Of a stretch of 61,167 bases of DNA, positions 1 to 61,167 are shown one piece after another. The stretch is taken from the NCBI GenBank assembly GCA_023701125.1, contig JAMPXO010000013.1, positions 1 through 61,167 of the forward strand. Direction: 5' to 3'. The notes under the pieces are model-generated. The model was not told the DNA's origin and did no database searches. It saw nothing but the letters and a program-made list of their open reading frames with translations. Position 1 is the stretch's first letter. Each line of letters starts with the position of its first letter. This DNA comes from Vicinamibacteria bacterium (lineage in GTDB: Bacteria; Acidobacteriota; Vicinamibacteria; Fen-336). The translations under genes and the position numbers were made by a program.

Positions 1-84
<84 letters not shown>

Positions 85-85
85 A

Positions 86-2416
86 TCAGAACGCGACTCG
101 CACCGAGAGCCGCACGTCGCGGCCGGGCAGCGGGGCCAGGTCCTTCAGGAACGAGACGTGGTTGCGGCCCTCCGCGTCGGCCAGGTTGTTGGCCGCGAGT
201 CGCAGGTCCCACACCGTCGCGCCCGCGAACAGCCGGTAGCCGAGCGAAGCGTTCAGGAACACGTGGCCGTCGGTCGGCAGCTCCTGCTCCGTCACCCGGT
301 GCTGCTCGAGCACCCCGCGCAGCTCGACCAGCGCGCTGGCGCGGTCGTCGTGGTAGTGCAGTCCGACGCCGTAGCGCGCCGGCGGGATGCGCGGCAGCGG
401 CGTCGAGGGGCCGGTCAGTTCGGCGCGCACGAAGTCGCCCGACAGCTCGAGATCGAGGTGGCGCGGCTCGGCGTGCACGATCTCGAGGTGGGCCTCGAGC
501 TCCGCGCCCCAGAAGCGGGCGTCGGCCTGGCGGTACTGCACGACGTCGAGGCCGTCCTGTGCCGCGCCCGTGAAGTCCTCGTAGATGTAGTCCGCGAAGT
601 CGTTGACGAACAGGTTGACCTTGCCGTGCCAGCGCGCCGAGTCGCGCCGCAGCGAGAGGTCGAGGCCGAGACTCGATTCCTTGCCGAGGTCGGGGTCGCC
701 GATCTCCCAGGCGCGGGTCGCGACGTGGGGACCGTTCGAGTACAGCTCCTCGGCGTTGGGCAACTTCTCCGAGCGCGCGAGCGAGAGGCCGAGGCCCCAG
801 CCGCCGCGGGTCCAGCCGAAGCCCGCCGATCCGCTGAAGCCCGTGAACGAGCGCGTCTCCGCCCCGGTCTCGGGCGCGGCGTCGACGCCCTGGCCCTCGA
901 CCCGGGCGCCGAAGTCGAAGCGCACGGCGCCACGGTTCACGACCTCGTAGGCGAACAGCGCCCAACTCGTCGTCTCCGTCGGCGGCGTGAAGGCCTCCGC
1001 GCCGATCGCCGCGAAGTCGCGGCTCGCGAACTGGGCGCCGAAGGAGCCGGACATCGCGCCGAACGGCTTGTGCAGCATCTCCAGCCGGCCCTCGAACGAG
1101 TCGTTCTCGAACAGCGTGCCGACCTCGTCGCCCTCCAGCTCCTGGTGCTGGTAGTCGGCGACGCCCGCGCGCAGACGCAGGCCGCGGAAGGCGCCGAAGG
1201 GCTCGGTCAGCTCCGCCCGCAGGTCGAGCCGGCGTTGCTCGAGGTCCACCCGCACGGGCGCCTCTTCGTCGTCCGCTTCGTGCTCGCCCTCGTGGGCGTG
1301 GCCCGGGACCCCGTAGAGCGAGTCGAGGCCACTGGCCGCGAGGCCGAAGAAGCCGCGCTCCGACACGAGCGACAGTCCGATCGAGGCTCCCTGGGTGTCG
1401 ATCGCGCTGTTGGACAACGTGCCGAGGCTCTCCGCGGCAGCTTCGTGGGCAAGGCCTTCGGCCGCCTCGCGGTCCCGCAGCCGCTGCGACTCGGCTTCGC
1501 CCGGGATCGAGAGGTCGTCGGTCTTGCGCTTGAAGGCGTCCGCGTGCCACGCGAAGAAGCCCTGGCCGCCCTTCAGCGCCAGCGCCCCCGAGCGATCCTC
1601 GGCGGCCGAGGCGAACTGACCGGAGAACGTGCCGCCGATCGGCTTGCTGGCGACCGCGTACGGGATACGCGAGTCGATCACGTTGACGACGCCACCGACG
1701 GCCGACGAGCCGTAAAGCAGGGTGGCGGGACCGCGCACGACCTCGATCTGGTCGGCGCTCTGCGGATCGCTGCTGACCGCGTGGTCCGGGCTGGTGCTCG
1801 AGGCGTCGCCCGTGCCGAGCCCGTTGTCGAGCACGCGGATGCGGTCGCCGCCGAGGCCGCGGATGACCGGCCGGCTGGAGCCGGGCCCGAAGTAGGTGGA
1901 GTTGACGCCCGGCAGCAGGGCGACGGTCTCGCCGAGGCTCGGCTGCAGCCGGAGCGCGAGCTGGTCGGCGCCGAGCACGGTGACCGGCGCGGCCAGCTCG
2001 AAGGCCGCGCGCGGGTCGGTCTGGGCGGAGACCACCACGAACTCCTGGTGGGTGGTGACGTCGAGCGTCAGGTCGGCGATGGCCTCGGTGTCGGCGGCGA
2101 TCTCGACCCGTCGCAGGTCGCGGCCCGCGCGCGAGCTCTCCGCCTCCAGCAGGTACGTGCCCGCGGGCACGCCCGCGAACGCGTAGCGGCCGTCGGCGTC
2201 GGTCGTCGTCGAGCGCCGCAGGTCGACCAGGCTGACGCGGGCGCCCACGACGGCCGTGCCGTCCGCACTGGCGACACGGCCGACGAGGCGACCCGTCGCC
2301 GCAGCCTCGGTGACCACTGCGGCAGGCGCGGGCGCGGAATCGGCCGCGGCGCCGGTTCCGGCCAGGGTGGCGAAAGCGAGGGCCGCCGCGGAGCGGCGGA
2401 AGAAGTGGGCGCGCAT
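86..2416 (-). CDS. TonB-dependent outer-membrane receptor, His-rich, probably metal-related
   Basis: A 776-residue receptor. A signal peptide (about 1-25) is followed by a CarboxypepD_reg-like beta-sandwich (about 40-110), a TonB plug domain (about 140-250) and a 22-strand-type barrel ending in the terminal Phe usual for outer-membrane proteins. Such receptors import metal complexes or large nutrients with energy from TonB-ExbB-ExbD. A His/acidic stretch (GHAHEGEHEADDEE) in a predicted extracellular loop recalls ZnuD-type zinc receptors, so zinc or another divalent metal is my guess at the substrate. The ATG at 2416 is chosen because it directly precedes the signal peptide; a GTG/ATG extension upstream would add 30 Arg-rich residues. 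A small Cys/His exported protein gene lies just upstream on the same strand. Confidence 0.88.
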   Translation of the reverse strand: MRAHFFRRSAAALAFATLAGTGAAADSAPAPAAVVTEAAATGRLVGRVASADGTAVVGARVSLVDLRRSTTTDADGRYAFAGVPAGTYLLEAESSRAGRDLRRVEIAADTEAIADLTLDVTTHQEFVVVSAQTDPRAAFELAAPVTVLGADQLALRLQPSLGETVALLPGVNSTYFGPGSSRPVIRGLGGDRIRVLDNGLGTGDASSTSPDHAVSSDPQSADQIEVVRGPATLLYGSSAVGGVVNVIDSRIPYAVASKPIGGTFSGQFASAAEDRSGALALKGGQGFFAWHADAFKRKTDDLSIPGEAESQRLRDREAAEGLAHEAAAESLGTLSNSAIDTQGASIGLSLVSERGFFGLAASGLDSLYGVPGHAHEGEHEADDEEAPVRVDLEQRRLDLRAELTEPFGAFRGLRLRAGVADYQHQELEGDEVGTLFENDSFEGRLEMLHKPFGAMSGSFGAQFASRDFAAIGAEAFTPPTETTSWALFAYEVVNRGAVRFDFGARVEGQGVDAAPETGAETRSFTGFSGSAGFGWTRGGWGLGLSLARSEKLPNAEELYSNGPHVATRAWEIGDPDLGKESSLGLDLSLRRDSARWHGKVNLFVNDFADYIYEDFTGAAQDGLDVVQYRQADARFWGAELEAHLEIVHAEPRHLDLELSGDFVRAELTGPSTPLPRIPPARYGVGLHYHDDRASALVELRGVLEQHRVTEQELPTDGHVFLNASLGYRLFAGATVWDLRLAANNLADAEGRNHVSFLKDLAPLPGRDVRLSVRVAF

Positions 2417-2567
2417 GCGATGTGCTGTCTCTTCTGCGGTCGGTACTGCAAGGGAGGGTGAGAGCCGGGCTCGCCGACCGCGCCGCGAGAACCCGCCGTG
2501 GATCACGCCCGAGGCTCGCGCCGACGCCCTCGAAGAGCGCCGGCCGAACGCCGGACCAGGGAAAGGA

Positions 2568-2861
2568 CTAGACCTGGTCGGTGACGGGCGGGGCCCGGGC
2601 GGGGACGGCGGGGCGCGGGCGATCGATCTCCTGCGCGGGCCGGGCCGGCGCCGCGGCGACGACGGGCGTGAACAGCGCCGGGGCGGGTGCGCGGACGGCC
2701 AGGGTCGCCGTGGCGCCGAGCGCGTGGCGGCAGACGAGGCAGTGCGACTCGACGGGGCAGGCTTCCGCGTGCGGCGTGAACGACTGCGCCGTCGGCCCCA
2801 GGCTGCTGGCGAGCAGCACGAGCGCCACGAGCGCGAGCCGGAGCCACCGCAGAGCCAACAT
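2568..2861 (-). CDS. Small exported Cys/His protein upstream of the TonB receptor
   Basis: Ninety-seven residues with an N-terminal hydrophobic segment (about 4-20) that looks like a signal peptide or membrane anchor. Next comes a short motif with His and Cys residues (CPVESHCLVC), then an Ala/Pro-rich tail. Small proteins of this plan often precede metal-related TonB receptors; DUF2946-like proteins are similar in layout, but I cannot confirm family membership. The ATG at 2861 sits right before the hydrophobic stretch. Gene order and strand suggest co-transcription with the receptor about 150 bp downstream. Function unknown; metal binding is inferred only from the Cys/His motif. Confidence 0.6.
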   Translation of the reverse strand: MLALRWLRLALVALVLLASSLGPTAQSFTPHAEACPVESHCLVCRHALGATATLAVRAPAPALFTPVVAAAPARPAQEIDRPRPAVPARAPPVTDQV

Positions 2862-2943
2862 CCACTCAGGGTAAAGGCGGCCGCCGAGCGGCGTCAAGCG
2901 AGGCGCCTCGGTGTAAGGTCCGATCCGAGGAGTGCCAAGGCCG

Positions 2944-4338
2944 ATGAGCATCAGGACGAAGTGGATCTGTGCCGGGCTGGCCGTGACGCTGGGACTCGCG
3001 CTGGTCGGCCGCGGCCCCGTCGCGATCGCCGCGCCGCCGGCGTCTGCGCGCGTCGCGGCGGTGCACTCCGGGCCGATGCTGGGCCCGCTCGACTACCGCG
3101 AGGCGACGATCTGGCTGCAGACCTCGCGCGACGCGCGGGTCGAGCTCCGCTACTGGCCCGAGGCCGCGAAGCCGAAGGCGCCCGCGTCGGCCGTGAAGCA
3201 GGCGACCGCGGCGGGCGACCACATCGCGCTGTTCACGCTGACGGGCCTCGAGCCCGGAACCCGCTACGTCTACGAGGTGGCCGTCGACGGCGTGACGCTG
3301 AAGACGCCCGAGGCGCTCGGCTTCCGCACCCGCGAGCTGTGGGAGTGGCGCACCAACGCCCCCGACTTCTCGGTGATGGTCGGCTCCTGCCTGTACGTCA
3401 ACGACCCGCCCTACGACCGCGCGGGCAAGCCCTACGGCAGCGACTTCGAGATCCTCGAGGCGATGGCGAAGCAGAAGCCGGAGGCGATGCTCTGGCTCGG
3501 CGACAACATCTACCTGCGCGAGGTCGACTGGAACACCCGCGCCGGCATCCGCTACCGCTGGCGCCACGCGCGCGGCCTGCCCGAGCTGCAGCCGCTGCTG
3601 CGCGTCACCCAGCACTGGGGCACCTGGGACGATCACGACTACGGCCCCAACGACTCGGACTCCTCGTACCCGATGAAGGGCGAGGCGCTGCTGGCCTTCG
3701 CCGACTACTTCCCGGCGCCGTCGCGCGGGCTGCCGGGCACGCCGGGCGTGTTCACTCGCCACTCGTGGGGTGACGTCGAGTTCTACCTCACCGACGGCCG
3801 CTACCACCGCAAGCCGCAGCGCTGGCCCGAGGGCCCGGACAAGACCTACCTCGGCCGCGTCCAGCTCGACTGGCTGAAGGAGGCGCTGCTCTCGTCGCGG
3901 GCGGCGTTCAAGGTGATCGCGTTCGGCTCGCAGGCGCTCAACCCGCTCAACCGCTTCGAGGTGCTGCGCGGCTACGCCGACTACCAGGAGCTCGTCGACT
4001 GGATCGTGCAGCGGAAGATCGAGGGCGTCGTCTTCCTCAGCGGCGACATCCACCGCACGGAGCTGCTGAAGATCGTGCCCGCGGGCGGTTACCCGCTCTA
4101 CGACTACACGTCGTCGTCGCTGACCGCGGGACTCTATCCGCGCAAGCAGGGCGAGCCCGAGTACGACCACCCGGACCGCGTCGCGGGCACCGCCCTCGAC
4201 GAGCACAACTTCGGCATGTTGCGCTTCGAGGGCCCGCGCGAGGACCGCAAGCTGATCCTGCGCGCCCACGACAAGACGGGCGCCCTGCGCTGGGAGCACG
4301 TCATTCCGCGCTCGGAGCTCCGCTTCCCGCGGCCGTAG
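2944..4338 (+). CDS. PhoD-like alkaline phosphatase / phosphodiesterase family protein
   Basis: A 464-residue exported metallophosphoesterase of the PhoD-like family. A signal peptide (about 1-30) leads into a fibronectin-like N-terminal domain and the PhoD catalytic domain. Visible family motifs are GSCLYVNDPP, MLWLGDNIY, WDDHDYGPND and FLSGDIHR, which supply the Asp, Asn and His metal ligands. Family members release phosphate from phosphodiesters or phosphomonoesters outside the inner membrane, usually with Ca/Fe. The ATG at 2944 has a GAGGAG ribosome site 11 bases upstream and precedes the signal peptide; a GTG at 2932 is less likely. Its 3' end overlaps the convergent DUF2304 gene by 38 bp. 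Confidence 0.87.
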   Translation: MSIRTKWICAGLAVTLGLALVGRGPVAIAAPPASARVAAVHSGPMLGPLDYREATIWLQTSRDARVELRYWPEAAKPKAPASAVKQATAAGDHIALFTLTGLEPGTRYVYEVAVDGVTLKTPEALGFRTRELWEWRTNAPDFSVMVGSCLYVNDPPYDRAGKPYGSDFEILEAMAKQKPEAMLWLGDNIYLREVDWNTRAGIRYRWRHARGLPELQPLLRVTQHWGTWDDHDYGPNDSDSSYPMKGEALLAFADYFPAPSRGLPGTPGVFTRHSWGDVEFYLTDGRYHRKPQRWPEGPDKTYLGRVQLDWLKEALLSSRAAFKVIAFGSQALNPLNRFEVLRGYADYQELVDWIVQRKIEGVVFLSGDIHRTELLKIVPAGGYPLYDYTSSSLTAGLYPRKQGEPEYDHPDRVAGTALDEHNFGMLRFEGPREDRKLILRAHDKTGALRWEHVIPRSELRFPRP

Positions 4339-4738
4339 CCCCGCGCGTCGCGGCGGCCGCGTCGCGGGCCCGCAGGTCCTCGAGCTCGAGGCGGAGCCGG
4401 GCCAGCTCGTACGCGAGGCGCGCGCGATCCCGCCGCGAGCGCGACGCCGCCAGCGTGAGCATGAAGGTGACGGCGAGCTGGAACGCCATCACCAGCAGGA
4501 ACACCGCGTTGAACGGGAAACGCACGCCCATCGCGTGGGCGGCGATGCGCGAGGACTCCGGGTAGACGGCGGCCCCGACCCCGGCGCAGCAGGCGAGCAG
4601 CCACAGCAGGCTGTAGCGCAACTCGAGGTGGTTGCGGCGCACCAGCACCACGACCGTGACGAGGGCCAGCACGGACCCGGCGGTGAGCAGGGCTTGCGCC
4701 AGCGGCAGGACGAGGATGTCGGTGTCCGTGGGTTCCAT
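4301..4738 (-). CDS. DUF2304 family membrane protein
   Basis: A 145-residue protein with three predicted membrane helices (about 9-30, 40-58, 72-92) and a charged, probably coiled C-terminus, as in DUF2304 proteins. The family usually sits beside polyprenyl-phosphate glycosyltransferases of the DPM type, and that is the case here. Its ATG shares one base with the stop codon of the upstream glycosyltransferase (TGATG), so the two are translationally coupled. The role is not established; a membrane partner in lipid-linked sugar transfer is likely. The 3' end overlaps the convergent phosphatase gene. Confidence 0.75.
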   Translation of the reverse strand: MEPTDTDILVLPLAQALLTAGSVLALVTVVVLVRRNHLELRYSLLWLLACCAGVGAAVYPESSRIAAHAMGVRFPFNAVFLLVMAFQLAVTFMLTLAASRSRRDRARLAYELARLRLELEDLRARDAAAATRGATAAGSGAPSAE

Positions 4739-5445
4739 CACTCGGGCAGCGTGCGCAGGCGCGAGAGCACCAGCGCCACGCCGACCTTGACGACGTAGAG
4801 GGCGCCGTCGAGCTCGGAGATCGACGACCGCCCGCCCATCCGCTGTCGCATCGTCACCGGCACCTCCACGACCCGCAGCCCGCTCGCCAGCACCAGGCCG
4901 CACACCTCGGGCTCAGGGTAGTCGAGCGGATAGTAGTGGCTGAAGTCGTGGAGCAGGCGGCGGTTGATGGCGCGAAACCCGGACGTGCAGTCGGTCACGT
5001 GGCGGCCGAACAGGGCGCGGATCAGCAGGCCCAGCAGGCGGATGCCGAGGCGGCGCATCGGCGTCGAGCGGTAGCCGCCTCCCTCGTTCAGGAAGCGCGA
5101 GCCGATCGCCAGGTCGCACTCGCCCGCCAGCACGGGCCGGCTGACGGCGTCGACGTATCGCGCCGGGTGCTGGCCGTCGCCGTCGCACTGCACCACCACG
5201 TCGTAGTCGTGCGCTCGCGCCCAGCGGAAGCCCGCCTGCATGGCGCCGCCGATGCCCAGGTTGACCGGCAGGTCGAGGCAGGTCGCGCCGCAGGACCGTA
5301 CCGCGGCGACCGTACCGTCGGTGGAGCAGTCGTTGACGACCAGGACGTCCCAGCCGGCGGCCTCGGCCCGCAACTCCGCGACGGTCTCCGCGATGCGGGC
5401 CTCCTCGTTGAAGGCGGGCACGATCACCAGGCGCCGCGGAAACAT
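4738..5445 (-). CDS. Family 2 glycosyltransferase, polyprenyl-phosphate sugar transferase type
   Basis: A 235-residue GT-A glycosyltransferase of the dolichyl/polyprenyl-phosphate mannose synthase-like group. Visible motifs are the N-terminal nucleotide-sugar site (IVPAFNEE, VNDCSTDGT), the DxD-type metal site (QCDGDGQH), GSRFLNEGG and CTSGFRAINR. Such enzymes move a sugar from a nucleotide donor to undecaprenyl phosphate on the inner membrane, making donors for periplasmic glycosylation. The ATG at 5445 starts just before the first beta strand; an in-frame ATG at 5532 would add a Pro-rich extension. It is coupled to the DUF2304 gene and diverges from a GT39-like gene, a natural user of its product. 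Confidence 0.85.
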   Translation of the reverse strand: MFPRRLVIVPAFNEEARIAETVAELRAEAAGWDVLVVNDCSTDGTVAAVRSCGATCLDLPVNLGIGGAMQAGFRWARAHDYDVVVQCDGDGQHPARYVDAVSRPVLAGECDLAIGSRFLNEGGGYRSTPMRRLGIRLLGLLIRALFGRHVTDCTSGFRAINRRLLHDFSHYYPLDYPEPEVCGLVLASGLRVVEVPVTMRQRMGGRSSISELDGALYVVKVGVALVLSRLRTLPE

Positions 5446-5456
5446 GCGGTCTTGTA

Positions 5457-5519
5457 CCAGTTGCGGTGGGGTCGGCGCCAGTTGTGGGGCCGACGGGGCG
5501 TGGCCGAACCACCTATCAT
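5457..5519 (+). promoter_or_regulatory. Divergent intergenic region with a 21-bp-spaced direct repeat and possible -10
   Basis: CCAGTTG occurs at 5457-5463 and again at 5478-5484, two helical turns apart, in the 85-bp gap between two divergent glycosyltransferase genes. Such spacing fits a regulator binding one DNA face. A TATCAT -10-like hexamer lies at 5514-5519, 11 bases before the plus-strand ATG. No convincing -35 is visible. Confidence 0.3.
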
Positions 5520-5530
5520 GGGCGGCCACC

Positions 5531-6760
5531 ATGCAGCGGTTCAGTGAGCACGAGGCACGCCGGTCCGCGTGGGCCGTGCGGGTCTTCGTGGCCGTCGCTG
5601 CCGTCGGCTTCGCGATCTCCGCGGTCCGGCTCGGCCTGCTGCAGAACGACGACAGCCTGCTCTTTTCGCAGTGGGCCGAAAAACTGCGCGCCCACGGCTT
5701 CGACTACGTGGGCCTGGCGCGCGATACGCGCTTCGTGTACTCGCCCCTGGTCTACTCCGGATGGCTCACCGTGGTCGCCGTCCTCCAGGCCGCCTGCGGC
5801 CCGGAATGGCGCTACGCCTTGATCGGGCTCAACTACGCGTGCGCCGTGGCGACCGTCGCGGGCGTGCTGCTGCTCGTGCGCCGCCTGACCGGCAGCGCGC
5901 TGGCCGTGGCGGTGACGGGGGCGCTGGCCGTGGCGGGAGTGGAGCTGTGGCTGTGGGTCCCGTACGTGCTCTCCGACTCCACGTTCGCGCTGCTGGCCTT
6001 CGTCCTCTACGCCGTCGGCGTGGAGCGGCTGTCCGCCCCGCTGACGCCGCGGGGCGCGCTCGGCGTGCTGGCGCTGGCCGTCGTGGTGGCCGTCTACCGT
6101 CCCGGCGGGCTGCCCCTGCTCGTGGTCGTGCTGACGGGCCTGGCGCTGAACCGGGCCCTGCCCGGGGACCCCGGCCGGCGCGCGGGCTGGGCCCGGAGGT
6201 TGGTCGCCGCCGAGTTGCTGGCCGCCGGCCTGCTCGTCGTCGCGCACGCGGAACTGATGCGGGCGCCCGAGCGCTGGCCGATCCGCCCGCTCGCGCCGTG
6301 GGTCCACAGCCTGAGCGGCGAGGCCCGCCGCGGCATGGTGATGTTCCACCGGCCCGAGCTGAACCACGCGCCGCCCGTCGCGACGGCCGACTTCGTGGGG
6401 TTGACCCTCGACAAGCTGCTCCACTTCTACTCCCCGAGCGCGCCGTCGCTGCGACTGGAGCGGAAGGTGCTGTGGCTGATCAGCCTGCCCCTCGTCTACG
6501 CGCTCGCGGCGGCGGGCGCGTGGAGGATGTTCCAGGCCCGCGGTGGCCTCTCCGACCGCGCGTGGTGGGCGGCGTGGCTCGCGCTGCAGGTGTTGATGCT
6601 GGTCGGTCTCTTCCACGGCCTGCAGGTCGTGGATCGCGATTGGCGCTACCGTCTGCCGTGCCTGCCCCCGCTGCTGGTGCTGGCCGGTCTCGGCTGGCCT
6701 GGCGGTTCCCGGCGCCCGTCGTCGCGGAGGTCGCGAAGTTCAAGCCGGGCGACCCGATGA
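5531..6760 (+). CDS. GT39/ArnT-like membrane glycosyltransferase
   Basis: A 409-residue polytopic protein with about nine to ten hydrophobic segments. After the first helix comes an acidic loop (QNDDSLLFSQWAEKL) placed like the catalytic Asp loop of GT-C enzymes (dolichyl-phosphate mannosyltransferase / ArnT-like). These take a sugar from a polyprenyl-phosphate donor to lipid, polymer or protein on the periplasmic side, which suits the divergent donor synthase next to it. The last 20 or so residues switch to an Arg/Ser-rich tail (SRRPSSRRSRSSSRATR), unlike the hydrophobic body, so a frameshift near 6700 is possible. The stop overlaps the next start as ATGA, which argues that both reading frames are real. 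Confidence 0.7.
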   Translation: MQRFSEHEARRSAWAVRVFVAVAAVGFAISAVRLGLLQNDDSLLFSQWAEKLRAHGFDYVGLARDTRFVYSPLVYSGWLTVVAVLQAACGPEWRYALIGLNYACAVATVAGVLLLVRRLTGSALAVAVTGALAVAGVELWLWVPYVLSDSTFALLAFVLYAVGVERLSAPLTPRGALGVLALAVVVAVYRPGGLPLLVVVLTGLALNRALPGDPGRRAGWARRLVAAELLAAGLLVVAHAELMRAPERWPIRPLAPWVHSLSGEARRGMVMFHRPELNHAPPVATADFVGLTLDKLLHFYSPSAPSLRLERKVLWLISLPLVYALAAAGAWRMFQARGGLSDRAWWAAWLALQVLMLVGLFHGLQVVDRDWRYRLPCLPPLLVLAGLGWPGGSRRPSSRRSRSSSRATR

Positions 6761-7065
6761 TCGTGATCTATCGCCAGATCTCGCCCAGCGACAAGCGCGT
6801 CACCGCGGTCGCCTTTCCCGGCTCCGCCGACACGGCTCAGTACGTGAACCTGACGGGCGAACGCATCCTGCTGCGCGCCGCGCCGGCCTCGGCGGGCGAG
6901 TGCAGCCAGGCGGCAGCGGGGCCGTTCATCGATCGCACGATCCCGGCGGGCAGCCTGGGAGATGCCGACGGCGGCTGCTGGTGCTGCGGTCCGGCGGGTG
7001 GCTCGTGCGTGCCCAGCAACAAGACGGGCAACGGCAAGGCGTTCCTGGTCAACTGCTTCCAGTAG
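6757..7065 (+). CDS. Small Cys-containing protein of unknown function
   Basis: A 102-residue reading frame coupled to the membrane glycosyltransferase by an ATGA overlap. The N-terminal half looks like a beta-rich domain; the C-terminal half has Cys residues in GGCWCCGPAGGSC and near the end (NCFQ). There is no signal peptide or membrane helix of its own. The frame is open well upstream, through the C-terminal part of the glycosyltransferase gene, so it could instead be the true C-terminal domain of that protein if a base was lost. Its 3' end overlaps the convergent dmeF-like gene by 17 bp. I do not recognise the family. Confidence 0.45.
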   Translation: MIVIYRQISPSDKRVTAVAFPGSADTAQYVNLTGERILLRAAPASAGECSQAAAGPFIDRTIPAGSLGDADGGCWCCGPAGGSCVPSNKTGNGKAFLVNCFQ

Positions 7066-7987
7066 CCAGGTCGGGCCCGTGCTGGCACGGGTGGATCTCC
7101 ACGTTGACGTGGTGGAGCGCCAGGTCCGGCGGCAGCAGCGCGCGGTAGGTGTCCGGCGTGCGCGGCGTGTCGCTGACGATCGCGATCACCGCCGCGTAGC
7201 CGTCCGGGGCCACCCGCCACACGTGCAGGTCCGCGACCCGGTCTGCGCTGCCCGTCTCGACCGCCTCGCGGATGCGGGCGCAGACCGCGTCGGGCGCCGA
7301 GCGGTCGAGCAGCACCGCCGCGCTGTCCTTCACCAGGCTCACCGACCAGCGCACGATCACGACCGCACCGACCAGGCCGGCCGCAGCGTCCAGCCAGGTC
7401 CAGCCGAACGTGCGCCCCGCCGCCAGCGCCACGATCGCCAGCACCGACGTGAAGGCGTCCGCCAGCACGTGCAGCCGCGCGGAGCGCAGGTTGTGGTCCT
7501 CGTGGCCCTCGTGCTCGTGGAGCATCGCGGCGCTGGCCAGGTTGACGACCAGGCCGAGCGCCGCCACCACCAGCGCGGCGCCCCACGCCACGGGCTCGGG
7601 CCGCAGCAGCCGCTGGACGCCCTCGACGCCCATGCCCAGCGCGAACAGCCCGAGCAGCAGGGCAGACGCGAAGCCGGAGAGCGCGCCGACCTTGCCGGTG
7701 CCGAAGCTGAAGCTCTGGTCGTGGGCGTGGCGCCGCGCGTACGCGTAGGCCCAGGCGGTGATCGAGAGTGCCGCGACGTGCGAGCCCATGTGCAGCCCGT
7801 CGGCCAGCAGCGCCAGCGAGCCCGACCACAACCCCGCCACCACCTCGACCACCATCGTGACCAGGGTCAGCGCGATCACGCCGCGGGTGCGGCGCTCGGC
7901 GCCCCGCGCGGCCTCGTGGCCCCACGCGTGGTCGTGGGCGAGGCGGGCGAGGCACTGGGCGTGGAGCTCGGGGCTGGTCAGTCCCAC
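7049..7987 (-). CDS. dmeF: CDF-family cation efflux transporter, DmeF-like (Co/Ni)
   Basis: A 312-residue cation diffusion facilitator with six membrane helices and a C-terminal cytoplasmic ferredoxin-like domain. The sequence follows the DmeF subfamily closely: ALLADGLHMGSH in helix 2, SFGTGKVGALSGFASA after it, a His-rich loop (HEHEGHEDH) and LHVLADAFTSVLAIVAL in helix 5. DmeF proteins export cobalt and nickel from the cytoplasm by proton antiport. The GTG start at 7987 lies 2 bases after the stop of the M28 peptidase gene, so it is the second gene of that unit. Together with the His-rich TonB receptor it gives this end of the window a metal-homeostasis flavour. Confidence 0.85.
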   Translation of the reverse strand: MGLTSPELHAQCLARLAHDHAWGHEAARGAERRTRGVIALTLVTMVVEVVAGLWSGSLALLADGLHMGSHVAALSITAWAYAYARRHAHDQSFSFGTGKVGALSGFASALLLGLFALGMGVEGVQRLLRPEPVAWGAALVVAALGLVVNLASAAMLHEHEGHEDHNLRSARLHVLADAFTSVLAIVALAAGRTFGWTWLDAAAGLVGAVVIVRWSVSLVKDSAAVLLDRSAPDAVCARIREAVETGSADRVADLHVWRVAPDGYAAVIAIVSDTPRTPDTYRALLPPDLALHHVNVEIHPCQHGPDLATGSS

Positions 7988-7989
7988 GT

Positions 7990-9345
7990 TCAGGGCAGGT
8001 CGGCGACGAGGTACGACATCACGGCCAGCGCCGCCGTGCACGAGGCGAAGTCCTTCGCGTCGAGCGCCTCCAGCGTGTCGGCCGGGGTGTGGTGGTAGAG
8101 GAAGTACTTCGAGCCGTCGACCTCGAGCCCCATCGTCGCCGCGCCCGTCGCCCGCGCGAAGGGACCGATGTCGGCGCCGCCGCCCGCAGGCCCGAGCTTG
8201 GTCGCGCCGACCGGGGTCAGCAGCGACACGATCGCCGTCGCCTGCTCGCGCAGCGGGTCCGGCCCCGTCAGGCCGAAGCCGCGGGGCGCGAACACGCCGG
8301 AGTCGGACTCGATCAGCAGCGCGTGTATTTCGCCCTGGTGGGCGTCGCGGTAGGCGTTGCCGCCGCGCAGCCCGTTCTCCTCGTTGCTGAAGAGCACGAC
8401 CCGCAGCGTGCGCCGCGGGCGCAGGCCGAGCGACTTCACCAGCCGCGCCGCTTCCCACGCCGCCACGCTGCCGCCGCCGTCGTCCATCGCGCCGGTGCCG
8501 ACGTCCCACGAGTCGAAGTGGCCGGAGACGACCACGACCTCCTCCGGCTTCTCGCGGCCGCGGATCTCTGCGACCAGGTTCGCGGACGCGGCCTCGCCGT
8601 CGAAGCGCGCTTCCATCTTGAGCCGCACCCGCGGCTGCTGGCCGCGAGCGGCCATCCGCGCCAGGCGGTTGGCGTCCTCGACGGGGATCGCCGCTGCCGG
8701 GATCTTCGGCTGCGCGTCGTCGTAGCGCAGCGAGCCGGTGTGTGGCGTGCGCAGGCCGGGCAGGCCGACGGAGCGCAGCAGCATCGCGACCGCGCCGTGC
8801 TGGGCGGCCCACGACGCGCCGGCGCCGCGGTAGCGCACGGTCTCGCCGTAGCCGGTGAACGGCACGTCGAACAGCACGATCTTCCCGCGGGCCTCGGCCG
8901 CGCGGGCATCCAGCTCCTCGCGGCTCTTCACCACCAGCAGCTCGGCTTCGAGGCCTTCGGGCGGCGTGGCCACGCTGCCACCGAGGCCGAGCAGCACCAG
9001 CGGTCCCGGGAAGGGCGCGGTCAGCTCCAGGCTCTCTTGGCCGCGCACCCAGCGCGGGACCTGGACCGGCTCCAGCCGCACGTCATCGAAGCCGTCCTTC
9101 TTCATCTCGACGGCGGCCCAGGCGTACGCGGCCGCGAGCGCCGGCGTGCCGGAGAAGCGGGCGCCGTAGGTGTCGGTGACGTACGCGAGGCGGTCCCAGC
9201 CGGTCGCGCTGCCGAGCGCGGCGTCGAGCAGCCGCTGCGCGGTGGCCCGCTGTTCGGGTGTGGGCTCCGCGGCGGAAGCCGCGGGCGCCGCCAGGACGGC
9301 GCAGAGCAGCAGGGCGGGCAGGGCGGGCAGGGCGTGTGGGCGCAA
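7990..9345 (-). CDS. Exported M28-family zinc peptidase (carboxypeptidase Q-like)
   Basis: A 451-residue secreted metallopeptidase. A signal peptide (about 1-24) is followed by a PA insert and the M28 domain with di-zinc ligands in GHFDSWDVGTGAMDDGGG, the catalytic Glu pair in SNEENGLRGG, ESDSG, and the last His in HTPADTLE. This pattern matches plasma glutamate carboxypeptidase / carboxypeptidase Q enzymes that hydrolyse dipeptides or trim peptides. The TTG at 9345 is preferred because a clean GGAGG lies 7 bases upstream and the signal peptide follows at once. It is divergent from the rhodanese gene (55-bp gap) and leads into the dmeF-like gene. Confidence 0.87.
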   Translation of the reverse strand: MRPHALPALPALLLCAVLAAPAASAAEPTPEQRATAQRLLDAALGSATGWDRLAYVTDTYGARFSGTPALAAAYAWAAVEMKKDGFDDVRLEPVQVPRWVRGQESLELTAPFPGPLVLLGLGGSVATPPEGLEAELLVVKSREELDARAAEARGKIVLFDVPFTGYGETVRYRGAGASWAAQHGAVAMLLRSVGLPGLRTPHTGSLRYDDAQPKIPAAAIPVEDANRLARMAARGQQPRVRLKMEARFDGEAASANLVAEIRGREKPEEVVVVSGHFDSWDVGTGAMDDGGGSVAAWEAARLVKSLGLRPRRTLRVVLFSNEENGLRGGNAYRDAHQGEIHALLIESDSGVFAPRGFGLTGPDPLREQATAIVSLLTPVGATKLGPAGGGADIGPFARATGAATMGLEVDGSKYFLYHHTPADTLEALDAKDFASCTAALAVMSYLVADLP

Positions 9346-9400
9346 CGTGATTCCTCCGTTCAGACGACCAGTTCGATTGTAGTGCGCTACGATCAGGGGG

Positions 9401-9796
9401 ATGAATTTCCGAGCCCTGCTCCTGATCGGTGTCGCCCTCGCCGCCCCGGCCTTCGCCGCCGAGCCCGCGCGGATGACCGCCGAAGAACTCAAGCCCCTGG
9501 TCGACTCGGGCCAGGCCGTGCTGCTCGACGTGCGCAGCGCGCCCGCCTTCCAGTCCGAGCACGCGGAGGGCGCGCGCCACATCCCGCTGGACGAGGTCGG
9601 CAAGCGCCTGGGCGAGTTGCCCAAGGACAAGCTGATCGCCGCCTACTGCACTTGACCGTCCGAAGCGACCAGCGCCCGTGCGGCGCGGCAGTTGCTCGAG
9701 GCCGGGTTCCCGAAGGCCGTCGCCCTCAAGGGCGGGCTGATGGCGTGGCAGAAGGCGGGCGGCAAGATCGTCTCCGGCGCGGCCGCGGCGAAGTGA
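9401..9796 (+). CDS. Exported rhodanese-like selenoprotein (in-frame UGA = Sec85)
   Basis: A 131-residue protein if the UGA at 9653-9655 is read as selenocysteine. A signal peptide (about 1-20) is followed by one rhodanese domain with LLDVRSAPAF and H60-IP before the active site, then C83-T84-Sec85-PSEATSARAARQLL and the C-terminal family signature VALKGGLMAW. Counting from Sec85 to the conserved Gly (AGF) gives the same spacing as from the catalytic Cys of GlpE-type rhodaneses, so Sec occupies the catalytic position; related proteins have Cys there (YCxCP). A SECIS-like hairpin begins 9 bases after the UGA. Without read-through the product would lack half of the domain. selA lies at 44.5-45.9 kb. 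Likely role: periplasmic sulfur or selenium transfer, or thiol redox work. The alternative is a nonsense mutation or base error. Confidence 0.85.
9665..9695 (+). promoter_or_regulatory. Candidate bacterial SECIS hairpin for Sec85 insertion
   Basis: Lower stem G9665-C9695, C9666-G9694, G9667-U9693, A9668-U9692, C9669-G9691, with A9664-U9696 possible outside it. A small internal loop follows, then upper stem GCGCC (9672-9676) with GGCGC (9682-9686) and a 5-base apical loop CGUGC. The apical loop starts 21 bases after the UGA and carries G as its second base, within the usual limits for bacterial SECIS elements read by SelB (16-37 bases; G among the first two loop bases). Confidence 0.7.
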
Positions 9797-9818
9797 CGGC
9801 GCGGCGCTCCCGCCGCGC

Positions 9819-10331
9819 TCAGCGCCCCTCGAGCAGCCGGGCGACCAGCTCCGTCGCCTTGCCCGGCTGCAGTCCCGCCGCGCGGCCGCGCTCCAGCGCG
9901 GTCGTGGCGTCGGCGCCCTTCTCGCCCTCGATCAGCGCGAGCAGGGCGCCGACCCGGTTCGACGAGCTGCAGTGGAGCAGCGTCCGCGTGGCCCCGTACT
10001 CGGCGAGCACGGCGCGCAGCAGGCGCGCGCTGTCCCAGTTGAGGGTCTCGGCCGTGACCGGGATCGACACGTAGCGCAGGCCCGCCGCGCGCAGCGCTTC
10101 TTCTTCCGCGGCGACGCCCGGCTCGCTCGCCGGTCGCAGGTTGATCACCGTCTCGAAGCCCAGCGCGTGGAGTTGGGCCACCGTCGCGGGGCTGGGCTGG
10201 CCGCCGATTGCCAGCGTCGGCGACAGCCGTTGGTAGGCGGGGATCGACTCCTTCGGCAGCGTCTCGGGGATCGCCGCGGCGGGAGCGGGGGCCTGGAGCA
10301 GGAGTGCGAACACGGGCGCGAGTGCGATCAC
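9819..10331 (-). CDS. Exported dual-specificity phosphatase-like protein (DUF442/Blh-like)
   Basis: A 170-residue protein with a signal peptide (about 1-20) and a cysteine-phosphatase fold. The PTP loop is complete: HCSSSNRVG (HCx5R). The domain resembles the DUF442 / beta-lactamase hydrolase-like group, often found near sulfur-transfer genes, with the conserved segment LAIGGQPSPATVAQL near the N-terminus. Substrate unknown. The GTG at 10331 has GGAGG 8 bases upstream and precedes the leader. It is the third gene of a minus-strand unit after the VPS10 and YwiC-like genes (20-bp gap), and converges on the rhodanese gene. Confidence 0.75.
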   Translation of the reverse strand: MIALAPVFALLLQAPAPAAAIPETLPKESIPAYQRLSPTLAIGGQPSPATVAQLHALGFETVINLRPASEPGVAAEEEALRAAGLRYVSIPVTAETLNWDSARLLRAVLAEYGATRTLLHCSSSNRVGALLALIEGEKGADATTALERGRAAGLQPGKATELVARLLEGR

Positions 10332-10351
10332 GGGCGAAACCTCCACGACTT

Positions 10352-11203
10352 CTATCCCAGCGGCATCAACGCGGCGGCGATCAGCGCCGTGCCGACCAGG
10401 CCGTAGCCGAGCTCGGAGAAACCGAGCTTGCGGGGCGCGAGTCCGATCCGGCCCTGGGCCAGGCCGTGCACCGCACGACTCATCAGGAGCACGAACGCGC
10501 CCACGGCCAGCCACGAGGCCGCCGTCAGCCCGGCCATCGCCGCCGCCGCGCCCAGCCCCGCGGAATGCACGACCATCGGCGGCAGGTCGCTCGTCGGCTG
10601 GCCGCGTTCGGTGAGCAACCGCGCACGCACGTACGTCACCGAGGCGATCGAGCGCAGCGCCAGCAGCAGCCAGGCGGACAGGGCCAGCAGCCACGAGCCA
10701 CCGCCGCCGAGGATCATCGCGGCCGCCGTGCCGCACAGCGCCACCGCGCCGAGCAGCTCGGGAGCCAGCGCGCGACCCTTGAGCCGCGCGTCGTACAGGA
10801 ACTGGCCGAGCGCCAGCGGCCCCGCGACCAGCAGCGGCGCCCACAGCGGGCCGGTCGACAACGCCAGCGCGAGCGCCAGGAAAGCCGCGGCGACGGCGGC
10901 GTAGCCGGCGCCTGCGATCCCCGCTTTCGACGTGCGCGGATAGCGCACGCCGCGCAGCGCGTCGGAGACCGCCAGCTTCAGCGGGTGACGGGCGAGGAAC
11001 GCGAGCAGCGCACAGCCGGCGAGCGCCCACGAGGAGCCCGTTGGCGCCAGCAGCAGGCCGAGCAGCAGCGGCTCGGCGAGCAGTCCCCAGCCGCCGTGCT
11101 CCGTCGGCAGCAGCAGCGGCCGCCAGGCGACGGGCCCGGGGGCCGGCGCTGTGGCCGGGCCCCCGGGACGGCCGGGGCGCGAAGGAGGTGCGGCTTCCGT
11201 CAC
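10352..11203 (-). CDS. YwiC-like membrane protein
   Basis: A 283-residue polytopic protein with about eight hydrophobic segments. The N-terminal motif LLLPTEHGGWGLLAEPLLLG is the hallmark of the YwiC-like family, followed by an HPLKL segment and LGQFLYDARLKGR. The family is uncharacterised in most bacteria; UbiA-like prenyltransferase resemblance is possible but not shown. The GTG at 11203 overlaps the stop of the VPS10 gene as GTGA, which decides the start over an ATG at 11239. Co-transcribed with the VPS10 gene and the phosphatase-like gene. Confidence 0.72.
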   Translation of the reverse strand: MTEAAPPSRPGRPGGPATAPAPGPVAWRPLLLPTEHGGWGLLAEPLLLGLLLAPTGSSWALAGCALLAFLARHPLKLAVSDALRGVRYPRTSKAGIAGAGYAAVAAAFLALALALSTGPLWAPLLVAGPLALGQFLYDARLKGRALAPELLGAVALCGTAAAMILGGGGSWLLALSAWLLLALRSIASVTYVRARLLTERGQPTSDLPPMVVHSAGLGAAAAMAGLTAASWLAVGAFVLLMSRAVHGLAQGRIGLAPRKLGFSELGYGLVGTALIAAALMPLG

Positions 11204-14200
11204 TCCGGCTGCCAGCGCGGCACGCGATTCGGCGTCCACGGCGCGCCGGCGGCCTCGGCCTTCGCCTCCAGCGCGGCGAGGTCCTTCTCGATCAGCGTCG
11301 TCAGCTTCGCCAGCACCGGCGCGAACTCCTCCGCCGCCAGCGTGTACTGCTGGCGGTGGGTCTTGGTCGGTGCGCTGGTCGTCGACCAGTGGCCGCCGAC
11401 CACCTGCGAGACGCGGTCGCGAACCGAGGCGGTCGTCGCCTCGCTGCGGCGGCCACGAGTCGCGTCGCCGTTCAGCGCGACGAGCGTCTCCTTGAGCGAG
11501 AGCTCGATCGCGCGCAGCTCCGTGGTCAGCGCCGGGTCAGCCGCGGGCGCGTTCACCAGCGCCTTCTTCAGGTGGTCGATCCGGCGCTGCGCCTCGCCGG
11601 CCGCCTCGGCCGCGCCCATCACGGCGCGCAGCAGGCGCCCCGTCTTGTGCTGGAAGGCCAGCAACTCGGCGCGGTCGGCGACCGGCAGCGTCGCCTGCGC
11701 GACCAGCTCGGCCTCGAACGGCTGCGGCTCGGCGAGCTTCGTCAACGCGCCGTCTACCTTCTTGTAGAGGGCGACGGTGTACTTCCCGGGCATCGCCAGC
11801 GGGCCCTGGTCGGGGTCGGAGAACGGGTTCTCCTCGCCGGCGGGCGAGAGGTCGATCGGCTGATACGGCGGGTAGCGCAGGTCCCAGCTCACGCGGTGCA
11901 GGCCGGACTTGGCCGGGCCCGTCAGCCGCCGCACGACGCGGCCGGCTTCGTCGCTCACGACCAGCACGACCTGTGGGTCCTCCTCCAGGTCCTCCTGGCG
12001 CAGCGCGTCCCAGTTCGGGTAGGGGGTGTCACTGCCCTTCTCGGCCAGCTTCTTCTCCTCGTCCTGGCGCGCCTTCTTGCGCGTCTTCAACTCGTCGCGC
12101 AGGTAGTAGGTGAACGTGGCGCCGAACGGCGGGTTGTCGGCGAGGTAGTGGGTCTCGCCCAGGAACGCCTTGCCCTTGAGTCCGAGCGGCACGGCCGGCT
12201 GGTAGACGAGCGCCTTCCTGACCGGGAACAGCGCGGCCTCCTTCGCCAGCATCCCTTCGTCGAGCGAGCGCAGCGGCGTGTAGTCGTCGAGCACGCGGAT
12301 GCCGCGGCCGAAGGTGCCGACCACGAGGTCGTCGGCCTGGCGCTGGATCTCGAGGTCGCGCACCGGCACGTTGGGCATGCCGCCGGCGAGCTTCAGCCAC
12401 TTCACACCGCCGTCGACGCTCGTGAACAGCGCGAACTCGGTGCCGACGAACAGCAGCTTCGAGTTGACGTGATCCTCGGCCAGCGTCCAGGTGCTGCCGC
12501 GCTCCGGCAGGTCGGCGGCGATCGAGGTCCAGGTCCTGCCGCGGTCGGCGCTCTTGAAGAGGTAGGGCTTGAAGTCGCCGTTCTTGTGGTTGTTGAACGC
12601 CGCGTAGACGACGTCCTTCGCATGGCGCGAGGCGACCAGGTCGGCGACGTAGGCGTCCTTGGGCGCGCCCGGCACGGTCTCCACCTTGCGCCAGGTCTGG
12701 CCGCCGTCCTCGGTCACCGAGATCAGCCCGTCGTCGGCGCCGGCGTAGATCAGGCCCTCGACCAGCGGCGACTCGTCGAGCGCGACGAGGTTGCCGTAGA
12801 ACGAGGTCGAGCTGTTCTTGGCCACCGCGTCGACGCTCTGCACGCGGCCCATCACCTTCAGCGCGTTGCGGTCGACCTGGCGGGTCAGGTCGCCGCTGAT
12901 CGGCGTCCACGAGTCGCCGCGGTCGTCGCTCCTGAAGATGCGCTGCGCCGCGAAGAACAGCCGGGTGTGGGAGTGCGGGCTGATCAGCAGCGGCGAGTCC
13001 CAGTTCCACTTCAACGCTTCGCCCTTCGCGGGCTGCGGCTGGATGTCGACGGCCTCGCCGGTGCGGCGGTCGAGGCGGACCAGCACGCCGTGCTGGAGCT
13101 GGCCGTAGACGATGTTCGGGTCCTTCGGGTCGACCGCCGGCTCGAAGCCGTCGCCGCCCAGCACCACGAACCAGTCGGAGTTGGCGATGCCGTGCACGGT
13201 GCGGGTGCGGGCGGGGCCGCCCAGCGAGTAGTTGTCCTGGGTGCCGCCGTAGACGTTGTAGAACGGCGCGTTCTGGTCGGTCGCCACGCGGTAGAACTGG
13301 GTGACCGGCAGGTTCGACACGAAGCGCCAGGTCGCGGCGCGGTCGAAGCTCTCGTACAGGCCGCCGTCGTTGCCGTTGACCAGGTGGTCCGGGTCGTCGG
13401 GGTCGATCCACAGCGCGTGGTTGTCGACGTGCTTGGCCTTCTCGCCCGCGCGCTTCCAGGTCTTGCCGCCGTCTTCCGTCACCTGCATCCAGACGTCCAT
13501 CGAGTACACGCGGTCGGCGTCGTGCGGGTCGGGGAACAGCTCCTGGTAGTACTGCGGGCTGCCGGACACGTACGAGCTGCGCTTCTCCCACGAGCCGCCG
13601 GCGTTCTTCGAGCGGTAGACGCCGCCCTGGCCGCCGCGCGGGCCCTCGATGATCGCGTAGACGGTGTCCGGCGCGACGGGGGAGACCGCGAGGCCGATGC
13701 GGCCGACGTCGCCCTTCGGCAGCCCGCCGCTCAGCTTGTTCCACGTCTCGCCGGCGTCGGTCGACTTGTAGATCGCCGACTCGGGGCCGCCGTTGACCAG
13801 CGTGAAGACGTGGCGCCGGCGCTGGTAGGCCGCGGCGTACAGCACGTCCGGGTTGCGCGGGTCGAACCACACGTCGCTGACGCCGGTCTTGTCGCTGATC
13901 TTCAGCGATTGTTTCCAGGTCGCGCCGCCGTCCGTCGACTTGTACAGGCCGCGGTCGCCACCATCGCGCCACAGCGGGCCCTGGGCCGCGACGTACACGG
14001 TCTTCGAGTTCTCGGGGTGGACCAGGATGCGGCCGACGTGTTCGCTGTCCTTGAGGCCCACGTTCTTCCACGACTGGCCGCCGTCGGTGGACTTGTACAC
14101 GCCGTCGCCGTAGCCGACGCTGCGCTGCGAGTTGTTCTCGCCGGTGCCGACCCAGACCGTGAGCGGGTCCTGCGGGTCGAGCGTCACGCAGCCGATCGAC

Positions 14201-14475
14201 GAGCTGCCTTCGCCGTCGAAGATCGGTTTCCAGGTGACGCCGGCGTTCTCCGTCTTCCATACGCCGCCGGAGGCGACCGCGACGTACCAGGTCTTCTTGT
14301 CGGGGTGGACGGCGAGGTCGCCGATGCGGCCCGAGGTGACAGCGGGCCCGATGTCGCGCAGGGCGAGACCGGAGAGCACCTCGGACTTGAGGCGCGGTTC
14401 CGGCTTCTTGGGTTCGTCGGCCTTGGGCGCGGCCGCGGCGAGGAGGAGGGCGAGGACGGCGGTAGCGTGCACCAT
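11200..14475 (-). CDS. Exported VPS10/sortilin-type BNR-repeat protein
   Basis: A 1091-residue secreted protein. A signal peptide (about 1-18) is followed by a long beta-propeller built of BNR/sialidase-like repeats, for example GVWKTENAGVTWKPI, GVYKSTDGGQSWKNV, GLYKSTDGGATWKQ and LFKSADRGRTWTSI. From about residue 760 there is a C-terminal region with a beta-sandwich and helical tail. Proteins of this type are abundant in Acidobacteriota and Gemmatimonadota and are annotated as VPS10-domain or glycosyl-hydrolase BNR proteins; no catalytic residues for hydrolysis are evident, and protein or peptide binding is more likely. The ATG at 14475 directly precedes the signal peptide. First gene of a three-gene unit and divergent (64-bp gap) from the GH109 gene. 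Confidence 0.85.
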   Translation of the reverse strand: MVHATAVLALLLAAAAPKADEPKKPEPRLKSEVLSGLALRDIGPAVTSGRIGDLAVHPDKKTWYVAVASGGVWKTENAGVTWKPIFDGEGSSSIGCVTLDPQDPLTVWVGTGENNSQRSVGYGDGVYKSTDGGQSWKNVGLKDSEHVGRILVHPENSKTVYVAAQGPLWRDGGDRGLYKSTDGGATWKQSLKISDKTGVSDVWFDPRNPDVLYAAAYQRRRHVFTLVNGGPESAIYKSTDAGETWNKLSGGLPKGDVGRIGLAVSPVAPDTVYAIIEGPRGGQGGVYRSKNAGGSWEKRSSYVSGSPQYYQELFPDPHDADRVYSMDVWMQVTEDGGKTWKRAGEKAKHVDNHALWIDPDDPDHLVNGNDGGLYESFDRAATWRFVSNLPVTQFYRVATDQNAPFYNVYGGTQDNYSLGGPARTRTVHGIANSDWFVVLGGDGFEPAVDPKDPNIVYGQLQHGVLVRLDRRTGEAVDIQPQPAKGEALKWNWDSPLLISPHSHTRLFFAAQRIFRSDDRGDSWTPISGDLTRQVDRNALKVMGRVQSVDAVAKNSSTSFYGNLVALDESPLVEGLIYAGADDGLISVTEDGGQTWRKVETVPGAPKDAYVADLVASRHAKDVVYAAFNNHKNGDFKPYLFKSADRGRTWTSIAADLPERGSTWTLAEDHVNSKLLFVGTEFALFTSVDGGVKWLKLAGGMPNVPVRDLEIQRQADDLVVGTFGRGIRVLDDYTPLRSLDEGMLAKEAALFPVRKALVYQPAVPLGLKGKAFLGETHYLADNPPFGATFTYYLRDELKTRKKARQDEEKKLAEKGSDTPYPNWDALRQEDLEEDPQVVLVVSDEAGRVVRRLTGPAKSGLHRVSWDLRYPPYQPIDLSPAGEENPFSDPDQGPLAMPGKYTVALYKKVDGALTKLAEPQPFEAELVAQATLPVADRAELLAFQHKTGRLLRAVMGAAEAAGEAQRRIDHLKKALVNAPAADPALTTELRAIELSLKETLVALNGDATRGRRSEATTASVRDRVSQVVGGHWSTTSAPTKTHRQQYTLAAEEFAPVLAKLTTLIEKDLAALEAKAEAAGAPWTPNRVPRWQPE

Positions 14476-14539
14476 GGGGCGGATTCTAGGCCCGCGGGCC
14501 GCTTCCCGCCCGCGTCGGCCCGGCCCATACTCGCGGCCC

Positions 14540-15925
14540 ATGAGCCCACTTCCCCTGTCCGCTCCGACTCGGCGCGGCTTTCTCGGCCGGCTCCGCGGCT
14601 TCGCCGCTGCCTTGACGTCGTTCCCCGCCCTGGGCGGGTCGGCCGCCGCCGCACCCGCCCGGCGGGCTGGCGCTCGTTACATGGGGGACTTCGCCGCTCC
14701 TCGGCTGGATCGGGTGCGGGTCGCCCTGATCGGCGTGGGCGCCCGGGGGATCGGCCACGCCTTGCAGTTGGCGGCGATCGACGGGGTGGACGTCGTGGCG
14801 ATCTGCGATCTGCACCAGGACCTCGTGCGGCGTGCCGAGCAGCGTGTGCTCGCCGGGGGACACCGGCCGAAGCTCTACTTCGGCGACGAGAACGCCTGGC
14901 GCGGGATGCTGCTCGAGGTGCGGCCGGACGCGGTGTTCATCTCGACGCCGTGGCACCTCCACGCCCCGATGGGCGTGGCCGCGATGCACTCCGGCGCCCA
15001 CGCGTTCATCGAAGTGCCGATGGCCGTGACGCTGCAGGAGATGTGGGAGCTGGTCGACACGTCCGAGGAGACCGGACGCCACTGCATGATGCTGGAGAAC
15101 GTGCCCTACGGCCGCGAAGAGCTGCTGTACCTGAACATGGTTCGCCAGGGCGTGATCGGCGAGCTGCTGCACGGCGAGGCCGCCTACATCCACGACCTGC
15201 GCGACCAGATCGGGCACGTCGTGCGCGGCCCCGGCTCGTGGCGCACGGAACACTCCGCGAGGCGCAACGGCAATCTCTACCCGACCCACGGCCTGGGCCC
15301 CGTGGCCCAGTACATGAACCTCGCCCGGGGCGACGACACCTTCGGCCGGCTGGTCTCCTTCTCGTCGCCGGCGAAGGGCCGCGGCCTGTATGCCAGGGCG
15401 AAGTTCCGCCCCGACTTCAGGTGGAACCGGGAGACGTTCACCGCCGGCGACATGAACACCTCGATCGTGAAGACGGCCCTGGGCCGGACGATCCTGGTGC
15501 AGTGGGACGAGACGACCCCCCGCCCCTACACGCGGCTCACCCTGATCCAGGGCACGAAGGGCGCGCTGGCGCGGTACCCGAACCGGGTCGCGATCGAGGG
15601 CGTCGGCGACTACCACCACTGGGCCCAGGACGACGAGTGGGAGCGCATCGTGACGCGCTACGAGCACCCGCTCTACAAGCGCGTCGGAGGCCTGGCGGAG
15701 CGGATGGGCGGCCACGGCGGCATGGACTTCATCCTGCGCTTCCGGATCGTGGAGTGCCTGCGCCAGGGCCTGCCGCTCGATCAGAACGTGTACGAGGGCT
15801 GCGCGTGGTCCGCCGTCACACCGCTGACCGAGAAGTCGGTGCAGGAGGACGGCGCGCCGCAGGACTTCCCCGACTTCACCCGCGGCGACTGGCGGACGAC
15901 CCGGCCGCTGGCCGTCGTCGCGTAG
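14540..15925 (+). CDS. Gfo/Idh/MocA oxidoreductase, GH109 alpha-N-acetylgalactosaminidase-like
   Basis: A 461-residue protein with a Tat-type leader (TRRGFLGRLRGF, about 10-40). The Rossmann domain has LIGVGARGIGH and ICDLHQD for NAD binding, then STPWHLHAP, IEVPMAV, MLENVPYGREELLYLN and HGEAAYIHDLRDQ, which match glycoside hydrolase family 109. GH109 enzymes use tightly bound NAD to cleave alpha-N-acetylgalactosamine by an oxidation-elimination route. Tat export suits a cofactor-loaded enzyme. The C-terminal domain carries YTRLTLIQGTKGAL and the His-rich DYHHWAQDDEWE. Expressed divergently from the VPS10 gene, so the pair may act on external glycans. Substrate is inferred from family only. 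Confidence 0.82.
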   Translation: MSPLPLSAPTRRGFLGRLRGFAAALTSFPALGGSAAAAPARRAGARYMGDFAAPRLDRVRVALIGVGARGIGHALQLAAIDGVDVVAICDLHQDLVRRAEQRVLAGGHRPKLYFGDENAWRGMLLEVRPDAVFISTPWHLHAPMGVAAMHSGAHAFIEVPMAVTLQEMWELVDTSEETGRHCMMLENVPYGREELLYLNMVRQGVIGELLHGEAAYIHDLRDQIGHVVRGPGSWRTEHSARRNGNLYPTHGLGPVAQYMNLARGDDTFGRLVSFSSPAKGRGLYARAKFRPDFRWNRETFTAGDMNTSIVKTALGRTILVQWDETTPRPYTRLTLIQGTKGALARYPNRVAIEGVGDYHHWAQDDEWERIVTRYEHPLYKRVGGLAERMGGHGGMDFILRFRIVECLRQGLPLDQNVYEGCAWSAVTPLTEKSVQEDGAPQDFPDFTRGDWRTTRPLAVVA

Positions 15926-15978
15926 CCGCCGGGGGCGAGGCGAGAGCACGGGGTCCGACCCGCTAGACTCCGCCCTCC

Positions 15979-17430
15979 GTGCTGTTCACCGAGCCCACCT
16001 TCCTGTTCCTGTTCCTGCCGGTGCTGCTCGGGCTGTACTTCGCCCCGCGCTCGCAGGAGCACGGCGCGTACGCGAACGCCCTGCTGCTGGTGGCGAGCGT
16101 GCTCTTCTACGTGAAGGGTGGCGGCACGTTCACCGGGCTGATGCTCGGCTCGATCACCTTCAACTACTGGATGGCGATCGCGGTCGACCGCCTCCGCGGC
16201 ACGGCCGCCTGCCGCCCGCTGCTGGCCTTCGCCGTCGGCGCCAACCTGCTGGTGATCGCGGTCTTCAAGTACGCGAACTTCTTCGCAGAGAACCTGAACG
16301 CGGCGCTGGCCGCGCTGGGCCTCGCCCCGCTCGTCTTGCCCCACGTGCTGCTGCCGATCGGCATCTCGTTCTACACGTTCCACGCCATCTCGTACGTCGT
16401 GGACGTGTACCGCCGCGACGCGGTGGCGCAGAAGAGCCCGGTGCACGCGGCGCTGTACCTGTTGTTGTTCCCGCAACTGATCGCCGGCCCGATCATCCGC
16501 TACCGGGAGCTGGCCGATCAGCTCGCCCGTCGCACCGTGACCCTCGACGACTTCGCGTACGGCGTCCGCCGCTTCGTGCTCGGGCTGGCCAAGAAGCTGC
16601 TGATCGCCAACACCGTGGCCGGGGTGGCCGACCGCATCTTCGGCCTGCCCGCGTCGCAGTGGAGCGCGGGCCACGCCTGGCTCGGCCTCGCCTGCTACAC
16701 GCTGCAGATCTACTTCGACTTCTCCGGCTACTCGGACATGGCGATCGGGCTGGGGCGGATGTTCGGCTTCCGCTTCCCCGAGAACTTCCGCCACCCCTAC
16801 GCCGCGGACAGCGTGCAGGAGTTCTGGCGGCGCTGGCACATCTCGCTCTCCTCCTGGTTCCGCGACTACCTGTACGTGCCGCTGGGCGGCAACCGCGGCT
16901 CGCGCGCGCGCACGTACTTCAACCTGGTGGTCGTGTTCTTCCTGTGCGGGCTGTGGCACGGCGCCTCCTGGAGCTTCGTCGTCTGGGGCCTGTACCACGG
17001 CGCCTTCCTGGTGCTCGAGCGGGCGGGCCTCGCGCCCCGGCTGCAACGCCTGCCCACGCCGCTGCGCCACGTGTACCTGTTGCTGGTGGTGATGGTGGGC
17101 TGGGTGTTCTTCCGACTCGAGACGCTGACCCAGGCGGTCGCGTTCCTGCGGGCGATGGCGGGCGGCGGCGAGGCGCTGGCCACGCCGTGGGGGCTCGATT
17201 ACCTCTTCACCTCCGAGCTCGCGCTGGCGCTGGTCGCGGGCGCGGTCGGTTCCTGGCCGCTGGTGCCCGCCCTGGGCGAGTGGCGACGCCGGCTCGGCGA
17301 GCGCACGAACTCGACCCTGCCGCGCGCGGTCGACGCGCTGGGCACGGCCGCGCTGATGGCCCTGCTGCTCGCCTCCGTCCTGCAGGTCGCCGCCCGCAGC
17401 TACAACCCCTTCATCTACTTCCGGTTCTGA
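15979..17430 (+). CDS. MBOAT-family O-acyltransferase (AlgI-like)
   Basis: A 483-residue polytopic membrane-bound O-acyltransferase with about eleven helices. The conserved blocks LPIGISFYTFHAISY, QLIAGPIIRY, YFDFSGYSDMAIGL, EFWRRWHISLSSWFRDYLY and CGLWHGASWSF are present; the His of WHGASW is the family's catalytic His. AlgI-type enzymes carry acetyl groups across the membrane for O-acetylation of exopolysaccharide or cell-wall glycan. The GTG start at 15979 fits the first helix. Its stop overlaps the next start (TGATG), pairing it with an AlgJ/DHHW protein as in classical acetylation modules. Confidence 0.9.
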   Translation: MLFTEPTFLFLFLPVLLGLYFAPRSQEHGAYANALLLVASVLFYVKGGGTFTGLMLGSITFNYWMAIAVDRLRGTAACRPLLAFAVGANLLVIAVFKYANFFAENLNAALAALGLAPLVLPHVLLPIGISFYTFHAISYVVDVYRRDAVAQKSPVHAALYLLLFPQLIAGPIIRYRELADQLARRTVTLDDFAYGVRRFVLGLAKKLLIANTVAGVADRIFGLPASQWSAGHAWLGLACYTLQIYFDFSGYSDMAIGLGRMFGFRFPENFRHPYAADSVQEFWRRWHISLSSWFRDYLYVPLGGNRGSRARTYFNLVVVFFLCGLWHGASWSFVVWGLYHGAFLVLERAGLAPRLQRLPTPLRHVYLLLVVMVGWVFFRLETLTQAVAFLRAMAGGGEALATPWGLDYLFTSELALALVAGAVGSWPLVPALGEWRRRLGERTNSTLPRAVDALGTAALMALLLASVLQVAARSYNPFIYFRF

Positions 17431-18560
17431 TGGTCCCCTCGCAACACCCCGGCAGCCGCAACGCGCTGATCGCCCTGTTCGTCGCGGCGATCAGCCTGCC
17501 GCTGATGGCCAACCTGGCGGGCTTCCACGGCGGCGACGAAGAGGCCGAGAACCGCCGCATGGCTCCGTTCCCCCTGTTGGAGGCGAGCTGGGGATCGATC
17601 GCCGCTTTCCCCGAAGGCTTCGTCGCCTGGTTCGAGGACGAGTTCGGCTTCCGCTCGACGCTGGTGCGATGGGCCGGGCAGGTCCGCTACTTCGGCCTCG
17701 GCGTCTCGCCGTCCCCGGAGGTGGTGAGGGGCGAGGACGGCTGGCTCTTCTACGGAGGGGACTCGGGGCTCGAGGACTACGCGCGCGAGTCGGCGTTCAC
17801 GCAGGACGAACTCCAGACCTGGCGCGAGACGCTGACTCGCTCCCGGCGCTGGCTGGCCGCGCGCGACGCCGCCTTCGTGTTCACGATCGCCCCCGACAAG
17901 CACGTGGTCTACCCCGAGCACTGGCCGCCGGCACTGCGGCCCGTCGGCGCCCGCTATCGCATGGACGAGCTCTTCGACGTGCTCCGCGGGACCGACGTCG
18001 CTGCCGTCGACCTGCGGCCGGCGCTGGCGGCGGCGAAACCCGGCGAGCAGCTGTACGAGAAGACCGACACCCACTGGAACGAGCGCGGCGCGTTCGTCGC
18101 CTATCAGCAGTTGATCGCCGCGATCCGCCTTCAGCAGCCCGCTGTCCCGCCCGCCTGGTCGCGAGCCGACTTCGCGGCCGTCCGGCGCGACGAGCGCGCC
18201 ATGGACCTGGCCGCGATGATCGGCCTGCGCGACGTGCTGCGCGAGCAGCGCCTGCTGCTCGAACCGCGTCGCCCGCGCCAGGCGCGGGTCGTGGAGCCCG
18301 CGGGGGGCGAGGCGTGGTGGAACGTCGGCCGCCTGGTCACCGAGATCCCGGGCTCGACGCTGCCGCGGGCCGTGGTGTTCCGCGACTCGTTCGGCTCGCG
18401 GCTGGCGCCGTTCCTGTCCGAGCACTTCTCGCGCGTCGTCTACCTGTGGCAGGTCAACTTCGACGCGGAGGTGGTGGCTCAGGAGCGGGCCGACGTGGTG
18501 ATCCAGGAGATCGCCAGCCGCAAGCTGCTGGTCGCCTCGCCGTGGACGAACGCCGAGTAG
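17430..18560 (+). CDS. AlgJ/AlgX-like SGNH (DHHW) O-acetyltransferase partner
   Basis: A 376-residue protein with one N-terminal signal anchor (about 9-30). The SGNH/DHHW-like fold is marked by GEDGWLFYGG, FTIAPDKHVVYPEHWP, the TDTHWNERG block (Asp/His) and FRDSFGSRLAPFL. In AlgJ/AlgX/PatB-type proteins this domain receives acetyl from the MBOAT and places it on the polymer in the periplasm. Start overlaps the MBOAT stop (TGATG). The polymer modified here is unknown; no alginate synthesis genes are in view. Confidence 0.83.
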   Translation: MVPSQHPGSRNALIALFVAAISLPLMANLAGFHGGDEEAENRRMAPFPLLEASWGSIAAFPEGFVAWFEDEFGFRSTLVRWAGQVRYFGLGVSPSPEVVRGEDGWLFYGGDSGLEDYARESAFTQDELQTWRETLTRSRRWLAARDAAFVFTIAPDKHVVYPEHWPPALRPVGARYRMDELFDVLRGTDVAAVDLRPALAAAKPGEQLYEKTDTHWNERGAFVAYQQLIAAIRLQQPAVPPAWSRADFAAVRRDERAMDLAAMIGLRDVLREQRLLLEPRRPRQARVVEPAGGEAWWNVGRLVTEIPGSTLPRAVVFRDSFGSRLAPFLSEHFSRVVYLWQVNFDAEVVAQERADVVIQEIASRKLLVASPWTNAE

Positions 18561-18571
18561 ACTCCGCCGCG

Positions 18572-21500
18572 ATGCCCAGGATCGCCATCGCCGCTCTGCT
18601 CCTGTTCGGGTCCGGCGCCTGCGCGCTCGTCTACCAGGTCGCGTGGGCGCGCGAGTTGCGGCTCGTGTTCGGCCACTCGACCGGCGCCTCCGCCGCGGTG
18701 ATCGCCGTGTTCGCCGCCGGGCTCGGCCTCGGCGGACTGAAGATCGGGCCGCGCGCCGACCGCCACCCGCAGCCGCTCGCCCTGTACGCGATGCTGGAGG
18801 CCGCGGTGGCCGTGCTGGCCGCGCTCAGCCCCGCGTTGCTCTCGCTCGTGCGCTCCTTGTGGATCGCGGCGGGCGGCGAGCCGGCGCTGGGCATCTTCGC
18901 GTTCCCGCTGCGGCTGCTGCTGGTCGCGCTGGTGCTCGGCCCACCCACGTTCCTGATGGGCGGCACGCTGCCGGCCGTCGCCCGCGCCGTCGTGGGCCAC
19001 GGTGACCTCGCCCGCCGCGCGCTGGCGCTGCTCTACGGCATCAACACGCTGGGCGCGGTCACCGGCGCGTTCGGCGCGACCTTCTTCGGGCTGGAGGCGC
19101 TCGGCACCCGGCGGCTGCTGGTGCTCGCCGCCGTCGCCAACATCGCGGTTGCGGCGATCGCGATGTTGTTGGCGCCGCGAGCGCCGGCCGTGGCGGCGCC
19201 GGAGCCGTTGCCGACGAGCGGCGGCGACCGCCTGCCACGGGCGATGACGCTGGCGCTGGCCGCCGTCTCGGGCTTCGCGTTCTTCGCGCTGGAGATGGTC
19301 TGGTACCGCATGCTCTCGCCGCTGCTCGGTGGCACCGTGTTCACGTTCGGCCTGGTGCTGGCGATGGCACTGCTCGGGATCGGCCTCGGCGGCGTCGTGC
19401 TCGCGCTGCGCGATCCTGCGCGCGAGGCGACGGCGTCCGGGCTCGCCACGCTGTCGCTGGTCGGCGCCTGCGCCGTGCTGCTGCCGTTCGCGGCGGGCGA
19501 GCGACTGGCGATCTTCGCGCAGTTGCTGGGCGGGCTCGACGTGATGGGCTTCCCGGGCTACGTGCTCAAGTGGTCGGTGATCGCCGCGCTGGTCGTGCTG
19601 CCCGGTGCCGCGTTCTCCGGCGCCGTGTTCCCGCAGTTGCTGGCGCTGCTCGGCCGCGCCGACGAGCAGGTCGGCCGCGACATCGGCCTCGCCTACGCCT
19701 GGAACACCGCGGGCGCGGTGGCTGGCGCGCTGGCGTCGGGCTTCGGCCTGATCCCGCTGCTCGGCGCGCTCGGCACCTGGCGGCTGTCGGCCCTGCTGCT
19801 GGTGGCCAGCGGCCTGGCCTGCGCCGTCCACGCCGCGCGCCGCCGCGGGCCGCGCGCGCTGGCGTTGCCCGCGCTGCTGACGGCTGCGGCGCTGGCGCTG
19901 GCCGCGACGCCCGGCCCGGGGCCGGTCTGGCGCCACTCGGGGATCGGCACCGGCCGCTCGACGATCGAGCTCGACGCCGCACCGAACGCGCTGCGCGAGG
20001 CGCTGCGCGACACCCGGCGCACGCTGGTCGCCGAGTGGGAAGGCCGCGAGGCGGCGCTGGGCGTGATCGGCGGCGACGGCTTCGCCTTCGTGCTCAACGG
20101 CAAGAACGACGGCAACACGCTGGTCGACGGCTCGACCCAGGTCATGGTCGGCCTGATCGGCGGCCTGCGCCACGGCGCCCCGAAGAAGTCGCTGGTGATC
20201 GGGCTCGGCTCCGGGTCGTCCGCCGGCTGGATGGCCGCGATCCCGGGCACGGAACGCGTGGACGTCTACGAGATGGAGCCCCGGGTCCTCGAGTTCGCGA
20301 GGCTGGCCGGTGCCGTCAACCACGGCGCGATGGAGAACCCGAAGCTGCGGGTGGAGATCGGCGACGCGCGCGAGAAGCTGCTCGTCTCCCGCGAGCGCTA
20401 CGACGTGATCGTGTCCGAGCCCTCCAACCCGTTCCGCGCCGGCATCGCCAGCCTCTACACCCTCGAGTACTACCGCGCGGTCGAAGCCCGGCTGGCCGAA
20501 GGCGGCGTGTTCGTGCAGTGGCTGCAGGGCTACGAGGTGGACGGCCAGGCGGTGGCGACGGTCTACGACACGCTGCTCGAAGTGTTCCCGCACGTCGAGT
20601 CGTGGCGCCTCGCCGGCTCCGACCTGGCGCTGGTGGCGACGCGCGGGCCACTGCCCTTGGACGTCGAGCGCACCCGCGCGCTGCTCGAGCAGGAGCCGTA
20701 CCGGACGGCGATCCGCGACGTGTGGCGCGCCGACGGGCTGGAGGGGCTGCTCGCCCGCTACCTGGGCGGGCCCGGGCTCGCGCGACGGGTCAGGCAGGGC
20801 TGGCCCCAGGCGCCCAACACCGACGACCGCAACGCGCTCGAGTTCGGCTTCGCCCGGGCGCTGGGCTTGTCCGAGCCGGTGCCGATGGACTCCCTGCTGG
20901 TCGCGGCCGCGGACGCTCAGGCCGACCTGCCCGACGTGGGCGACGCGGCGATCGACCTGGTCAGGGTCGAGGAGGAGCGGGTCCGCATCGGCTCGACCGA
21001 GGACGTGGCGCCGGTCCGGCTGCGTTTCCCGAGTGCTGACCTGCAGATGCGGCAAGCCGTCCACGAGCACTGGCGCCAGTGGCAGCTCTACGCGGCGCAC
21101 GCGGCGTGGCGTTCGCAGCCGACGATGAAGGTCTCCGGGTTGCACGAGAGCGCGGTCGTGGCGGAGCTGCTGGCGGAGGCCGGCGAAGCCGGCGCCGAGC
21201 CGCTCGCGCTGGCGGTGCGGGCCGCGCGCCCGGCCGAAGGCGACGCGCTGCTGGCGCGGTTGCGGGTTCGGCAGGACCGGCGCGACGAGGCGCTGGCGCT
21301 GTTCGAGAGCGCGTTCGTCGGCTGGCGCACCCAGCCGTGGGCCTCGCGCGCGATCCTGAAGCGCGCGCTGAACCTCGCCGTGGAGGTGGTGGCCGAGGAC
21401 GAGGCGGCGGCGCGCCGCATGCTGGCCGCGACGGCCGAGCCGTTTGCGGCCCAGTCGGCAGACGACAGTCGCCTGCTGACGCGGCGCCGGTTGCTGGAGG

Positions 21501-21703
21501 CGCTGAAGCTGCCCCCGGACTGCGTCGCGCTGCTCGCGCCGATGGAGCCGCACGTGCCGTGGGACCGCGACTGGCTCCAGTTCCGCGCTCGCTGCTACGC
21601 GGACCACTCCCACCCGTTGCTGGCCGCGGCCGTCGACGACCTGTCCCAGCACGTCAGCCTCGACCCCCAGGTCCGCGCCCTCCCGATCCGCGCGCTGGAA
21701 TAG
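18572..21703 (+). CDS. Fused MFS-type membrane domain and spermidine synthase-like protein
   Basis: A 1043-residue three-part protein. Residues 1-440 hold about 12 helices resembling the membrane half of fused MFS/spermidine synthase proteins. Residues 450-720 form a SpeE-like aminopropyltransferase domain, with KSLVIGLGSGSS (SAM-type glycine loop), VDVYEMEPRVLEFA, DAREKLL and YDVIVSEPSNPFRAG. The C-terminal 320 residues are helical and may be TPR-like. Such fusions are common in Acidobacteriota and relatives; activity on polyamines has not been shown for most. It follows the acylation pair by 11 bp, so the three may form one unit. The 3' terminal 59 bases recur at 22741-22799. Confidence 0.8.
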   Translation: MPRIAIAALLLFGSGACALVYQVAWARELRLVFGHSTGASAAVIAVFAAGLGLGGLKIGPRADRHPQPLALYAMLEAAVAVLAALSPALLSLVRSLWIAAGGEPALGIFAFPLRLLLVALVLGPPTFLMGGTLPAVARAVVGHGDLARRALALLYGINTLGAVTGAFGATFFGLEALGTRRLLVLAAVANIAVAAIAMLLAPRAPAVAAPEPLPTSGGDRLPRAMTLALAAVSGFAFFALEMVWYRMLSPLLGGTVFTFGLVLAMALLGIGLGGVVLALRDPAREATASGLATLSLVGACAVLLPFAAGERLAIFAQLLGGLDVMGFPGYVLKWSVIAALVVLPGAAFSGAVFPQLLALLGRADEQVGRDIGLAYAWNTAGAVAGALASGFGLIPLLGALGTWRLSALLLVASGLACAVHAARRRGPRALALPALLTAAALALAATPGPGPVWRHSGIGTGRSTIELDAAPNALREALRDTRRTLVAEWEGREAALGVIGGDGFAFVLNGKNDGNTLVDGSTQVMVGLIGGLRHGAPKKSLVIGLGSGSSAGWMAAIPGTERVDVYEMEPRVLEFARLAGAVNHGAMENPKLRVEIGDAREKLLVSRERYDVIVSEPSNPFRAGIASLYTLEYYRAVEARLAEGGVFVQWLQGYEVDGQAVATVYDTLLEVFPHVESWRLAGSDLALVATRGPLPLDVERTRALLEQEPYRTAIRDVWRADGLEGLLARYLGGPGLARRVRQGWPQAPNTDDRNALEFGFARALGLSEPVPMDSLLVAAADAQADLPDVGDAAIDLVRVEEERVRIGSTEDVAPVRLRFPSADLQMRQAVHEHWRQWQLYAAHAAWRSQPTMKVSGLHESAVVAELLAEAGEAGAEPLALAVRAARPAEGDALLARLRVRQDRRDEALALFESAFVGWRTQPWASRAILKRALNLAVEVVAEDEAAARRMLAATAEPFAAQSADDSRLLTRRRLLEALKLPPDCVALLAPMEPHVPWDRDWLQFRARCYADHSHPLLAAAVDDLSQHVSLDPQVRALPIRALE
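21645..21703 (+). repeat. 59-bp direct repeat, copy 1 (3' end of the spermidine synthase-like gene)
   Basis: Bases 21645-21703, including the stop codon TAG, are identical to 22741-22799. The match extends left to 21633 with only a three-base difference (TGT against GCG). The two copies lie 1096 bp apart in the same orientation and bracket the higBA genes, as seen when an element inserts in the 3' end of a gene and regenerates that end. Confidence 0.9.
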
Positions 21704-21707
21704 GGCC

Positions 21708-21736
21708 GCCCGTGCTCGCGTCGATCGAGCGCGGGC
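21708..21736. terminator. Stem-loop between convergent genes, terminator-like
   Basis: Arms GCCCGTGCTCG (21708-21718) and CGAGCGCGGGC (21726-21736) form an 11-bp stem with one G-T wobble and a 7-base loop. It lies 4 bases past the stop of the MFS-spermidine synthase gene and 24 bases before the end of higA from the other side. No T-tract follows, so it may act with Rho or as a bidirectional block. Confidence 0.4.
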
Positions 21737-21760
21737 CCGGGCAGGTTCGTCTCGGGGCCG

Positions 21761-22069
21761 TCAGGCGGCTTCGCGCGGGCTCACGTCGCGGGTGATGCGT
21801 TCTGCAGAAGCGCGCTGCGCCACGTCGAGGTCGTAGGTCGCCTGCAGGTTCATCCAGAACTCGGGTGTCGTTCCGAAGTAGCGCGCCAGCCTGAGCGCCG
21901 TATCTGCCGAGATGCCGCGCCGCCCGTTGACGATCTCGCTGACACGCGTCACCGGGACCCGGAGGTCGCGTCCGAGGCGGTTGATGCTGATGGCGAGCGG
22001 CTTCAGCAGATCCTCGCGCAGGATCTCTCCAGGGTGGACGGGCGGCAGGCGCTGCGAGCGGGTTCCCAT
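21761..22069 (-). CDS. higA: HigA-family antitoxin (XRE helix-turn-helix)
   Basis: A 102-residue HigA-type antitoxin. The family opening PPVHPGEILREDLLKPL is present, then the XRE helix-turn-helix (about 25-80) with VSEIVNGRRGISADTALRLARYFGTTPEFWMNLQ. HigA neutralises the HigB ribonuclease and represses its own promoter. It follows higB by 15 bp on the same strand, the usual higBA order. The module is bracketed by a 59-bp direct repeat of the neighbouring gene's 3' end, which suggests acquisition by insertion. Confidence 0.93.
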   Translation of the reverse strand: MGTRSQRLPPVHPGEILREDLLKPLAISINRLGRDLRVPVTRVSEIVNGRRGISADTALRLARYFGTTPEFWMNLQATYDLDVAQRASAERITRDVSPREAA

Positions 22070-22084
22070 GTTCGATCGACTCCG

Positions 22085-22363
22085 TCAGTGATAGTCCACG
22101 ACCTCGACGCCCTCCGCGTCGCCGTCGCGCCAGGTAAAGCAGACCCGGTACTGGTCGTTCACCCGAATGCTGTATTGGCCGCGACGGTTGCCCTTCAGCG
22201 CTTCCAGGTGGCTGCCGGGGAAGGCCCGCAGGTCGTCCAGCCGGCGAGCCGCGTCGAGTTGCATCAGCTTGCGCTGTGCCACCCGCGCGATGGCGCCAAA
22301 CCGGCGCCTCGCCACACCCCTGAAGAGCGCTTCAGTCTCCCGATCGCCGAAGGACCGGACCAC
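22085..22363 (-). CDS. higB: HigB-family toxin (RelE/ParE superfamily mRNA interferase)
   Basis: A 92-residue toxin of the HigB / RelE-ParE group. It starts MVRSFGDRETEALFRG and contains ARRKLMQLDAARRLDDLR-like and YSIRVNDQYRVCFTW blocks, with the final VEVVDYH typical of HigB. These proteins cleave ribosome-bound mRNA when free of HigA. All core residues look intact (Lys and Arg in the central helix, terminal Tyr-His), so the module is probably functional. Confidence 0.93.
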   Translation of the reverse strand: MVRSFGDRETEALFRGVARRRFGAIARVAQRKLMQLDAARRLDDLRAFPGSHLEALKGNRRGQYSIRVNDQYRVCFTWRDGDAEGVEVVDYH

Positions 22364-22372
22364 CCGGTCAAG

Positions 22373-22393
22373 GTATTACGGACAACGTGATAC
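22373..22393 (-). promoter_or_regulatory. Candidate HigA operator upstream of higBA
   Basis: GTATTAC (22373-22379), a 7-base spacer and GTGATAC (22387-22393) form an inverted repeat with one mismatch, 10-30 bases upstream of the higB start. On the minus strand a TTGAC-like -35 (GGTTGACGT) lies just upstream. Autoregulation by HigA at such a dyad is the rule for higBA modules. Confidence 0.45.
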
Positions 22394-22740
22394 GTCAACC
22401 AGTTGCATCCCACTCCGGGCGGCGGGCCTCGTTGACAGGAGTGGGGGGGTAGGTTCGCAGCGCCATTGTAAGAACGGCTGCACAAGCGCAAGCCTGAATC
22501 GAATTGCAGCGGTGAAGTGGGGGCACTTCAGTGGGAAAGGCCGCGTCGTCGAGGGTCTGCGAGATCGACGGTCCGTCGCCAGGGAAGTCCGCTCGCTGCG
22601 CTGGGGCCCGCGGGAGACTGTCCGCCGCCACACGCGAATACGCTCGACACGGCCAGCCGCACGGACCTGGACTACGACTGACCAGAGGATCGACCAGGTC
22701 GTCCGGGACCAGCTTGTCGGCGGGACCCTCGACGACCGCG

Positions 22741-22799
22741 CCCAGCACGTCAGCCTCGACCCCCAGGTCCGCGCCCTCCCGATCCGCGCGCTGGAATAG
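22741..22799 (+). repeat. 59-bp direct repeat, copy 2 (detached gene 3' end)
   Basis: Identical to 21645-21703 and also ending in TAG. Here it is attached to unrelated upstream sequence, so the gene body is missing: it is the remnant or regenerated 3' end of the gene at 18.6-21.7 kb. A 14-bp perfect palindrome, CCCGGGCGCCCGGG (22800-22813), follows directly. Confidence 0.88.
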
Positions 22800-22933
22800 C
22801 CCGGGCGCCCGGGTGGGCGGGTTCGCTCTGCGGGGCGAGGCGTGGTAACAAGTTGGGGACGGGTGGCGCTGGCTTGTTCAGGGGCGTGGATGCCCGGGGT
22901 GTGGCGCGGTTCCGGACACGGAAGGGGTAGGCG

Positions 22934-24490
22934 ATGAACGAACAGGGGATCTCGCGGCGGCAGGTGCTGCACATCGGCGCCGCCACGCTCGCTTCGTCGG
23001 CGCTGTCGGACGTCCTGGCCGGACCCGCGAAGGCATATGCGGCCACGGCCGGTGCGGGCGGGCCGCTCTACTTCGCCCGCTTCGGCGTCGACGAAACCCT
23101 GATCCGTGGCGCGCTCGCGGCGGCGCTCTCGAAGGGCGGCGACTACGCCGACCTCTACTTCCAGCACCGCGTCGGCTCCAGCTTCATGCTGGAGGACGGC
23201 TCGGTGAACCGCGCGTTCAAGAGCGTCGAGCTGGGCGTGGGCGTGCGCGTCGTCAAGGGCGACCAGGTCGGCTACGGCTTCACCGAGGACCTGACCCGCG
23301 AGGCGCTGCAGCAGGCCGCGCTGACCGCGGCCGCGATCGCCGACGGTCCGTCGGGCGCGCCGCCCGAGCGCTTCCACGTCAGCGACCCCAAGGCCTCGCG
23401 CTACGCGGTCAAGCTGCGCTGGGACGACGTGCGGCCCGAGCAGAAGCTGCCGATCCTGAACCAGCTCAACGAGCGCACGTTCGCCGCCGACCCGCGCGTC
23501 AAGAAGGTCTCGATCAGCTTCAACGACGAGGCCTCGGTGATCCTGATCGCCGACTCGACCGGCCGCATCGTCGAGGACTTCCAGCCGATGACCTCGTGCT
23601 ATCTCGGCTGCGTCGCCGAGCAGAACGGGGCCCGCGAGCAGGGCGCCTACAACGTCGCCGGCCGCGAGGACCTGTCGTTCTACTCCGAGGACCGGCTGAC
23701 GCGCATGGTCAAGGAGGCCGTCGCCCGCACCACGATCCTGTTCGAGGCAGTGCCGGCGCCGGCGGGCGAGATGCCGGTGGTGATGGCGGCCGGCTCGTCC
23801 GGCATCCTGCTCCACGAGGCGATCGGCCACGGCATGGAGGCCGACTTCAACCGCAAGGGCACGTCGATCTACTCGGACAAGATCGGCAAGCCGGTGGCCA
23901 AGCCGTTCGTGTCGATCATCGACGAGGGCACCCAGCCAGGCGCCCGCGGCGCGCTCAACGTCGACGACGAGGGCAACGAGGTCGGCAAGACGATGCTGGT
24001 CCAGGACGGCGTGCTGACCACGTACCTGCACGACAACATCTCGGCGAAGCACTACGGGGTGAAACCGACCGGCAACGGCCGCCGCGAGAGCTACCAGTAC
24101 GCGCCGATGCCGCGCATGCGCAGCACCTACATGCTGCCGGGGCCGCACAAGAAGGACGAGATCATCGCCTCCGTCAAGCACGGCATCTACGCGACCAACT
24201 TCACGAACGGCCAGGTCAACATCGGCGCCGGCGACTTCACCTTCTACGTGAAGAACGGCTGGCTGATCGAGGACGGCAAGCTGACCCGGCCGGTGAAGGA
24301 CGTCAACATCATCGGCAACGGGCCCAAGGTGCTCGAGCAGATCGACATGGTCTCGGACGACCTGGCGATCGACGAGGGCGGCTGGACCTGCGGCAAGGAC
24401 GGCCAGGGCGTGCCCGTGTCGCAGGGGCTGCCCACCGTGCGCGTGGCCTCGATCACGGTCGGCGGCCGCAGCGGCGCGAAGCGCGGGTAG
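22934..24490 (+). CDS. tldD: TldD-family metallopeptidase with Tat-like leader
   Basis: A 518-residue TldD/U62 family protein. The zinc motif HEAIGHGMEAD (HExxxH) is intact within SSGILLHEAIGHGMEADF, and the family segments GQVNIGAGDFTFYVKNG and LIEDGKLTRPVKDVNIIGN are present. The N-terminus has a twin-Arg leader (ISRRQVLHIGAATLA), so it is probably exported, unlike cytoplasmic E. coli TldD. TldD with TldE/PmbA forms a heterodimeric protease that degrades unfolded or small peptides and matures some RiPPs. The partner follows 9 bp downstream. Confidence 0.92.
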   Translation: MNEQGISRRQVLHIGAATLASSALSDVLAGPAKAYAATAGAGGPLYFARFGVDETLIRGALAAALSKGGDYADLYFQHRVGSSFMLEDGSVNRAFKSVELGVGVRVVKGDQVGYGFTEDLTREALQQAALTAAAIADGPSGAPPERFHVSDPKASRYAVKLRWDDVRPEQKLPILNQLNERTFAADPRVKKVSISFNDEASVILIADSTGRIVEDFQPMTSCYLGCVAEQNGAREQGAYNVAGREDLSFYSEDRLTRMVKEAVARTTILFEAVPAPAGEMPVVMAAGSSGILLHEAIGHGMEADFNRKGTSIYSDKIGKPVAKPFVSIIDEGTQPGARGALNVDDEGNEVGKTMLVQDGVLTTYLHDNISAKHYGVKPTGNGRRESYQYAPMPRMRSTYMLPGPHKKDEIIASVKHGIYATNFTNGQVNIGAGDFTFYVKNGWLIEDGKLTRPVKDVNIIGNGPKVLEQIDMVSDDLAIDEGGWTCGKDGQGVPVSQGLPTVRVASITVGGRSGAKRG

Positions 24491-24499
24491 GGGGACACC

Positions 24500-25834
24500 A
24501 TGAGCAAGGCATCGCAGGAGCTCTACGAGGTCGCGCAGCAGGCCGTCGACCTGGCGCTGAAGAAGGGCGCGTCCGCCGCCGCCGCGCGCGCCGCGAAGTC
24601 GCGCGACGTCGAGGTGCGCTGGCGCGACGGCAAGGTCGAGCAGATCCAGGAGTCGACCACCCGCGGCGTCAGCCTCGCGCTGTACGTCGACGGGCGCTAC
24701 GCCGCGGTCAGCTCGTCCGACCTGCGCAAGGAAGCGCTGGAGACGTTCATCGGCGACTCGATCGTGATGACGCGCTCGCTGGCCGTCGACCCGCACCGCA
24801 CGCTGCCCGACCCGGCGCTGTACGCCGGGCGCCAGGAGATCGACCTCCAGCTCGAGGACCCGGCCTACCTGACGGTGTCCGCCGAGAAGCGGCGCACGCT
24901 GGCCAAGGAGATGGAGGACGCGGCCCGCGCCGTCAAGGGCGCCGACGCGATCCTGTCGGTCAGCTCCGGCTTCAACGACAACCGCACCGAGTCCGTGCGC
25001 ATCGCCTCCAATGGCTTCAGCGGCGACTCGGTCGGCACCACGTTCTTCATCGGCGCCGAGGTCGCGGTCAAGGACGCGGATGGCCGCCGGCCGTCGGACA
25101 GCTCGTTCGCGGGCGTGCGCTTCGTCGGCGAGTTGCCCTCGGCCGCGGAGCACGGGCGGATCGCGGCCGAGCGCGCGCTGTCGCGCCTGGGCGCGAAGAA
25201 GACGGAGTCGAAGGCGCTGACGATGGTGCTCGACAACCGCGCGGCCGGCCGCCTGGTGGGCGCTCTGGCTGGGCCGCTCTCGGGCCAGGCGCTGCAGCAG
25301 AAGCGCTCGTTCTTCGAGGGCAAGCTGGGCCAGCCGATCGGCTCGAAGCTGCTGCACCTGACGGACGACCCGTTCGTGCGGAAGGGCTTCGGCTCGCGCC
25401 TGTTCGACGGCGAGGGGCTGGCCGCCAGGCAGCGGGTGGTGTTCGAGGACGGCGTGCTGCACACGTACTTCATCGACACGTACTACGGAAAGAAGCTGGG
25501 CCTGGCCCCGACGACAGGCGGCATGTCGAACCTGTCCTGGCGCCTCGGCGAGCGGTCGAAGGAGCAACTGATCAAGGACGCGGGCGAGGCGATCTACGTC
25601 ACCGGCTTCATCGGTGGCAACTCCAACGCCACCACGGGCGACTACTCGCTGGGCGTGCAGGGCTTCATGATCCGCGGCGGCACCGTCGCCGAGCCGGTGG
25701 CGGAGATGAACATCGCGGGCAACCAGCTCGAGCTGTGGAAGCAGCTGGTCGCGGTCGGCAACGACCCGTACCCGTTCTCGACGCTGCGCACGCCGACGCT
25801 GGTGTTCGACGGCGTCAGCTTCGCCGGCCTGTAG
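24500..25834 (+). CDS. pmbA: PmbA/TldE-family partner of TldD
   Basis: A 444-residue TldE/PmbA protein: it has the family fold but no HExxxH zinc motif, as expected for the non-catalytic subunit. Visible segments are VEVRWRDGKVEQIQEST, FFIGAEVAVKDADGRR, VLDNRAAGRLVGALAGPLSG and ATTGDYSLGVQGFMIRGG. It lacks a signal peptide while TldD has a Tat-like leader; co-export as a complex (hitch-hiking) or cytoplasmic residence of both are open options. It starts 9 bp after tldD with a GGGGA ribosome site. Confidence 0.9.
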   Translation: MSKASQELYEVAQQAVDLALKKGASAAAARAAKSRDVEVRWRDGKVEQIQESTTRGVSLALYVDGRYAAVSSSDLRKEALETFIGDSIVMTRSLAVDPHRTLPDPALYAGRQEIDLQLEDPAYLTVSAEKRRTLAKEMEDAARAVKGADAILSVSSGFNDNRTESVRIASNGFSGDSVGTTFFIGAEVAVKDADGRRPSDSSFAGVRFVGELPSAAEHGRIAAERALSRLGAKKTESKALTMVLDNRAAGRLVGALAGPLSGQALQQKRSFFEGKLGQPIGSKLLHLTDDPFVRKGFGSRLFDGEGLAARQRVVFEDGVLHTYFIDTYYGKKLGLAPTTGGMSNLSWRLGERSKEQLIKDAGEAIYVTGFIGGNSNATTGDYSLGVQGFMIRGGTVAEPVAEMNIAGNQLELWKQLVAVGNDPYPFSTLRTPTLVFDGVSFAGL

Positions 25835-25847
25835 CCGGCTCGTCGTG

Positions 25848-25879
25848 CCGCGGCTGCGGCCTTCGTTCCGCAGCCGCGG
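25848..25879. terminator. Perfect 12-bp stem-loop between pmbA and the M1 peptidase gene
   Basis: Arms CCGCGGCTGCGG (25848-25859) and CCGCAGCCGCGG (25868-25879) are perfectly complementary around an 8-base loop (CCTTCGTT). It starts 13 bases after the pmbA stop and ends 11 bases before the GGAGG of the next gene. No T-tract follows; it may attenuate or terminate. Confidence 0.45.
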
Positions 25880-25901
25880 GCGTTCACCCCGGAGGTTCAC
25901 C

Positions 25902-27725
25902 ATGTCCCCGATCGCCGCCGCCGTCTTCGCCGCTTCCGCCACGGCCCCCGACATCCACTCCTTCGGCAACGCCGGCGTCGTGCGGCCGACCCACCTGGCC
26001 CTCGACCTCACGCTGGACTTCGAGCAGAAGGTGTTGCGCGGGACCTGCGAGCTGACCCTCGCCTACGCCGGCGACCCCGCGGCCACCGACGTGCTCGACC
26101 TCGACAGTCGTGGCTTGAAGGTCGAGAACGTCACCGCCGACGGAAAGGCGCTCGCGTTCGAGCTCGGCGCGCAGGACGCGATCCTCGGCGAGCGGCTGCG
26201 CATCAGGCTGCCGCAGCCGCGTCCCGCGAGCGTCCAGGTCACCTACACGACCAGCCCCGGCGCCACCGCGCTGCAGTGGCTGGAGCCGCGACAGACGACT
26301 TCCGGCAAGCTGCCGTTCCTGTTCACCCAGAGCCAGGCGCTGCACGCGCGGTCCTGGATTCCGACGATGGACAGCCCCGGCGTGCGCCAGACGTTCGAGG
26401 CCATCGTGCGCGTGCCCGCGGGCCGCGGCTTCACGGTCGTGATGGGCGCGGAGAACGGCGCCCACGACGTCGACAAGGGCGTGTTCCGCTTCCGCATGCC
26501 GCAGGCCGTGCCGCCGTACCTGATCGCGCTGGCGGCGGGCGAGATCGCGTTCCAGCCGCTCGGTCCGCGCACGGGCGTGTACGCGGAGCCCGCCGTGCTG
26601 CCGCGCGCGGCGAAGGAGTTCGAGGACGTCGAGAAGATGGTCGTGGCGACCGAGGCGATCTACGGCGCCTACGACTGGGGCCGCTGGGACACGATCGTGC
26701 TGCCGCCGTCGTTCCCCTTCGGTGGCATGGAGAACCCGCGGCTGACGTTCGCGACGCCGACGATCCTGGCCGGCGACAAGAGCCTGGTCTCGCTGCTGGC
26801 CCACGAGCTCGCCCACTCGTGGTCGGGCAACCTGGTCACCAACGCGACGTGGAGCGACTTCTGGCTCAACGAGGGCTTCACCTCCTACATCGAGGGCCGC
26901 ATCGTCGAGGCCGTCTACGGCGTCGACTTCGCGGACATGGAACTGGTGCTGACCCAGCGCGAGCTGGGGACGACGATCGAGGAGATGCTGAAGGAGGCCC
27001 CCGACGGCACGATCCTGTTCGCGAACCTCGAGGGCAAGGACCCCGACGACCTGGTCGGCCCGATTGCCTACGACAAGGGCGCCTCGTTCCTGCGCGTGCT
27101 GGAGGCGCGCTTCGGCCGGCCGCGCTTCGACGCATTCCTGAAGGCGTACTTCCAGGCCCACCGCTTCGGCAACATGACGACGGCGCGCTTCCTCGAGATC
27201 CTGAAGCGCGATCTGTTCGTCGGCGACGAGGCCGCCTGGGCCGACGCGAAGGTGATGGAGTGGGTCTACCAGCCGGGCCTGCCTTCGAACTACGTCGTCG
27301 CCCGCACCGCCCGCTTCGAGCGCACCCGCGCGGCGGTCGACGCGTTCGCGAAGAGCGGCGACCTCGGGCTCGTCAAGAAGGACTGGTCGAGCGCCGAGTG
27401 GCAGGACTTCGTCGAGAGCCTGCCGCGGCCGATGACGCCCGCGCAGATGGAGGCGCTGGACGCGGCCTTCGGCTTTTCGACGGCGGGCAACAACGAGATC
27501 CGCTTCGACTTCCTGATGCACGTGGCGCGCAATGCGTGGGCGCCGGCCTTCGAGTCGCTCGAGCAGTTCCTGTGTTCGCTTGGCCGCCGCAAGTTCCTGA
27601 CCCCGCTCTACGCGGCGCTGATGGAGAGCGACGCGACTCGCGACCTGGCGAAGCGCATCTACACGAAGGCCCGCCCGAGCTATCACCCGATCGCGGTCGC
27701 CACCCTCGACGCCGTCGTCAAGTAG
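25902..27725 (+). CDS. M1-family aminopeptidase, leukotriene A4 hydrolase-like
   Basis: A 607-residue zinc aminopeptidase. The N-terminal beta-saddle (about 15-205) is followed by the catalytic domain with GGMENP (substrate N-terminus binding), HELAHSWSGNLV (HExxH) and NEGFTSYIEG (third ligand Glu), and then by the helical C-terminal domain of LTA4H type (FLTPLYAALMESD, ARPSYHPIAV). It removes N-terminal residues from peptides. The ATG at 25902 has GGAGG 6 bases upstream. A hydrophobic N-terminus (SPIAAAVFAASATA) may be a short leader. Together with TldD/PmbA and the M28 enzyme it makes peptide breakdown a theme of the window. Confidence 0.9.
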   Translation: MSPIAAAVFAASATAPDIHSFGNAGVVRPTHLALDLTLDFEQKVLRGTCELTLAYAGDPAATDVLDLDSRGLKVENVTADGKALAFELGAQDAILGERLRIRLPQPRPASVQVTYTTSPGATALQWLEPRQTTSGKLPFLFTQSQALHARSWIPTMDSPGVRQTFEAIVRVPAGRGFTVVMGAENGAHDVDKGVFRFRMPQAVPPYLIALAAGEIAFQPLGPRTGVYAEPAVLPRAAKEFEDVEKMVVATEAIYGAYDWGRWDTIVLPPSFPFGGMENPRLTFATPTILAGDKSLVSLLAHELAHSWSGNLVTNATWSDFWLNEGFTSYIEGRIVEAVYGVDFADMELVLTQRELGTTIEEMLKEAPDGTILFANLEGKDPDDLVGPIAYDKGASFLRVLEARFGRPRFDAFLKAYFQAHRFGNMTTARFLEILKRDLFVGDEAAWADAKVMEWVYQPGLPSNYVVARTARFERTRAAVDAFAKSGDLGLVKKDWSSAEWQDFVESLPRPMTPAQMEALDAAFGFSTAGNNEIRFDFLMHVARNAWAPAFESLEQFLCSLGRRKFLTPLYAALMESDATRDLAKRIYTKARPSYHPIAVATLDAVVK

Positions 27726-27728
27726 AGA

Positions 27729-29618
27729 TCAGGCGGGAAACAGCGACTCCACGATCCCGACGGGGCGCAGTTCGCCGCGCAGCGTGAACTCGCGGCTGGG
27801 CGCCGGCTCGTCGTAGGCCTGCCGGTACTCGACGGCGGGGCCGCCCCGGCGCTGGACCTGCACTCGCCAGCCGCGATCGAAACGGCCGTCGCGCTCGCGC
27901 ACGTCGTCGCAGACGAAGACGACGGCCTCGACCTCGGGCTTCTCCGCCAACGCCTGGCGACAGGCACGAAGCGCCCACGCGAGCCCGCCCGAGGCGAAAC
28001 GCTGCAGTCCCCGGTGTTCGCCTTCGAACAGGGTTGCCGACGGGAAGAACAGTGGTTCGCCGGGCTGGTAGAGCTGCATCCCGGTCGGGTCGCCGATGCG
28101 CGTCCACTCCAGCGTCGTGGCGACGCACTCGCGGGCGATGTCGGCGTTGCCCGAGTCCGCGGGCGCGGGCCGAGGCCCCGGGACGAGGATCGAGCCTTCT
28201 GCGCCCAGCAGCACGGGACGGCCGTTCGGGGTCGGCGGCCGGCCGGTGTAGCGCTGGGCGAAGACGTGGCTCACGCCCCCGCCCGCGACTTCGACCTGCA
28301 CGAACAGCGCGTCGGACCGCGTCTCGCCCTCGCGCAGGTAGGCGTCGGTCACCGTCGCCACCAGGTCGGGCGGGCCGTCGTCGAACACCCGGCCCGCGGC
28401 GAGCGCGGTCACCTCGTGCTGGAGGCAGTAATGGAACCTGGTCGTCCACTCGCTTTCACCCCTCCGCACGCACAGGAACGGGTGGAGGGCCGGGTCGCCC
28501 TCCGCGGCGGAGCCGTCGGCGACGCGGCGCGCCATCTCGGCGAAGGCGCGGTCCATCTGCTCGAAGCCGAAGTCCACGGCGATGTCGGAAGGGGGCTCGT
28601 TCGCCCCCGTCGCCGGCTGCTGCGGCGCGGCAGTCGGGGCCACGCTCGGCGCGGGCTCGGCCGCGCGCCGCTCCTCGTCGGTGGTCGCGCCCGGGAACCG
28701 CCTCGTTCCGGCCAGGCACAGCACGCGCAAGCCGGCGCCGCCCGCCGCTTGCTTTGCCAGCGCATCGGCGCGGGCCGCATGCCAGTGCGCCTGCCCCTGC
28801 CGGTCCTCCGGGCGCGGCGAGCGCCCGCTGGCGTCGATCTCCTTCTGCAGGTCCTCGGCCAGCGCCGCGAGATGGACGAGCAGGCGGTTGCGGGCGAGCG
28901 GGTCGGCGTTGGTGTCGATCGCGAACCAGAGACCCTCGGCAGCCGAGGCGTGCAGGCACACCGCGAGATCGCCGGGTCCCTCGAGCGGCAGGCCGAGCGG
29001 CTTCTCGGGCAGCGCGAAGAGCTGCTGGCCGCCCTTGCTCTCGGCGAGCTCCAGCAGGGAGACGAAGGCCGAGAACAGCACCGAGCCGCGGCCGTCGGCC
29101 GCGGCGAACCAGCGGTCGAGCGCGCCCAGGGCAGGCGAGTGCGCCAATGTCGGGTCGGTCTCCGACGGCCACCAGCCCGCGTACTCCGTCGCCCCGCGTT
29201 GCCCTTCCGGGGTGATGAAGTCGACGAGCTGGAGCGGACGCGTCGCGGGGGCTGGCTTCGCGGGGGCGATCGGCCCCGGCGCGTAGTAGACCGCGTTCAT
29301 CCCGTCGCGCTGGCGCAGCACCGCGCGGGTGCCCGAGTAGCGCGCGGCGGATTCGGCGTCGGCCGCCGCGTACGCGAACACGGCCGTGCGCTGCCCGTTC
29401 TCCTCGACCAGCAGCGGGATGTCGAGCACGCCGTCGTCGTGGAGGCGGCGTTGCAGGAAGGAGAGCCTCGCGCCCGGCAACGCCTTGCTCAGCGTCGCGC
29501 CCAGGAAGAGGTAGTTGAGGGAAGCCTTGTCGGCGCTCCACGACTCCGCCTCCATCTCCGGCCAGTGCCGGGGGGCATTGGTCGACAGGCGGATCTTCTT
29601 CTTTCCGAAAAGGGCCAT
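27729..29618 (-). CDS. Large protein of unknown function
   Basis: A 629-residue soluble protein that I do not recognise. It opens with a short basic segment (MALFGKKKIRLS). Two mixed alpha/beta halves are separated by a low-complexity Ala/Pro linker (about 325-350). No signal peptide, membrane helix or catalytic motif stands out. The N-terminal part mentions SLNYLFLGATLSKALPGARL; the C-terminal part VEAVVFVCDDVRERDGRF. It ends 3 bp from the convergent M1 peptidase and lies downstream of pyk on the same strand, with its own leader. Confidence 0.75.
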   Translation of the reverse strand: MALFGKKKIRLSTNAPRHWPEMEAESWSADKASLNYLFLGATLSKALPGARLSFLQRRLHDDGVLDIPLLVEENGQRTAVFAYAAADAESAARYSGTRAVLRQRDGMNAVYYAPGPIAPAKPAPATRPLQLVDFITPEGQRGATEYAGWWPSETDPTLAHSPALGALDRWFAAADGRGSVLFSAFVSLLELAESKGGQQLFALPEKPLGLPLEGPGDLAVCLHASAAEGLWFAIDTNADPLARNRLLVHLAALAEDLQKEIDASGRSPRPEDRQGQAHWHAARADALAKQAAGGAGLRVLCLAGTRRFPGATTDEERRAAEPAPSVAPTAAPQQPATGANEPPSDIAVDFGFEQMDRAFAEMARRVADGSAAEGDPALHPFLCVRRGESEWTTRFHYCLQHEVTALAAGRVFDDGPPDLVATVTDAYLREGETRSDALFVQVEVAGGGVSHVFAQRYTGRPPTPNGRPVLLGAEGSILVPGPRPAPADSGNADIARECVATTLEWTRIGDPTGMQLYQPGEPLFFPSATLFEGEHRGLQRFASGGLAWALRACRQALAEKPEVEAVVFVCDDVRERDGRFDRGWRVQVQRRGGPAVEYRQAYDEPAPSREFTLRGELRPVGIVESLFPA

Positions 29619-29622
29619 GGCA

Positions 29623-29660
29623 CCCCGCAGTGGTCTGGATGGATTGCGGGGAATATAGCA
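29623..29660 (-). promoter_or_regulatory. Promoter and 5' leader hairpin of the 629-residue protein gene
   Basis: On the minus strand a TATATT -10-like box (29657-29652) is followed by CCCCGCA (29651-29645) and TGCGGGG (29629-29623), a perfect 7-bp stem with a 15-base loop. The second arm contains the GCGGGG ribosome-binding sequence, 4 bases before the ATG at 29618, so the hairpin would mask the start site. This may regulate translation. Confidence 0.35.
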
Positions 29661-29668
29661 GGCGCTGA

Positions 29669-29683
29669 GCGGCCTCCGGCCGC
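29669..29683 (-). terminator. Small hairpin after pyk
   Basis: GCGGCC (29669-29674) and GGCCGC (29678-29683) form a 6-bp stem with a 3-base loop just past the pyk stop codon. It is short and without a T-tract, so termination is only a possibility. Confidence 0.25.
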
Positions 29684-29691
29684 CGTGTCGG

Positions 29692-31104
29692 TCAGGCGAT
29701 GGTGTGGATGCGGAGCATGTTGGTGGCGCCGGCCGTGTGGCTCTGGCCTGCCAGCATCAGGATCGTGTCGCCCGGCTTGACCAGGCCCTTCGACTTCAGC
29801 AGCGCCTCGCCGCGCACGATCATGTCGTCGGTCGTCTCCGCGAACTCGGAGCGCACCGGCACCACGCCCCACCACAGGCACAGCCGCGAGAAGGTGTTCG
29901 GGTTGTAGGTGATCGCGGCCACTCGCGCCCGCGGGCGGTAGGAGGAGACGAGCCGCGCCGTCGCGCCCGACTCCGTGAAGGCCACGATCAGCCGGCAATC
30001 GAGCTCCTCGGCGACCGTCGACGCCACCCGCGCCAGCGAGCGCGCGGCCATCGAGTGGGTGCCGCCGGTGACGCGAGCCGGCGGGTGCGGCGAGTAGTGC
30101 TCCTCGGTGTGGACCGCGATGCGGGCCATCGTCTCCACGGCCTCGACGGGGTAGTTGCCGGAGGCCGTCTCCGCCGACAGCATCACGGCGTCGGTGCCGT
30201 CGAGGATCGCGTTGGCGACGTCGCTGGCCTCGGCGCGAGTCGGCCGCGCGTGCTCGATCATGCTCTCGAGCATCTGGGTGGCCGTGATCACCACCTTGCC
30301 GGCGCCGTTGGCCATCTCGATGATCCGCTTCTGCAGCGTCGGCACCTCTTCCGTGGAGAGCTCCACGCCGAGGTCGCCGCGGGCGACCATCACGCCGTCG
30401 GTGACGTCGAGGATCTCGGCCAGGTCGTCGACCGCTTCCCGCTTCTCGATCTTGGCGATCACGGGCGTCGTCGCGCCGAGCGACTTGATCAGCGCCTTGC
30501 ACTCCGCGACGTCCGCCGCCTGGCGCACGAACGACAGCGCGACGTAGTCGACGCCGTTGGCGATGCCGAACGCCAGGTCGCGGCGGTCCTTCTCGGTCAG
30601 CGCCGGCGTCGACAGCGAGGTCCCGGGCAGGTTCATGCCCTTGTTCGACTTGAGCAGGCCGCCGTGGACGACCTCGGCCTCCACTTCGTCGCCGTGGATC
30701 GCGATCACCTTCAGCTCGAGGTTGCCGTCGTCGAGCAGGATGGTGCCGCCGGGTCCGACGTCGCGGGGCAGCGGGTCGTAGGTGGTCGAGATCCGCTCGG
30801 TGGTGCCGACGACGGTCTCGTCGATGGTGATCCGCAGTCGCGCGCCTTCCTTCAGCACGACTCCGCCGTCCTGCACCTTGCCCGTGCGGATCTTGGGGCC
30901 GGACAGGTCCTGCAGCAGGGCGACGGGGCGGTCGAGCTGGGCCGACAGCTCGCGCACGGTGCGGATCACCGCCAGGTGCTGCTCGTGCTCCCCGTGGGAG
31001 AAGTTGAGCCGCACCACGTTGACCCCGGCGCGGATCAACTTCTCGAGCATCGCAGGCTCGCGCGAGGCGGGCCCGATGGTGGCCACGATCTTGGTTCTGC
31101 GCAT
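29692..31104 (-). CDS. pyk: Pyruvate kinase
   Basis: A 470-residue pyruvate kinase: phosphoenolpyruvate + ADP to pyruvate + ATP, the last step of glycolysis. Domains are in the normal order: the A domain with TKIVATIGPAS and VVRLNFSHG, the B domain insert (about 70-170), the active-site signature IAKIEKREAV with its Lys and Glu, MVARGDLGVE, QMLESMI, and the C-terminal domain with the nucleotide or effector site. The ATG at 31104 begins right at the first strand (MRRTKIV). A TATACT -10-like box lies 12 bases upstream, implying a very short leader. Confidence 0.95.
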   Translation of the reverse strand: MRRTKIVATIGPASREPAMLEKLIRAGVNVVRLNFSHGEHEQHLAVIRTVRELSAQLDRPVALLQDLSGPKIRTGKVQDGGVVLKEGARLRITIDETVVGTTERISTTYDPLPRDVGPGGTILLDDGNLELKVIAIHGDEVEAEVVHGGLLKSNKGMNLPGTSLSTPALTEKDRRDLAFGIANGVDYVALSFVRQAADVAECKALIKSLGATTPVIAKIEKREAVDDLAEILDVTDGVMVARGDLGVELSTEEVPTLQKRIIEMANGAGKVVITATQMLESMIEHARPTRAEASDVANAILDGTDAVMLSAETASGNYPVEAVETMARIAVHTEEHYSPHPPARVTGGTHSMAARSLARVASTVAEELDCRLIVAFTESGATARLVSSYRPRARVAAITYNPNTFSRLCLWWGVVPVRSEFAETTDDMIVRGEALLKSKGLVKPGDTILMLAGQSHTAGATNMLRIHTIA

Positions 31105-31150
31105 GGGATTCCGGGGAGTATATCGGGCGCCGGCAAGCCTGCCCGGGAAT

Positions 31151-31933
31151 CTACGGGACGATCGCGGGAAGGACCCCACCGGGACGACCGAAATGCGGGA
31201 CCACGACCTGGCCGGGATGCGGTTCCACGAACGCGGCTTCCGCTGGCGAGTAGTACAGGCAGCCGACTTCGTCCGGGTCGCGGGCCGCGAGGAAGCGCTC
31301 GGCGGAGTCGAGGGCGTCGAGCCAGGTGCGCTTGAGGGCCGGCAGGTCGACGGGGCTGGTCAGCGCCAGGCGCGCGAAATCCTCGGGCCGGTAGCGGCCG
31401 CGACGCCGGAGCAGGCTGAGCAGCAGTGCCGGCGTGTAGCCGGGGTCCTTGCTGGAGGCGGCCCAGCACAGGGCTCCGAGCGGCAGGATGTTCGCCATCG
31501 CCTCGTGGATGTCGACGTAGTCGCGCGGCTCGTCGCGGCCGACCAGTGCCAGCAGCTTGTTGATGGCGAGATCGACGGGATGGAGCACGAAGCCGGCGCG
31601 CTCGGATTTCACGGGCGGCAGGAAGCGCCACGCGGATTCGTGGGCCCACTCCACCTTCGTCGCTCCGCCTGCGCGGCGGACCAGCGCGCGCACGAACCCG
31701 GGCTGACGGAGCAGGAGCTCCAACTCGTAGCCGGAGGCGAGCAGCAGGCGCTGGTCGCTCTCGAACGCGCTGGCGACCCGCGACTCGCTGTCGTTGAAGT
31801 AGTCGAGGTCGTTGCTGTAGCGCTTCGAGTTGGGCTCGATGTGCAGGGCGGCGCCACCCGCGAGATAGCTGTCCGGCGAGCGATGGACCGCCAGCAAGCG
31901 AGCGACGGCCTCCTGCAGTTCCGTCAGCGGCAC
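31151..31933 (-). CDS. AbiEii-like nucleotidyltransferase, probable toxin
   Basis: A 260-residue protein of the nucleotidyltransferase AbiEii/AbiGii-type family. The NTase signature is clear: YLAGGAALH followed by SNDLDYFND, that is GG-x-DxD. A later block reads HPVDLAINKLLALVGRDEPRDYVDI, with the Lys and Asp common in this family. AbiEii/MenT-type enzymes act as toxins by adding nucleotides to tRNA or other targets. The GTG at 31933 overlaps the upstream small gene by 10 bp, as in toxin-antitoxin pairs with the antitoxin first. Which partner neutralises it is inferred from order only. Confidence 0.75.
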   Translation of the reverse strand: MPLTELQEAVARLLAVHRSPDSYLAGGAALHIEPNSKRYSNDLDYFNDSESRVASAFESDQRLLLASGYELELLLRQPGFVRALVRRAGGATKVEWAHESAWRFLPPVKSERAGFVLHPVDLAINKLLALVGRDEPRDYVDIHEAMANILPLGALCWAASSKDPGYTPALLLSLLRRRGRYRPEDFARLALTSPVDLPALKRTWLDALDSAERFLAARDPDEVGCLYYSPAEAAFVEPHPGQVVVPHFGRPGGVLPAIVP

Positions 31934-32187
31934 AGGCGTGACCCGAGCCGCCAGCCCTCGCGGCCGCCGTAGGTCCTGAGGCGCTCCGCCACCCAGGGCA
32001 CGTCGGCAGCGGTCACGAGATAGTCCGGCGGCGACGACCAGAAGCAGCTCACCCGGAAGCGCCGGAACGCGCGCCGAGCCTCGCGCACGCGGACCATCTT
32101 CCGCGCGGTCTCGGGATCGAGCTCGCGACGGCTGCGCTGCCCGCCGCGCCGCCCGATCTCGGCCAGATAACGCCGCACCGCGTCCAT
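31924..32187 (-). CDS. Small protein paired with the AbiEii-like toxin, candidate antitoxin
   Basis: An 87-residue basic protein. The first half is charged and helical (YLAEIGRRGGQRSRREL, then ETARKMVRVREARRAFRRF), and the second half reads CFWSSPPDYLVTAADVPWV followed by LRTYGGREGW. It overlaps the nucleotidyltransferase gene by 10 bp. I know of similar small genes directly upstream of such NTases but no named family. The ATG at 32187 is chosen over one at 32220 because of its position after an AAGATGG segment. An antitoxin or DNA-binding role is inferred. Confidence 0.6.
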   Translation of the reverse strand: MDAVRRYLAEIGRRGGQRSRRELDPETARKMVRVREARRAFRRFRVSCFWSSPPDYLVTAADVPWVAERLRTYGGREGWRLGSRLCR

Positions 32188-32277
32188 GAACCATCTTAAG
32201 CCGCTTACGATGGGGTTCAACGAGAATCGCCTGGGCCATCGTCGTATACCGTATTACATTACCGGCGGGGGGGTGCC
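32188..32277. promoter_or_regulatory. Shared divergent promoter region of two toxin-antitoxin pairs
   Basis: Ninety bases separate the starts of the two divergent pairs. An AT-rich island at about 32240-32262 (GTATACCGTATTACATTACC) contrasts with the GC-rich surroundings and contains overlapping TATAC/TATTAC boxes that could serve as -10 elements. On the minus strand TTGAAC and TTAAGA hexamers lie near the small gene's start. The exact promoters cannot be fixed by eye. Confidence 0.35.
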
Positions 32278-32544
32278 ATGGCTCGATCTGAAGCGTCGAT
32301 CGTGCTCACGCTGCGGGTTCCGCCGGAACTCGAGCGGCGGATCGATCGTGTGGCCCGCCAGCGCCGCCGCACGCGCAGCGCCGTGCTCCGCGAGGCGCTG
32401 GAGAGCGCCTTCGGGGCGACCGGCCCGGCGGACGATCCCGCCGAGGAGGCGCGCCGACAGTCGCTGCTGGTCAGCAACCGGGCGTCCGAGCGCGACGCGC
32501 TCGAGTTCGTCGAGGCAGCGGCGGACGATCAGGGGTGGCGTTGA
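32278..32544 (+). CDS. Ribbon-helix-helix antitoxin
   Basis: An 88-residue protein with an N-terminal ribbon-helix-helix DNA-binding domain (about 7-48): IVLTLRVPPELERRIDRVA is the strand and helix 1, RRTRSAVLREALESAF helix 2. The disordered acidic C-terminus (about 50-88) would wrap the toxin. The next gene, a MazF-like toxin, starts inside its last codons (10-bp overlap). It probably represses the divergent intergenic region. GGGGGG lies 5 bases before the ATG. Confidence 0.85.
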   Translation: MARSEASIVLTLRVPPELERRIDRVARQRRRTRSAVLREALESAFGATGPADDPAEEARRQSLLVSNRASERDALEFVEAAADDQGWR

Positions 32545-32870
32545 AGCGGGGGGCCATCGTGGTGGTCGCCACGCGTGGCGCTTGCACAGGGAAGCCTCGC
32601 CCCGCGGTCGTGATCCAGTCGGATCTCTTCAATCCGACCCACGCCAGCGTCACGATCTGCCCGATCACGTCCGACTGCGTCGACGCGCCGCTGTTCCGGC
32701 TGTCCCTGCCGCCAGGTTCGCGCACGGGACTGAAGCACGCGTCGCAGGTGATGGTCGACAAGGTCGTGAGCGTCCCGCGGGCGGCCGTCGGCGACCAGAT
32801 CGGCGCGTGCAGCCCCGACGAGATGGATGCGGTCGCCGCTGGCCTGCGCCGCTGGCTGGGGCTCGATTGA
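32535..32870 (+). CDS. MazF/PemK-family mRNA interferase toxin
   Basis: A 111-residue toxin with the MazF fold: KRGAIVVVATRG, KPRPAVVIQSD (family RPAVVI block), VTICPITSD and SQVMVDKVVSVPRAAVG. MazF enzymes cut single-stranded RNA at short motifs and are held inactive by the upstream antitoxin. The start is GTG at 32535, overlapping the antitoxin gene by 10 bp; TTG at 32541 is an alternative. All conserved blocks are present. Confidence 0.9.
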   Translation: MALKRGAIVVVATRGACTGKPRPAVVIQSDLFNPTHASVTICPITSDCVDAPLFRLSLPPGSRTGLKHASQVMVDKVVSVPRAAVGDQIGACSPDEMDAVAAGLRRWLGLD

Positions 32871-33025
32871 ACTCCGCGCGGCCCCGTTGGAGTGGTTCCC
32901 ACGCCTCCGTGACGCGACGCCCGCGCAGCGGAGTCACTGGCGGCTGATCGCGGCGGGAGTCGGGATCCACTGGCCCGACATCGACGAGGACCTTCTTTCT
33001 GGAAGACCGCCGTTTCCCGCCCTGC

Positions 33026-34258
33026 TCAGCCAACAGATCGCTGATCGGACCCGTCGTCGAGCGAAACCGAACGGAAGCGGAAGAAGAGGCTCAGGTCGTA
33101 GGCGATCTTCAGTCCGCCGGCGAGCACGAACGGGGCTGGCGTCGCCGCCGCGGCCATCGCCAACCCCGACACCACCGGGGCGCAGGCCTGGGCCAGGGCT
33201 CGGACGCTGGCGGTCAGGCCGGCCGCAGCCGGCCTCTCCTCGGCCGAGACCAGGGCCATGGTGTAGGCCTGCCGCGTGGGCACGTCCATCTGCGACAGCA
33301 GGTGCCTGGCCAGCAGCACCGCGGCAGCGGTGCCGAACGACGGCATGAACGGCACGCAGAGCAGCAGCAGGTTCGAGGGCAGGTGGGTGAACACCATCGT
33401 GTTCAGCAGGCCCACTCGTTCCGCGACCCGGGTGGCGACCAGGAACGACAGGGCCGACAGCAGGTTGGTGCCCAGGAACAGCGCGCCGAGCGCCTCGGGG
33501 CTGGCGCCGAAGCGGAGATGGAACCAGTACACGAGCAGGCTCTGCATGATGAACCCGCCCGCCAGGGCGTCGATCGCCTGCAGCCCCGCGAGTTGCAGCA
33601 CGATACTCCGGGAGCGGCCCAGGCCGAGCCGGCCGAGTGGCGCGGCATCGGTGTCCCGGCGGGTCTCCCGCTCGAGCCGGTCGAGGCGACCGTAGAGAAG
33701 CGTGAGCAGGACGCCCACGCCCGCGTAGCCGAGCAGCATGCCCCTGTGGGCCAGGGCCTCGTCCACTCCCCGACGCAGCGCCCAGCCCAGCGTGGCCCCG
33801 GCTGCGCCGGCCCCCGCGGCGGCGGGCAGAAAGCCACAGACGTTGTACCAGCCGAACATGCGCACGACCGATCCGGAGCGCACGGCACGCGGAAGCAGGG
33901 CCTGTTCCATGGCAGCGAAGGGGCCGGCCTCCTGACCGTTGGGGCTGAGCGTGCCCAGCACGGCACCCAGCAGGACCAGCCAGCGGCTCTCCGGCAGCGC
34001 CAGCAGGACTCCTCCCAGGACCAGGAGTGGAGCCGTCGCCAGCATCACCCGGGCCGGGCCCACCCGGGCCGCGAGCGTCGACGCCAGCAAGGTGAGCAGG
34101 GCGTCCTCGACCATGGTCGCGGTGAAGACAGCGCCGATGGCGGTCGCTCCCAGGCCGCGGCGATGCAGAGCCAGGGCCAGGATCACGGACAGCCAGCCGA
34201 AGGCGAACGACCGCAGGCCGCGCCCGAGGAAGATGAGACGTCCGGCTTCGGAGAGCAA
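33026..34258 (-). CDS. Major facilitator superfamily transporter
   Basis: A 410-residue MFS transporter with 12 predicted helices in two halves joined by a basic loop (DRLERETRRDTDAAP, about 190-205). Segments such as GWLSVILALALHRRGLGATAIGAVF and LLARHLLSQMDVPTRQAYTMALV match MFS proteins of the drug-efflux type. Substrate unknown. It is transcribed away from the nuo operon and shares the 279-bp upstream region with it. Confidence 0.82.
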   Translation of the reverse strand: MLSEAGRLIFLGRGLRSFAFGWLSVILALALHRRGLGATAIGAVFTATMVEDALLTLLASTLAARVGPARVMLATAPLLVLGGVLLALPESRWLVLLGAVLGTLSPNGQEAGPFAAMEQALLPRAVRSGSVVRMFGWYNVCGFLPAAAGAGAAGATLGWALRRGVDEALAHRGMLLGYAGVGVLLTLLYGRLDRLERETRRDTDAAPLGRLGLGRSRSIVLQLAGLQAIDALAGGFIMQSLLVYWFHLRFGASPEALGALFLGTNLLSALSFLVATRVAERVGLLNTMVFTHLPSNLLLLCVPFMPSFGTAAAVLLARHLLSQMDVPTRQAYTMALVSAEERPAAAGLTASVRALAQACAPVVSGLAMAAAATPAPFVLAGGLKIAYDLSLFFRFRSVSLDDGSDQRSVG

Positions 34259-34421
34259 CGCGACCTCCCGGCGGCGTACGCCTTCGCTATTTTCCCCATG
34301 CTGGCCTCAGGGCGCCTGTGGTGGCGATTCAGTTCGCCCGAGGCGTTCACCCGTGCGCCACCCTGGGCGAGGTGCCAAGCCCCACGAACGCGACGGGCCG
34401 ACGGAGACGCCTGCACGCGCG

Positions 34422-34451
34422 TTGACACCCTGAAGAACGCAAAGCTATAGT
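34422..34451 (+). promoter_or_regulatory. Near-consensus sigma70 promoter of the nuo operon
   Basis: TTGACA (34422-34427, perfect -35), an 18-base spacer, and TATAGT (34446-34451, five of six matches to the -10). Transcription would start near 34458, giving an 80-base leader to nuoA. In the leader GCGGCC/GGCCGC can form a hairpin (about 34455-34476). This is the clearest promoter in the window. Confidence 0.75.
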
Positions 34452-34537
34452 CCGGCGGCCGTCAAAACGGGGCCGCAGGCGAGGTCCGCGCGCGTTTCCA
34501 CGCGACCTCTCGCAGCGAGGCCCACAGGATCCTGAAC

Positions 34538-34891
34538 ATGCTGCCCGTCTACGTCCCCATCCTGATCCTCGCCGTCGTCGCGATCGGCTTCGCCGCGTTC
34601 ACGATCGTGGCCTCGCACCTGCTGGGCCAGCCGCGGCCGACCGACGCCAAGTCCGCGGTCTACGAGTGCGGCATGCCGGCGATCGGCACCGCCCGCGAGC
34701 GCTTCCCGATCAAGTTCTACCTCGTCTGCATGATCTTCATCCTGCTCGACGTGGATGCCGCCTTCCTGTACCCGTGGGCGCTGATCTACCCGCAGCTCGG
34801 CTGGTTCGGCTTCGTCGAGATGCTGGTGTTCATGACCCTGCTGGGCGGCGGCTTCGCGTACGCGTGGAAGGTCGGCGCCCTCGACTGGTAG
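34538..34891 (+). CDS. nuoA: NADH-quinone oxidoreductase subunit A
   Basis: A 117-residue inner-membrane subunit of complex I with three helices. Family residues are intact: SAVYECGMPAIG (the loop with the conserved Cys) and RFPIKFYLVCMIFILLDVDAAFLYPW, with acidic residues in helix 2 that form part of the E-channel. It couples quinone reduction by NADH to proton pumping. It begins the nuo operon 87 bases after the promoter. The neighbour in most genomes would be nuoB; here it is a nuoEF fusion. Confidence 0.95.
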   Translation: MLPVYVPILILAVVAIGFAAFTIVASHLLGQPRPTDAKSAVYECGMPAIGTARERFPIKFYLVCMIFILLDVDAAFLYPWALIYPQLGWFGFVEMLVFMTLLGGGFAYAWKVGALDW

Positions 34892-34922
34892 GGCCGCCCT
34901 CGGGATTTCGAGAAGGGGAGTC

Positions 34923-36752
34923 ATGGAGTTCACGCCGGAACGCAAGGCGAAGTTCGACGAGATCCTGAAGCGGTATCCCGTCAAGCGCTCGGCGATCCTG
35001 CCCGCGCTGCACCTCGCGCAGGAGCAGGAGGGCTGGCTGTCGAAGGAGACGATCCAGTACGTCGCCTCGCTGCTCGAGCTGACCCCGGCCCAGGTCCACG
35101 ACACCGCCTCGTACTACGTGATGTTCCGCTTCCAGCCGTTCGGCGAGCGCCACATCGAGGTCTGCACGAACCTGTCCTGCTCGCTGTACGGAGCGGACGA
35201 GCTGGTCGAGCACGCCTGCAAGAAACTGGGCGTCCAGGAAGGCGAGCGCTCCGCGGACGGCAAGTTCACCGTCACCCGCGTCGAGTGCCTCGCGGCCTGC
35301 GGCGGCGGCGCGGCGGTGCAGGTCAACGGCGAGTGGCTGGAGAACTGCACGATCGCCGACCTCGACCGGGTGCTGGCGGGCGAGCACGTGCACCGCAAGT
35401 TCGACTGGCCGCAGAGCGCGGGCACGCCGGTGCTGCTGCGCAACGCCTTCAAGAAGGACTCGACCTCGATCGAGACGTTCAAGGCGGGCGGCGGCTATTC
35501 GAAGCTCGGCGAGTGGCTGAAGATGTCGCCCGACGACATCATCGAGCAGGTCAAGAAGTCGAACCTGCGCGGCCGCGGCGGCGCCGGCTTCCCGACGGGC
35601 CTCAAGTGGTCGTTCCTGCCCAAGGACAACCCGAAGCCGCGCTACCTGGTGGTCAACGCCGACGAGTCCGAGCCGGGCACCTACAAGGACCGGCTGATCC
35701 TCGAGAACGATCCCCACCAGTTGATCGAGGCCTGCATCGTCTCGACCCACGCGCTGCGCAGCAAGACCTGCTACATCTACATCCGCGGCGAGTTCTGGGA
35801 GGGCATCCGCACGATGGAGCGGGCCGTCCGCGAGGCCTACGCGGCGGGCTACCTGGGCCAGAACATCCTCGGCACGGGCATCGACGTCGACGTCTTCGTC
35901 CACGGTGGCGCCGGCGCCTACGAGTGCGGCGAAGAGACGGCGCTGATCGAGTCGCTCGAGGGCAAGCGCGGCCAGCCCCGGATCAAGCCGCCGTTCCCGG
36001 CGGTGGTCGGCCTGTACGGCTGCCCGACGATCGTCAACAACGTCGAGACCATCTCCTGCGTGCCGCTGATCCTGGAGCGCGGCCCGGAGTGGTTCGCCGC
36101 CCAGGGCACCGAGAAGAACGGCGGCCCCAAGCTCTACTGCATCAGCGGCCACGTGAAGCGCCCCGGCACGTACGAGACGGGCATGGGCAAGGTCACGCTG
36201 CGCGAGCTGATCTACGACGAGAAGTACGCGGGCGGCATCCGCGACGGCCACAAGCTGAAGGCGGTCATCCCCGGCGGTTCGTCGACGCCGATGCTGACCC
36301 CGGACGAGCTCGACATCCCGATGGACTTCGACGGCCTGGCCAAGGCCGGCTCGATGCTCGGCTCGGCCGGCACCATCATCATCGACGACTCGACCTCGAT
36401 GGTGTTCGTGGCCCGCAAGCTGACCTACTTCTACAAGCACGAGTCGTGCGGCAAGTGCACGCCGTGCCGCGAGGGCACGGGCTGGATGCTGCGCCTGCTG
36501 GAGAAGCTGGAGCGCGGCCTTGGCCAGATGAAGGACCTCGACCTGCTGTGGAAGATCTGCGACTCGATCTCGGGCAAGACGGTGTGCCCGTTCGGCGACG
36601 CGGCGATCGCGCCCGTCCAGTCCGGCCTCAAGAAGTTCCGCCCCGAGTTCGAGTACTACGTGCGCAACAAGGGGAGCTGGACGCGGGTGGCGAAGACGTT
36701 CGAGGAGGCGCTGGCGAAGGAAGGCCAGGGCCAGACGGTCGGAGCGAGCTAG
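34923..36752 (+). CDS. nuoEF: Fused NuoE-NuoF, NADH dehydrogenase module of complex I
   Basis: A 609-residue fusion of the two peripheral-arm subunits that take electrons from NADH. Residues 1-160 are NuoE (thioredoxin-like) with [2Fe-2S] ligands C81, C86, C122 and C126. Residues 175-609 are NuoF: GRGGAGFPTGLKW (NADH/FMN site), NADESEPGTYKDR, GAYECGEETALIESLEG, and [4Fe-4S] N3 ligands C509, C512, C515 and C555. All cofactor residues are present. Separate nuoE and nuoF genes are the rule, so the fusion is a lineage marker. It sits between nuoA and nuoH, where nuoB-C-D are normally found. An SD (GAAGGGGAG) precedes the ATG. Confidence 0.95.
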   Translation: MEFTPERKAKFDEILKRYPVKRSAILPALHLAQEQEGWLSKETIQYVASLLELTPAQVHDTASYYVMFRFQPFGERHIEVCTNLSCSLYGADELVEHACKKLGVQEGERSADGKFTVTRVECLAACGGGAAVQVNGEWLENCTIADLDRVLAGEHVHRKFDWPQSAGTPVLLRNAFKKDSTSIETFKAGGGYSKLGEWLKMSPDDIIEQVKKSNLRGRGGAGFPTGLKWSFLPKDNPKPRYLVVNADESEPGTYKDRLILENDPHQLIEACIVSTHALRSKTCYIYIRGEFWEGIRTMERAVREAYAAGYLGQNILGTGIDVDVFVHGGAGAYECGEETALIESLEGKRGQPRIKPPFPAVVGLYGCPTIVNNVETISCVPLILERGPEWFAAQGTEKNGGPKLYCISGHVKRPGTYETGMGKVTLRELIYDEKYAGGIRDGHKLKAVIPGGSSTPMLTPDELDIPMDFDGLAKAGSMLGSAGTIIIDDSTSMVFVARKLTYFYKHESCGKCTPCREGTGWMLRLLEKLERGLGQMKDLDLLWKICDSISGKTVCPFGDAAIAPVQSGLKKFRPEFEYYVRNKGSWTRVAKTFEEALAKEGQGQTVGAS

Positions 36753-36755
36753 GCC

Positions 36756-37817
36756 ATGTCACCCCTGATCCAGGACCTGATCGAGAAGGCCGTCGTGGTG
36801 CTGGTGGTCTTCGGCGGCCTGCTCGGCGTCTTCTCGCTGTGCACGCTGATCGAGCGCCGCGTGCTGGCGTTCATGCAGTTCCGGCTCGGCCCCAACCGGA
36901 CCGGGCCGCAGGGGCTGTTCCAGCCGGTGGCCGACGGCATCAAGCTCTTCTTCAAGGAAGAGTTCATCCCGGCCGGCGCCAACAAGCTGTTGTTCGTGCT
37001 GGCCCCCGCGGTCGCGGTGGTCACCGCCTTCATGTCGACCGCGATCGTCAGCTACGGCGGCGCGCTGACGGTGCCCGCGCTGTCGTTCCTCCCGGAGTGG
37101 CTGCAGGGGCGCGTGATCGAGCTGCAGATCGCCGACCTCGACGTCGGCATCCTGTACCTGTTCGCGCTGTCCTCGCTCGGCGTCTACGGAGTCGTGATGG
37201 CCGGCTGGGCCAGCAACAACAAGTACGCGCTGGTCGGCGGCCTGCGCTCCTCGGCGCAGATGTTCAGCTACGAGCTGGCGCTGGGCCTGTCGTGGGTGCC
37301 GGTGATCCTGGTGACCAACTCCTTCCGGCTGCCCGAGATCGTGGCCGGCCAGGCGGGCTGGTTCTGGAACTGGAACTGCTTCGCGCTGTTCCCGGCCTTC
37401 CTCGTCTACGTCGTGGCCGGCACGGCCGAGGCCAACCGCACCCCGTTCGACCTGCCCGAGGCCGAGACGGAGCTGGTCGCCGGCTTCCACACCGAGTACT
37501 CGTCGATGAAGTTCGCGCTGCTGCAGATGGCCGAGTACGTGAACATGATCACGATCTCGGCGCTGGGCGCCAACATGTTCCTGGGCGGTGCCAACACCGG
37601 GCTGCCGTTCCTGCCCCCGACCGCCGCCTTCGGCCTGGTCGGGTTCCTGGCCTTCGCCGCCAAGGTGGCGGGCTTCCTGTTCTTCTTCTTCTGGCTGCGC
37701 GGCACGCTGCCGCGCTTCCGCTACGACCAGCTCATGCACTTCGGGTGGAAGGTGCTGGTCCCGGTGGCAGCCTGCTTCATCCTGGTCGTGGCCGGGGTTG
37801 TGGCGGCACTCGCCTGA
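36756..37817 (+). CDS. nuoH: NADH-quinone oxidoreductase subunit H
   Basis: A 353-residue membrane subunit with eight to nine helices that forms the quinone chamber with NuoB/NuoD. The conserved blocks ERRVLAFMQFRLGPNR, GPQGLFQPVADGIKLFFKE, TAEANRTPFDLPEAETELVAGF and HTEYSSMKF are complete. It starts 3 bases after the nuoEF stop. Confidence 0.96.
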   Translation: MSPLIQDLIEKAVVVLVVFGGLLGVFSLCTLIERRVLAFMQFRLGPNRTGPQGLFQPVADGIKLFFKEEFIPAGANKLLFVLAPAVAVVTAFMSTAIVSYGGALTVPALSFLPEWLQGRVIELQIADLDVGILYLFALSSLGVYGVVMAGWASNNKYALVGGLRSSAQMFSYELALGLSWVPVILVTNSFRLPEIVAGQAGWFWNWNCFALFPAFLVYVVAGTAEANRTPFDLPEAETELVAGFHTEYSSMKFALLQMAEYVNMITISALGANMFLGGANTGLPFLPPTAAFGLVGFLAFAAKVAGFLFFFFWLRGTLPRFRYDQLMHFGWKVLVPVAACFILVVAGVVAALA

Positions 37818-37827
37818 GGCGCGCGGA

Positions 37828-38322
37828 ATGATCGAGAGCGTCCTCTTCTACACGTTCGCCGCCCTGGCGCTGGTCTCCGCGGTGGTCGTCATCGCGCAGA
37901 AGAGCCCCTTCTACAGCGCGTTCGGGCTGATCGTGGTGCTGTGCTCGCTGTCCGGCATCTTCGCGGTGCTGGGCTCGCCGTTCATCGCGGTGATCCAGCT
38001 CGTGGTCTACGCCGGCGCGATCATGGTGCTGTTCCTGTTCGTGCTGATGCTGCTCAACGTGCAGCGGGAAACCGACGACGTCGGCGGCAGCGCCCCGCTG
38101 CGGCTGGCGGCGGCGGCCCTGGCCTCGGCCTTCGCGGCCCAGGTGGCGGCGGTGATCGCCCGCGCCCGGATCGTCTCCGGCCCCGAGCAGTACGAGGCGT
38201 CGACCCGCAAGGTGGCCGAGTTGCTGTTCTCGCCCGCGTTCCTCTACGTGTTCGAGGCCACCTCGATCCTGATCCTGGCCGCCCTGGTGGGGGCCATCGT
38301 GCTGGCGAAGAGGGACTTGTGA
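37828..38322 (+). CDS. nuoJ: NADH-quinone oxidoreductase subunit J
   Basis: A 164-residue subunit with five helices. The helix-3 segment [23 protein letters not shown], with the pi-bulge and YAGA motif that gates coupling, is present. The GTG of nuoK overlaps its stop (GTGA). Confidence 0.93.
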
Positions 38323-38627
38323 GCGGCTCCCTGGTGCAACACGCGCTGCTGCTGTCGGTGGCGCTGTTCACGCTCGGCGCGCTGGGCGTCTTCATGCGCC
38401 GCAACGTGATCACGATCTTCATGTGCATCGAGCTGATGCTGAACGCCGTGAACCTCGCGTTCGTGGCCTTCAGCCGCTCGCTCGGCACCTTCGACGGGCA
38501 GGTGCTGGTGTTCTTCGTGATGACCGTGGCCGCGGCCGAGGCCGCGGTGGGGCTGGCGATCGTGATCGCGCTCCACCGCCACCGCGACACCCTCGACATC
38601 GACTCCTTCAACCTGCTGAAGTGGTGA
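38319..38627 (+). CDS. nuoK: NADH-quinone oxidoreductase subunit K
   Basis: A 102-residue subunit with three helices. The intramembrane Glu residues are present in [16 protein letters not shown] and in [17 protein letters not shown]; both are needed for proton movement. The GTG at 38319 overlaps the nuoJ stop, so translation is coupled. It ends 5 bases before nuoL. Confidence 0.94.
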
Positions 38628-38632
38628 GCGGA

Positions 38633-40576
38633 ATGCCCCAAGGACTCCCCACCGGAGCGCTCGAGGACGCCCTGCTGATGCGGGCGCCGTTCTGGGTACT
38701 GGTGTTCCCGCTGGTCGGCTTCATCGTGCTGGCGCTGTTCGGCGACGCGATGAAGCGCGAGGGCAAGTCGAACTGGGGCGGCTACATCGCCTCGGCGATG
38801 GCGCTCGCGTCGTTCGCCTGCGCCGCGCTGTCGGTCTCGCGACTGATGACGCTGCTGCCGGGCGAGCAGGGCCTGCGCTTCGCCCAGCCCTACCTCGGCT
38901 TCGAGTGGATCGACGTCGCCGACTTCCGGGTGCCGCTCAACCTGCTGGTCGACCCGCTGTCGGCGGTGATGATCCTGGTCGTCACCGGCATCGGCTCGCT
39001 GATCCACATCTACTCGATCGGCTACATGCACGAGGACGAGGACCGGGTCCGCTTCTTCTCGTACCTGAACCTGTTCCTGTTCTTCATGCTGGTGCTGGTG
39101 CTGGGCGGCTCGCTGCCGCTGATGTTCGTCGGCTGGGAGGGCGTCGGCCTCTGCTCCTACCTGCTGATCGGCTTCTGGTACAAGAAGCAGAGCGCGTCGG
39201 ACGCCGGCAAGAAGGCGTTCGTGGTCAACCGCATCGGCGACGCCGGCCTGATCCTCGGCATGGTCATGGCCTTCACCTGGTTCGGCACCCTGGACCTCGT
39301 GGAACTCGCCGAGAACGCCGGCTCCAAGCCGGCCGAGGGCTGGCTGGTGTTCGGGCCGCTGACGCTGGTCGCGCTGGCGCTGTTCGTCGGCGCCTGCGGC
39401 AAGAGCGCGCAGATCCCGCTCCACGTCTGGCTGCCCGACGCGATGGAGGGCCCGACCCCGGTCTCGGCCCTGATCCACGCGGCGACGATGGTGACCGCCG
39501 GCGTCTACATGGTCTGCCGGCTGGCCCCGATCTACTCGCAGTCGGAGACGGCGATGGCGGTGGTGGCCGGCCTCGGCTGCGCCACCGCGGTGATCGCGGC
39601 GACGATCGCTCTCGTCCAGACCGACATCAAGAAGGTGCTGGCCTACTCGACGGTCAGCCAGCTCGGCTACATGTTCCTGGCGGCGGGCGTCGGCGCCTTC
39701 GGCGTGGCGATCTTCCACCTCGTCACCCACGCCTTCTTCAAGGCCCTGCTGTTCCTCGGCTCCGGCTCGGTGATCCACGCGATGCACCACGAGCAGGACA
39801 TGCGGAAGATGGGCGGCCTGCGCAAGCACATCCCGTGGACGCACTGGACGTTCGCGATCGGCACCGCGGCCATCGCCGGCGTGCCGTTCCTGTCGGGCTT
39901 CTACTCGAAGGACGCGATCCTGGCGGCGGCCCACCACCACCACCACACGCTGCTGTTCGGGCTCGGCCTGGCCACCGCGCTGATGACCGCGTTCTACATG
40001 TCGCGGCTGTACTTCCTCACCTTCTGGGGCGAGTTCCGCGGCGGCCATGAGGCCGAGCACCACCTGCACGAGTCGCCGTGGTCGATGGTCGGGGTGCTGG
40101 TGGTGCTGGCCGTCGGCGCGATCTTCGGCGGTTACATCCCGATCCCGGCGATCGTCGCCCCGGTCTTCCGGCTGCCGATCGTCGAGGAGGCCCACGACCT
40201 GCTGGTGCCGGTGCTGGCGACCAGCGCCGGCCTGCTCGGCATCGCCGCCGCCTGGTACGCCTACGTGAAGCAGCCCGACCTGCCGGCGAAGGTCGCGGCT
40301 TCGGCCCGCGGTCTCCAGCGCGTGCTCGAGGCCAAGTGGGGCTTCGACCTCGCCTTCGACTGGTTCTCGTCGAAGGTCGTGGTCGCCGGCTCCGACAGCC
40401 TGCTCTGGAAGCGCGTCGACGCCGGCCTGATCGACGGCGCGGTCAACGGCGCGGGCTCGGTGGTGGACGCCATCTCGCGCGGCGCGCGCGGCTTCCAGAC
40501 CGGCCTCGTGCGCGGCTACGCGCTGGTCATCTTCGGGGGCGCGGTGCTCCTGCTCTCCTACCTGCTGTGGATCTGA
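38633..40576 (+). CDS. nuoL: NADH-quinone oxidoreductase subunit L
   Basis: A 647-residue antiporter-like proton-pumping subunit with about 16 helices. The core shows GWEGVGLCSYLLIGFWY, KSAQIPLHVWLPDAMEGPTPVSALIHAATMV (Lys/His channel residues), KKVLAYSTVSQLGYMF and HAFFKALLFLGSGSVIHAMHH. The long C-terminal amphipathic helix (about 520-600) would run along NuoM/N. It ends in TGATG, shared with nuoM. Confidence 0.96.
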   Translation: MPQGLPTGALEDALLMRAPFWVLVFPLVGFIVLALFGDAMKREGKSNWGGYIASAMALASFACAALSVSRLMTLLPGEQGLRFAQPYLGFEWIDVADFRVPLNLLVDPLSAVMILVVTGIGSLIHIYSIGYMHEDEDRVRFFSYLNLFLFFMLVLVLGGSLPLMFVGWEGVGLCSYLLIGFWYKKQSASDAGKKAFVVNRIGDAGLILGMVMAFTWFGTLDLVELAENAGSKPAEGWLVFGPLTLVALALFVGACGKSAQIPLHVWLPDAMEGPTPVSALIHAATMVTAGVYMVCRLAPIYSQSETAMAVVAGLGCATAVIAATIALVQTDIKKVLAYSTVSQLGYMFLAAGVGAFGVAIFHLVTHAFFKALLFLGSGSVIHAMHHEQDMRKMGGLRKHIPWTHWTFAIGTAAIAGVPFLSGFYSKDAILAAAHHHHHTLLFGLGLATALMTAFYMSRLYFLTFWGEFRGGHEAEHHLHESPWSMVGVLVVLAVGAIFGGYIPIPAIVAPVFRLPIVEEAHDLLVPVLATSAGLLGIAAAWYAYVKQPDLPAKVAASARGLQRVLEAKWGFDLAFDWFSSKVVVAGSDSLLWKRVDAGLIDGAVNGAGSVVDAISRGARGFQTGLVRGYALVIFGGAVLLLSYLLWI

Positions 40577-42102
40577 TGGGCGCCTCCAACTACCTGCTCA
40601 GCCTGCTCCTGCTCCTGCCGCTGGTCGGCGCGATCGTGATCGCGCTCTCGCCGCGCGCCAACGTGGGCCTCCAGAAGACGCTGGGGATGGCGTTCTCGCT
40701 CGCCGCCTTCGCGGTCTCGCTGCTGCTGGTGTCCGGCTTCCAGCCGATCGCCGAGATGCAGTTCGTCGAGCGCTACGAGTGGATCCCCGCCTACGGCATC
40801 TCCTTCCACCTCGGCATCGACGGCATCTCGCTGTGGCTCGTGATCCTGACCACGTTCCTGACCCCGATCGCGCTGCTCGGCTCGTGGTCGTCGATCGCGG
40901 ACCGGGTCAAGGAGTTCAACGTCTTCATGCTGCTGCTGGAAGTCGGCATGCTGGGGGTGTTCTTCGCCCTCGACCTGTTCGTCTTCTACATCTTCTGGGA
41001 AGCGATGCTGATCCCGATGTACTTCCTGATCGGGATCTGGGGCCACGGCCGCCGCATCTACGCCGCCGTCAAGTTCTTCCTGTACACGATGGCCGGCTCG
41101 GTGCTGATGCTGGTCGCCTTCCTGGTCCTGTACAAGGAGACGGGGGCGGTCGGCTTCGGCCTCGCCGAGCTGCTGCAGCGTCCCGTCGAGCCCGGCCTGC
41201 AGTTCTGGCTGTTCCTGGCCTTTGCGCTGGCGTTCGCGATCAAGGTCCCGATGTTTCCGTTCCACACCTGGCTGCCCGACGCCCACGTCGAGGCGCCGAC
41301 GGCGGGCTCGGTGATCCTGGCCGGCGTGCTGCTGAAGATGGGCGGCTACGGCTTCCTGCGGCTGGCGATGCCGCTGTTCCCGCAGGCCGCGATGGAGATG
41401 GCGCCGTGGATCGCGCTGCTGGCGGTGATCGGCATCGTCTACGGCGCGCTCGTCTCGCTGGTCCAGCCGGACATGAAGAAGCTGGTGGCCTACTCCTCGG
41501 TCAGCCACCTCGGCTTCGTGATGCTCGGCGTGGCCGCGTTCTCGACGACGTCGGTGACCGGCGCCGTGTACCAGATGCTGAACCACGGCATCTCGACCGG
41601 CGCGCTGTTCCTGATGGTCGGCATGCTCTACGACCGCCGCCACACCCGCGACATCGCCGAGTTCGGCGGCCTCAAGACGGTGATGCCGTGGTTCTCGGCG
41701 CTGTTCCTGATGGTCGGCCTGTCGTCGATCGCGGTGCCCGGCTTCAACGGCTTCGTCGGCGAGTTCCTGATCCTGGTCGGCTCCTGGCGCGCCTTCCCCG
41801 GCTACGTGATCGTGGCCTCGCTGGGCGTGATCCTGGCTGCCGCCTACATGCTGTGGATGATCCAGCGCGTGCTCTACGGCGAGGTCACCAACCCCAAGAA
41901 CGAGAAGCTCGCGGACCTCACCCCGCGCGAGCTGGTGGTGCTGCTGCCGCTGCTGTTCCTCGCGGTGTACATGGGGATCTTCTCGCCGCAGTTCACCCGC
42001 ACCATCGAACCCTCGGTGGCCGCCCTCGTGCGCGACGTGCGCGCGGCCGGCGCCCCGGTCCACAACGCCGCCGCGCTGCCCGCGCCGGCGCCCGCGAGGT
42101 AA
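40576..42102 (+). CDS. nuoM: NADH-quinone oxidoreductase subunit M
   Basis: A 508-residue antiporter-like subunit with 14 helices. FYIFWEAMLIPMYFLIGIWG carries the conserved Glu, AIKVPMFPFHTWLPDAHVEAP the channel Lys and His, and MKKLVAYSSVSHLGFVMLG the second Lys. The start overlaps the nuoL stop as TGATG. Confidence 0.96.
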   Translation: MGASNYLLSLLLLLPLVGAIVIALSPRANVGLQKTLGMAFSLAAFAVSLLLVSGFQPIAEMQFVERYEWIPAYGISFHLGIDGISLWLVILTTFLTPIALLGSWSSIADRVKEFNVFMLLLEVGMLGVFFALDLFVFYIFWEAMLIPMYFLIGIWGHGRRIYAAVKFFLYTMAGSVLMLVAFLVLYKETGAVGFGLAELLQRPVEPGLQFWLFLAFALAFAIKVPMFPFHTWLPDAHVEAPTAGSVILAGVLLKMGGYGFLRLAMPLFPQAAMEMAPWIALLAVIGIVYGALVSLVQPDMKKLVAYSSVSHLGFVMLGVAAFSTTSVTGAVYQMLNHGISTGALFLMVGMLYDRRHTRDIAEFGGLKTVMPWFSALFLMVGLSSIAVPGFNGFVGEFLILVGSWRAFPGYVIVASLGVILAAAYMLWMIQRVLYGEVTNPKNEKLADLTPRELVVLLPLLFLAVYMGIFSPQFTRTIEPSVAALVRDVRAAGAPVHNAAALPAPAPAR

Positions 42103-42109
42103 GCCGAAG

Positions 42110-43564
42110 ATGCCCGCCGTCGATCTCCGCCCGCTGCTGCCAGCGCTGATCGTCGCCGTCACGGCGCTCGTGGTGCTGCTCGCCCAGGCGTTCACCCCGA
42201 AGGGCAGCCGCTCGCCCTCGATGGGCCTGACCGTGACCGGCCTCGCCGGCGCCCTGCTGCTGTCGCTGACGATGGCCAGCGACGGCCGCTACGGCCGTGG
42301 CGCCAACACCGGTGGCAGCGTCGTCGCCGACGACTTCACGCTGTTCTTCCACGTGCTGCTGATCGGCCTGGCGCTGATGGCGGCACTGCTCTCGCCGGCG
42401 TACTACCGCGAGAACGGCGGCGACCGCGGCGAGTACTACTCGCTGATGATGTTCTCGCTGGTCGGCATGCTGGGCCTCGTCTCGGCGACCGAGATGATCT
42501 CGATGTTCGTGGCGCTCGAGATCATGTCGGTGGCGCTGTACGCGCTGTGCGGCACCCGCCGCGACCAGGTCGAGAGCCAGGAAGCGGCGCTCAAGTACTT
42601 CGTCACCGGCGCCTTCGCTTCGGCCTTCCTGCTGTTCGGCATGGCCCTGCTCTACGGCCTGTCCGGCTCCACCTCGCTGGCTCGCGTCGCCCGCGGCGTG
42701 GCGACGGCGACGCCCGAGCAGATCCCGCTGGCCGTGCTCGGCTGCGGGCTGCTGATCGTCGGCTTCGGCTTCAAGGTCGCCAGCGTCCCGTTCCACATGT
42801 GGACGCCCGACGTCTACGAGGGCGCCCCGACCACGGTCACGGCGCTGATGGCCGCGGGCGTCAAGGCCGCGTCGTTCGGCGCGTTCCTGCGCGTGTTCCT
42901 GGGCTCGCTGCCCACGCTGCGCGAGGAGTGGGTGCCGGCGCTGGCCGCGCTGGCCGCGATCACGATGGTGATCGGCAACCTCGGCGCGCTGGCCCAGAGC
43001 AACCTCAAGCGCATGCTGGCCTTCTCCTCGGTCGCCCACGCGGGCTACCTGATGACCGGCATGGTCGGCACCACCGAGGCCTCGGCCCAGGCGATCCTGT
43101 TCTACCTGGTCGCCTACGGCGCCGTGAACATGGGCACGTTCGGCCTGATCGCCTCGCTGTCGAAGGGCGGCCGCGAGCCGCTCTCGCTGCAGGACGTCGC
43201 GGGCCTCGGCGCACGCCGGCCGGCGATCGCGGCCTCGCTCACCGTGTTCCTGATCTCGCTCACCGGCATCCCGATCTCCGGCGGCTTCGTCGGCAAGTTC
43301 TATCTCTTCGGCGCGGCCGTCAACGCGGGCTACACCGGCCTGGCCATCATCGGCGTGCTGATGAGCGTCGTCTCCGCCTACTACTACCTGCGGGTGGTGG
43401 TCGCGATGTACATGCGCGAGCCCGAGGGCGAGGACGTCTGGAGCACACCGGAGGCGCCCGGCCGGCTGGCCGCGCTGATCGCGGTCGCGGTCACGCTCGG
43501 CCTCGGCATCTGGCCCGCGCCGGTGCTCGACCTGGCCCGCGCCGCCGCGCTCTCGCTGCTCTAG
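42110..43564 (+). CDS. nuoN: NADH-quinone oxidoreductase subunit N
   Basis: A 484-residue antiporter-like subunit with 14 helices. The conserved blocks MFVALEIMSVALYALCG, ALKYFVTGAFASAFLLFGMAL, KVASVPFHMWTPDVYEGAPT and LKRMLAFSSVAHAGYL are present. It is the last gene of this nuo cluster and is followed by a strong stem-loop. Genes nuoB, C, D, G and I are not in the window. Confidence 0.95.
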   Translation: MPAVDLRPLLPALIVAVTALVVLLAQAFTPKGSRSPSMGLTVTGLAGALLLSLTMASDGRYGRGANTGGSVVADDFTLFFHVLLIGLALMAALLSPAYYRENGGDRGEYYSLMMFSLVGMLGLVSATEMISMFVALEIMSVALYALCGTRRDQVESQEAALKYFVTGAFASAFLLFGMALLYGLSGSTSLARVARGVATATPEQIPLAVLGCGLLIVGFGFKVASVPFHMWTPDVYEGAPTTVTALMAAGVKAASFGAFLRVFLGSLPTLREEWVPALAALAAITMVIGNLGALAQSNLKRMLAFSSVAHAGYLMTGMVGTTEASAQAILFYLVAYGAVNMGTFGLIASLSKGGREPLSLQDVAGLGARRPAIAASLTVFLISLTGIPISGGFVGKFYLFGAAVNAGYTGLAIIGVLMSVVSAYYYLRVVVAMYMREPEGEDVWSTPEAPGRLAALIAVAVTLGLGIWPAPVLDLARAAALSLL

Positions 43565-43585
43565 ACAGCTCGGCTTCCCGGATTC

Positions 43586-43620
43586 GCAACGGCATCGGAC
43601 GCCTCGTCCGACGCCGTTGC
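43586..43620. terminator. Strong bidirectional terminator-like hairpin after nuoN
   Basis: Fifteen-base arms at 43586-43600 (starting GCAACGGC) and 43606-43620 (ending GCCGTTGC) pair with one mismatch (A43594 against C43612) around a 5-base loop. On the minus strand that position is a G-T wobble. It lies between the ends of the convergent nuoN and M23 peptidase genes and can serve both. Confidence 0.6.
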
Positions 43621-43625
43621 CGTCT

Positions 43626-44522
43626 TCAGATCGGCGCCAGGAAGATCGCGGGGTCCACGGCCACGCCGTGGAGGTAGAGCGCCCAGTGCAGGTGGGGCGC
43701 TCCGGCGATGCCGCTGGCGCCGGCGAGCCCGACCGTGGCGCCGGTCCCCACGGTGGCGCCCGTGGTCACGTCCAGCCGCGAGAGGTGGCACAGCACCGAC
43801 ACCAGGCCCTGGCCGTGGTCGACCACCACGGTCAGGCCCGGCAGCGCCAGCGATTCGGCCATCGTGACGACGCCGGCGCCGGGCGCGCGCACCGGGGTCC
43901 CGGGCTCCGCGTCGTAGTCGAGCCCGCGGTGGATCTCGCCGTAGTGGCCGTCGAAGCGCGGGCCGATCGCCGCCTGGTCGACATAGGAGAGCGCCGCCCC
44001 GAAGCCGAGCGTGGGCAGGCCCGCGGCCGGGGCGAACAGCGGCGGCGCGTGCAGGAGCTTCACGGACGTGGTGCGCAGCGCGGCCAGCAGCCGGCGGCCG
44101 TCACGGATCGCGGCCTCGTCGCCGATCCGGGCGGCCTCCTCGGGTGCGAGCAGGCGGGCGGCGCCCGCCGGGAGGGCGGCCCCGATCACCACCGGCACGG
44201 CGACGCGCTGGAGGCCGCCGCGGGCGCGGATCTCGACCCCCAGCCGGCGCGATCCGGGTGGCGCGTCGGCCGGCACCGGCACCAGCGCCCGACCGCCGTG
44301 GAACGGCGCCCGGCGGCCATCGAGGATCGCCGAGGCCGCGCCGAGGCGGGTGCCGGTCAGCTTGACGACGATCACTCCGCCCGGCCGCGCGCGGCTGACA
44401 TCGGCGCGAACGGAGGCGCGCCCGAAGCGGCGCACGACCTCGTCGGCTGCAGGCAGCGGCGCGGGCCACAGCAACGTGGCCAGCGCGAGCGTCGCTGCCG
44501 CCAGCGTGGAGCGGGGGGTCAC
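43626..44522 (-). CDS. M23-family metallopeptidase, LytM-type
   Basis: A 298-residue exported protein with a signal peptide (about 1-26), a beta-sandwich middle domain and a C-terminal LytM domain. The zinc motifs are complete: HRGLDYDAEPGTPV (HxxxD) and PHLHWALYLHG (HxH), with VVVDHGQGLVSVLCHLS between them. Such enzymes cut peptidoglycan cross-bridges or act in cell-wall remodelling. The GTG at 44522 overlaps the selA stop (GTGA), an unusual partner; the coupling may only reflect tight packing. Confidence 0.86.
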   Translation of the reverse strand: MTPRSTLAAATLALATLLWPAPLPAADEVVRRFGRASVRADVSRARPGGVIVVKLTGTRLGAASAILDGRRAPFHGGRALVPVPADAPPGSRRLGVEIRARGGLQRVAVPVVIGAALPAGAARLLAPEEAARIGDEAAIRDGRRLLAALRTTSVKLLHAPPLFAPAAGLPTLGFGAALSYVDQAAIGPRFDGHYGEIHRGLDYDAEPGTPVRAPGAGVVTMAESLALPGLTVVVDHGQGLVSVLCHLSRLDVTTGATVGTGATVGLAGASGIAGAPHLHWALYLHGVAVDPAIFLAPI

Positions 44523-45898
44523 GCCAGGGCCGCCAGCAGCGCGGATCGCAGCTCCTCGTCTTCGCCCGGCAGCACCGTGCGCAGGTCGAGCCAGAGGGCG
44601 TCGTCGGCGACGCGGGCGACCACCGGCGGCGCACCCGCGCGCAGCCGGGTCGCCAGCGCCGCCGGCGCGGCGACCGCCAGCCGCAGGGCGAACCCCGGCA
44701 CCGCGACGTCGGGGGCGGCGCCGCCGCCCACCGCCGACTGGGCGGCACACACCTCCGCCACCAGGGCCGGATGGCCCGCGCGCAGGGCCGCGGCCAGCGC
44801 CCGTGCCCGCTCGGCGCCCCGCTCGGGCGGTTCCGCGAGCATGCGCCGCACGGGGATCTCGTCGAGTCGCTCGCGCTCGTGCAGGTCCAGCACCGCGTCG
44901 AGCGCGGCAATCCGCAGCTTGTCGAGCCGCAGTGCGCGGTAGAGCGGGTTCTTGCGCATCGGGCCGACGAAACGCCCGGCGCCGACGATCAGGCCGGCCT
45001 GCGGCCCGCCGAGCAACTTGTCGCCGCTCATCATCACGACGTCGACGCCCGCCGCGAGGCTGTGCGCGGCGCACGGCTCGGCCGCCAGCGCGCCCGCGCC
45101 CGGCGCGAGCAGTCCGCTGCCGAGGTCCTCGACGAGCGGCACGCCGGCCTCGCGAGCCAGCGCCGCCAGCTGCGGCAAGCCGGCACTCTCCGTGAAGCCG
45201 CTGATCGTGAAGTTGCTGGGGTGGACCTTGAGGATCGCCCCCGTCTGCGGCGAGAGCGCCCGCCGGTAATCCTCGACCCGGGTGCGGTTGGTGGTGCCGA
45301 CCTCGACCAGCCGCGCGCCGCTCTTCTGCATCACGTCGGGGATGCGGAACGAGCCGCCGATCTCGACCAGCTCGCCGCGGCTGACGATCACCTCGCGGCC
45401 GGCCGCCAGCGTGTCGAGCGCCAGCATCAGCGCCGCCGCGCAGTTGTTGACCGTGGCTGCCGCCTCGACGCCGAGCAGTCGCGCGAGGCGGGCCTCGGAG
45501 TGCGTCTCGCGCTGGCCGCGGCCGCCGCTGCCGAGGTCGAACTCCAGGTTCGTGTAGGAGGCCGCGGCCTCGGCGACCCGCTGCGCCGCGGCTGCCGGCA
45601 ACGGGGCGCGCCCGAGGTTGGTGTGGACGACGACCCCGGTCGCGTTGATCACTCGCACGAGGGACGGCGCGCTGCGCCGTGCGAGCGCCGCTTCGACCTC
45701 GGCCTCGGCCCGCCCCGGGTCGGCGGCACCGCCCGCCACCACCGCGGCCCGCGCCCCGTCCAGCCAGGCCCGCACGGCGTCCGCCACCGCGGCCCGCCCG
45801 TGGCGCTCTGCCAGAGCGGCGAGGCCGGGCCGGGCGAGCAGGCGGTCGACGGAGGGCAGGGCGCGTCGTGGATCGGGGTCGCCGCTCGAACTGCTCAT
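44519..45898 (-). CDS. selA: L-seryl-tRNA(Sec) selenium transferase
   Basis: A 459-residue PLP enzyme that converts Ser-tRNA(Sec) to Sec-tRNA(Sec) with selenophosphate. The family core is clear: INATGVVVHTNLGRAPLP, YTNLEFDLGSGGRGQR, NNCAAALMLALDTLA, EVGTTNRTRVEDY, KVHPSNFTISGF, and the PLP Lys in MMSGDKLLGGPQAGLI, then RKNPLYRALRLDKL. The presence of selA means the organism makes selenocysteine, which supports the UGA-containing rhodanese at 9.4 kb. selB, selC and selD are not in the window. A TATAAA box lies 10 bases before the ATG, implying a near-leaderless transcript. Confidence 0.95.
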   Translation of the reverse strand: MSSSSGDPDPRRALPSVDRLLARPGLAALAERHGRAAVADAVRAWLDGARAAVVAGGAADPGRAEAEVEAALARRSAPSLVRVINATGVVVHTNLGRAPLPAAAAQRVAEAAASYTNLEFDLGSGGRGQRETHSEARLARLLGVEAAATVNNCAAALMLALDTLAAGREVIVSRGELVEIGGSFRIPDVMQKSGARLVEVGTTNRTRVEDYRRALSPQTGAILKVHPSNFTISGFTESAGLPQLAALAREAGVPLVEDLGSGLLAPGAGALAAEPCAAHSLAAGVDVVMMSGDKLLGGPQAGLIVGAGRFVGPMRKNPLYRALRLDKLRIAALDAVLDLHERERLDEIPVRRMLAEPPERGAERARALAAALRAGHPALVAEVCAAQSAVGGGAAPDVAVPGFALRLAVAAPAALATRLRAGAPPVVARVADDALWLDLRTVLPGEDEELRSALLAALA

Positions 45899-45954
45899 CG
45901 AAGCCACTTTATAACGGGCCGCGGCGACTGGTATCCTCCCCCCGGCCTGCCTGC
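45899..45954. promoter_or_regulatory. Short divergent promoter region between selA and an unknown operon
   Basis: Fifty-six bases separate the divergent starts. A TTTATAAC island (45908-45916) can supply -10 boxes in both directions: TATAAA for selA, TATAAC for the plus-strand operon. A second box, GGTATCC, lies at about 45931. The cores are shared, so the two units may compete for polymerase. Confidence 0.35.
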
Positions 45955-46368
45955 ATGACCCGAGAGCGCGCGAAGAGCTTCGCTGACCGCCTGCCTCCCG
46001 TGGTTCCGCGCGAGGAGAAGGACATTTCCCACCTGTCCGACGAGATGGCCGACCTGCTCTATCCCGGCCGCCGGCCGCGCCCCTTCCGCATGGGCGTGGT
46101 GTTCGAGGACTTCGCCGGGCCGCAAGGCGAGGAGGCCGCCACGCTCGCGCGCCGCGGCGCCCACCAGGAAGTGCGGGAGCACGACCGGCTCTACCACCGC
46201 ACCGGCTTCGACGCCGCCTCCGCCGCCGACCTGCGCCGGCTGTGGGAACTGGTCGGTCCGCGGCCGGGCACCGAGGCGCTGGTCGACGGCCGCCGCACGC
46301 CCTACGCGAGCACGCTGTGGCTGCCGCTCTTCTTCGTGTTCGTGGGTGGCAGCGAGGGCGGCGCGTGA
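45955..46368 (+). CDS. Small protein of unknown function, first of a three-gene unit
   Basis: A 137-residue soluble protein with no signal peptide. It opens with a charged segment (MTRERAKSFADRLPPVVPRE), then a compact alpha/beta region (RPFRMGVVFEDFAG) and ends with a hydrophobic stretch (TLWLPLFFVFVGG). I do not recognise a family. The next gene starts at a GTGA overlap with its stop, so it belongs to the unit leading to purH. Confidence 0.6.
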   Translation: MTRERAKSFADRLPPVVPREEKDISHLSDEMADLLYPGRRPRPFRMGVVFEDFAGPQGEEAATLARRGAHQEVREHDRLYHRTGFDAASAADLRRLWELVGPRPGTEALVDGRRTPYASTLWLPLFFVFVGGSEGGA

Positions 46369-47006
46369 ACGACGACATCGAACAGGACCTCGTCCAGCTC
46401 GAGCGGGCGATGCGCCTGCTCCAGATCGACTGGGAGAAGTTCTTCGGTGGCGTCGACAAGCGGCCGCCCATGGAGCAGCGCACGCGGGTCGAGGCGCTGC
46501 TCCGCCGCTACGCCTCTGCCGAGATCCGCAACGCCACCCTGCGCTTCCGCTACCAGGGCCTGCAGGCGCGCTACAACACGTTCAACGAGCTGTGGAACAA
46601 GAAGCTGCGCGCACTCGAAGAGGGGCGGCCGCTCGGTCTGCGCGCGGGCGCGCGCCCGGTGCCGCCGCCGCCGCCGCCCCCGGTCCCCGAGGCTTTGCCG
46701 CTCGAGGCCGCCGTGCCCGCGGCCCTGGCCGCCAGCGAGCGGGCCAGCGCGCGAGCGGAGGCGCCGAGCGCCGTGCGGATCCAGGACGCCTCGCGCGACC
46801 GCGCCGCCGTCGAGAGCCTGTTCCAGGCTTTCCTCGAGGAGCGCCGGAAGACGGGGGAGTCGACCGCCGTCAAGTACGAGAGCTTCGAGAAGCTGATCAG
46901 CCAGCAGGCGCAGCGGCTGTCCTCCGAGCGCGGCGCACAGGCGATCGACTTCCGGCTGGAGACGAAGGACGGCAAGGTGTCGCTCAAGGCCAAGGTGGTG
47001 GTGTGA
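46365..47006 (+). CDS. Hypothetical protein resembling the MXAN_5187 C-terminal type
   Basis: A 213-residue protein. The N-terminal helical domain (about 1-85: QLERAMRLLQIDWEKFFGG, then FRYQGLQARYNTFNELWNK) is joined by a Pro-rich linker (about 98-108) to a C-terminal domain (about 135-213) ending in DFRLETKDGKVSLKAKVVV. The two-part plan recalls proteins labelled MXAN_5187 C-terminal domain in Myxococcota; this is from memory of the pattern and moderate at best. Function unknown. GTG start overlaps the upstream stop, and its own stop overlaps the next start (GTGA). Confidence 0.6.
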   Translation: MNDDIEQDLVQLERAMRLLQIDWEKFFGGVDKRPPMEQRTRVEALLRRYASAEIRNATLRFRYQGLQARYNTFNELWNKKLRALEEGRPLGLRAGARPVPPPPPPPVPEALPLEAAVPAALAASERASARAEAPSAVRIQDASRDRAAVESLFQAFLEERRKTGESTAVKYESFEKLISQQAQRLSSERGAQAIDFRLETKDGKVSLKAKVVV

Positions 47007-47761
47007 AGCGATTGGTCGCCGTCGTCTCGCTGTTCGCGACGTTCGCCACGCCGGTCGCCGCGTGGCCGTCCCACCTGGTCGAGCCGCTGCAGCGCGACGC
47101 CCGGCGCCTGGTGCCGCGCACGCTCGCCCAGTTGCTCAAGGAGCGCGAGACCCAGATCCTGGAGGAGGCGCGCCGCTTCCCGCCGGAGCTCGTGCAGGCG
47201 CTGGCCACGGACCTGTCGCGCGGCGCCCTTTCCGACTCGACCGCGCAGGCGCTCGACGCGCGGGCGGCGGAAGCCGAGGCGACGATCAAGGCTGGCCGGC
47301 TGTCGGAGGGCCTGATCCAGATGGGCGCCCTGCTGCGGATCGCCGCCGACCTGTCCGACCCGGCGCTGGTCAGTGGCCCGAGCGGCTTCCCCGCGGGCGT
47401 GACCGGCGAGTACTACGCCTTCGTCGAGCGCAGCCTGCCGAAGATCCCGGTCGTGCTCGACGACCGCACGGCGCTCAAGCTGCCGCGCCAGCAGCTCGCC
47501 CTGTACTGGCAGAAGCTGGCCGAGCGCAGCCGCCAGCAGGCGCCCGTGCTGCGCGCCGAGCTGTGGAAGGGCGGGCGGCTGATCAGCCAGCGCACGATCG
47601 ACTACCGCAACCCGCTGTTCGGGGTCGCCTCGCTCTCGTACTCGCGAGCGGTGACCGCGATCGCGGCCACCTGGCTCGCGCTGTGGCGGGAGGTCAAGGG
47701 CGATGTGACCCGCCAGCCCGCGACCGTCGTCGTCGCGCCGCGGGCGGGCGCAGGAGAATAG
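47003..47761 (+). CDS. Exported helical protein, possibly a non-catalytic phospholipase C-like fold
   Basis: A 252-residue protein with a signal peptide (about 1-20). After AAAWP-SHLVEPL comes a helical domain with LEEARRFPPELVQALATDL and MGALLRIAADLSDPAL. The layout resembles zinc-dependent phospholipase C / S1-P1-like helical domains (a helix reading LxxLxHxxxDxxxP), but the zinc His residues are absent, so if related it is not catalytic. This is a weak structural guess. It lies 19 bp before purH and may share its transcript. Confidence 0.6.
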   Translation: MKRLVAVVSLFATFATPVAAWPSHLVEPLQRDARRLVPRTLAQLLKERETQILEEARRFPPELVQALATDLSRGALSDSTAQALDARAAEAEATIKAGRLSEGLIQMGALLRIAADLSDPALVSGPSGFPAGVTGEYYAFVERSLPKIPVVLDDRTALKLPRQQLALYWQKLAERSRQQAPVLRAELWKGGRLISQRTIDYRNPLFGVASLSYSRAVTAIAATWLALWREVKGDVTRQPATVVVAPRAGAGE

Positions 47762-47780
47762 TGTTCCGTCTGGAGGAGTG

Positions 47781-49400
47781 ATGGCCGCGAAGAAGAAGCA
47801 GACCCGGGCGTCGGCCAGGAGCTCGCGCCGCGCGCTCGTCTCGGTCTACCGCAAGGACGGCATCGTCGACCTCGCCCGCGGGCTCGTCGAGCGCGGCTTC
47901 GAGCTCGTCTCCACCGGCGGCACCGCGGACGCGCTGCGCGAGGCGGGCCTCGCCGTGATCAACGTCTCCGACGTCACCGGCTTCCCCGAGATCCTCGACG
48001 GCCGGGTCAAGACCCTGCACCCGAAGGTCCACGGCGGCATCCTGGCCCGGCGCGACGAGGCGGCGCACATGGCCTCGATCGCCGAGCACGGGATCACCCC
48101 GATCGAGGTCGTGATCGTCAACCTCTACCCGTTCGAGGACGCCGTCGCCAAGGGCGCGTCGTTCGACCAGGCGGTGGAGATGATCGACGTCGGCGGCCCG
48201 AGCATGCTGCGGGCGGCGGCCAAGAACTTCCGCCACGTGGCGCCGGTCGTCGACCCGGCCGACTACCCGTTGCTGCTCGAGCAGCTCGACCACGAGGGCG
48301 GGATCGACGGCCCGAGCCGGCTGTACCTCGCGCAGAAGGCGTTCCGCCACTCCTCGCGCTACGAGGCCGCGATCGCGGGCTACCTGGCGCAGTGCGAGTG
48401 GAAGAGCGAGGCGGCGACGTTCGGCCCGGTGGAGTCGGAGGATGTCTTTCCCTACCGGCTCGCGCTGTCGTTCGAGAAGGTCCAGGACCTGCGCTACGGC
48501 GAGAACCCGCACCAGCGCGCCGCGTTCTACTCGGACCTCGGCTCGACCCTCTACTCGGTGGCGGCGGCCCGCAAGATCCAGGGCAAGGAACTCTCGTTCA
48601 ACAACATCCTCGACCTCGACGCTGCCTGGCGACTGGTCACGGAACTCGACGCGCCGGCCTGCGTGATCGTCAAGCACACCAACCCGTGCGGCGTCGGCAT
48701 CGCCTCCGGCAACTCGCTGCTCGAGGCCTGGGAGCGGGCCTGGGCGTGCGACTCGGTGTCCGCGTTCGGCGGCATCGTCGCCTTCAACCGCAAGGTGGAC
48801 GCGGCGCTCGGCGCCAGGCTCTCGGAGGTCTTCCTGGAGGCGCTGATCGCCCCCGGCTTCGAGGCGGCGGCCAAGAAGGCGCTGGCCGCGAAGAAGAACC
48901 TGCGGGTGATGGCGATGGACACGACCGCGATCCACAAGGTCAGCGGCTTCGACCTGCGGCGGGTGATGGGCGGCCTGCTGGCCCAGGAGTGGGATCGCAA
49001 GCGTTTCGATCGTGCGACCTGCGACGTGGTGACGAAGCGCAAGCCGACCGACGAGGAGTGGGCCGCGCTGGAGCTGGGCTGGAGCGTCGTCAAGCACGTG
49101 AAGTCCAACGCGATCGTGTTCGCCAACGCGCAGCAGACCGTCGGCGTGGGGGCGGGCCAGATGAGCCGCGTCGACGCGGCACGGCTGGCGGCCCACAAGG
49201 CCGTGCTGCCGCTGGCCGGCACCATCGCCGCCTCGGACGCCTTCTTCCCGTTCCGCGACGGCGTCGACGAGATCGCCAAGGCCGGCGCCACGGCCGTGAT
49301 CCAGCCGGGCGGCTCGGTGAAGGACGAGGAGGTCATCAAGGCCGCGGACGAACACGGCCTGGCGATGGTGCTCACGGGCGTCCGCCACTTCCGGCACTGA
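47781..49400 (+). CDS. purH: Bifunctional AICAR transformylase / IMP cyclohydrolase
   Basis: A 539-residue enzyme for the last two steps of IMP synthesis. The N-terminal IMP cyclohydrolase domain (about 15-160) shows ELVSTGGTADALREAG, FPEILDGRVKTLHPKVHGG and VVNLYPFEDAV-type motifs; the C-terminal AICAR transformylase domain shows QDLRYGENPHQRAAFY, IVKHTNPCGVGIA, FGGIVAFNRKVD and the final FFPFRDGVDEIAKAGATAV. The ATG at 47781 is taken; GGAGGA lies directly upstream, with rather tight spacing. The N-terminus has a Lys-rich extension. Confidence 0.96.
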   Translation: MAAKKKQTRASARSSRRALVSVYRKDGIVDLARGLVERGFELVSTGGTADALREAGLAVINVSDVTGFPEILDGRVKTLHPKVHGGILARRDEAAHMASIAEHGITPIEVVIVNLYPFEDAVAKGASFDQAVEMIDVGGPSMLRAAAKNFRHVAPVVDPADYPLLLEQLDHEGGIDGPSRLYLAQKAFRHSSRYEAAIAGYLAQCEWKSEAATFGPVESEDVFPYRLALSFEKVQDLRYGENPHQRAAFYSDLGSTLYSVAAARKIQGKELSFNNILDLDAAWRLVTELDAPACVIVKHTNPCGVGIASGNSLLEAWERAWACDSVSAFGGIVAFNRKVDAALGARLSEVFLEALIAPGFEAAAKKALAAKKNLRVMAMDTTAIHKVSGFDLRRVMGGLLAQEWDRKRFDRATCDVVTKRKPTDEEWAALELGWSVVKHVKSNAIVFANAQQTVGVGAGQMSRVDAARLAAHKAVLPLAGTIAASDAFFPFRDGVDEIAKAGATAVIQPGGSVKDEEVIKAADEHGLAMVLTGVRHFRH

Positions 49401-49433
49401 GGCGCGGGCGCTCGAAAAGGGGTTGCCGGGGAG

Positions 49434-49522
49434 CGACGGGGGTTTGGGGGCGGAGGAGCGCCGTTCGCGACGGAGCCCCCATGGGACCGACGCCGGGTTT
49501 ACCCCGGCGTCGGAACCCGACG
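49434..49522 (+). repeat. Two-hairpin palindromic repeat, copy A
   Basis: An 89-bp element between purH and the second VWA gene. Hairpin 1: TGGGGGC (49445-49451) with GCCCCCA (49475-49481). Hairpin 2: CCGACGCCGGG (49487-49497) with CCCGGCGTCGG (49503-49513), loop TTTAC. It shares GGGGGCGGAGGAG, CGTTCGCGACG, AGCCCCC and GGAACCCG with the copies at 52.7 and 61.1 kb. Placed between convergent genes, it may also end transcription. Confidence 0.88.
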
Positions 49523-49527
49523 ATTGG

Positions 49528-50541
49528 CTACGGGCGCAGGCTGGCGAGGCCCACGAAGGCGCCGCCGTTGCGGTCGCACAGCGCGCGCATCAGCGTGGCG
49601 AAGCGGATGCCGGTGTCCTCCGGCCACTCCGACTGCGAGAACATCGTGGGGAAGCCGATGGCGTGGACGCGCACCCGGCGCCGACCGCCGCTGCGGGCGT
49701 TGATGCGGTCGACGGTCTCGACGACGTCCTGGATCGAGTCGCCCGTGAACTCGTCGCCGAGCACGTAGACGCTGACCCGCTTGTCGGGCGTCGCGAACGC
49801 CCGGATCGCGGCCTCGATGCCCTCCACCGGGCTCGAGTTGCTGAACGCGTTCCAGCTCCGCAGCCGGTCGAGCACGGCCTGGCGGCGGGCGGGCGTGTCG
49901 GGAATCCACTTGCCCGCGTAGCTCGTGAACATGAAGCCACCTTCGTCGTTGAGCACCTGCAGGCCCTTGACCTTCGGGTAGATGTCGAGCGTCTCCGCCA
50001 TCTTGCGGACGAGCGCGGGCCACGCGTAGCGCTGCATGCTGCCCGACGTGTCGATCACGAAGATCACGTACTCGCTGTCGATCGGGATGCCGCCGACCGG
50101 CGCATCGGGCGCCCGCCGCGGGCGCTCCGCCGCCTGCGCCTGCAGCCGCTTCATCTCCTCGGAAAGCTCCTGCTGGGCCGCCACCAGCCGGCCTTCGATC
50201 TTCTCCTGCACCTGCGAGAGCTGCTGGCTGGCGGCGAACTGACCCTGGATCTTCGACAGATCACCCTGCAATCGGGCGACCGCAGCCTGCTCCTCCGAGA
50301 GCTGCACCTGGCGCCCGCGCAGCTCGCGGACCAGGACCTCGCTCTCGCCCCGCATCAGGGCAAGCTGTTCCTCGAGCCGGGCCAGCCGGCCGTTCAGCTC
50401 CACCTCCGCCGCTTCGACGGCCCGCGGCTCGCCGATGCGGACCAGCACCAGCAGCAGGATCATGGCCCCGAAGCCGCAGCAGATGCAGTCGAGGAACGAC
50501 AGGCTGAAGACCTCGACCTCGCGTCGCGCGCGGCGCCTCAC
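49528..50541 (-). CDS. VWA protein with an ExbD/TolR-like N-terminal helix (second of two)
   Basis: A 337-residue protein. Basic N-terminus, then one membrane helix with VFSLSFLDCICCGFGA (Asp18) and MILLLVLV. A coiled coil follows (about 45-135) and a VWA domain (about 155-335) with a MIDAS motif FVIDTSGSM and YVLGDEFTGDS. The helix recalls the ExbD/TolR helix (FIDVMLVLLIIF), where the Asp carries protons. The same block is in the neighbouring VWA protein. Start GTG at 50541 overlaps the upstream stop (GTGA). It ends the operon, next to repeat copy A. I infer a stator-type partner of the MotA/TolQ-like protein with a periplasmic VWA head. Confidence 0.85.
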   Translation of the reverse strand: MRRRARREVEVFSLSFLDCICCGFGAMILLLVLVRIGEPRAVEAAEVELNGRLARLEEQLALMRGESEVLVRELRGRQVQLSEEQAAVARLQGDLSKIQGQFAASQQLSQVQEKIEGRLVAAQQELSEEMKRLQAQAAERPRRAPDAPVGGIPIDSEYVIFVIDTSGSMQRYAWPALVRKMAETLDIYPKVKGLQVLNDEGGFMFTSYAGKWIPDTPARRQAVLDRLRSWNAFSNSSPVEGIEAAIRAFATPDKRVSVYVLGDEFTGDSIQDVVETVDRINARSGGRRRVRVHAIGFPTMFSQSEWPEDTGIRFATLMRALCDRNGGAFVGLASLRP

Positions 50542-51626
50542 GGCCAGTCCCGCGACGGCGTCATGAACGAGCCGCTGGTGGCCATCGCCAGCTTCCAGAA
50601 CGCGGAGGCCGCCATCGGGTCGCCCTCCATCGGCAGCAGGATCACGTTGACCGGCACCCCGCGCGGCAGCTCGTCCATCGCCCGCTCGAACAGCCGCAGC
50701 CGGTCGCGCCCGCTGACCGTCTTGCCGCGTGGCGGCGTGCGGCCCTGGGTCGGCAGCCCGTCGGTGATCAACACGATGTTGTCCGGGCGCGGGGTCATCG
50801 CCGCCGCCGCCGCGAACGCCGCGTGCAGGCTGGTGCCGTTCTCGGGTGCCAACTGCTTCAGGGCCTGCACCGCGGAGTCGAGGGCCTTGGGGTCGCCCGC
50901 GTCGAGCCACACGCCGTCCGTGCCCGCGACCACGGGCCGCGCGCCGACGTCGAACGCGTAGATCTGGAAGCGGGAGTCGCGCGGCATCTGGGTCGCCAGC
51001 CAGTCCGCCGTCCTGACGGCCTGCCGCCACTTGGCCGCCTGCCGTCGCTGCTCGGCGGGCAGGTGGCGGCGGCGGATCGCGTTGACGATGGTGTCCGCGA
51101 GCATGCTGGCGGAGGCGTCGACCAGCACCAGGATGCGCTTGCCGCCGACCTTCAACCCCGTCAGGTACTGGCGGTCGCCGTCGCCGACGAACGTGCGCAC
51201 CTTGTCGCCCGGCACCTCCTGGCTAGGCACGCCGCCGGAGAGGCGCTTCGTGCCCTCCTCCAGCGCCTTCAGGTCCGCCTTCAGCTTCTCGATCGCCTCG
51301 CGGCGGGCCACCGTCGACTGGTCGAAGGTGGCCAGCTCCTCCTGCGACTGGCGGATCGCCGCCAGCACCCGCGTCGAGAGCCCCTGGGCCTTCGCCCGCT
51401 GGTCGTCGACCTCGCGCACCGTGTTACGCAGCACGACCAGCCGCCGCTCGCCCTCCAGCACCTCCTGCGCGACCTTGTCGACCTCGGCGCGGAGCGGGGC
51501 ATTGGGGTCGTCGCGGCGCTGCGCGGCCGAGCTGATGATCATGAAGATCAGCACGGTTGCCCCGAAACCGCAGCAGATGCAGTCGAGGAACGACAGCCCG
51601 AAGACGTCCGCCCTACGCCGCGCCAC
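50538..51626 (-). CDS. VWA protein with an ExbD/TolR-like N-terminal helix (first of two)
   Basis: A 362-residue protein built like its downstream neighbour: a short basic N-terminus, helix VFGLSFLDCICCGFGA (Asp15) with TVLIFMIISSA, a coiled coil (about 45-125) and a VWA domain (about 160-350). The MIDAS motif is VLVDASASM (DxSxS), and IVLITDGLPTQG is the typical VWA strand. It overlaps the Hsp70-like gene by 14 bp. The two VWA proteins differ strongly outside the helix, so they are not a recent duplication but a retained pair, as expected for a heterodimer. Confidence 0.85.
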   Translation of the reverse strand: MARRRADVFGLSFLDCICCGFGATVLIFMIISSAAQRRDDPNAPLRAEVDKVAQEVLEGERRLVVLRNTVREVDDQRAKAQGLSTRVLAAIRQSQEELATFDQSTVARREAIEKLKADLKALEEGTKRLSGGVPSQEVPGDKVRTFVGDGDRQYLTGLKVGGKRILVLVDASASMLADTIVNAIRRRHLPAEQRRQAAKWRQAVRTADWLATQMPRDSRFQIYAFDVGARPVVAGTDGVWLDAGDPKALDSAVQALKQLAPENGTSLHAAFAAAAAMTPRPDNIVLITDGLPTQGRTPPRGKTVSGRDRLRLFERAMDELPRGVPVNVILLPMEGDPMAASAFWKLAMATSGSFMTPSRDWP

Positions 51627-53088
51627 CGTCCACCCGGATCAGCAGCAGCTCGACGTCTCCGAGGCGCAGCCGATCGCCCGAGCGCAGCACCGCGTCGACC
51701 GCGACCGCCACGCCGCCGACCTGGATCACGGCCGTGGCGTCCACCGTCTCCACGATCGCCTCGCCGTCCCCGTCGAGCCACACCCGCGCGTGTTGGGCCG
51801 CCACGCCGGCGCCGACGAGCGCTACCGCGCGGCAGCCCGCGGGCGGCGCCGAGCCGAGCACCAGCGGCTCCGTCCCGAGGGCGTGGGCGACGTCGCCGGC
51901 GAGCAGGTGGGTGGGCCGCGCGCCCGCGCGCGCCTCGGTGCCGCGGGCTCCGGCCGCGACCGCCACCCGCGCGGTCGCCATGTGATCGTCGCCGCCTCGC
52001 GTCTGCAGCCGGGTGACGAACGGCAAGGCTTCGCCCGAGCCGCGGAGCTGGTCGCGCAGGCGGAGCGCTCCGGCGGCGGCGGCCTCGGCGGGCAGCTCGA
52101 CGACCGACGCGCCAGGCACCTGGCCCAGCCGCGCCGCGAGCCCGGGCACGGACGCCGCCCGGGCGGACAGCAGGAACGTGAAGGCTCCGCTCCCGGGGGC
52201 CAGCTCGGCTGCGCGACGCGCGAGAGCCGCGGCCAGCGGCTCGGCCCACGCCTCCAGCCGCGCCCGGGTCAGCGGCACCTCGTGCCCGCGGCCGCCCGCC
52301 TCCAGCCGCGCCGTCGTGCTCTCGCGGGTGCGCAGTGCGTCGAGCCACCCCGGCAGGCGGTCGTAGAGCGCCTGCTCGCTCTCGGCGCGGTGCAGCGGGT
52401 CGAAGCGGGTCTCGCGCACGAAGGCGGCGGCGATGCCGCGGGCGAACGTCTCGTGCAGCCCGGCGAGGCCGCCACGGCGCGTGACGTCGATCTGGTCGCG
52501 GGCGACCGCCGCATCGATCCGCAGCGCGGTGAGCGTCGTGCGGTGCAGCGAGACGTCGACATGCAGCGCGACGCCTTCGCGCGGGGCGGCGGCGGCGGCG
52601 GCCACCGCCGCGTCGACGAGGCCGGCCGCGGGCAGGCCGGCGGCCCGCGCGATCCCGAGCAGCAGGCCGAGCTGCGCCTCCGTGAACCAGCCGGGCACAG
52701 CCAGGAATGTTTCGACGGGTTCCGATGCCGGGCGGAGCCCGTCACCGGTCCCATGGGGGCTACGTCGCGAACGGAGCTCCTCCGCCCCCAAACCCCCGAC
52801 GAGGGCCATGCGCACTGCCTGGAGGTGGGCGTGGGCGAGGTCGGCCAGGCTCAGTTCGGCCGCGAACGGTGCACCCGCCGGGGTCGTGGCGAGCTCGTCC
52901 CAGAAGCGATCGTGGGCGTGGCGCGGCTTCAGCCGCTCGATCCGCGCGGCGTCGACGCCGACCCTGAGCGTGCCGCCGTCCTGCACCGCGAGCCCCGGGG
53001 ACGGCGCGGGCAGCCGGCGGCCGGCGAGCTCCCCCCCGCCCAGGGCGACCAGCCCCGCGTCGGCGACCTCGATCGCGACGCTGTTCAC
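51613..53088 (-). CDS. Hsp70/actin-fold protein with C-terminal FHA-like domain, carrying an in-frame repeat
   Basis: A 491-residue protein. Residues 1-380 have an Hsp70/FtsA-like actin fold, best seen in VETFLAVPGWFTEAQLGLLL and IARAAGLPAAGLVDAAVAAA. The first phosphate loop is degenerate (AIEVADAGLVAL), so ATP use is uncertain. Residues 400-491 look like an FHA domain: AAQHARVWLDGDGEAIVE and VLRSGDRLRLGDVELLLI. Residues about 96-126 (GGLGAEELRSRRSP, GLRPASEP) are the translation of palindromic repeat copy B, inserted between helix and strand without breaking the frame. GTG start overlaps the channel gene stop (GTGA). Likely a cytoplasmic regulator of the membrane complex. Confidence 0.75.
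   Translation of the reverse strand: MNSVAIEVADAGLVALGGGELAGRRLPAPSPGLAVQDGGTLRVGVDAARIERLKPRHAHDRFWDELATTPAGAPFAAELSLADLAHAHLQAVRMALVGGLGAEELRSRRSPHGTGDGLRPASEPVETFLAVPGWFTEAQLGLLLGIARAAGLPAAGLVDAAVAAAAAAPREGVALHVDVSLHRTTLTALRIDAAVARDQIDVTRRGGLAGLHETFARGIAAAFVRETRFDPLHRAESEQALYDRLPGWLDALRTRESTTARLEAGGRGHEVPLTRARLEAWAEPLAAALARRAAELAPGSGAFTFLLSARAASVPGLAARLGQVPGASVVELPAEAAAAGALRLRDQLRGSGEALPFVTRLQTRGGDDHMATARVAVAAGARGTEARAGARPTHLLAGDVAHALGTEPLVLGSAPPAGCRAVALVGAGVAAQHARVWLDGDGEAIVETVDATAVIQVGGVAVAVDAVLRSGDRLRLGDVELLLIRVDGGAA
52713..52801 (-). repeat. Two-hairpin palindromic repeat, copy B, inside a coding sequence
   Basis: An 89-bp copy on the minus strand, same length as copy A. Hairpin 2 arms, read on the minus strand, are CCGGTGACGGG and CCCGGCATCGG with loop CTCCG (plus-strand positions 52722-52748). 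Hairpin 1 has GGGGGC with GCCCCC. The element is read through in the Hsp70-like gene with no stop codon. Confidence 0.88.
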
Positions 53089-53876
53089 GCGACCCGCAGG
53101 CGCTGCACCACGCGGCGGTCGAGGTAGGTCTCGGAGTCCCGCACCAGCCGCTCCTGGTCCTCCTGCAGGTGGTGCAGCAGGAACATCAACACCAGGCTCA
53201 GCAGCAGCGCGATCAACGTGGAGTTGAAGGCGGTGCCCAGGCTCTGGGTGACGCCGCCGAGGTCGCCCTGCATCGCGCGGTGGGCCTGGCCCATGGCGTC
53301 GCCGATGCCGCGCACGGTGCCGATGAAGCCGATCGCCGGGATCGCCCACGCGATGTAGCGCAGCAGCGACATCTCCGAGTCGAAGCGCTCCGCCGCGCTC
53401 TCGCACAGCTCGCGGGCGCGGGCCGAGGCGTCGGCGATCGAGCGCGTCGCGCCGAAGCGGTGCAGCGCGGCCAGCACCGCCTGCGGCAGCAGCGTCTCGC
53501 GGTCCTCCACGGGCAGCGCCTCGACCTGCCGCGCCCACTCGCGCACGTCCTCCGGCAGGATCGTCATGCCCTCGGCCAGCGGCAGCAGGTCGCGCTCCAG
53601 CAGCCGGCGCTCGGCCCGGGTCTGCAGCCGCTTCTGGACGATGATCGCGAGCGCCCACAGCATCAGGATGATCTCGGACTCCTGCTCGTAGTCGCGCAGC
53701 AGCACCCACACGGAGCGCTCCTGGACGAAGCCGGGGTCTTCGCGCATGCGCGCCGACTGCTCCGCGAGGGCGGCCTCGGAGCGGGGCCAGACGACGGTGA
53801 CGTACACCGCGTGGACGAGCAGCGCCGAGATCACGAGCGCTGCGGCCTGGTAGACGAAGTCCGACGGCCGCCGCAT
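53085..53876 (-). CDS. MotA/TolQ/ExbB-type proton channel protein
   Basis: A 263-residue inner-membrane protein with the MotA/TolQ/ExbB plan: helix about 8-30, helix about 68-82, a cytoplasmic domain of about 80 residues, then helices at about 165-185 (AIPAIGFIGTVRGIGDAMG) and 205-228 (TAFNSTLIALLLSLVLMFL). GFIGTVRGI corresponds to the GLLGTVxGI block of TolQ/ExbB. Such proteins form pentameric channels around a pair of ExbD/TolR/MotB helices and turn proton flow into movement. No ExbD/TolR gene is here; the two VWA proteins have the matching helix. Confidence 0.88.
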   Translation of the reverse strand: MRRPSDFVYQAAALVISALLVHAVYVTVVWPRSEAALAEQSARMREDPGFVQERSVWVLLRDYEQESEIILMLWALAIIVQKRLQTRAERRLLERDLLPLAEGMTILPEDVREWARQVEALPVEDRETLLPQAVLAALHRFGATRSIADASARARELCESAAERFDSEMSLLRYIAWAIPAIGFIGTVRGIGDAMGQAHRAMQGDLGGVTQSLGTAFNSTLIALLLSLVLMFLLHHLQEDQERLVRDSETYLDRRVVQRLRVA

Positions 53877-53879
53877 CGC

Positions 53880-54047
53880 CTAGATGTCCACGGGGAAGGA
53901 GACCGCGCTGTCGGCGGGCACCTGCTCGGAGGGCACGAAGTCGCCGATCTCCGCCTGCCACGCGCTGGCGCCCAGCGCCGCGAACAGCAGCGCGGCGAGG
54001 GCGAGCAGCAGGGCGTCTCGCTTGACGAGTTTCTTCATCGGGCGCAT
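53880..54047 (-). CDS. 55-residue single-helix membrane protein
   Basis: A small gene in the gap between the SUMF1-domain gene and the channel gene. It encodes a basic start (MRPMKKLVKRD), one hydrophobic helix (ALLLALAALLFAALGASAW) and a short acidic periplasmic tail (EIGDFVPSEQVPADSAVSF). A GGAGG lies 11 bases before the ATG at 54047 and overlaps the upstream stop codon; the stop is 3 bases from the next ATG. This tight fit supports it. It may be an accessory subunit of the channel complex. Confidence 0.72.
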   Translation of the reverse strand: MRPMKKLVKRDALLLALAALLFAALGASAWQAEIGDFVPSEQVPADSAVSFPVDI

Positions 54048-54062
54048 GTCGGGATTGTCCTC

Positions 54063-56459
54063 CTACTCCGCGGGGCGGGCGACGCGGAAGCCCACGTCGG
54101 GCCGGGCGGTGGCCGAGTAATCGCGGAAGCTCGTCCGCAGCTCGGTCACGGTGGCGTGCATGAAGCTGGAGCCCTTGATCACGTGCAGCGCGCCCTCGGC
54201 CGGGCCGGTGGGGTCGCGCTCGAGACCGCCCTCGGCCGGGATCGCGTACACGTCGTGGACCCACTCGGCGACGTTGCCGCCGAGGTCGAACAGGCCGAGC
54301 GGGTTTGGCGCGAAGCGGCCGGGCGGAACGGTCGCCGGGGCGCCGTCGTCGTAGCCCGCGATCACCGCGGGCAACAGCGCGCGCGCGGACTCGTCCGCGT
54401 AGTTGCCGGATCTGGCGGCAACGGGCAGGGCCGGGCCCCACGGGTACTTCAGCGCGGTCGGCCCCTGCGGGTAGCGAGCGGCGCGCGTCCACTCCGCCTC
54501 GGTGGGCAGCCGGTAGCCGTTGGTCGCGGGCGTCGCGGCCACCAGCCCACCGCCCTTGCGCACGTAGGCGGGCGCGCGGCCCTCCTGCTGGCTGAGCCAG
54601 TTGCAGTAGAGCGCCGCGTCCTCCCAGGTGACGCGCACGACGGGCAGGTCGTCGGTGTCGAGCGAGTAACGGTCCACGGCGCCCGACGAGTGGTTCGCGC
54701 GGAAGCGGCGGAACTCGCCGTTGGTCACTTCCTCGAGGCCGATGTAGAAGGGCCGGGTGATCTCCACGTCGCGCTGCACCTCGTTGGCGCGGCGGCCGGG
54801 CTCGCGGCGCGAGGCGCCCATCGTGAAGCGCGCGCCCGTGACCAGCTTCAGCTCGTGGCCCGCGCCGCGCACCTGCGCCGGCTTCGCCGCCTCCGCCAGC
54901 GGCCCGGTCGCCGTCAGCGTCACCCGCAGCGCCTGCGGGAAGCCGGGGCGAGGCGTGAGCGTCGCGCGGTGCGGCGCGTAGCCTTCGCGGCGGATCTCGA
55001 ACTCCTGCGGGCTGGCCGGCAGGCGCAGCGTCTCGCCGGAGCGCCCCTGAGGGGTGCCGTTGACCAGCACCTCCGCGTCGGGCGGGCGCACGTCGAGCGT
55101 GACCTCGCCCAGCAGCGGCTTCAGCGTCACGGTCTCGCTGCGCTCTTCGCCGCGGCCCAGGCGCATGCCGAGCGTGGCCGGCTCGTGGGCCTGCAGCGAG
55201 AGCTTCAGCGCGTGGTCGCGGTCGGGGGCCAGCTCCAGCTCCAGCGGGGTGCGGCCGCGGAAGGCGCCGTCGACCGCGACGCTGGCGCCCGTGGGCTCGC
55301 TCGCCAGCTTCAGACGGCCGGCCGCCACCGACAGCCGCACGAGCGGCACCTGCAGCGGTTCGTTCGCGATCACCTCGATCGTGCGCGACGCCCCTCGGTA
55401 GCCCGCGAGCGCCCACCTCACCTCGCGGCTGCCCGCGGAGAGGTCGACGGTCAGCGGCGTCGTGCCGACGGCGCGGCCGTCGACGTGGACCACGGCGCCG
55501 CGCGGCTCGGAGTCGAAGGAGACCGCCGCGCGATCGGGCACCAGGGCGGCCTTCAGGGTGTCGAGTTCGCCCGCCCCGCGCACGTTGGTCCGCGCGCTGA
55601 ACGGCGCGTAGCCCTCGGCCTGGATCGCCACGGCGTGTTCGCCCGCGGCCAGCTCGATCGCCGCGAGAGGAGTGGCGCCGACCTGGCGACCGTCGACTTC
55701 CACGCGGGCGCCCGCGACGCCACCCGTGTCGATCGCGAGCCGGCCCGGCAGCAGCTCGAGGCGGAAAGAGAACGACTGCGCCGCGGCATCCGTGACCTCG
55801 AACGAGGCCTCGAGCGGCCGATGGCCGGCCTTGCTGGCGGAGACCGTGTGCGGGCCCGGCCGCAGCAGGTAGCGACCGCCGAGCGGCAGGTTCAGCAGCC
55901 CGCCGCGCACCGCCATCGCGTCGGGCGCCGGCTCGATCCGCACCTCGACTGCGCGACCCGAGAGCACGAACGCGCCGAGCGCGACGAGCAGCACCAGGGC
56001 GAGCATCACGAAGTGCGTGGTGGTCGGTCGCCAGGAACGCGGACGCGCCGGCGGCGTCAGCGCCCGCGGCCGGAACTCGACCGGCCGGATCAGGGCAGCA
56101 GGGGCCACCGGTGCCGAGTGCGGGAGGAACGGCGACGGCGTCACCAGGCCCCCGGGGTCGCGGGCGATCCGCAGTGTGGGGCCGCCCGGGCCCGAGCGGA
56201 ACGTGAGCCGCAGCGGGCCCGCGCGCAGCACGTCTCCGTCGCGCAGCCAGCGCGAGGCCGACAACGGAATCCCGTTGCAGGCGAGGTCGGCCGGCGGGTC
56301 GACGGGCTGCACGAAGACCTCGCTGCCGTCGAGGCCGAGCCAGCCGACCGGCACGCCGAGCTCCGGCAGGCCGCTCGCGGGTCCGCCGAGCGCGACCGGG
56401 AACTCGAGCGCCCGTGCGCTCGCGCCGTCGGCGTCCTCGATCTTCAGGCGCAGCGTCAC
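54063..56459 (-). CDS. FHA-TM-PEGA-SUMF1 multidomain membrane protein
   Basis: A 798-residue protein. Residues 1-95 are FHA-like (LACNGIPLSASRWLRDGD, VLRAGPLRLTF); one membrane helix (about 145-165) follows; then four or more PEGA repeats (about 165-545), for example VEVDGRQVGATPL, VHVDGRAVGTTPL and VAVDGAFRGRTPL; finally a SUMF1/FGE-like domain (about 560-798) with FTMGASRREPG, YRLPTEAEW, LGLFDLGGNVAEW and VIKGSSF. The two catalytic Cys of true formylglycine-generating enzymes are missing (GSSFMHATVTEL in place of GGSWxCxxxxC), so it probably binds rather than oxidises. It would link a cytoplasmic FHA head to a periplasmic PEGA-SUMF1 arm. GTG start overlaps the upstream stop. Confidence 0.83.
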   Translation of the reverse strand: MTLRLKIEDADGASARALEFPVALGGPASGLPELGVPVGWLGLDGSEVFVQPVDPPADLACNGIPLSASRWLRDGDVLRAGPLRLTFRSGPGGPTLRIARDPGGLVTPSPFLPHSAPVAPAALIRPVEFRPRALTPPARPRSWRPTTTHFVMLALVLLVALGAFVLSGRAVEVRIEPAPDAMAVRGGLLNLPLGGRYLLRPGPHTVSASKAGHRPLEASFEVTDAAAQSFSFRLELLPGRLAIDTGGVAGARVEVDGRQVGATPLAAIELAAGEHAVAIQAEGYAPFSARTNVRGAGELDTLKAALVPDRAAVSFDSEPRGAVVHVDGRAVGTTPLTVDLSAGSREVRWALAGYRGASRTIEVIANEPLQVPLVRLSVAAGRLKLASEPTGASVAVDGAFRGRTPLELELAPDRDHALKLSLQAHEPATLGMRLGRGEERSETVTLKPLLGEVTLDVRPPDAEVLVNGTPQGRSGETLRLPASPQEFEIRREGYAPHRATLTPRPGFPQALRVTLTATGPLAEAAKPAQVRGAGHELKLVTGARFTMGASRREPGRRANEVQRDVEITRPFYIGLEEVTNGEFRRFRANHSSGAVDRYSLDTDDLPVVRVTWEDAALYCNWLSQQEGRAPAYVRKGGGLVAATPATNGYRLPTEAEWTRAARYPQGPTALKYPWGPALPVAARSGNYADESARALLPAVIAGYDDGAPATVPPGRFAPNPLGLFDLGGNVAEWVHDVYAIPAEGGLERDPTGPAEGALHVIKGSSFMHATVTELRTSFRDYSATARPDVGFRVARPAE

Positions 56460-57532
56460 AGCTTCTCTCCGCAGCGCACGTCGAGTGGGGCCGGCGGCTT
56501 GCCGGGCTCGACGACCAGGCTGCGCCGCACGTCGCGGAAGCCGGGGCGGCTGCCGGTGACGGCGTACGTGCCCGGCTTCAGCTCGATCGCTTTCTCCTCG
56601 AAGGTCCCGAGTGCGCCGACGCGCAGCACCGCCACCACCGTCGACCCATCGGAGCGCAGGACGACGCGCACGGGCACCCGGGCGGTGGCCAGCCCGCGCT
56701 CCAGCGCGGCGATCCGGGCCTGCAGCCGCGGCCCCGGGTTCGCCACCTCGCGCGCGCGATCGATCTCGCGCTCCGCCTCGCGGGCGACTTCGTCCGCGCC
56801 GAGTCGCTCGGGGCGGGCGGCGTATGCGGCGAGTGAATCGTGCAGGTTCGCGAGCGCCTCGCAGCGGGCGCGGCCGTCGAGCGCGAAGGCCAGGGCCTGG
56901 TCGAGGGCGAGCGCCGCCTCGTGCTCGGCCAGCGCGGCCCGCCACTCCTCCTTCGACTCGAGTTGCGCCGCGCGCTCGCGGTGGGCGGCGATGGCGGCCA
57001 GCCGCGCGCCGGCTTCGGCCCGCGCGAGGCCGTCGGCTGCCTCGGGCGCGCCGGGGTTCGCGGTCGCCGCTCGCACGAACGCGGCCTTCGCCTCGGCCCA
57101 CGAGCCGCGGTCGAGCGCCGCGAGGCCGGCGGACATCGCATCCGCGAAGGCCGTGTCGAGGGGCGGCGCAGTCTCGGCAGCGTCGCGCGTCGGAGGCCTT
57201 CGTGCGGGCGTCGGCGGCGCGTCGTCGACGGGCTCGTCGTCTTCGTTCGTCGCTACGGGGGCGCTCGCGCCTGGCGGCGGCGCCTCCAGCGGCAGCGCAA
57301 GCCTCGCCGCCGGTGCCGTCGAGGGAGCCGCGCTCGTGGGAGCGCCCGATGTGTTCCTCCACCGCGGCAGCACGACGACCGCAGCTGCGGCGGCCACGGC
57401 GATCACGCCCAGCGCAAGCAGAGCCGCCCACGGAGCTTTCGGCCCGCTACCGCCGTCCGGTGGCGCACCCGGAGCGGATCCACCCGGGCGCGGCGGCGGC
57501 ACGAGGCGCACCCCGGGCGTCACGCGCGCCAC
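56456..57532 (-). CDS. Single-pass membrane protein with TPR-like helices and C-terminal beta domain
   Basis: A 358-residue protein: a short cytoplasmic part (1-33), one helix (about 34-55), a Pro/Ala-rich linker (to about 120), a TPR-like helical region (about 125-285; ALDRGSWAEAKAAFVRAA, WRAALAEHEAALALD) and a C-terminal beta domain (about 290-358; VRVVLRSDGSTVVAVLRVG, GTYAVTGSRPGFRDVRR). The last block looks like a PEGA-type surface module and recurs in related clusters as I remember them. Start is GTG at 57532, 41 bases after the upstream stop; the stop overlaps the next GTG (GTGA). Confidence 0.75.
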   Translation of the reverse strand: MARVTPGVRLVPPPRPGGSAPGAPPDGGSGPKAPWAALLALGVIAVAAAAAVVVLPRWRNTSGAPTSAAPSTAPAARLALPLEAPPPGASAPVATNEDDEPVDDAPPTPARRPPTRDAAETAPPLDTAFADAMSAGLAALDRGSWAEAKAAFVRAATANPGAPEAADGLARAEAGARLAAIAAHRERAAQLESKEEWRAALAEHEAALALDQALAFALDGRARCEALANLHDSLAAYAARPERLGADEVAREAEREIDRAREVANPGPRLQARIAALERGLATARVPVRVVLRSDGSTVVAVLRVGALGTFEEKAIELKPGTYAVTGSRPGFRDVRRSLVVEPGKPPAPLDVRCGEKL

Positions 57533-57573
57533 ACCTGTGGAAGATCACGTTGCACGACGCCCATCGGCGAAGG

Positions 57574-58866
57574 CTAGCCCTTCGGCGTCCGGGTGGGGAC
57601 GGGCGCGGGTACGGTCAGTGGCGCGTTGGGGTCGGTCGGCACGCCGGTCTCGTGGACGAAGATGTCGCGCAGCATCTGTCGCCACTGGCCGAACTGCGCC
57701 TCGGCGGTGCCGGAGAGCCGCAGCGTCTGGCCCTCGACGTCGACCAGCAGCGGCGCCACCTCGGCCTCGAACGACTCGGCCAGCTCGCGGATCGCGGCCT
57801 TGTGGACGCCCGCCTCCTTGCCCTGTTCGAGCCCGGCCTGGACCGCGATCGCACCGCCGGCGATCAGCACGTCCTTGATGCCGCCGCTGGCGGTGTCGCG
57901 GTCGCCGTCGTTGTCGCCGTCGTCGTCGATCATCGCGCCGCCGATGATCGCGATCGCGCCCAGGATCGTCTTCAGCCGCGACTCGCGCCGGATCTTGTCG
58001 AGCGCCATCTGCTCCTCGAACGAGTACGCGCGCCAGTCGTCGTACGGCTTCGCCATCCGGTCCACGAAGCCCGCGTAGAACTCGTTGAGGGTGTCGACGA
58101 ACATGCCGTCGCGGTCGCGGATGCTGGTCACCCGCTGCAGCATCGGGTCCTCGGCGGCCGGCAGGCGGACCAGGCTGACGCGGCCGTCGTTGCCCGTCTT
58201 CAGGTAGCCCGCGAAGGCGTCGGGCGCGATGCTCGCGGCGAAGCGCAGGCGGGCGACGTCGCGCACGCGGGCGACGTCCTTCGCCTTCAGCTTCTGGCGC
58301 GCGGCCAGCAGGTCGTTCGCGATCCTGTTGTAGAGATCCTGGAACGGATCGCGGCGCGGCAGCTCCAGGGTCGGGCCGGCGGTGGCGGCGGCATTCTGCG
58401 CGGCGTAGGCGCGGCGGTCGGCCTTGCCCTCGTAGGTGCGCTCCCACCACTTCTTGCCCGTCGCGTCGTGGGCCGACACGCGCAGCCGGAGTTGCTTGCC
58501 GTCGGAGCGCTCGATCCGGCCGGAGACGACGACGTCGAGGCCCACGGTGTCCACGGGCACCAGCCGCACCGCGCCCCAGTGCCCGGAACCCTGCAGCGTG
58601 TCGCGCAGCCGGAACGGGATGAAGCGCGCCTCGGAGCGGCGCACCTCTGCGAGGATGCCCTTGTCGGCCAGCTCGTCTTCGTCCCGGTCCTCGACGCCGG
58701 CGGCGAAGACCTCCACGCCGACGTCGAGCAGGCTCTCCTCCGGCACCTCGCCGCTCGCGACCTTCAGCTCGACGGGCTTGTCGGCCGCGAGCGCGGGCGA
58801 GGCCGCCAGCGCCAGCGCCAGGGCCACGAGTCGTCCGACCGGGACACGAACGTGCGCCGCGCGCAT
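57574..58866 (-). CDS. Exported protein of unknown function in the VWA/channel operon
   Basis: A 430-residue protein with a signal peptide (about 1-28). The N-terminal half is alpha/beta (DVVVSGRIERSDGKQLRLRV, KKWWERTYEGKADR); the second half is helical with a Gly/Ala-rich segment (TILGAIAIIGGAMIDDDGDN, about 310-330) that could touch membrane, then VQAGLEQGKEAGVHKAAI and a beta end. I do not recognise a family. It begins 3 bases after the lipoprotein stop, so the two are coupled. A periplasmic partner of the PEGA-SUMF1 arm is plausible. Confidence 0.72.
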   Translation of the reverse strand: MRAAHVRVPVGRLVALALALAASPALAADKPVELKVASGEVPEESLLDVGVEVFAAGVEDRDEDELADKGILAEVRRSEARFIPFRLRDTLQGSGHWGAVRLVPVDTVGLDVVVSGRIERSDGKQLRLRVSAHDATGKKWWERTYEGKADRRAYAAQNAAATAGPTLELPRRDPFQDLYNRIANDLLAARQKLKAKDVARVRDVARLRFAASIAPDAFAGYLKTGNDGRVSLVRLPAAEDPMLQRVTSIRDRDGMFVDTLNEFYAGFVDRMAKPYDDWRAYSFEEQMALDKIRRESRLKTILGAIAIIGGAMIDDDGDNDGDRDTASGGIKDVLIAGGAIAVQAGLEQGKEAGVHKAAIRELAESFEAEVAPLLVDVEGQTLRLSGTAEAQFGQWRQMLRDIFVHETGVPTDPNAPLTVPAPVPTRTPKG

Positions 58867-58869
58867 GAC

Positions 58870-59700
58870 CTACTCGCCTCCTCCCGATTTCTTGTAATCG
58901 CGGTATTCCTGCCAGAGCTTGTCGCGCAGCGCCGGGTCCTTCTCGCTCATCGCGGCTTCACGCAACTGGCGGGCGACCACGTCGTCGTCGCGGCCGTCGC
59001 CCACGTCGGGCGGGACGCCTGCGGGTACGACGACCGGTGCGCCCTCCGGCGGAGTCGACGGCCCACCGCCCTCCGCGCCGCCCGCGCTCGGCCGGGGTGT
59101 GCCGCTGGACGATCCGCCGCCGCGGGCGCCACCACGTTCCGCGTTCTCGCCCTTCTCGCCGGCGTCGGCTCGCTCGCCGGGCTTGCCCGCGCCGCCCGCG
59201 CCCTCGCGCTCCGCGCGGCTCGCTCCCGTGCGCCCCGGGTCGGTCCGACTGACCCCGGGCTTGCCCGCGCCGTCGGCCGCGGTCTCCGCCGTTGCGGCCT
59301 CCTTCTCGGCCTCCGCGGTCGCTGCCGCTGCGGCGCCTTCGGCTTCGCGCTTCGCGGCCAGCACCTCCTGCTCGCGAGCCAGGGTGGCGTCGAACTTCGA
59401 CAGCGACTCGTTCAGGTCGCGATCGAGCGCCTCACCGCGCTCCTGGGGCGTGCGCGCGGACCCGGGCAGCGCACCCCCCGCGGAGCCCGGCTGGCCCTGC
59501 GGCGATTCTTCGCCTGTGGCCGCAGAACTCGCCGAAGAGCCGGAGCCCGCGGAGGACGACGCGCCGGAACCGGAGCCCGAGTTCGGAGGCGGCGGCGCCG
59601 ACGGCAGGGACGGGGGCGCCTGCTGTGAGCTCGCGCAACCGAACAGGAGTGCCAGCGGCATCACGCACGTCATCAATTGCCGCCCGTGGAGCCGCTGCAT
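58870..59700 (-). CDS. Lipoprotein with a long low-complexity region, first gene of the operon
   Basis: A 276-residue lipoprotein. The lipobox LLFGC puts the lipid Cys at residue 22. Ser/Gly/Pro/Glu-rich disordered sequence follows (about 25-225), interrupted by a helix (REQEVLAAKREAEG), and a conserved-looking C-terminal segment (VVARQLREAAMSEKDPALRD, LWQEYRDYKKSGGG). That end may bind the other complex members while the linker spans the periplasm. GAGAGG lies 6 bases before the ATG at 59700, and a TAGAAT -10-like box at 59723-59718. Confidence 0.75.
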   Translation of the reverse strand: MQRLHGRQLMTCVMPLALLFGCASSQQAPPSLPSAPPPPNSGSGSGASSSAGSGSSASSAATGEESPQGQPGSAGGALPGSARTPQERGEALDRDLNESLSKFDATLAREQEVLAAKREAEGAAAAATAEAEKEAATAETAADGAGKPGVSRTDPGRTGASRAEREGAGGAGKPGERADAGEKGENAERGGARGGGSSSGTPRPSAGGAEGGGPSTPPEGAPVVVPAGVPPDVGDGRDDDVVARQLREAAMSEKDPALRDKLWQEYRDYKKSGGGE

Positions 59701-59717
59701 GGGGTGCCTCTCGGCCC

Positions 59718-59877
59718 ATTCTAAGCAAGCGCGTTGCCAGCGGGGAGAGTCGCGCCGGGCGCGGGCGGCCGTGCCTCGCGGGCAGCCATCGTCTCCCGGC
59801 GCGGACACTGGAGCGTCCCGCCCGGGCGACGCGACGCGGGCCTGCGGGGCGCGATCAAATTTGGGAACTGTGTTCCA
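59718..59877 (-). promoter_or_regulatory. Upstream region of the nine-gene operon
   Basis: TAGAAT (59723-59718 on the minus strand) is a five-of-six match to the -10 and would start transcription about 10 bases before the ribosome site. Further upstream an AT-rich patch holds the dyad GGAAC-TGT-GTTCC (about 59864-59876), a possible regulator site. No clear -35 is seen. Confidence 0.4.
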
Positions 59878-59899
59878 CGTCACATCGCCGGCGCGGGCT

Positions 59900-61030
59900 C
59901 TACGCGGCGCGCACCTTGGCCAGCGCCGAGTCCCACAGGAAGCGAGGCAGCGCGCGCAGCAGGCGGCGTTTGAGGCCGACGTAGCCCTGGTCGCCGAGCA
60001 CGAGGTCGCCGAGCACGTCGCGGATCGCGGCGCTGCGCCCGGCATAGCGCACCATGCGCCTGGCGTAGCCGGGCGCGTAGAAGCGGTCGAACAGGCGGGC
60101 CGCGGCCAGCAGCTCGTGGCCGAAGTCGGCCAGTGCGCGCGCCGGAAACCCGACGGGCGAGCCCGTCTCGCGCAACGTCTCGGCCAGCAGCCGCGCCGAG
60201 CGCAGGGCGTAGTAGAGGCCCTCGCCGGTGATCGGGTCCGCCAGCGCGCCGGCGTCGCCGATCAGCGCCCAGCGCGGCCCGGCCAGCTCGAGGATCGACG
60301 CGGGATCGGTCGAAGGCGACGGGATGGTGTGGCCGTAGCGGGAGGCGCCGGGCGCGAGGCCGGGGTAGTCGCGGCGGACCTCGGCCTCGAGCCGCGCCAG
60401 CAGGTCGCGGGTGCCGAAGCGACGCAGCGGCGCGCCGACGCCGATCGCGACGTGGTCGCGGCGGGGGAACAGCCACAGGTAGCCCGCCACACCCGGCAGG
60501 AAGCGCACGACCATCTCGGAGTCGCCCGCGGCGTACCAGCCGGCGGCGACGAAACGGCGCTCGGTCGGCGTCGGCTGCAGGAGCGTGCGGCGCACGAGGC
60601 TGTTCGCGCCATCCGCGCCGACGATCACGTCGAAGTGCATCCGCTCGCCGCGCGCCGTGCGCAGGCCGCCGCTGGCGTCGACCTCGACGACCCGTTCCTC
60701 GCGGTGCACGGCGCCCGCATCGATCGCCCGGCGCAGCAGCCAGGCGTCGAACTCGCGGCGCGAGACGATCGCCACGGGCCGCTCGAGCCCGACCCGCACG
60801 CTCTCGCCCGCGCCCGACTCCAGCAGGCAGGTGGAGAGGAAACGCGCGGGCATCGGGTCGGACGCCGGCGCCGCCGGGACCTCGGCCAGCGCCTTGGCGG
60901 TGAGCCCGCCGCCACACGGCTTCTCGCGCGGGTGCGACGGGTCGAAGACGACGACCTGCGCACCGTCCCTCGCGGCGGCTTCCGCGAGGCGCGAGCCCGC
61001 GGGCCCGGCGCCGACGATCGCCAGCCTCAA
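59900..61030 (-). CDS. Geranylgeranyl reductase-family FAD oxidoreductase
   Basis: A 376-residue flavoprotein. FAD-binding motifs: RLAIVGAGPAGSRLAEAAA (GxGxxG), PCGGGLTAKAL (family Cys loop), SRREFDAWLLRRA, VIVGADGANSLVRRTL and LIGDAGALADPITGEGLYYAL. The family reduces prenyl double bonds of lipids or quinone side chains. The start is TTG at 61030, exactly where homologues begin; the sequence upstream is repeat copy C, with no good ribosome site, and the frame stays open through it to the window edge. Either the repeat was inserted at the start or the true start lies further out. Confidence 0.83.
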   Translation of the reverse strand: MRLAIVGAGPAGSRLAEAAARDGAQVVVFDPSHPREKPCGGGLTAKALAEVPAAPASDPMPARFLSTCLLESGAGESVRVGLERPVAIVSRREFDAWLLRRAIDAGAVHREERVVEVDASGGLRTARGERMHFDVIVGADGANSLVRRTLLQPTPTERRFVAAGWYAAGDSEMVVRFLPGVAGYLWLFPRRDHVAIGVGAPLRRFGTRDLLARLEAEVRRDYPGLAPGASRYGHTIPSPSTDPASILELAGPRWALIGDAGALADPITGEGLYYALRSARLLAETLRETGSPVGFPARALADFGHELLAAARLFDRFYAPGYARRMVRYAGRSAAIRDVLGDLVLGDQGYVGLKRRLLRALPRFLWDSALAKVRAA

Positions 61031-61035
61031 GGCCT

Positions 61036-61120
61036 GGGGGCTTGGGGGCGGAGGAGCTCCGTTCGCGACGTAGCCCCCAAGGGACCGGAGACGGGCTCCG
61101 CCCGGCCCCGGAACCCGACA
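61036..61120 (+). repeat. Two-hairpin palindromic repeat, copy C
   Basis: Hairpin 1: CTTGGGGGC (61041-61049) with GCCCCCAAG (61073-61081), a perfect 9-bp stem. Hairpin 2: CCGGAGACGGG (61085-61095) with CCCGGCCCCGG (61101-61111), loop CTCCG. It abuts the start codon of the geranylgeranyl reductase-family gene. Confidence 0.88.
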
Positions 61121-61124
61121 AGGG

Positions 61125-61167
61125 CTTGGGGGCGGAGGAGCTCCGTTCGCGACGTAGCCCCCAAGGG
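61125..61167 (+). repeat. Two-hairpin palindromic repeat, copy D, cut by the window end
   Basis: The final 43 bases are identical to 61041-61083 in copy C, in tandem with an 84-bp period. The window stops after hairpin 1. A tandem array of this unit would explain why the sequence ends here. Confidence 0.88.

Follow-up and report, generated by a model that had tools for sequence, protein, structure and literature searches.

A predicted exported rhodanese with selenocysteine in a Cys-x-Sec pair from the class Vicinamibacteria (Acidobacteriota)

Introduction

The locus described here raises the question of whether an in-frame UGA in a rhodanese gene ends a short protein fragment or is read as selenocysteine and, if it is so read, what chemistry the resulting protein could carry out. 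The gene lies on contig JAMPXO010000013.1 of the Vicinamibacteria bacterium assembly GCA_023701125.1, from a soil-type member of the Acidobacteriota; the whole stretch of DNA that was analyzed, 61,167 nucleotides in length, is referred to as the window. As argued below, its product is very likely a short single-domain rhodanese, predicted to be exported, in which codon 85 specifies selenocysteine; the Cys83-x-Sec85 pair of this protein probably performs sulfane-sulfur chemistry.

Results and Discussion

The reading frame and its N-terminus

9401..9796, + strand: rhodanese-like selenoprotein gene (predicted), 131 aa with the UGA at 9653 read as Sec; PF00581 read-through match; best NCBIfam model NF041203
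9401..9457, + strand: signal-peptide-like N-terminus MNFRALLLIGVALAAPAFA, with an AxA cleavage motif
9647..9655, + strand: predicted active-site pair Cys83-Thr84-Sec85 (CxU), with the Sec codon UGA at 9653-9655

The rhodanese-like frame begins with ATG at 9401, is interrupted once, by TGA at 9653-9655 (codon 85), and ends at a normal TGA stop at 9794-9796; the codon-85 TGA stands in the context AAYCT-U-PSEATSARAARQLL...GGLMAW and is followed by PSEATSARAARQLLEAGFPKAVALKGGLMAWQKAGG up to the stop. The first-pass annotation had read the frame in this way, across the UGA to GGLMAW and a normal stop, and had expected ordinary annotation to truncate the gene at residue 84; standard ORF calling, which stops at the UGA, does return a product of 84 aa. 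The read-through product matches PF00581 (Rhodanese) over all 102 profile positions (61.1 bits, cut-off 22.2, E 1.5e-16), and a six-frame search of the genome recovered the locus with exactly one internal TGA. Use of UGA as a sense codon throughout the genome was ruled out, since the rhodanese gene's own terminator is UGA. A second selenocysteine rhodanese had been suspected at C169:22939-23265; with tighter bounds, this locus has no stop within the domain and no YCxU motif, and it was discarded.

The signal-peptide-like N-terminus recurs among the UGA-containing homologs introduced below: by a crude rule, a hydrophobic stretch with AxA is found in 25 of 43, and a hydrophobic stretch without AxA in 14 more. 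Judged from these N-terminal features, the rhodanese is predicted to be an exported protein.

Homologs and conservation of the UGA codon

Vicinamibacteria bacterium ACD1, an independent sister MAG of the same genus (locus L056), has UGA at the same codon of a protein with 76% identity. A rival explanation takes the UGA for a genuine stop, or for an assembly error, with an 84-aa product and decay of whatever lies beyond it; against this, protein identity to ACD1 shows no drop past the UGA, being 80% downstream and 75% upstream. The dN/dS values, from a weak and uninformative comparison, are about 0.5 upstream and 0.67 downstream. The rival explanation draws on the 84-aa ORF call and on the copy in the second congener, Acidobacteria bacterium ACD2 (L057, near 3250), where a one-base insertion just before the UGA, either a mutation or an assembly error, shifts the frame; the UGA triplet and the SECIS hairpin of this copy are otherwise intact. 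Both genomes also keep the sequence TACGAT (region 9388-9401 in the window), a possible -10 element that ends 7 nt 5' of the rhodanese ATG; given this short distance, a leaderless mRNA is possible.

A profile search of 193 genomes of the class Vicinamibacteria, from which the best loci were extracted and kept by the motif YCx[U/C], yielded 61 homologous domains: 43 YCxU loci with a UGA codon, spanning 11 families, and 18 YCxC loci with a Cys codon. The earlier expectation that family members carry Cys where the UGA stands was thus borne out by 18 homologs with Cys beside 43 with UGA at that codon. Cys83 is present in all 61 homologs, as is either Sec or Cys at position 85, the loci having been chosen by that motif. 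On the phylogenetic tree the Sec/Cys label changes about five times, at least three of them on well supported branches, and far less often than with shuffled labels; on this basis Sec and Cys appear to have been exchanged several times among these rhodaneses, in a direction that the tree does not give.

One MAG (G074) has four YCxU rhodanese genes (L107, L116, L120, L121), three of which are near-copies with a membrane-anchor-like N-terminus and the SECIS loop AGUUU; in another (L095, G007:C37:32703-33017), a YCTU rhodanese forms the C-terminus of a DedA-like-looking membrane protein, and a cytochrome ubiquinol oxidase-like gene follows.

A conserved hairpin downstream of the UGA

9672..9686, + strand: bacterial SECIS hairpin GCGCC-CGUGC-GGCGC, with a 5-bp stem and a 5-nt loop; identified by same-offset conservation and frozen codons

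The bacterial SECIS element is a stem-loop located immediately downstream of the UGA, with a small apical loop that contains G (PMC1088965). The hairpin at 9672-9686 fits this description in its position and its small G-containing loop: it starts 16 nt after the UGA (19-33 nt counted from the U of UGA), and its apical loop at 9677-9681 lies 21 nt after the UGA and contains G. A SECIS element had been predicted for the interval 9640-9720, and the SECIS-like hairpin was found inside it.

Comparative evidence for this hairpin is strongly offset-specific. Within the class Vicinamibacteria, it occurs at the same offset in 42 of 43 UGA genes and in 0 of 18 Cys genes; when 24 other offsets were tried in the UGA genes, 23 were without a hairpin and one had a hairpin in a single gene. 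Out of sample, among other Acidobacteriota genes found by NF041203 (L136-L145), the hairpin was present in 6/6 UGA genes and 0/4 Cys genes. In every UGA gene the loop has G as its second base, as in CGUGC, CGGGU, AGUUU, GGUGC and similar loops, and the SECIS of L095 shows a compensatory stem change from C-G to U-A. Across the window, 4 of 942 TGAs carry a hairpin at this specific offset with the loop G.

The codons of the hairpin region are frozen synonymously in the UGA genes: Ala GCC in 43/43, Ala GCG in 42/43, and Ser AGY in 43/43. The hairpin-region Arg is encoded by CGU in 30 of 37 cases and by CGG in 7, never by CGC, while CGU accounts for 8% of Arg codons elsewhere in the UGA genes and the Cys homologs mostly use CGC at this Arg. 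As a caveat, binomial p-values for codon freezing are overstated, related sequences not being independent, and the contrast with the Cys homologs is the safer measure. Hairpin energy compared with synonymous-codon shuffles gave a mean z of -1.02 for Sec genes vs. +0.13 for Cys genes. Single-sequence folding of the region 3' of the UGA against dinucleotide shuffles was not significant (z -0.6 to +1.1); such a result is expected for GC-rich DNA and uninformative on its own, so that the comparative tests are decisive. A search of Rfam returned no matching model. Since the hairpin is found in UGA genes but not in Cys genes, and its synonymous codons are frozen, the hairpin at 9672-9686 is identified as a SECIS element.

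Selenocysteine machinery

44537..45865, - strand: selA (selenocysteine synthase), TIGR00474, 516 bits, cut-off 267.9

The source genome, a 5.4 Mb MAG, contains a tRNA-Sec (selC) with anticodon UCA (71.9 bits), SelB (312 bits; a frame of ~620 residues that contains the elongation-factor region and whose C-terminus aligns with the last portion of the SelB profile), and SelD (352 bits). The first-pass annotation had held that a genome lacking selB, selC or selD would speak against selenocysteine; selA, selB, selC and selD were all found. The selA gene shares the contig with the rhodanese gene without being adjacent to it, and selB, selC and selD are located on other contigs. The SelD gene (L060, G000:C9:11801-12718, - strand) has an in-frame UGA in SAGUASK and is itself a selenoprotein candidate. 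Among the 35 genomes with a UGA rhodanese gene, 26 have a clear tRNA-Sec; it was not found in the other nine MAGs, which are mostly fragmented, and MAG incompleteness is most plausibly the cause. Cys-form rhodaneses also occur in genomes with tRNA-Sec, for example G031, G041 and G044.

The UGA is more than a chance feature of the sequence, since it is kept with its flanks in ACD1, 43 homologs have it at the same codon, and so few TGAs of the window carry the offset-specific hairpin. Selenocysteine machinery, the UGA in the sister genome, the Sec and Cys homologs, and the same-offset hairpin of UGA genes only together lead to the reading, based on sequence comparison, that the codon-85 UGA is almost certainly decoded as selenocysteine. 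A true stop or an assembly error is extremely improbable: the codon is shared by 43 genes with a hairpin and frozen codons that are missing from the Cys homologs, and the genome has the complete machinery.

Fold and active-site register

A rhodanese fold is supported by an AlphaFold2 model built from a four-sequence alignment (pLDDT 84.8), by its top PDB matches in Foldseek, which are rhodanese-like, and by the PF00581 match. The best structural match, the uncharacterized rhodanese BH2092 (PDB 3nhv/3o3w), has the same strand-to-helix loop length; its loop is YCWGPACN, with Gly at position 85 where the window protein has Sec85. Unlike typical thiosulfate sulfurtransferases, the window protein has an active-site loop without a basic residue and with an invariant Glu88.

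In rhodanese active sites the catalytic Cys is the first of six loop residues, and the last is Arg, Thr or Ser in 13 structures (PMC8533005). In the window protein this loop is C-T-U-P-S-E when counted from the strand, and U-P-S-E-A-T when counted back from the helix; the helix-counted loop ends with Thr or Ser in 43/43 UGA genes, in agreement with the loop-end rule. Alignments with domain 2 of 1yt8 and with 6mxv bring residue 85 opposite the catalytic Cys with no gap. In contrast, alignments with 3tp9 and 3nhv in the strand register ('IVxYC') place residue 83 at the canonical catalytic Cys, and the predicted model has Tyr82 as the last residue of the strand and Ala89 as the first of the helix, so that the loop begins with Cys83. 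The earlier claim that Sec stands at the catalytic position is supported by the helix register and the loop-end rule, and is opposed by the strand register and the predicted loop boundary. Because of the helix register (1yt8, 6mxv) and the Thr/Ser at the loop end, Sec85 is favored as the nucleophile, and it is likely that Sec85 rather than Cys83 is the attacking residue.

In selenoenzymes the attack is generally made by Sec; this speaks, together with the helix register and the loop end, against a second reading, according to which Sec85 is present but serves as the resolving or second redox residue of a CxU selenenylsulfide switch, with Cys83 as the canonical rhodanese nucleophile. This second reading deserves attention as the less probable of the two: by strand register and YC motif, Cys83 falls on the catalytic Cys of 3tp9, a loop of equal length in BH2092 has Cys at position 83 and Gly at position 85, and the predicted loop between residues 82 and 89 opens with Cys83.

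Relationship to known rhodanese selenoproteins

Lists of selenoproteins have included rhodanese-like members since 2005, and the first-pass annotation correctly placed them in selenoproteome surveys, where the CxU subfamily appears as 'COG0607 form 2, CxU' (PMC9312934) and as 'rhodanese-like form 3', NF041203 (PMC13188914, Table 1); the latter paper credits the CxU form to Zhang and Gladyshev 2005. The accompanying claim that an exported CxU rhodanese is little described was half right, the CxU kind having already been catalogued (PMC9312934, PMC13188914; NF041203).

Among NCBIfam models, NF041203 rhodanese_LYCAU ('rhodanese-related (seleno)protein') gives the window protein its highest score, and the family shares with it a single-domain rhodanese architecture, a YCxU/YCxC active site and a similar length. 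The two differ in that the window protein scores 86.7 bits, below the equivalog cut-off of 115, and has YCTUP, not LYCAU. All ten homologs tested also missed this cut-off; among 396 genomes of the phylum, one (G272) has a match above it, and this sole member has the same SECIS hairpin as the window gene, while many other matches carry one TGA. The window gene probably works like the NF041203 family and is related to it, lies outside its curated definition, and belongs to the bacterial CxU rhodanese-like selenoproteins.

Other rhodanese selenoproteins are less similar. Forms 1, 2 and 4 (PMC13188914, Table 1) also have Sec in a rhodanese domain, but it is a single Sec (UxxS, UxxG), whereas the window protein has Cys two residues before Sec. 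TsoB (NF045694) is likewise a Sec rhodanese, but in a two-Sec rhodanese/DsbD fusion of about 570 aa; the window protein matches NF045694 weakly (15 bits). PspE, the periplasmic single-domain rhodanese of E. coli, and GlpE share the fold of the window protein, and PspE is also exported; profiles of the two give weak matches only. GlpE and PspE have a single catalytic Cys, without a CxC or CxU pair. Both transfer sulfur from thiosulfate (PMC2593051).

Acidobacteriota are hardly mentioned in the open-access selenoprotein surveys that were consulted. New here are the phylum-wide spread of these genes below the NF041203 cut-off, their SECIS signature, and the adjoining exported DUF442-type sulfurtransferase-like gene. 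The relatives of the window gene are probably also truncated by ordinary ORF calling, and the 43-gene set with its near-invariant SECIS provides an alignment for rebuilding the NF041203 cut-off or a SECIS covariance model, which would probably add many Acidobacteriota selenoproteins. With 43 Sec and 18 Cys versions and three or more switches on the tree, the gain from selenium in a rhodanese becomes testable; although the kind is already catalogued, its breadth in Acidobacteriota, its strict SECIS and its Sec/Cys exchange make a useful set for such tests.

Gene neighborhood and possible function

9819..10331, - strand: exported-looking BLH_phosphatase (DUF442)-type protein with the loop HCSSSNR; PF04273, 47.6 bits, cut-off 26.1

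The BLH_phosphatase/DUF442 gene is convergent with the rhodanese gene and is kept beside it in ACD1 and ACD2. We take PF04273 to be the DUF442 for which sulfane-sulfur transfer has been reported. In that report, a DUF442 domain with the loop CRTGTR catalyzes sulfane-sulfur transfer (PMC8533005); the DUF442-type neighbor is a possible partner of the rhodanese, and its presence suggests a periplasmic sulfane-sulfur role for the latter.

Sulfane-sulfur chemistry is, in our assessment, the probable activity of the rhodanese, most likely as a periplasmic Cys/Sec sulfane-sulfur (persulfide) transferase or reductase. SelB and tRNA-Sec, acting on the SECIS hairpin, would insert Sec at codon 85; the low-pKa selenol of Sec85 could then accept, in the periplasm, the sulfane sulfur of a persulfide, polysulfide or thiosulfate, forming a selenosulfide (Se-SH). 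Cys83 would hand the sulfur on, or resolve Se-SH to an internal Se-S bond with release of sulfide, and a periplasmic thiol system would re-reduce the Cys83/Sec85 pair. Alternatively, Sec may be inserted into a protein with a function other than sulfur transfer: on its rhodanese scaffold, the CxU pair could act as a periplasmic thiol-disulfide or peroxide oxidoreductase, or it could bind selenium or a metal. The invariant CxU/CxC pair and the loop without a basic residue are compatible with such a role, and reviews assign a redox function to most selenoproteins of this sort (PMC9312934); yet the complete match to the rhodanese profile, with its GG...W motif, and the adjoining exported DUF442-type gene with its CSSSNR loop, of a domain that transfers sulfane sulfur elsewhere (PMC8533005), make it unlikely. 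More speculative still, and doubtful at present, is the wider proposal that a large family of exported or membrane-anchored Cys-x-Sec rhodaneses across the Acidobacteriota, here with an exported DUF442-type neighbor, forms an unrecognized periplasmic persulfide/polysulfide system that operates by a selenenylsulfide switch, not by persulfide ping-pong, and has repeatedly exchanged Sec and Cys.

The gene context of 18 UGA loci revealed no shared sulfur-metabolism operon, and distant homologs have other neighbors. Four UGA rhodanese genes from two families (L071, L089, L093, L094) have a divergent FAD-linked oxidase (GlcD-like) gene as a common neighbor.
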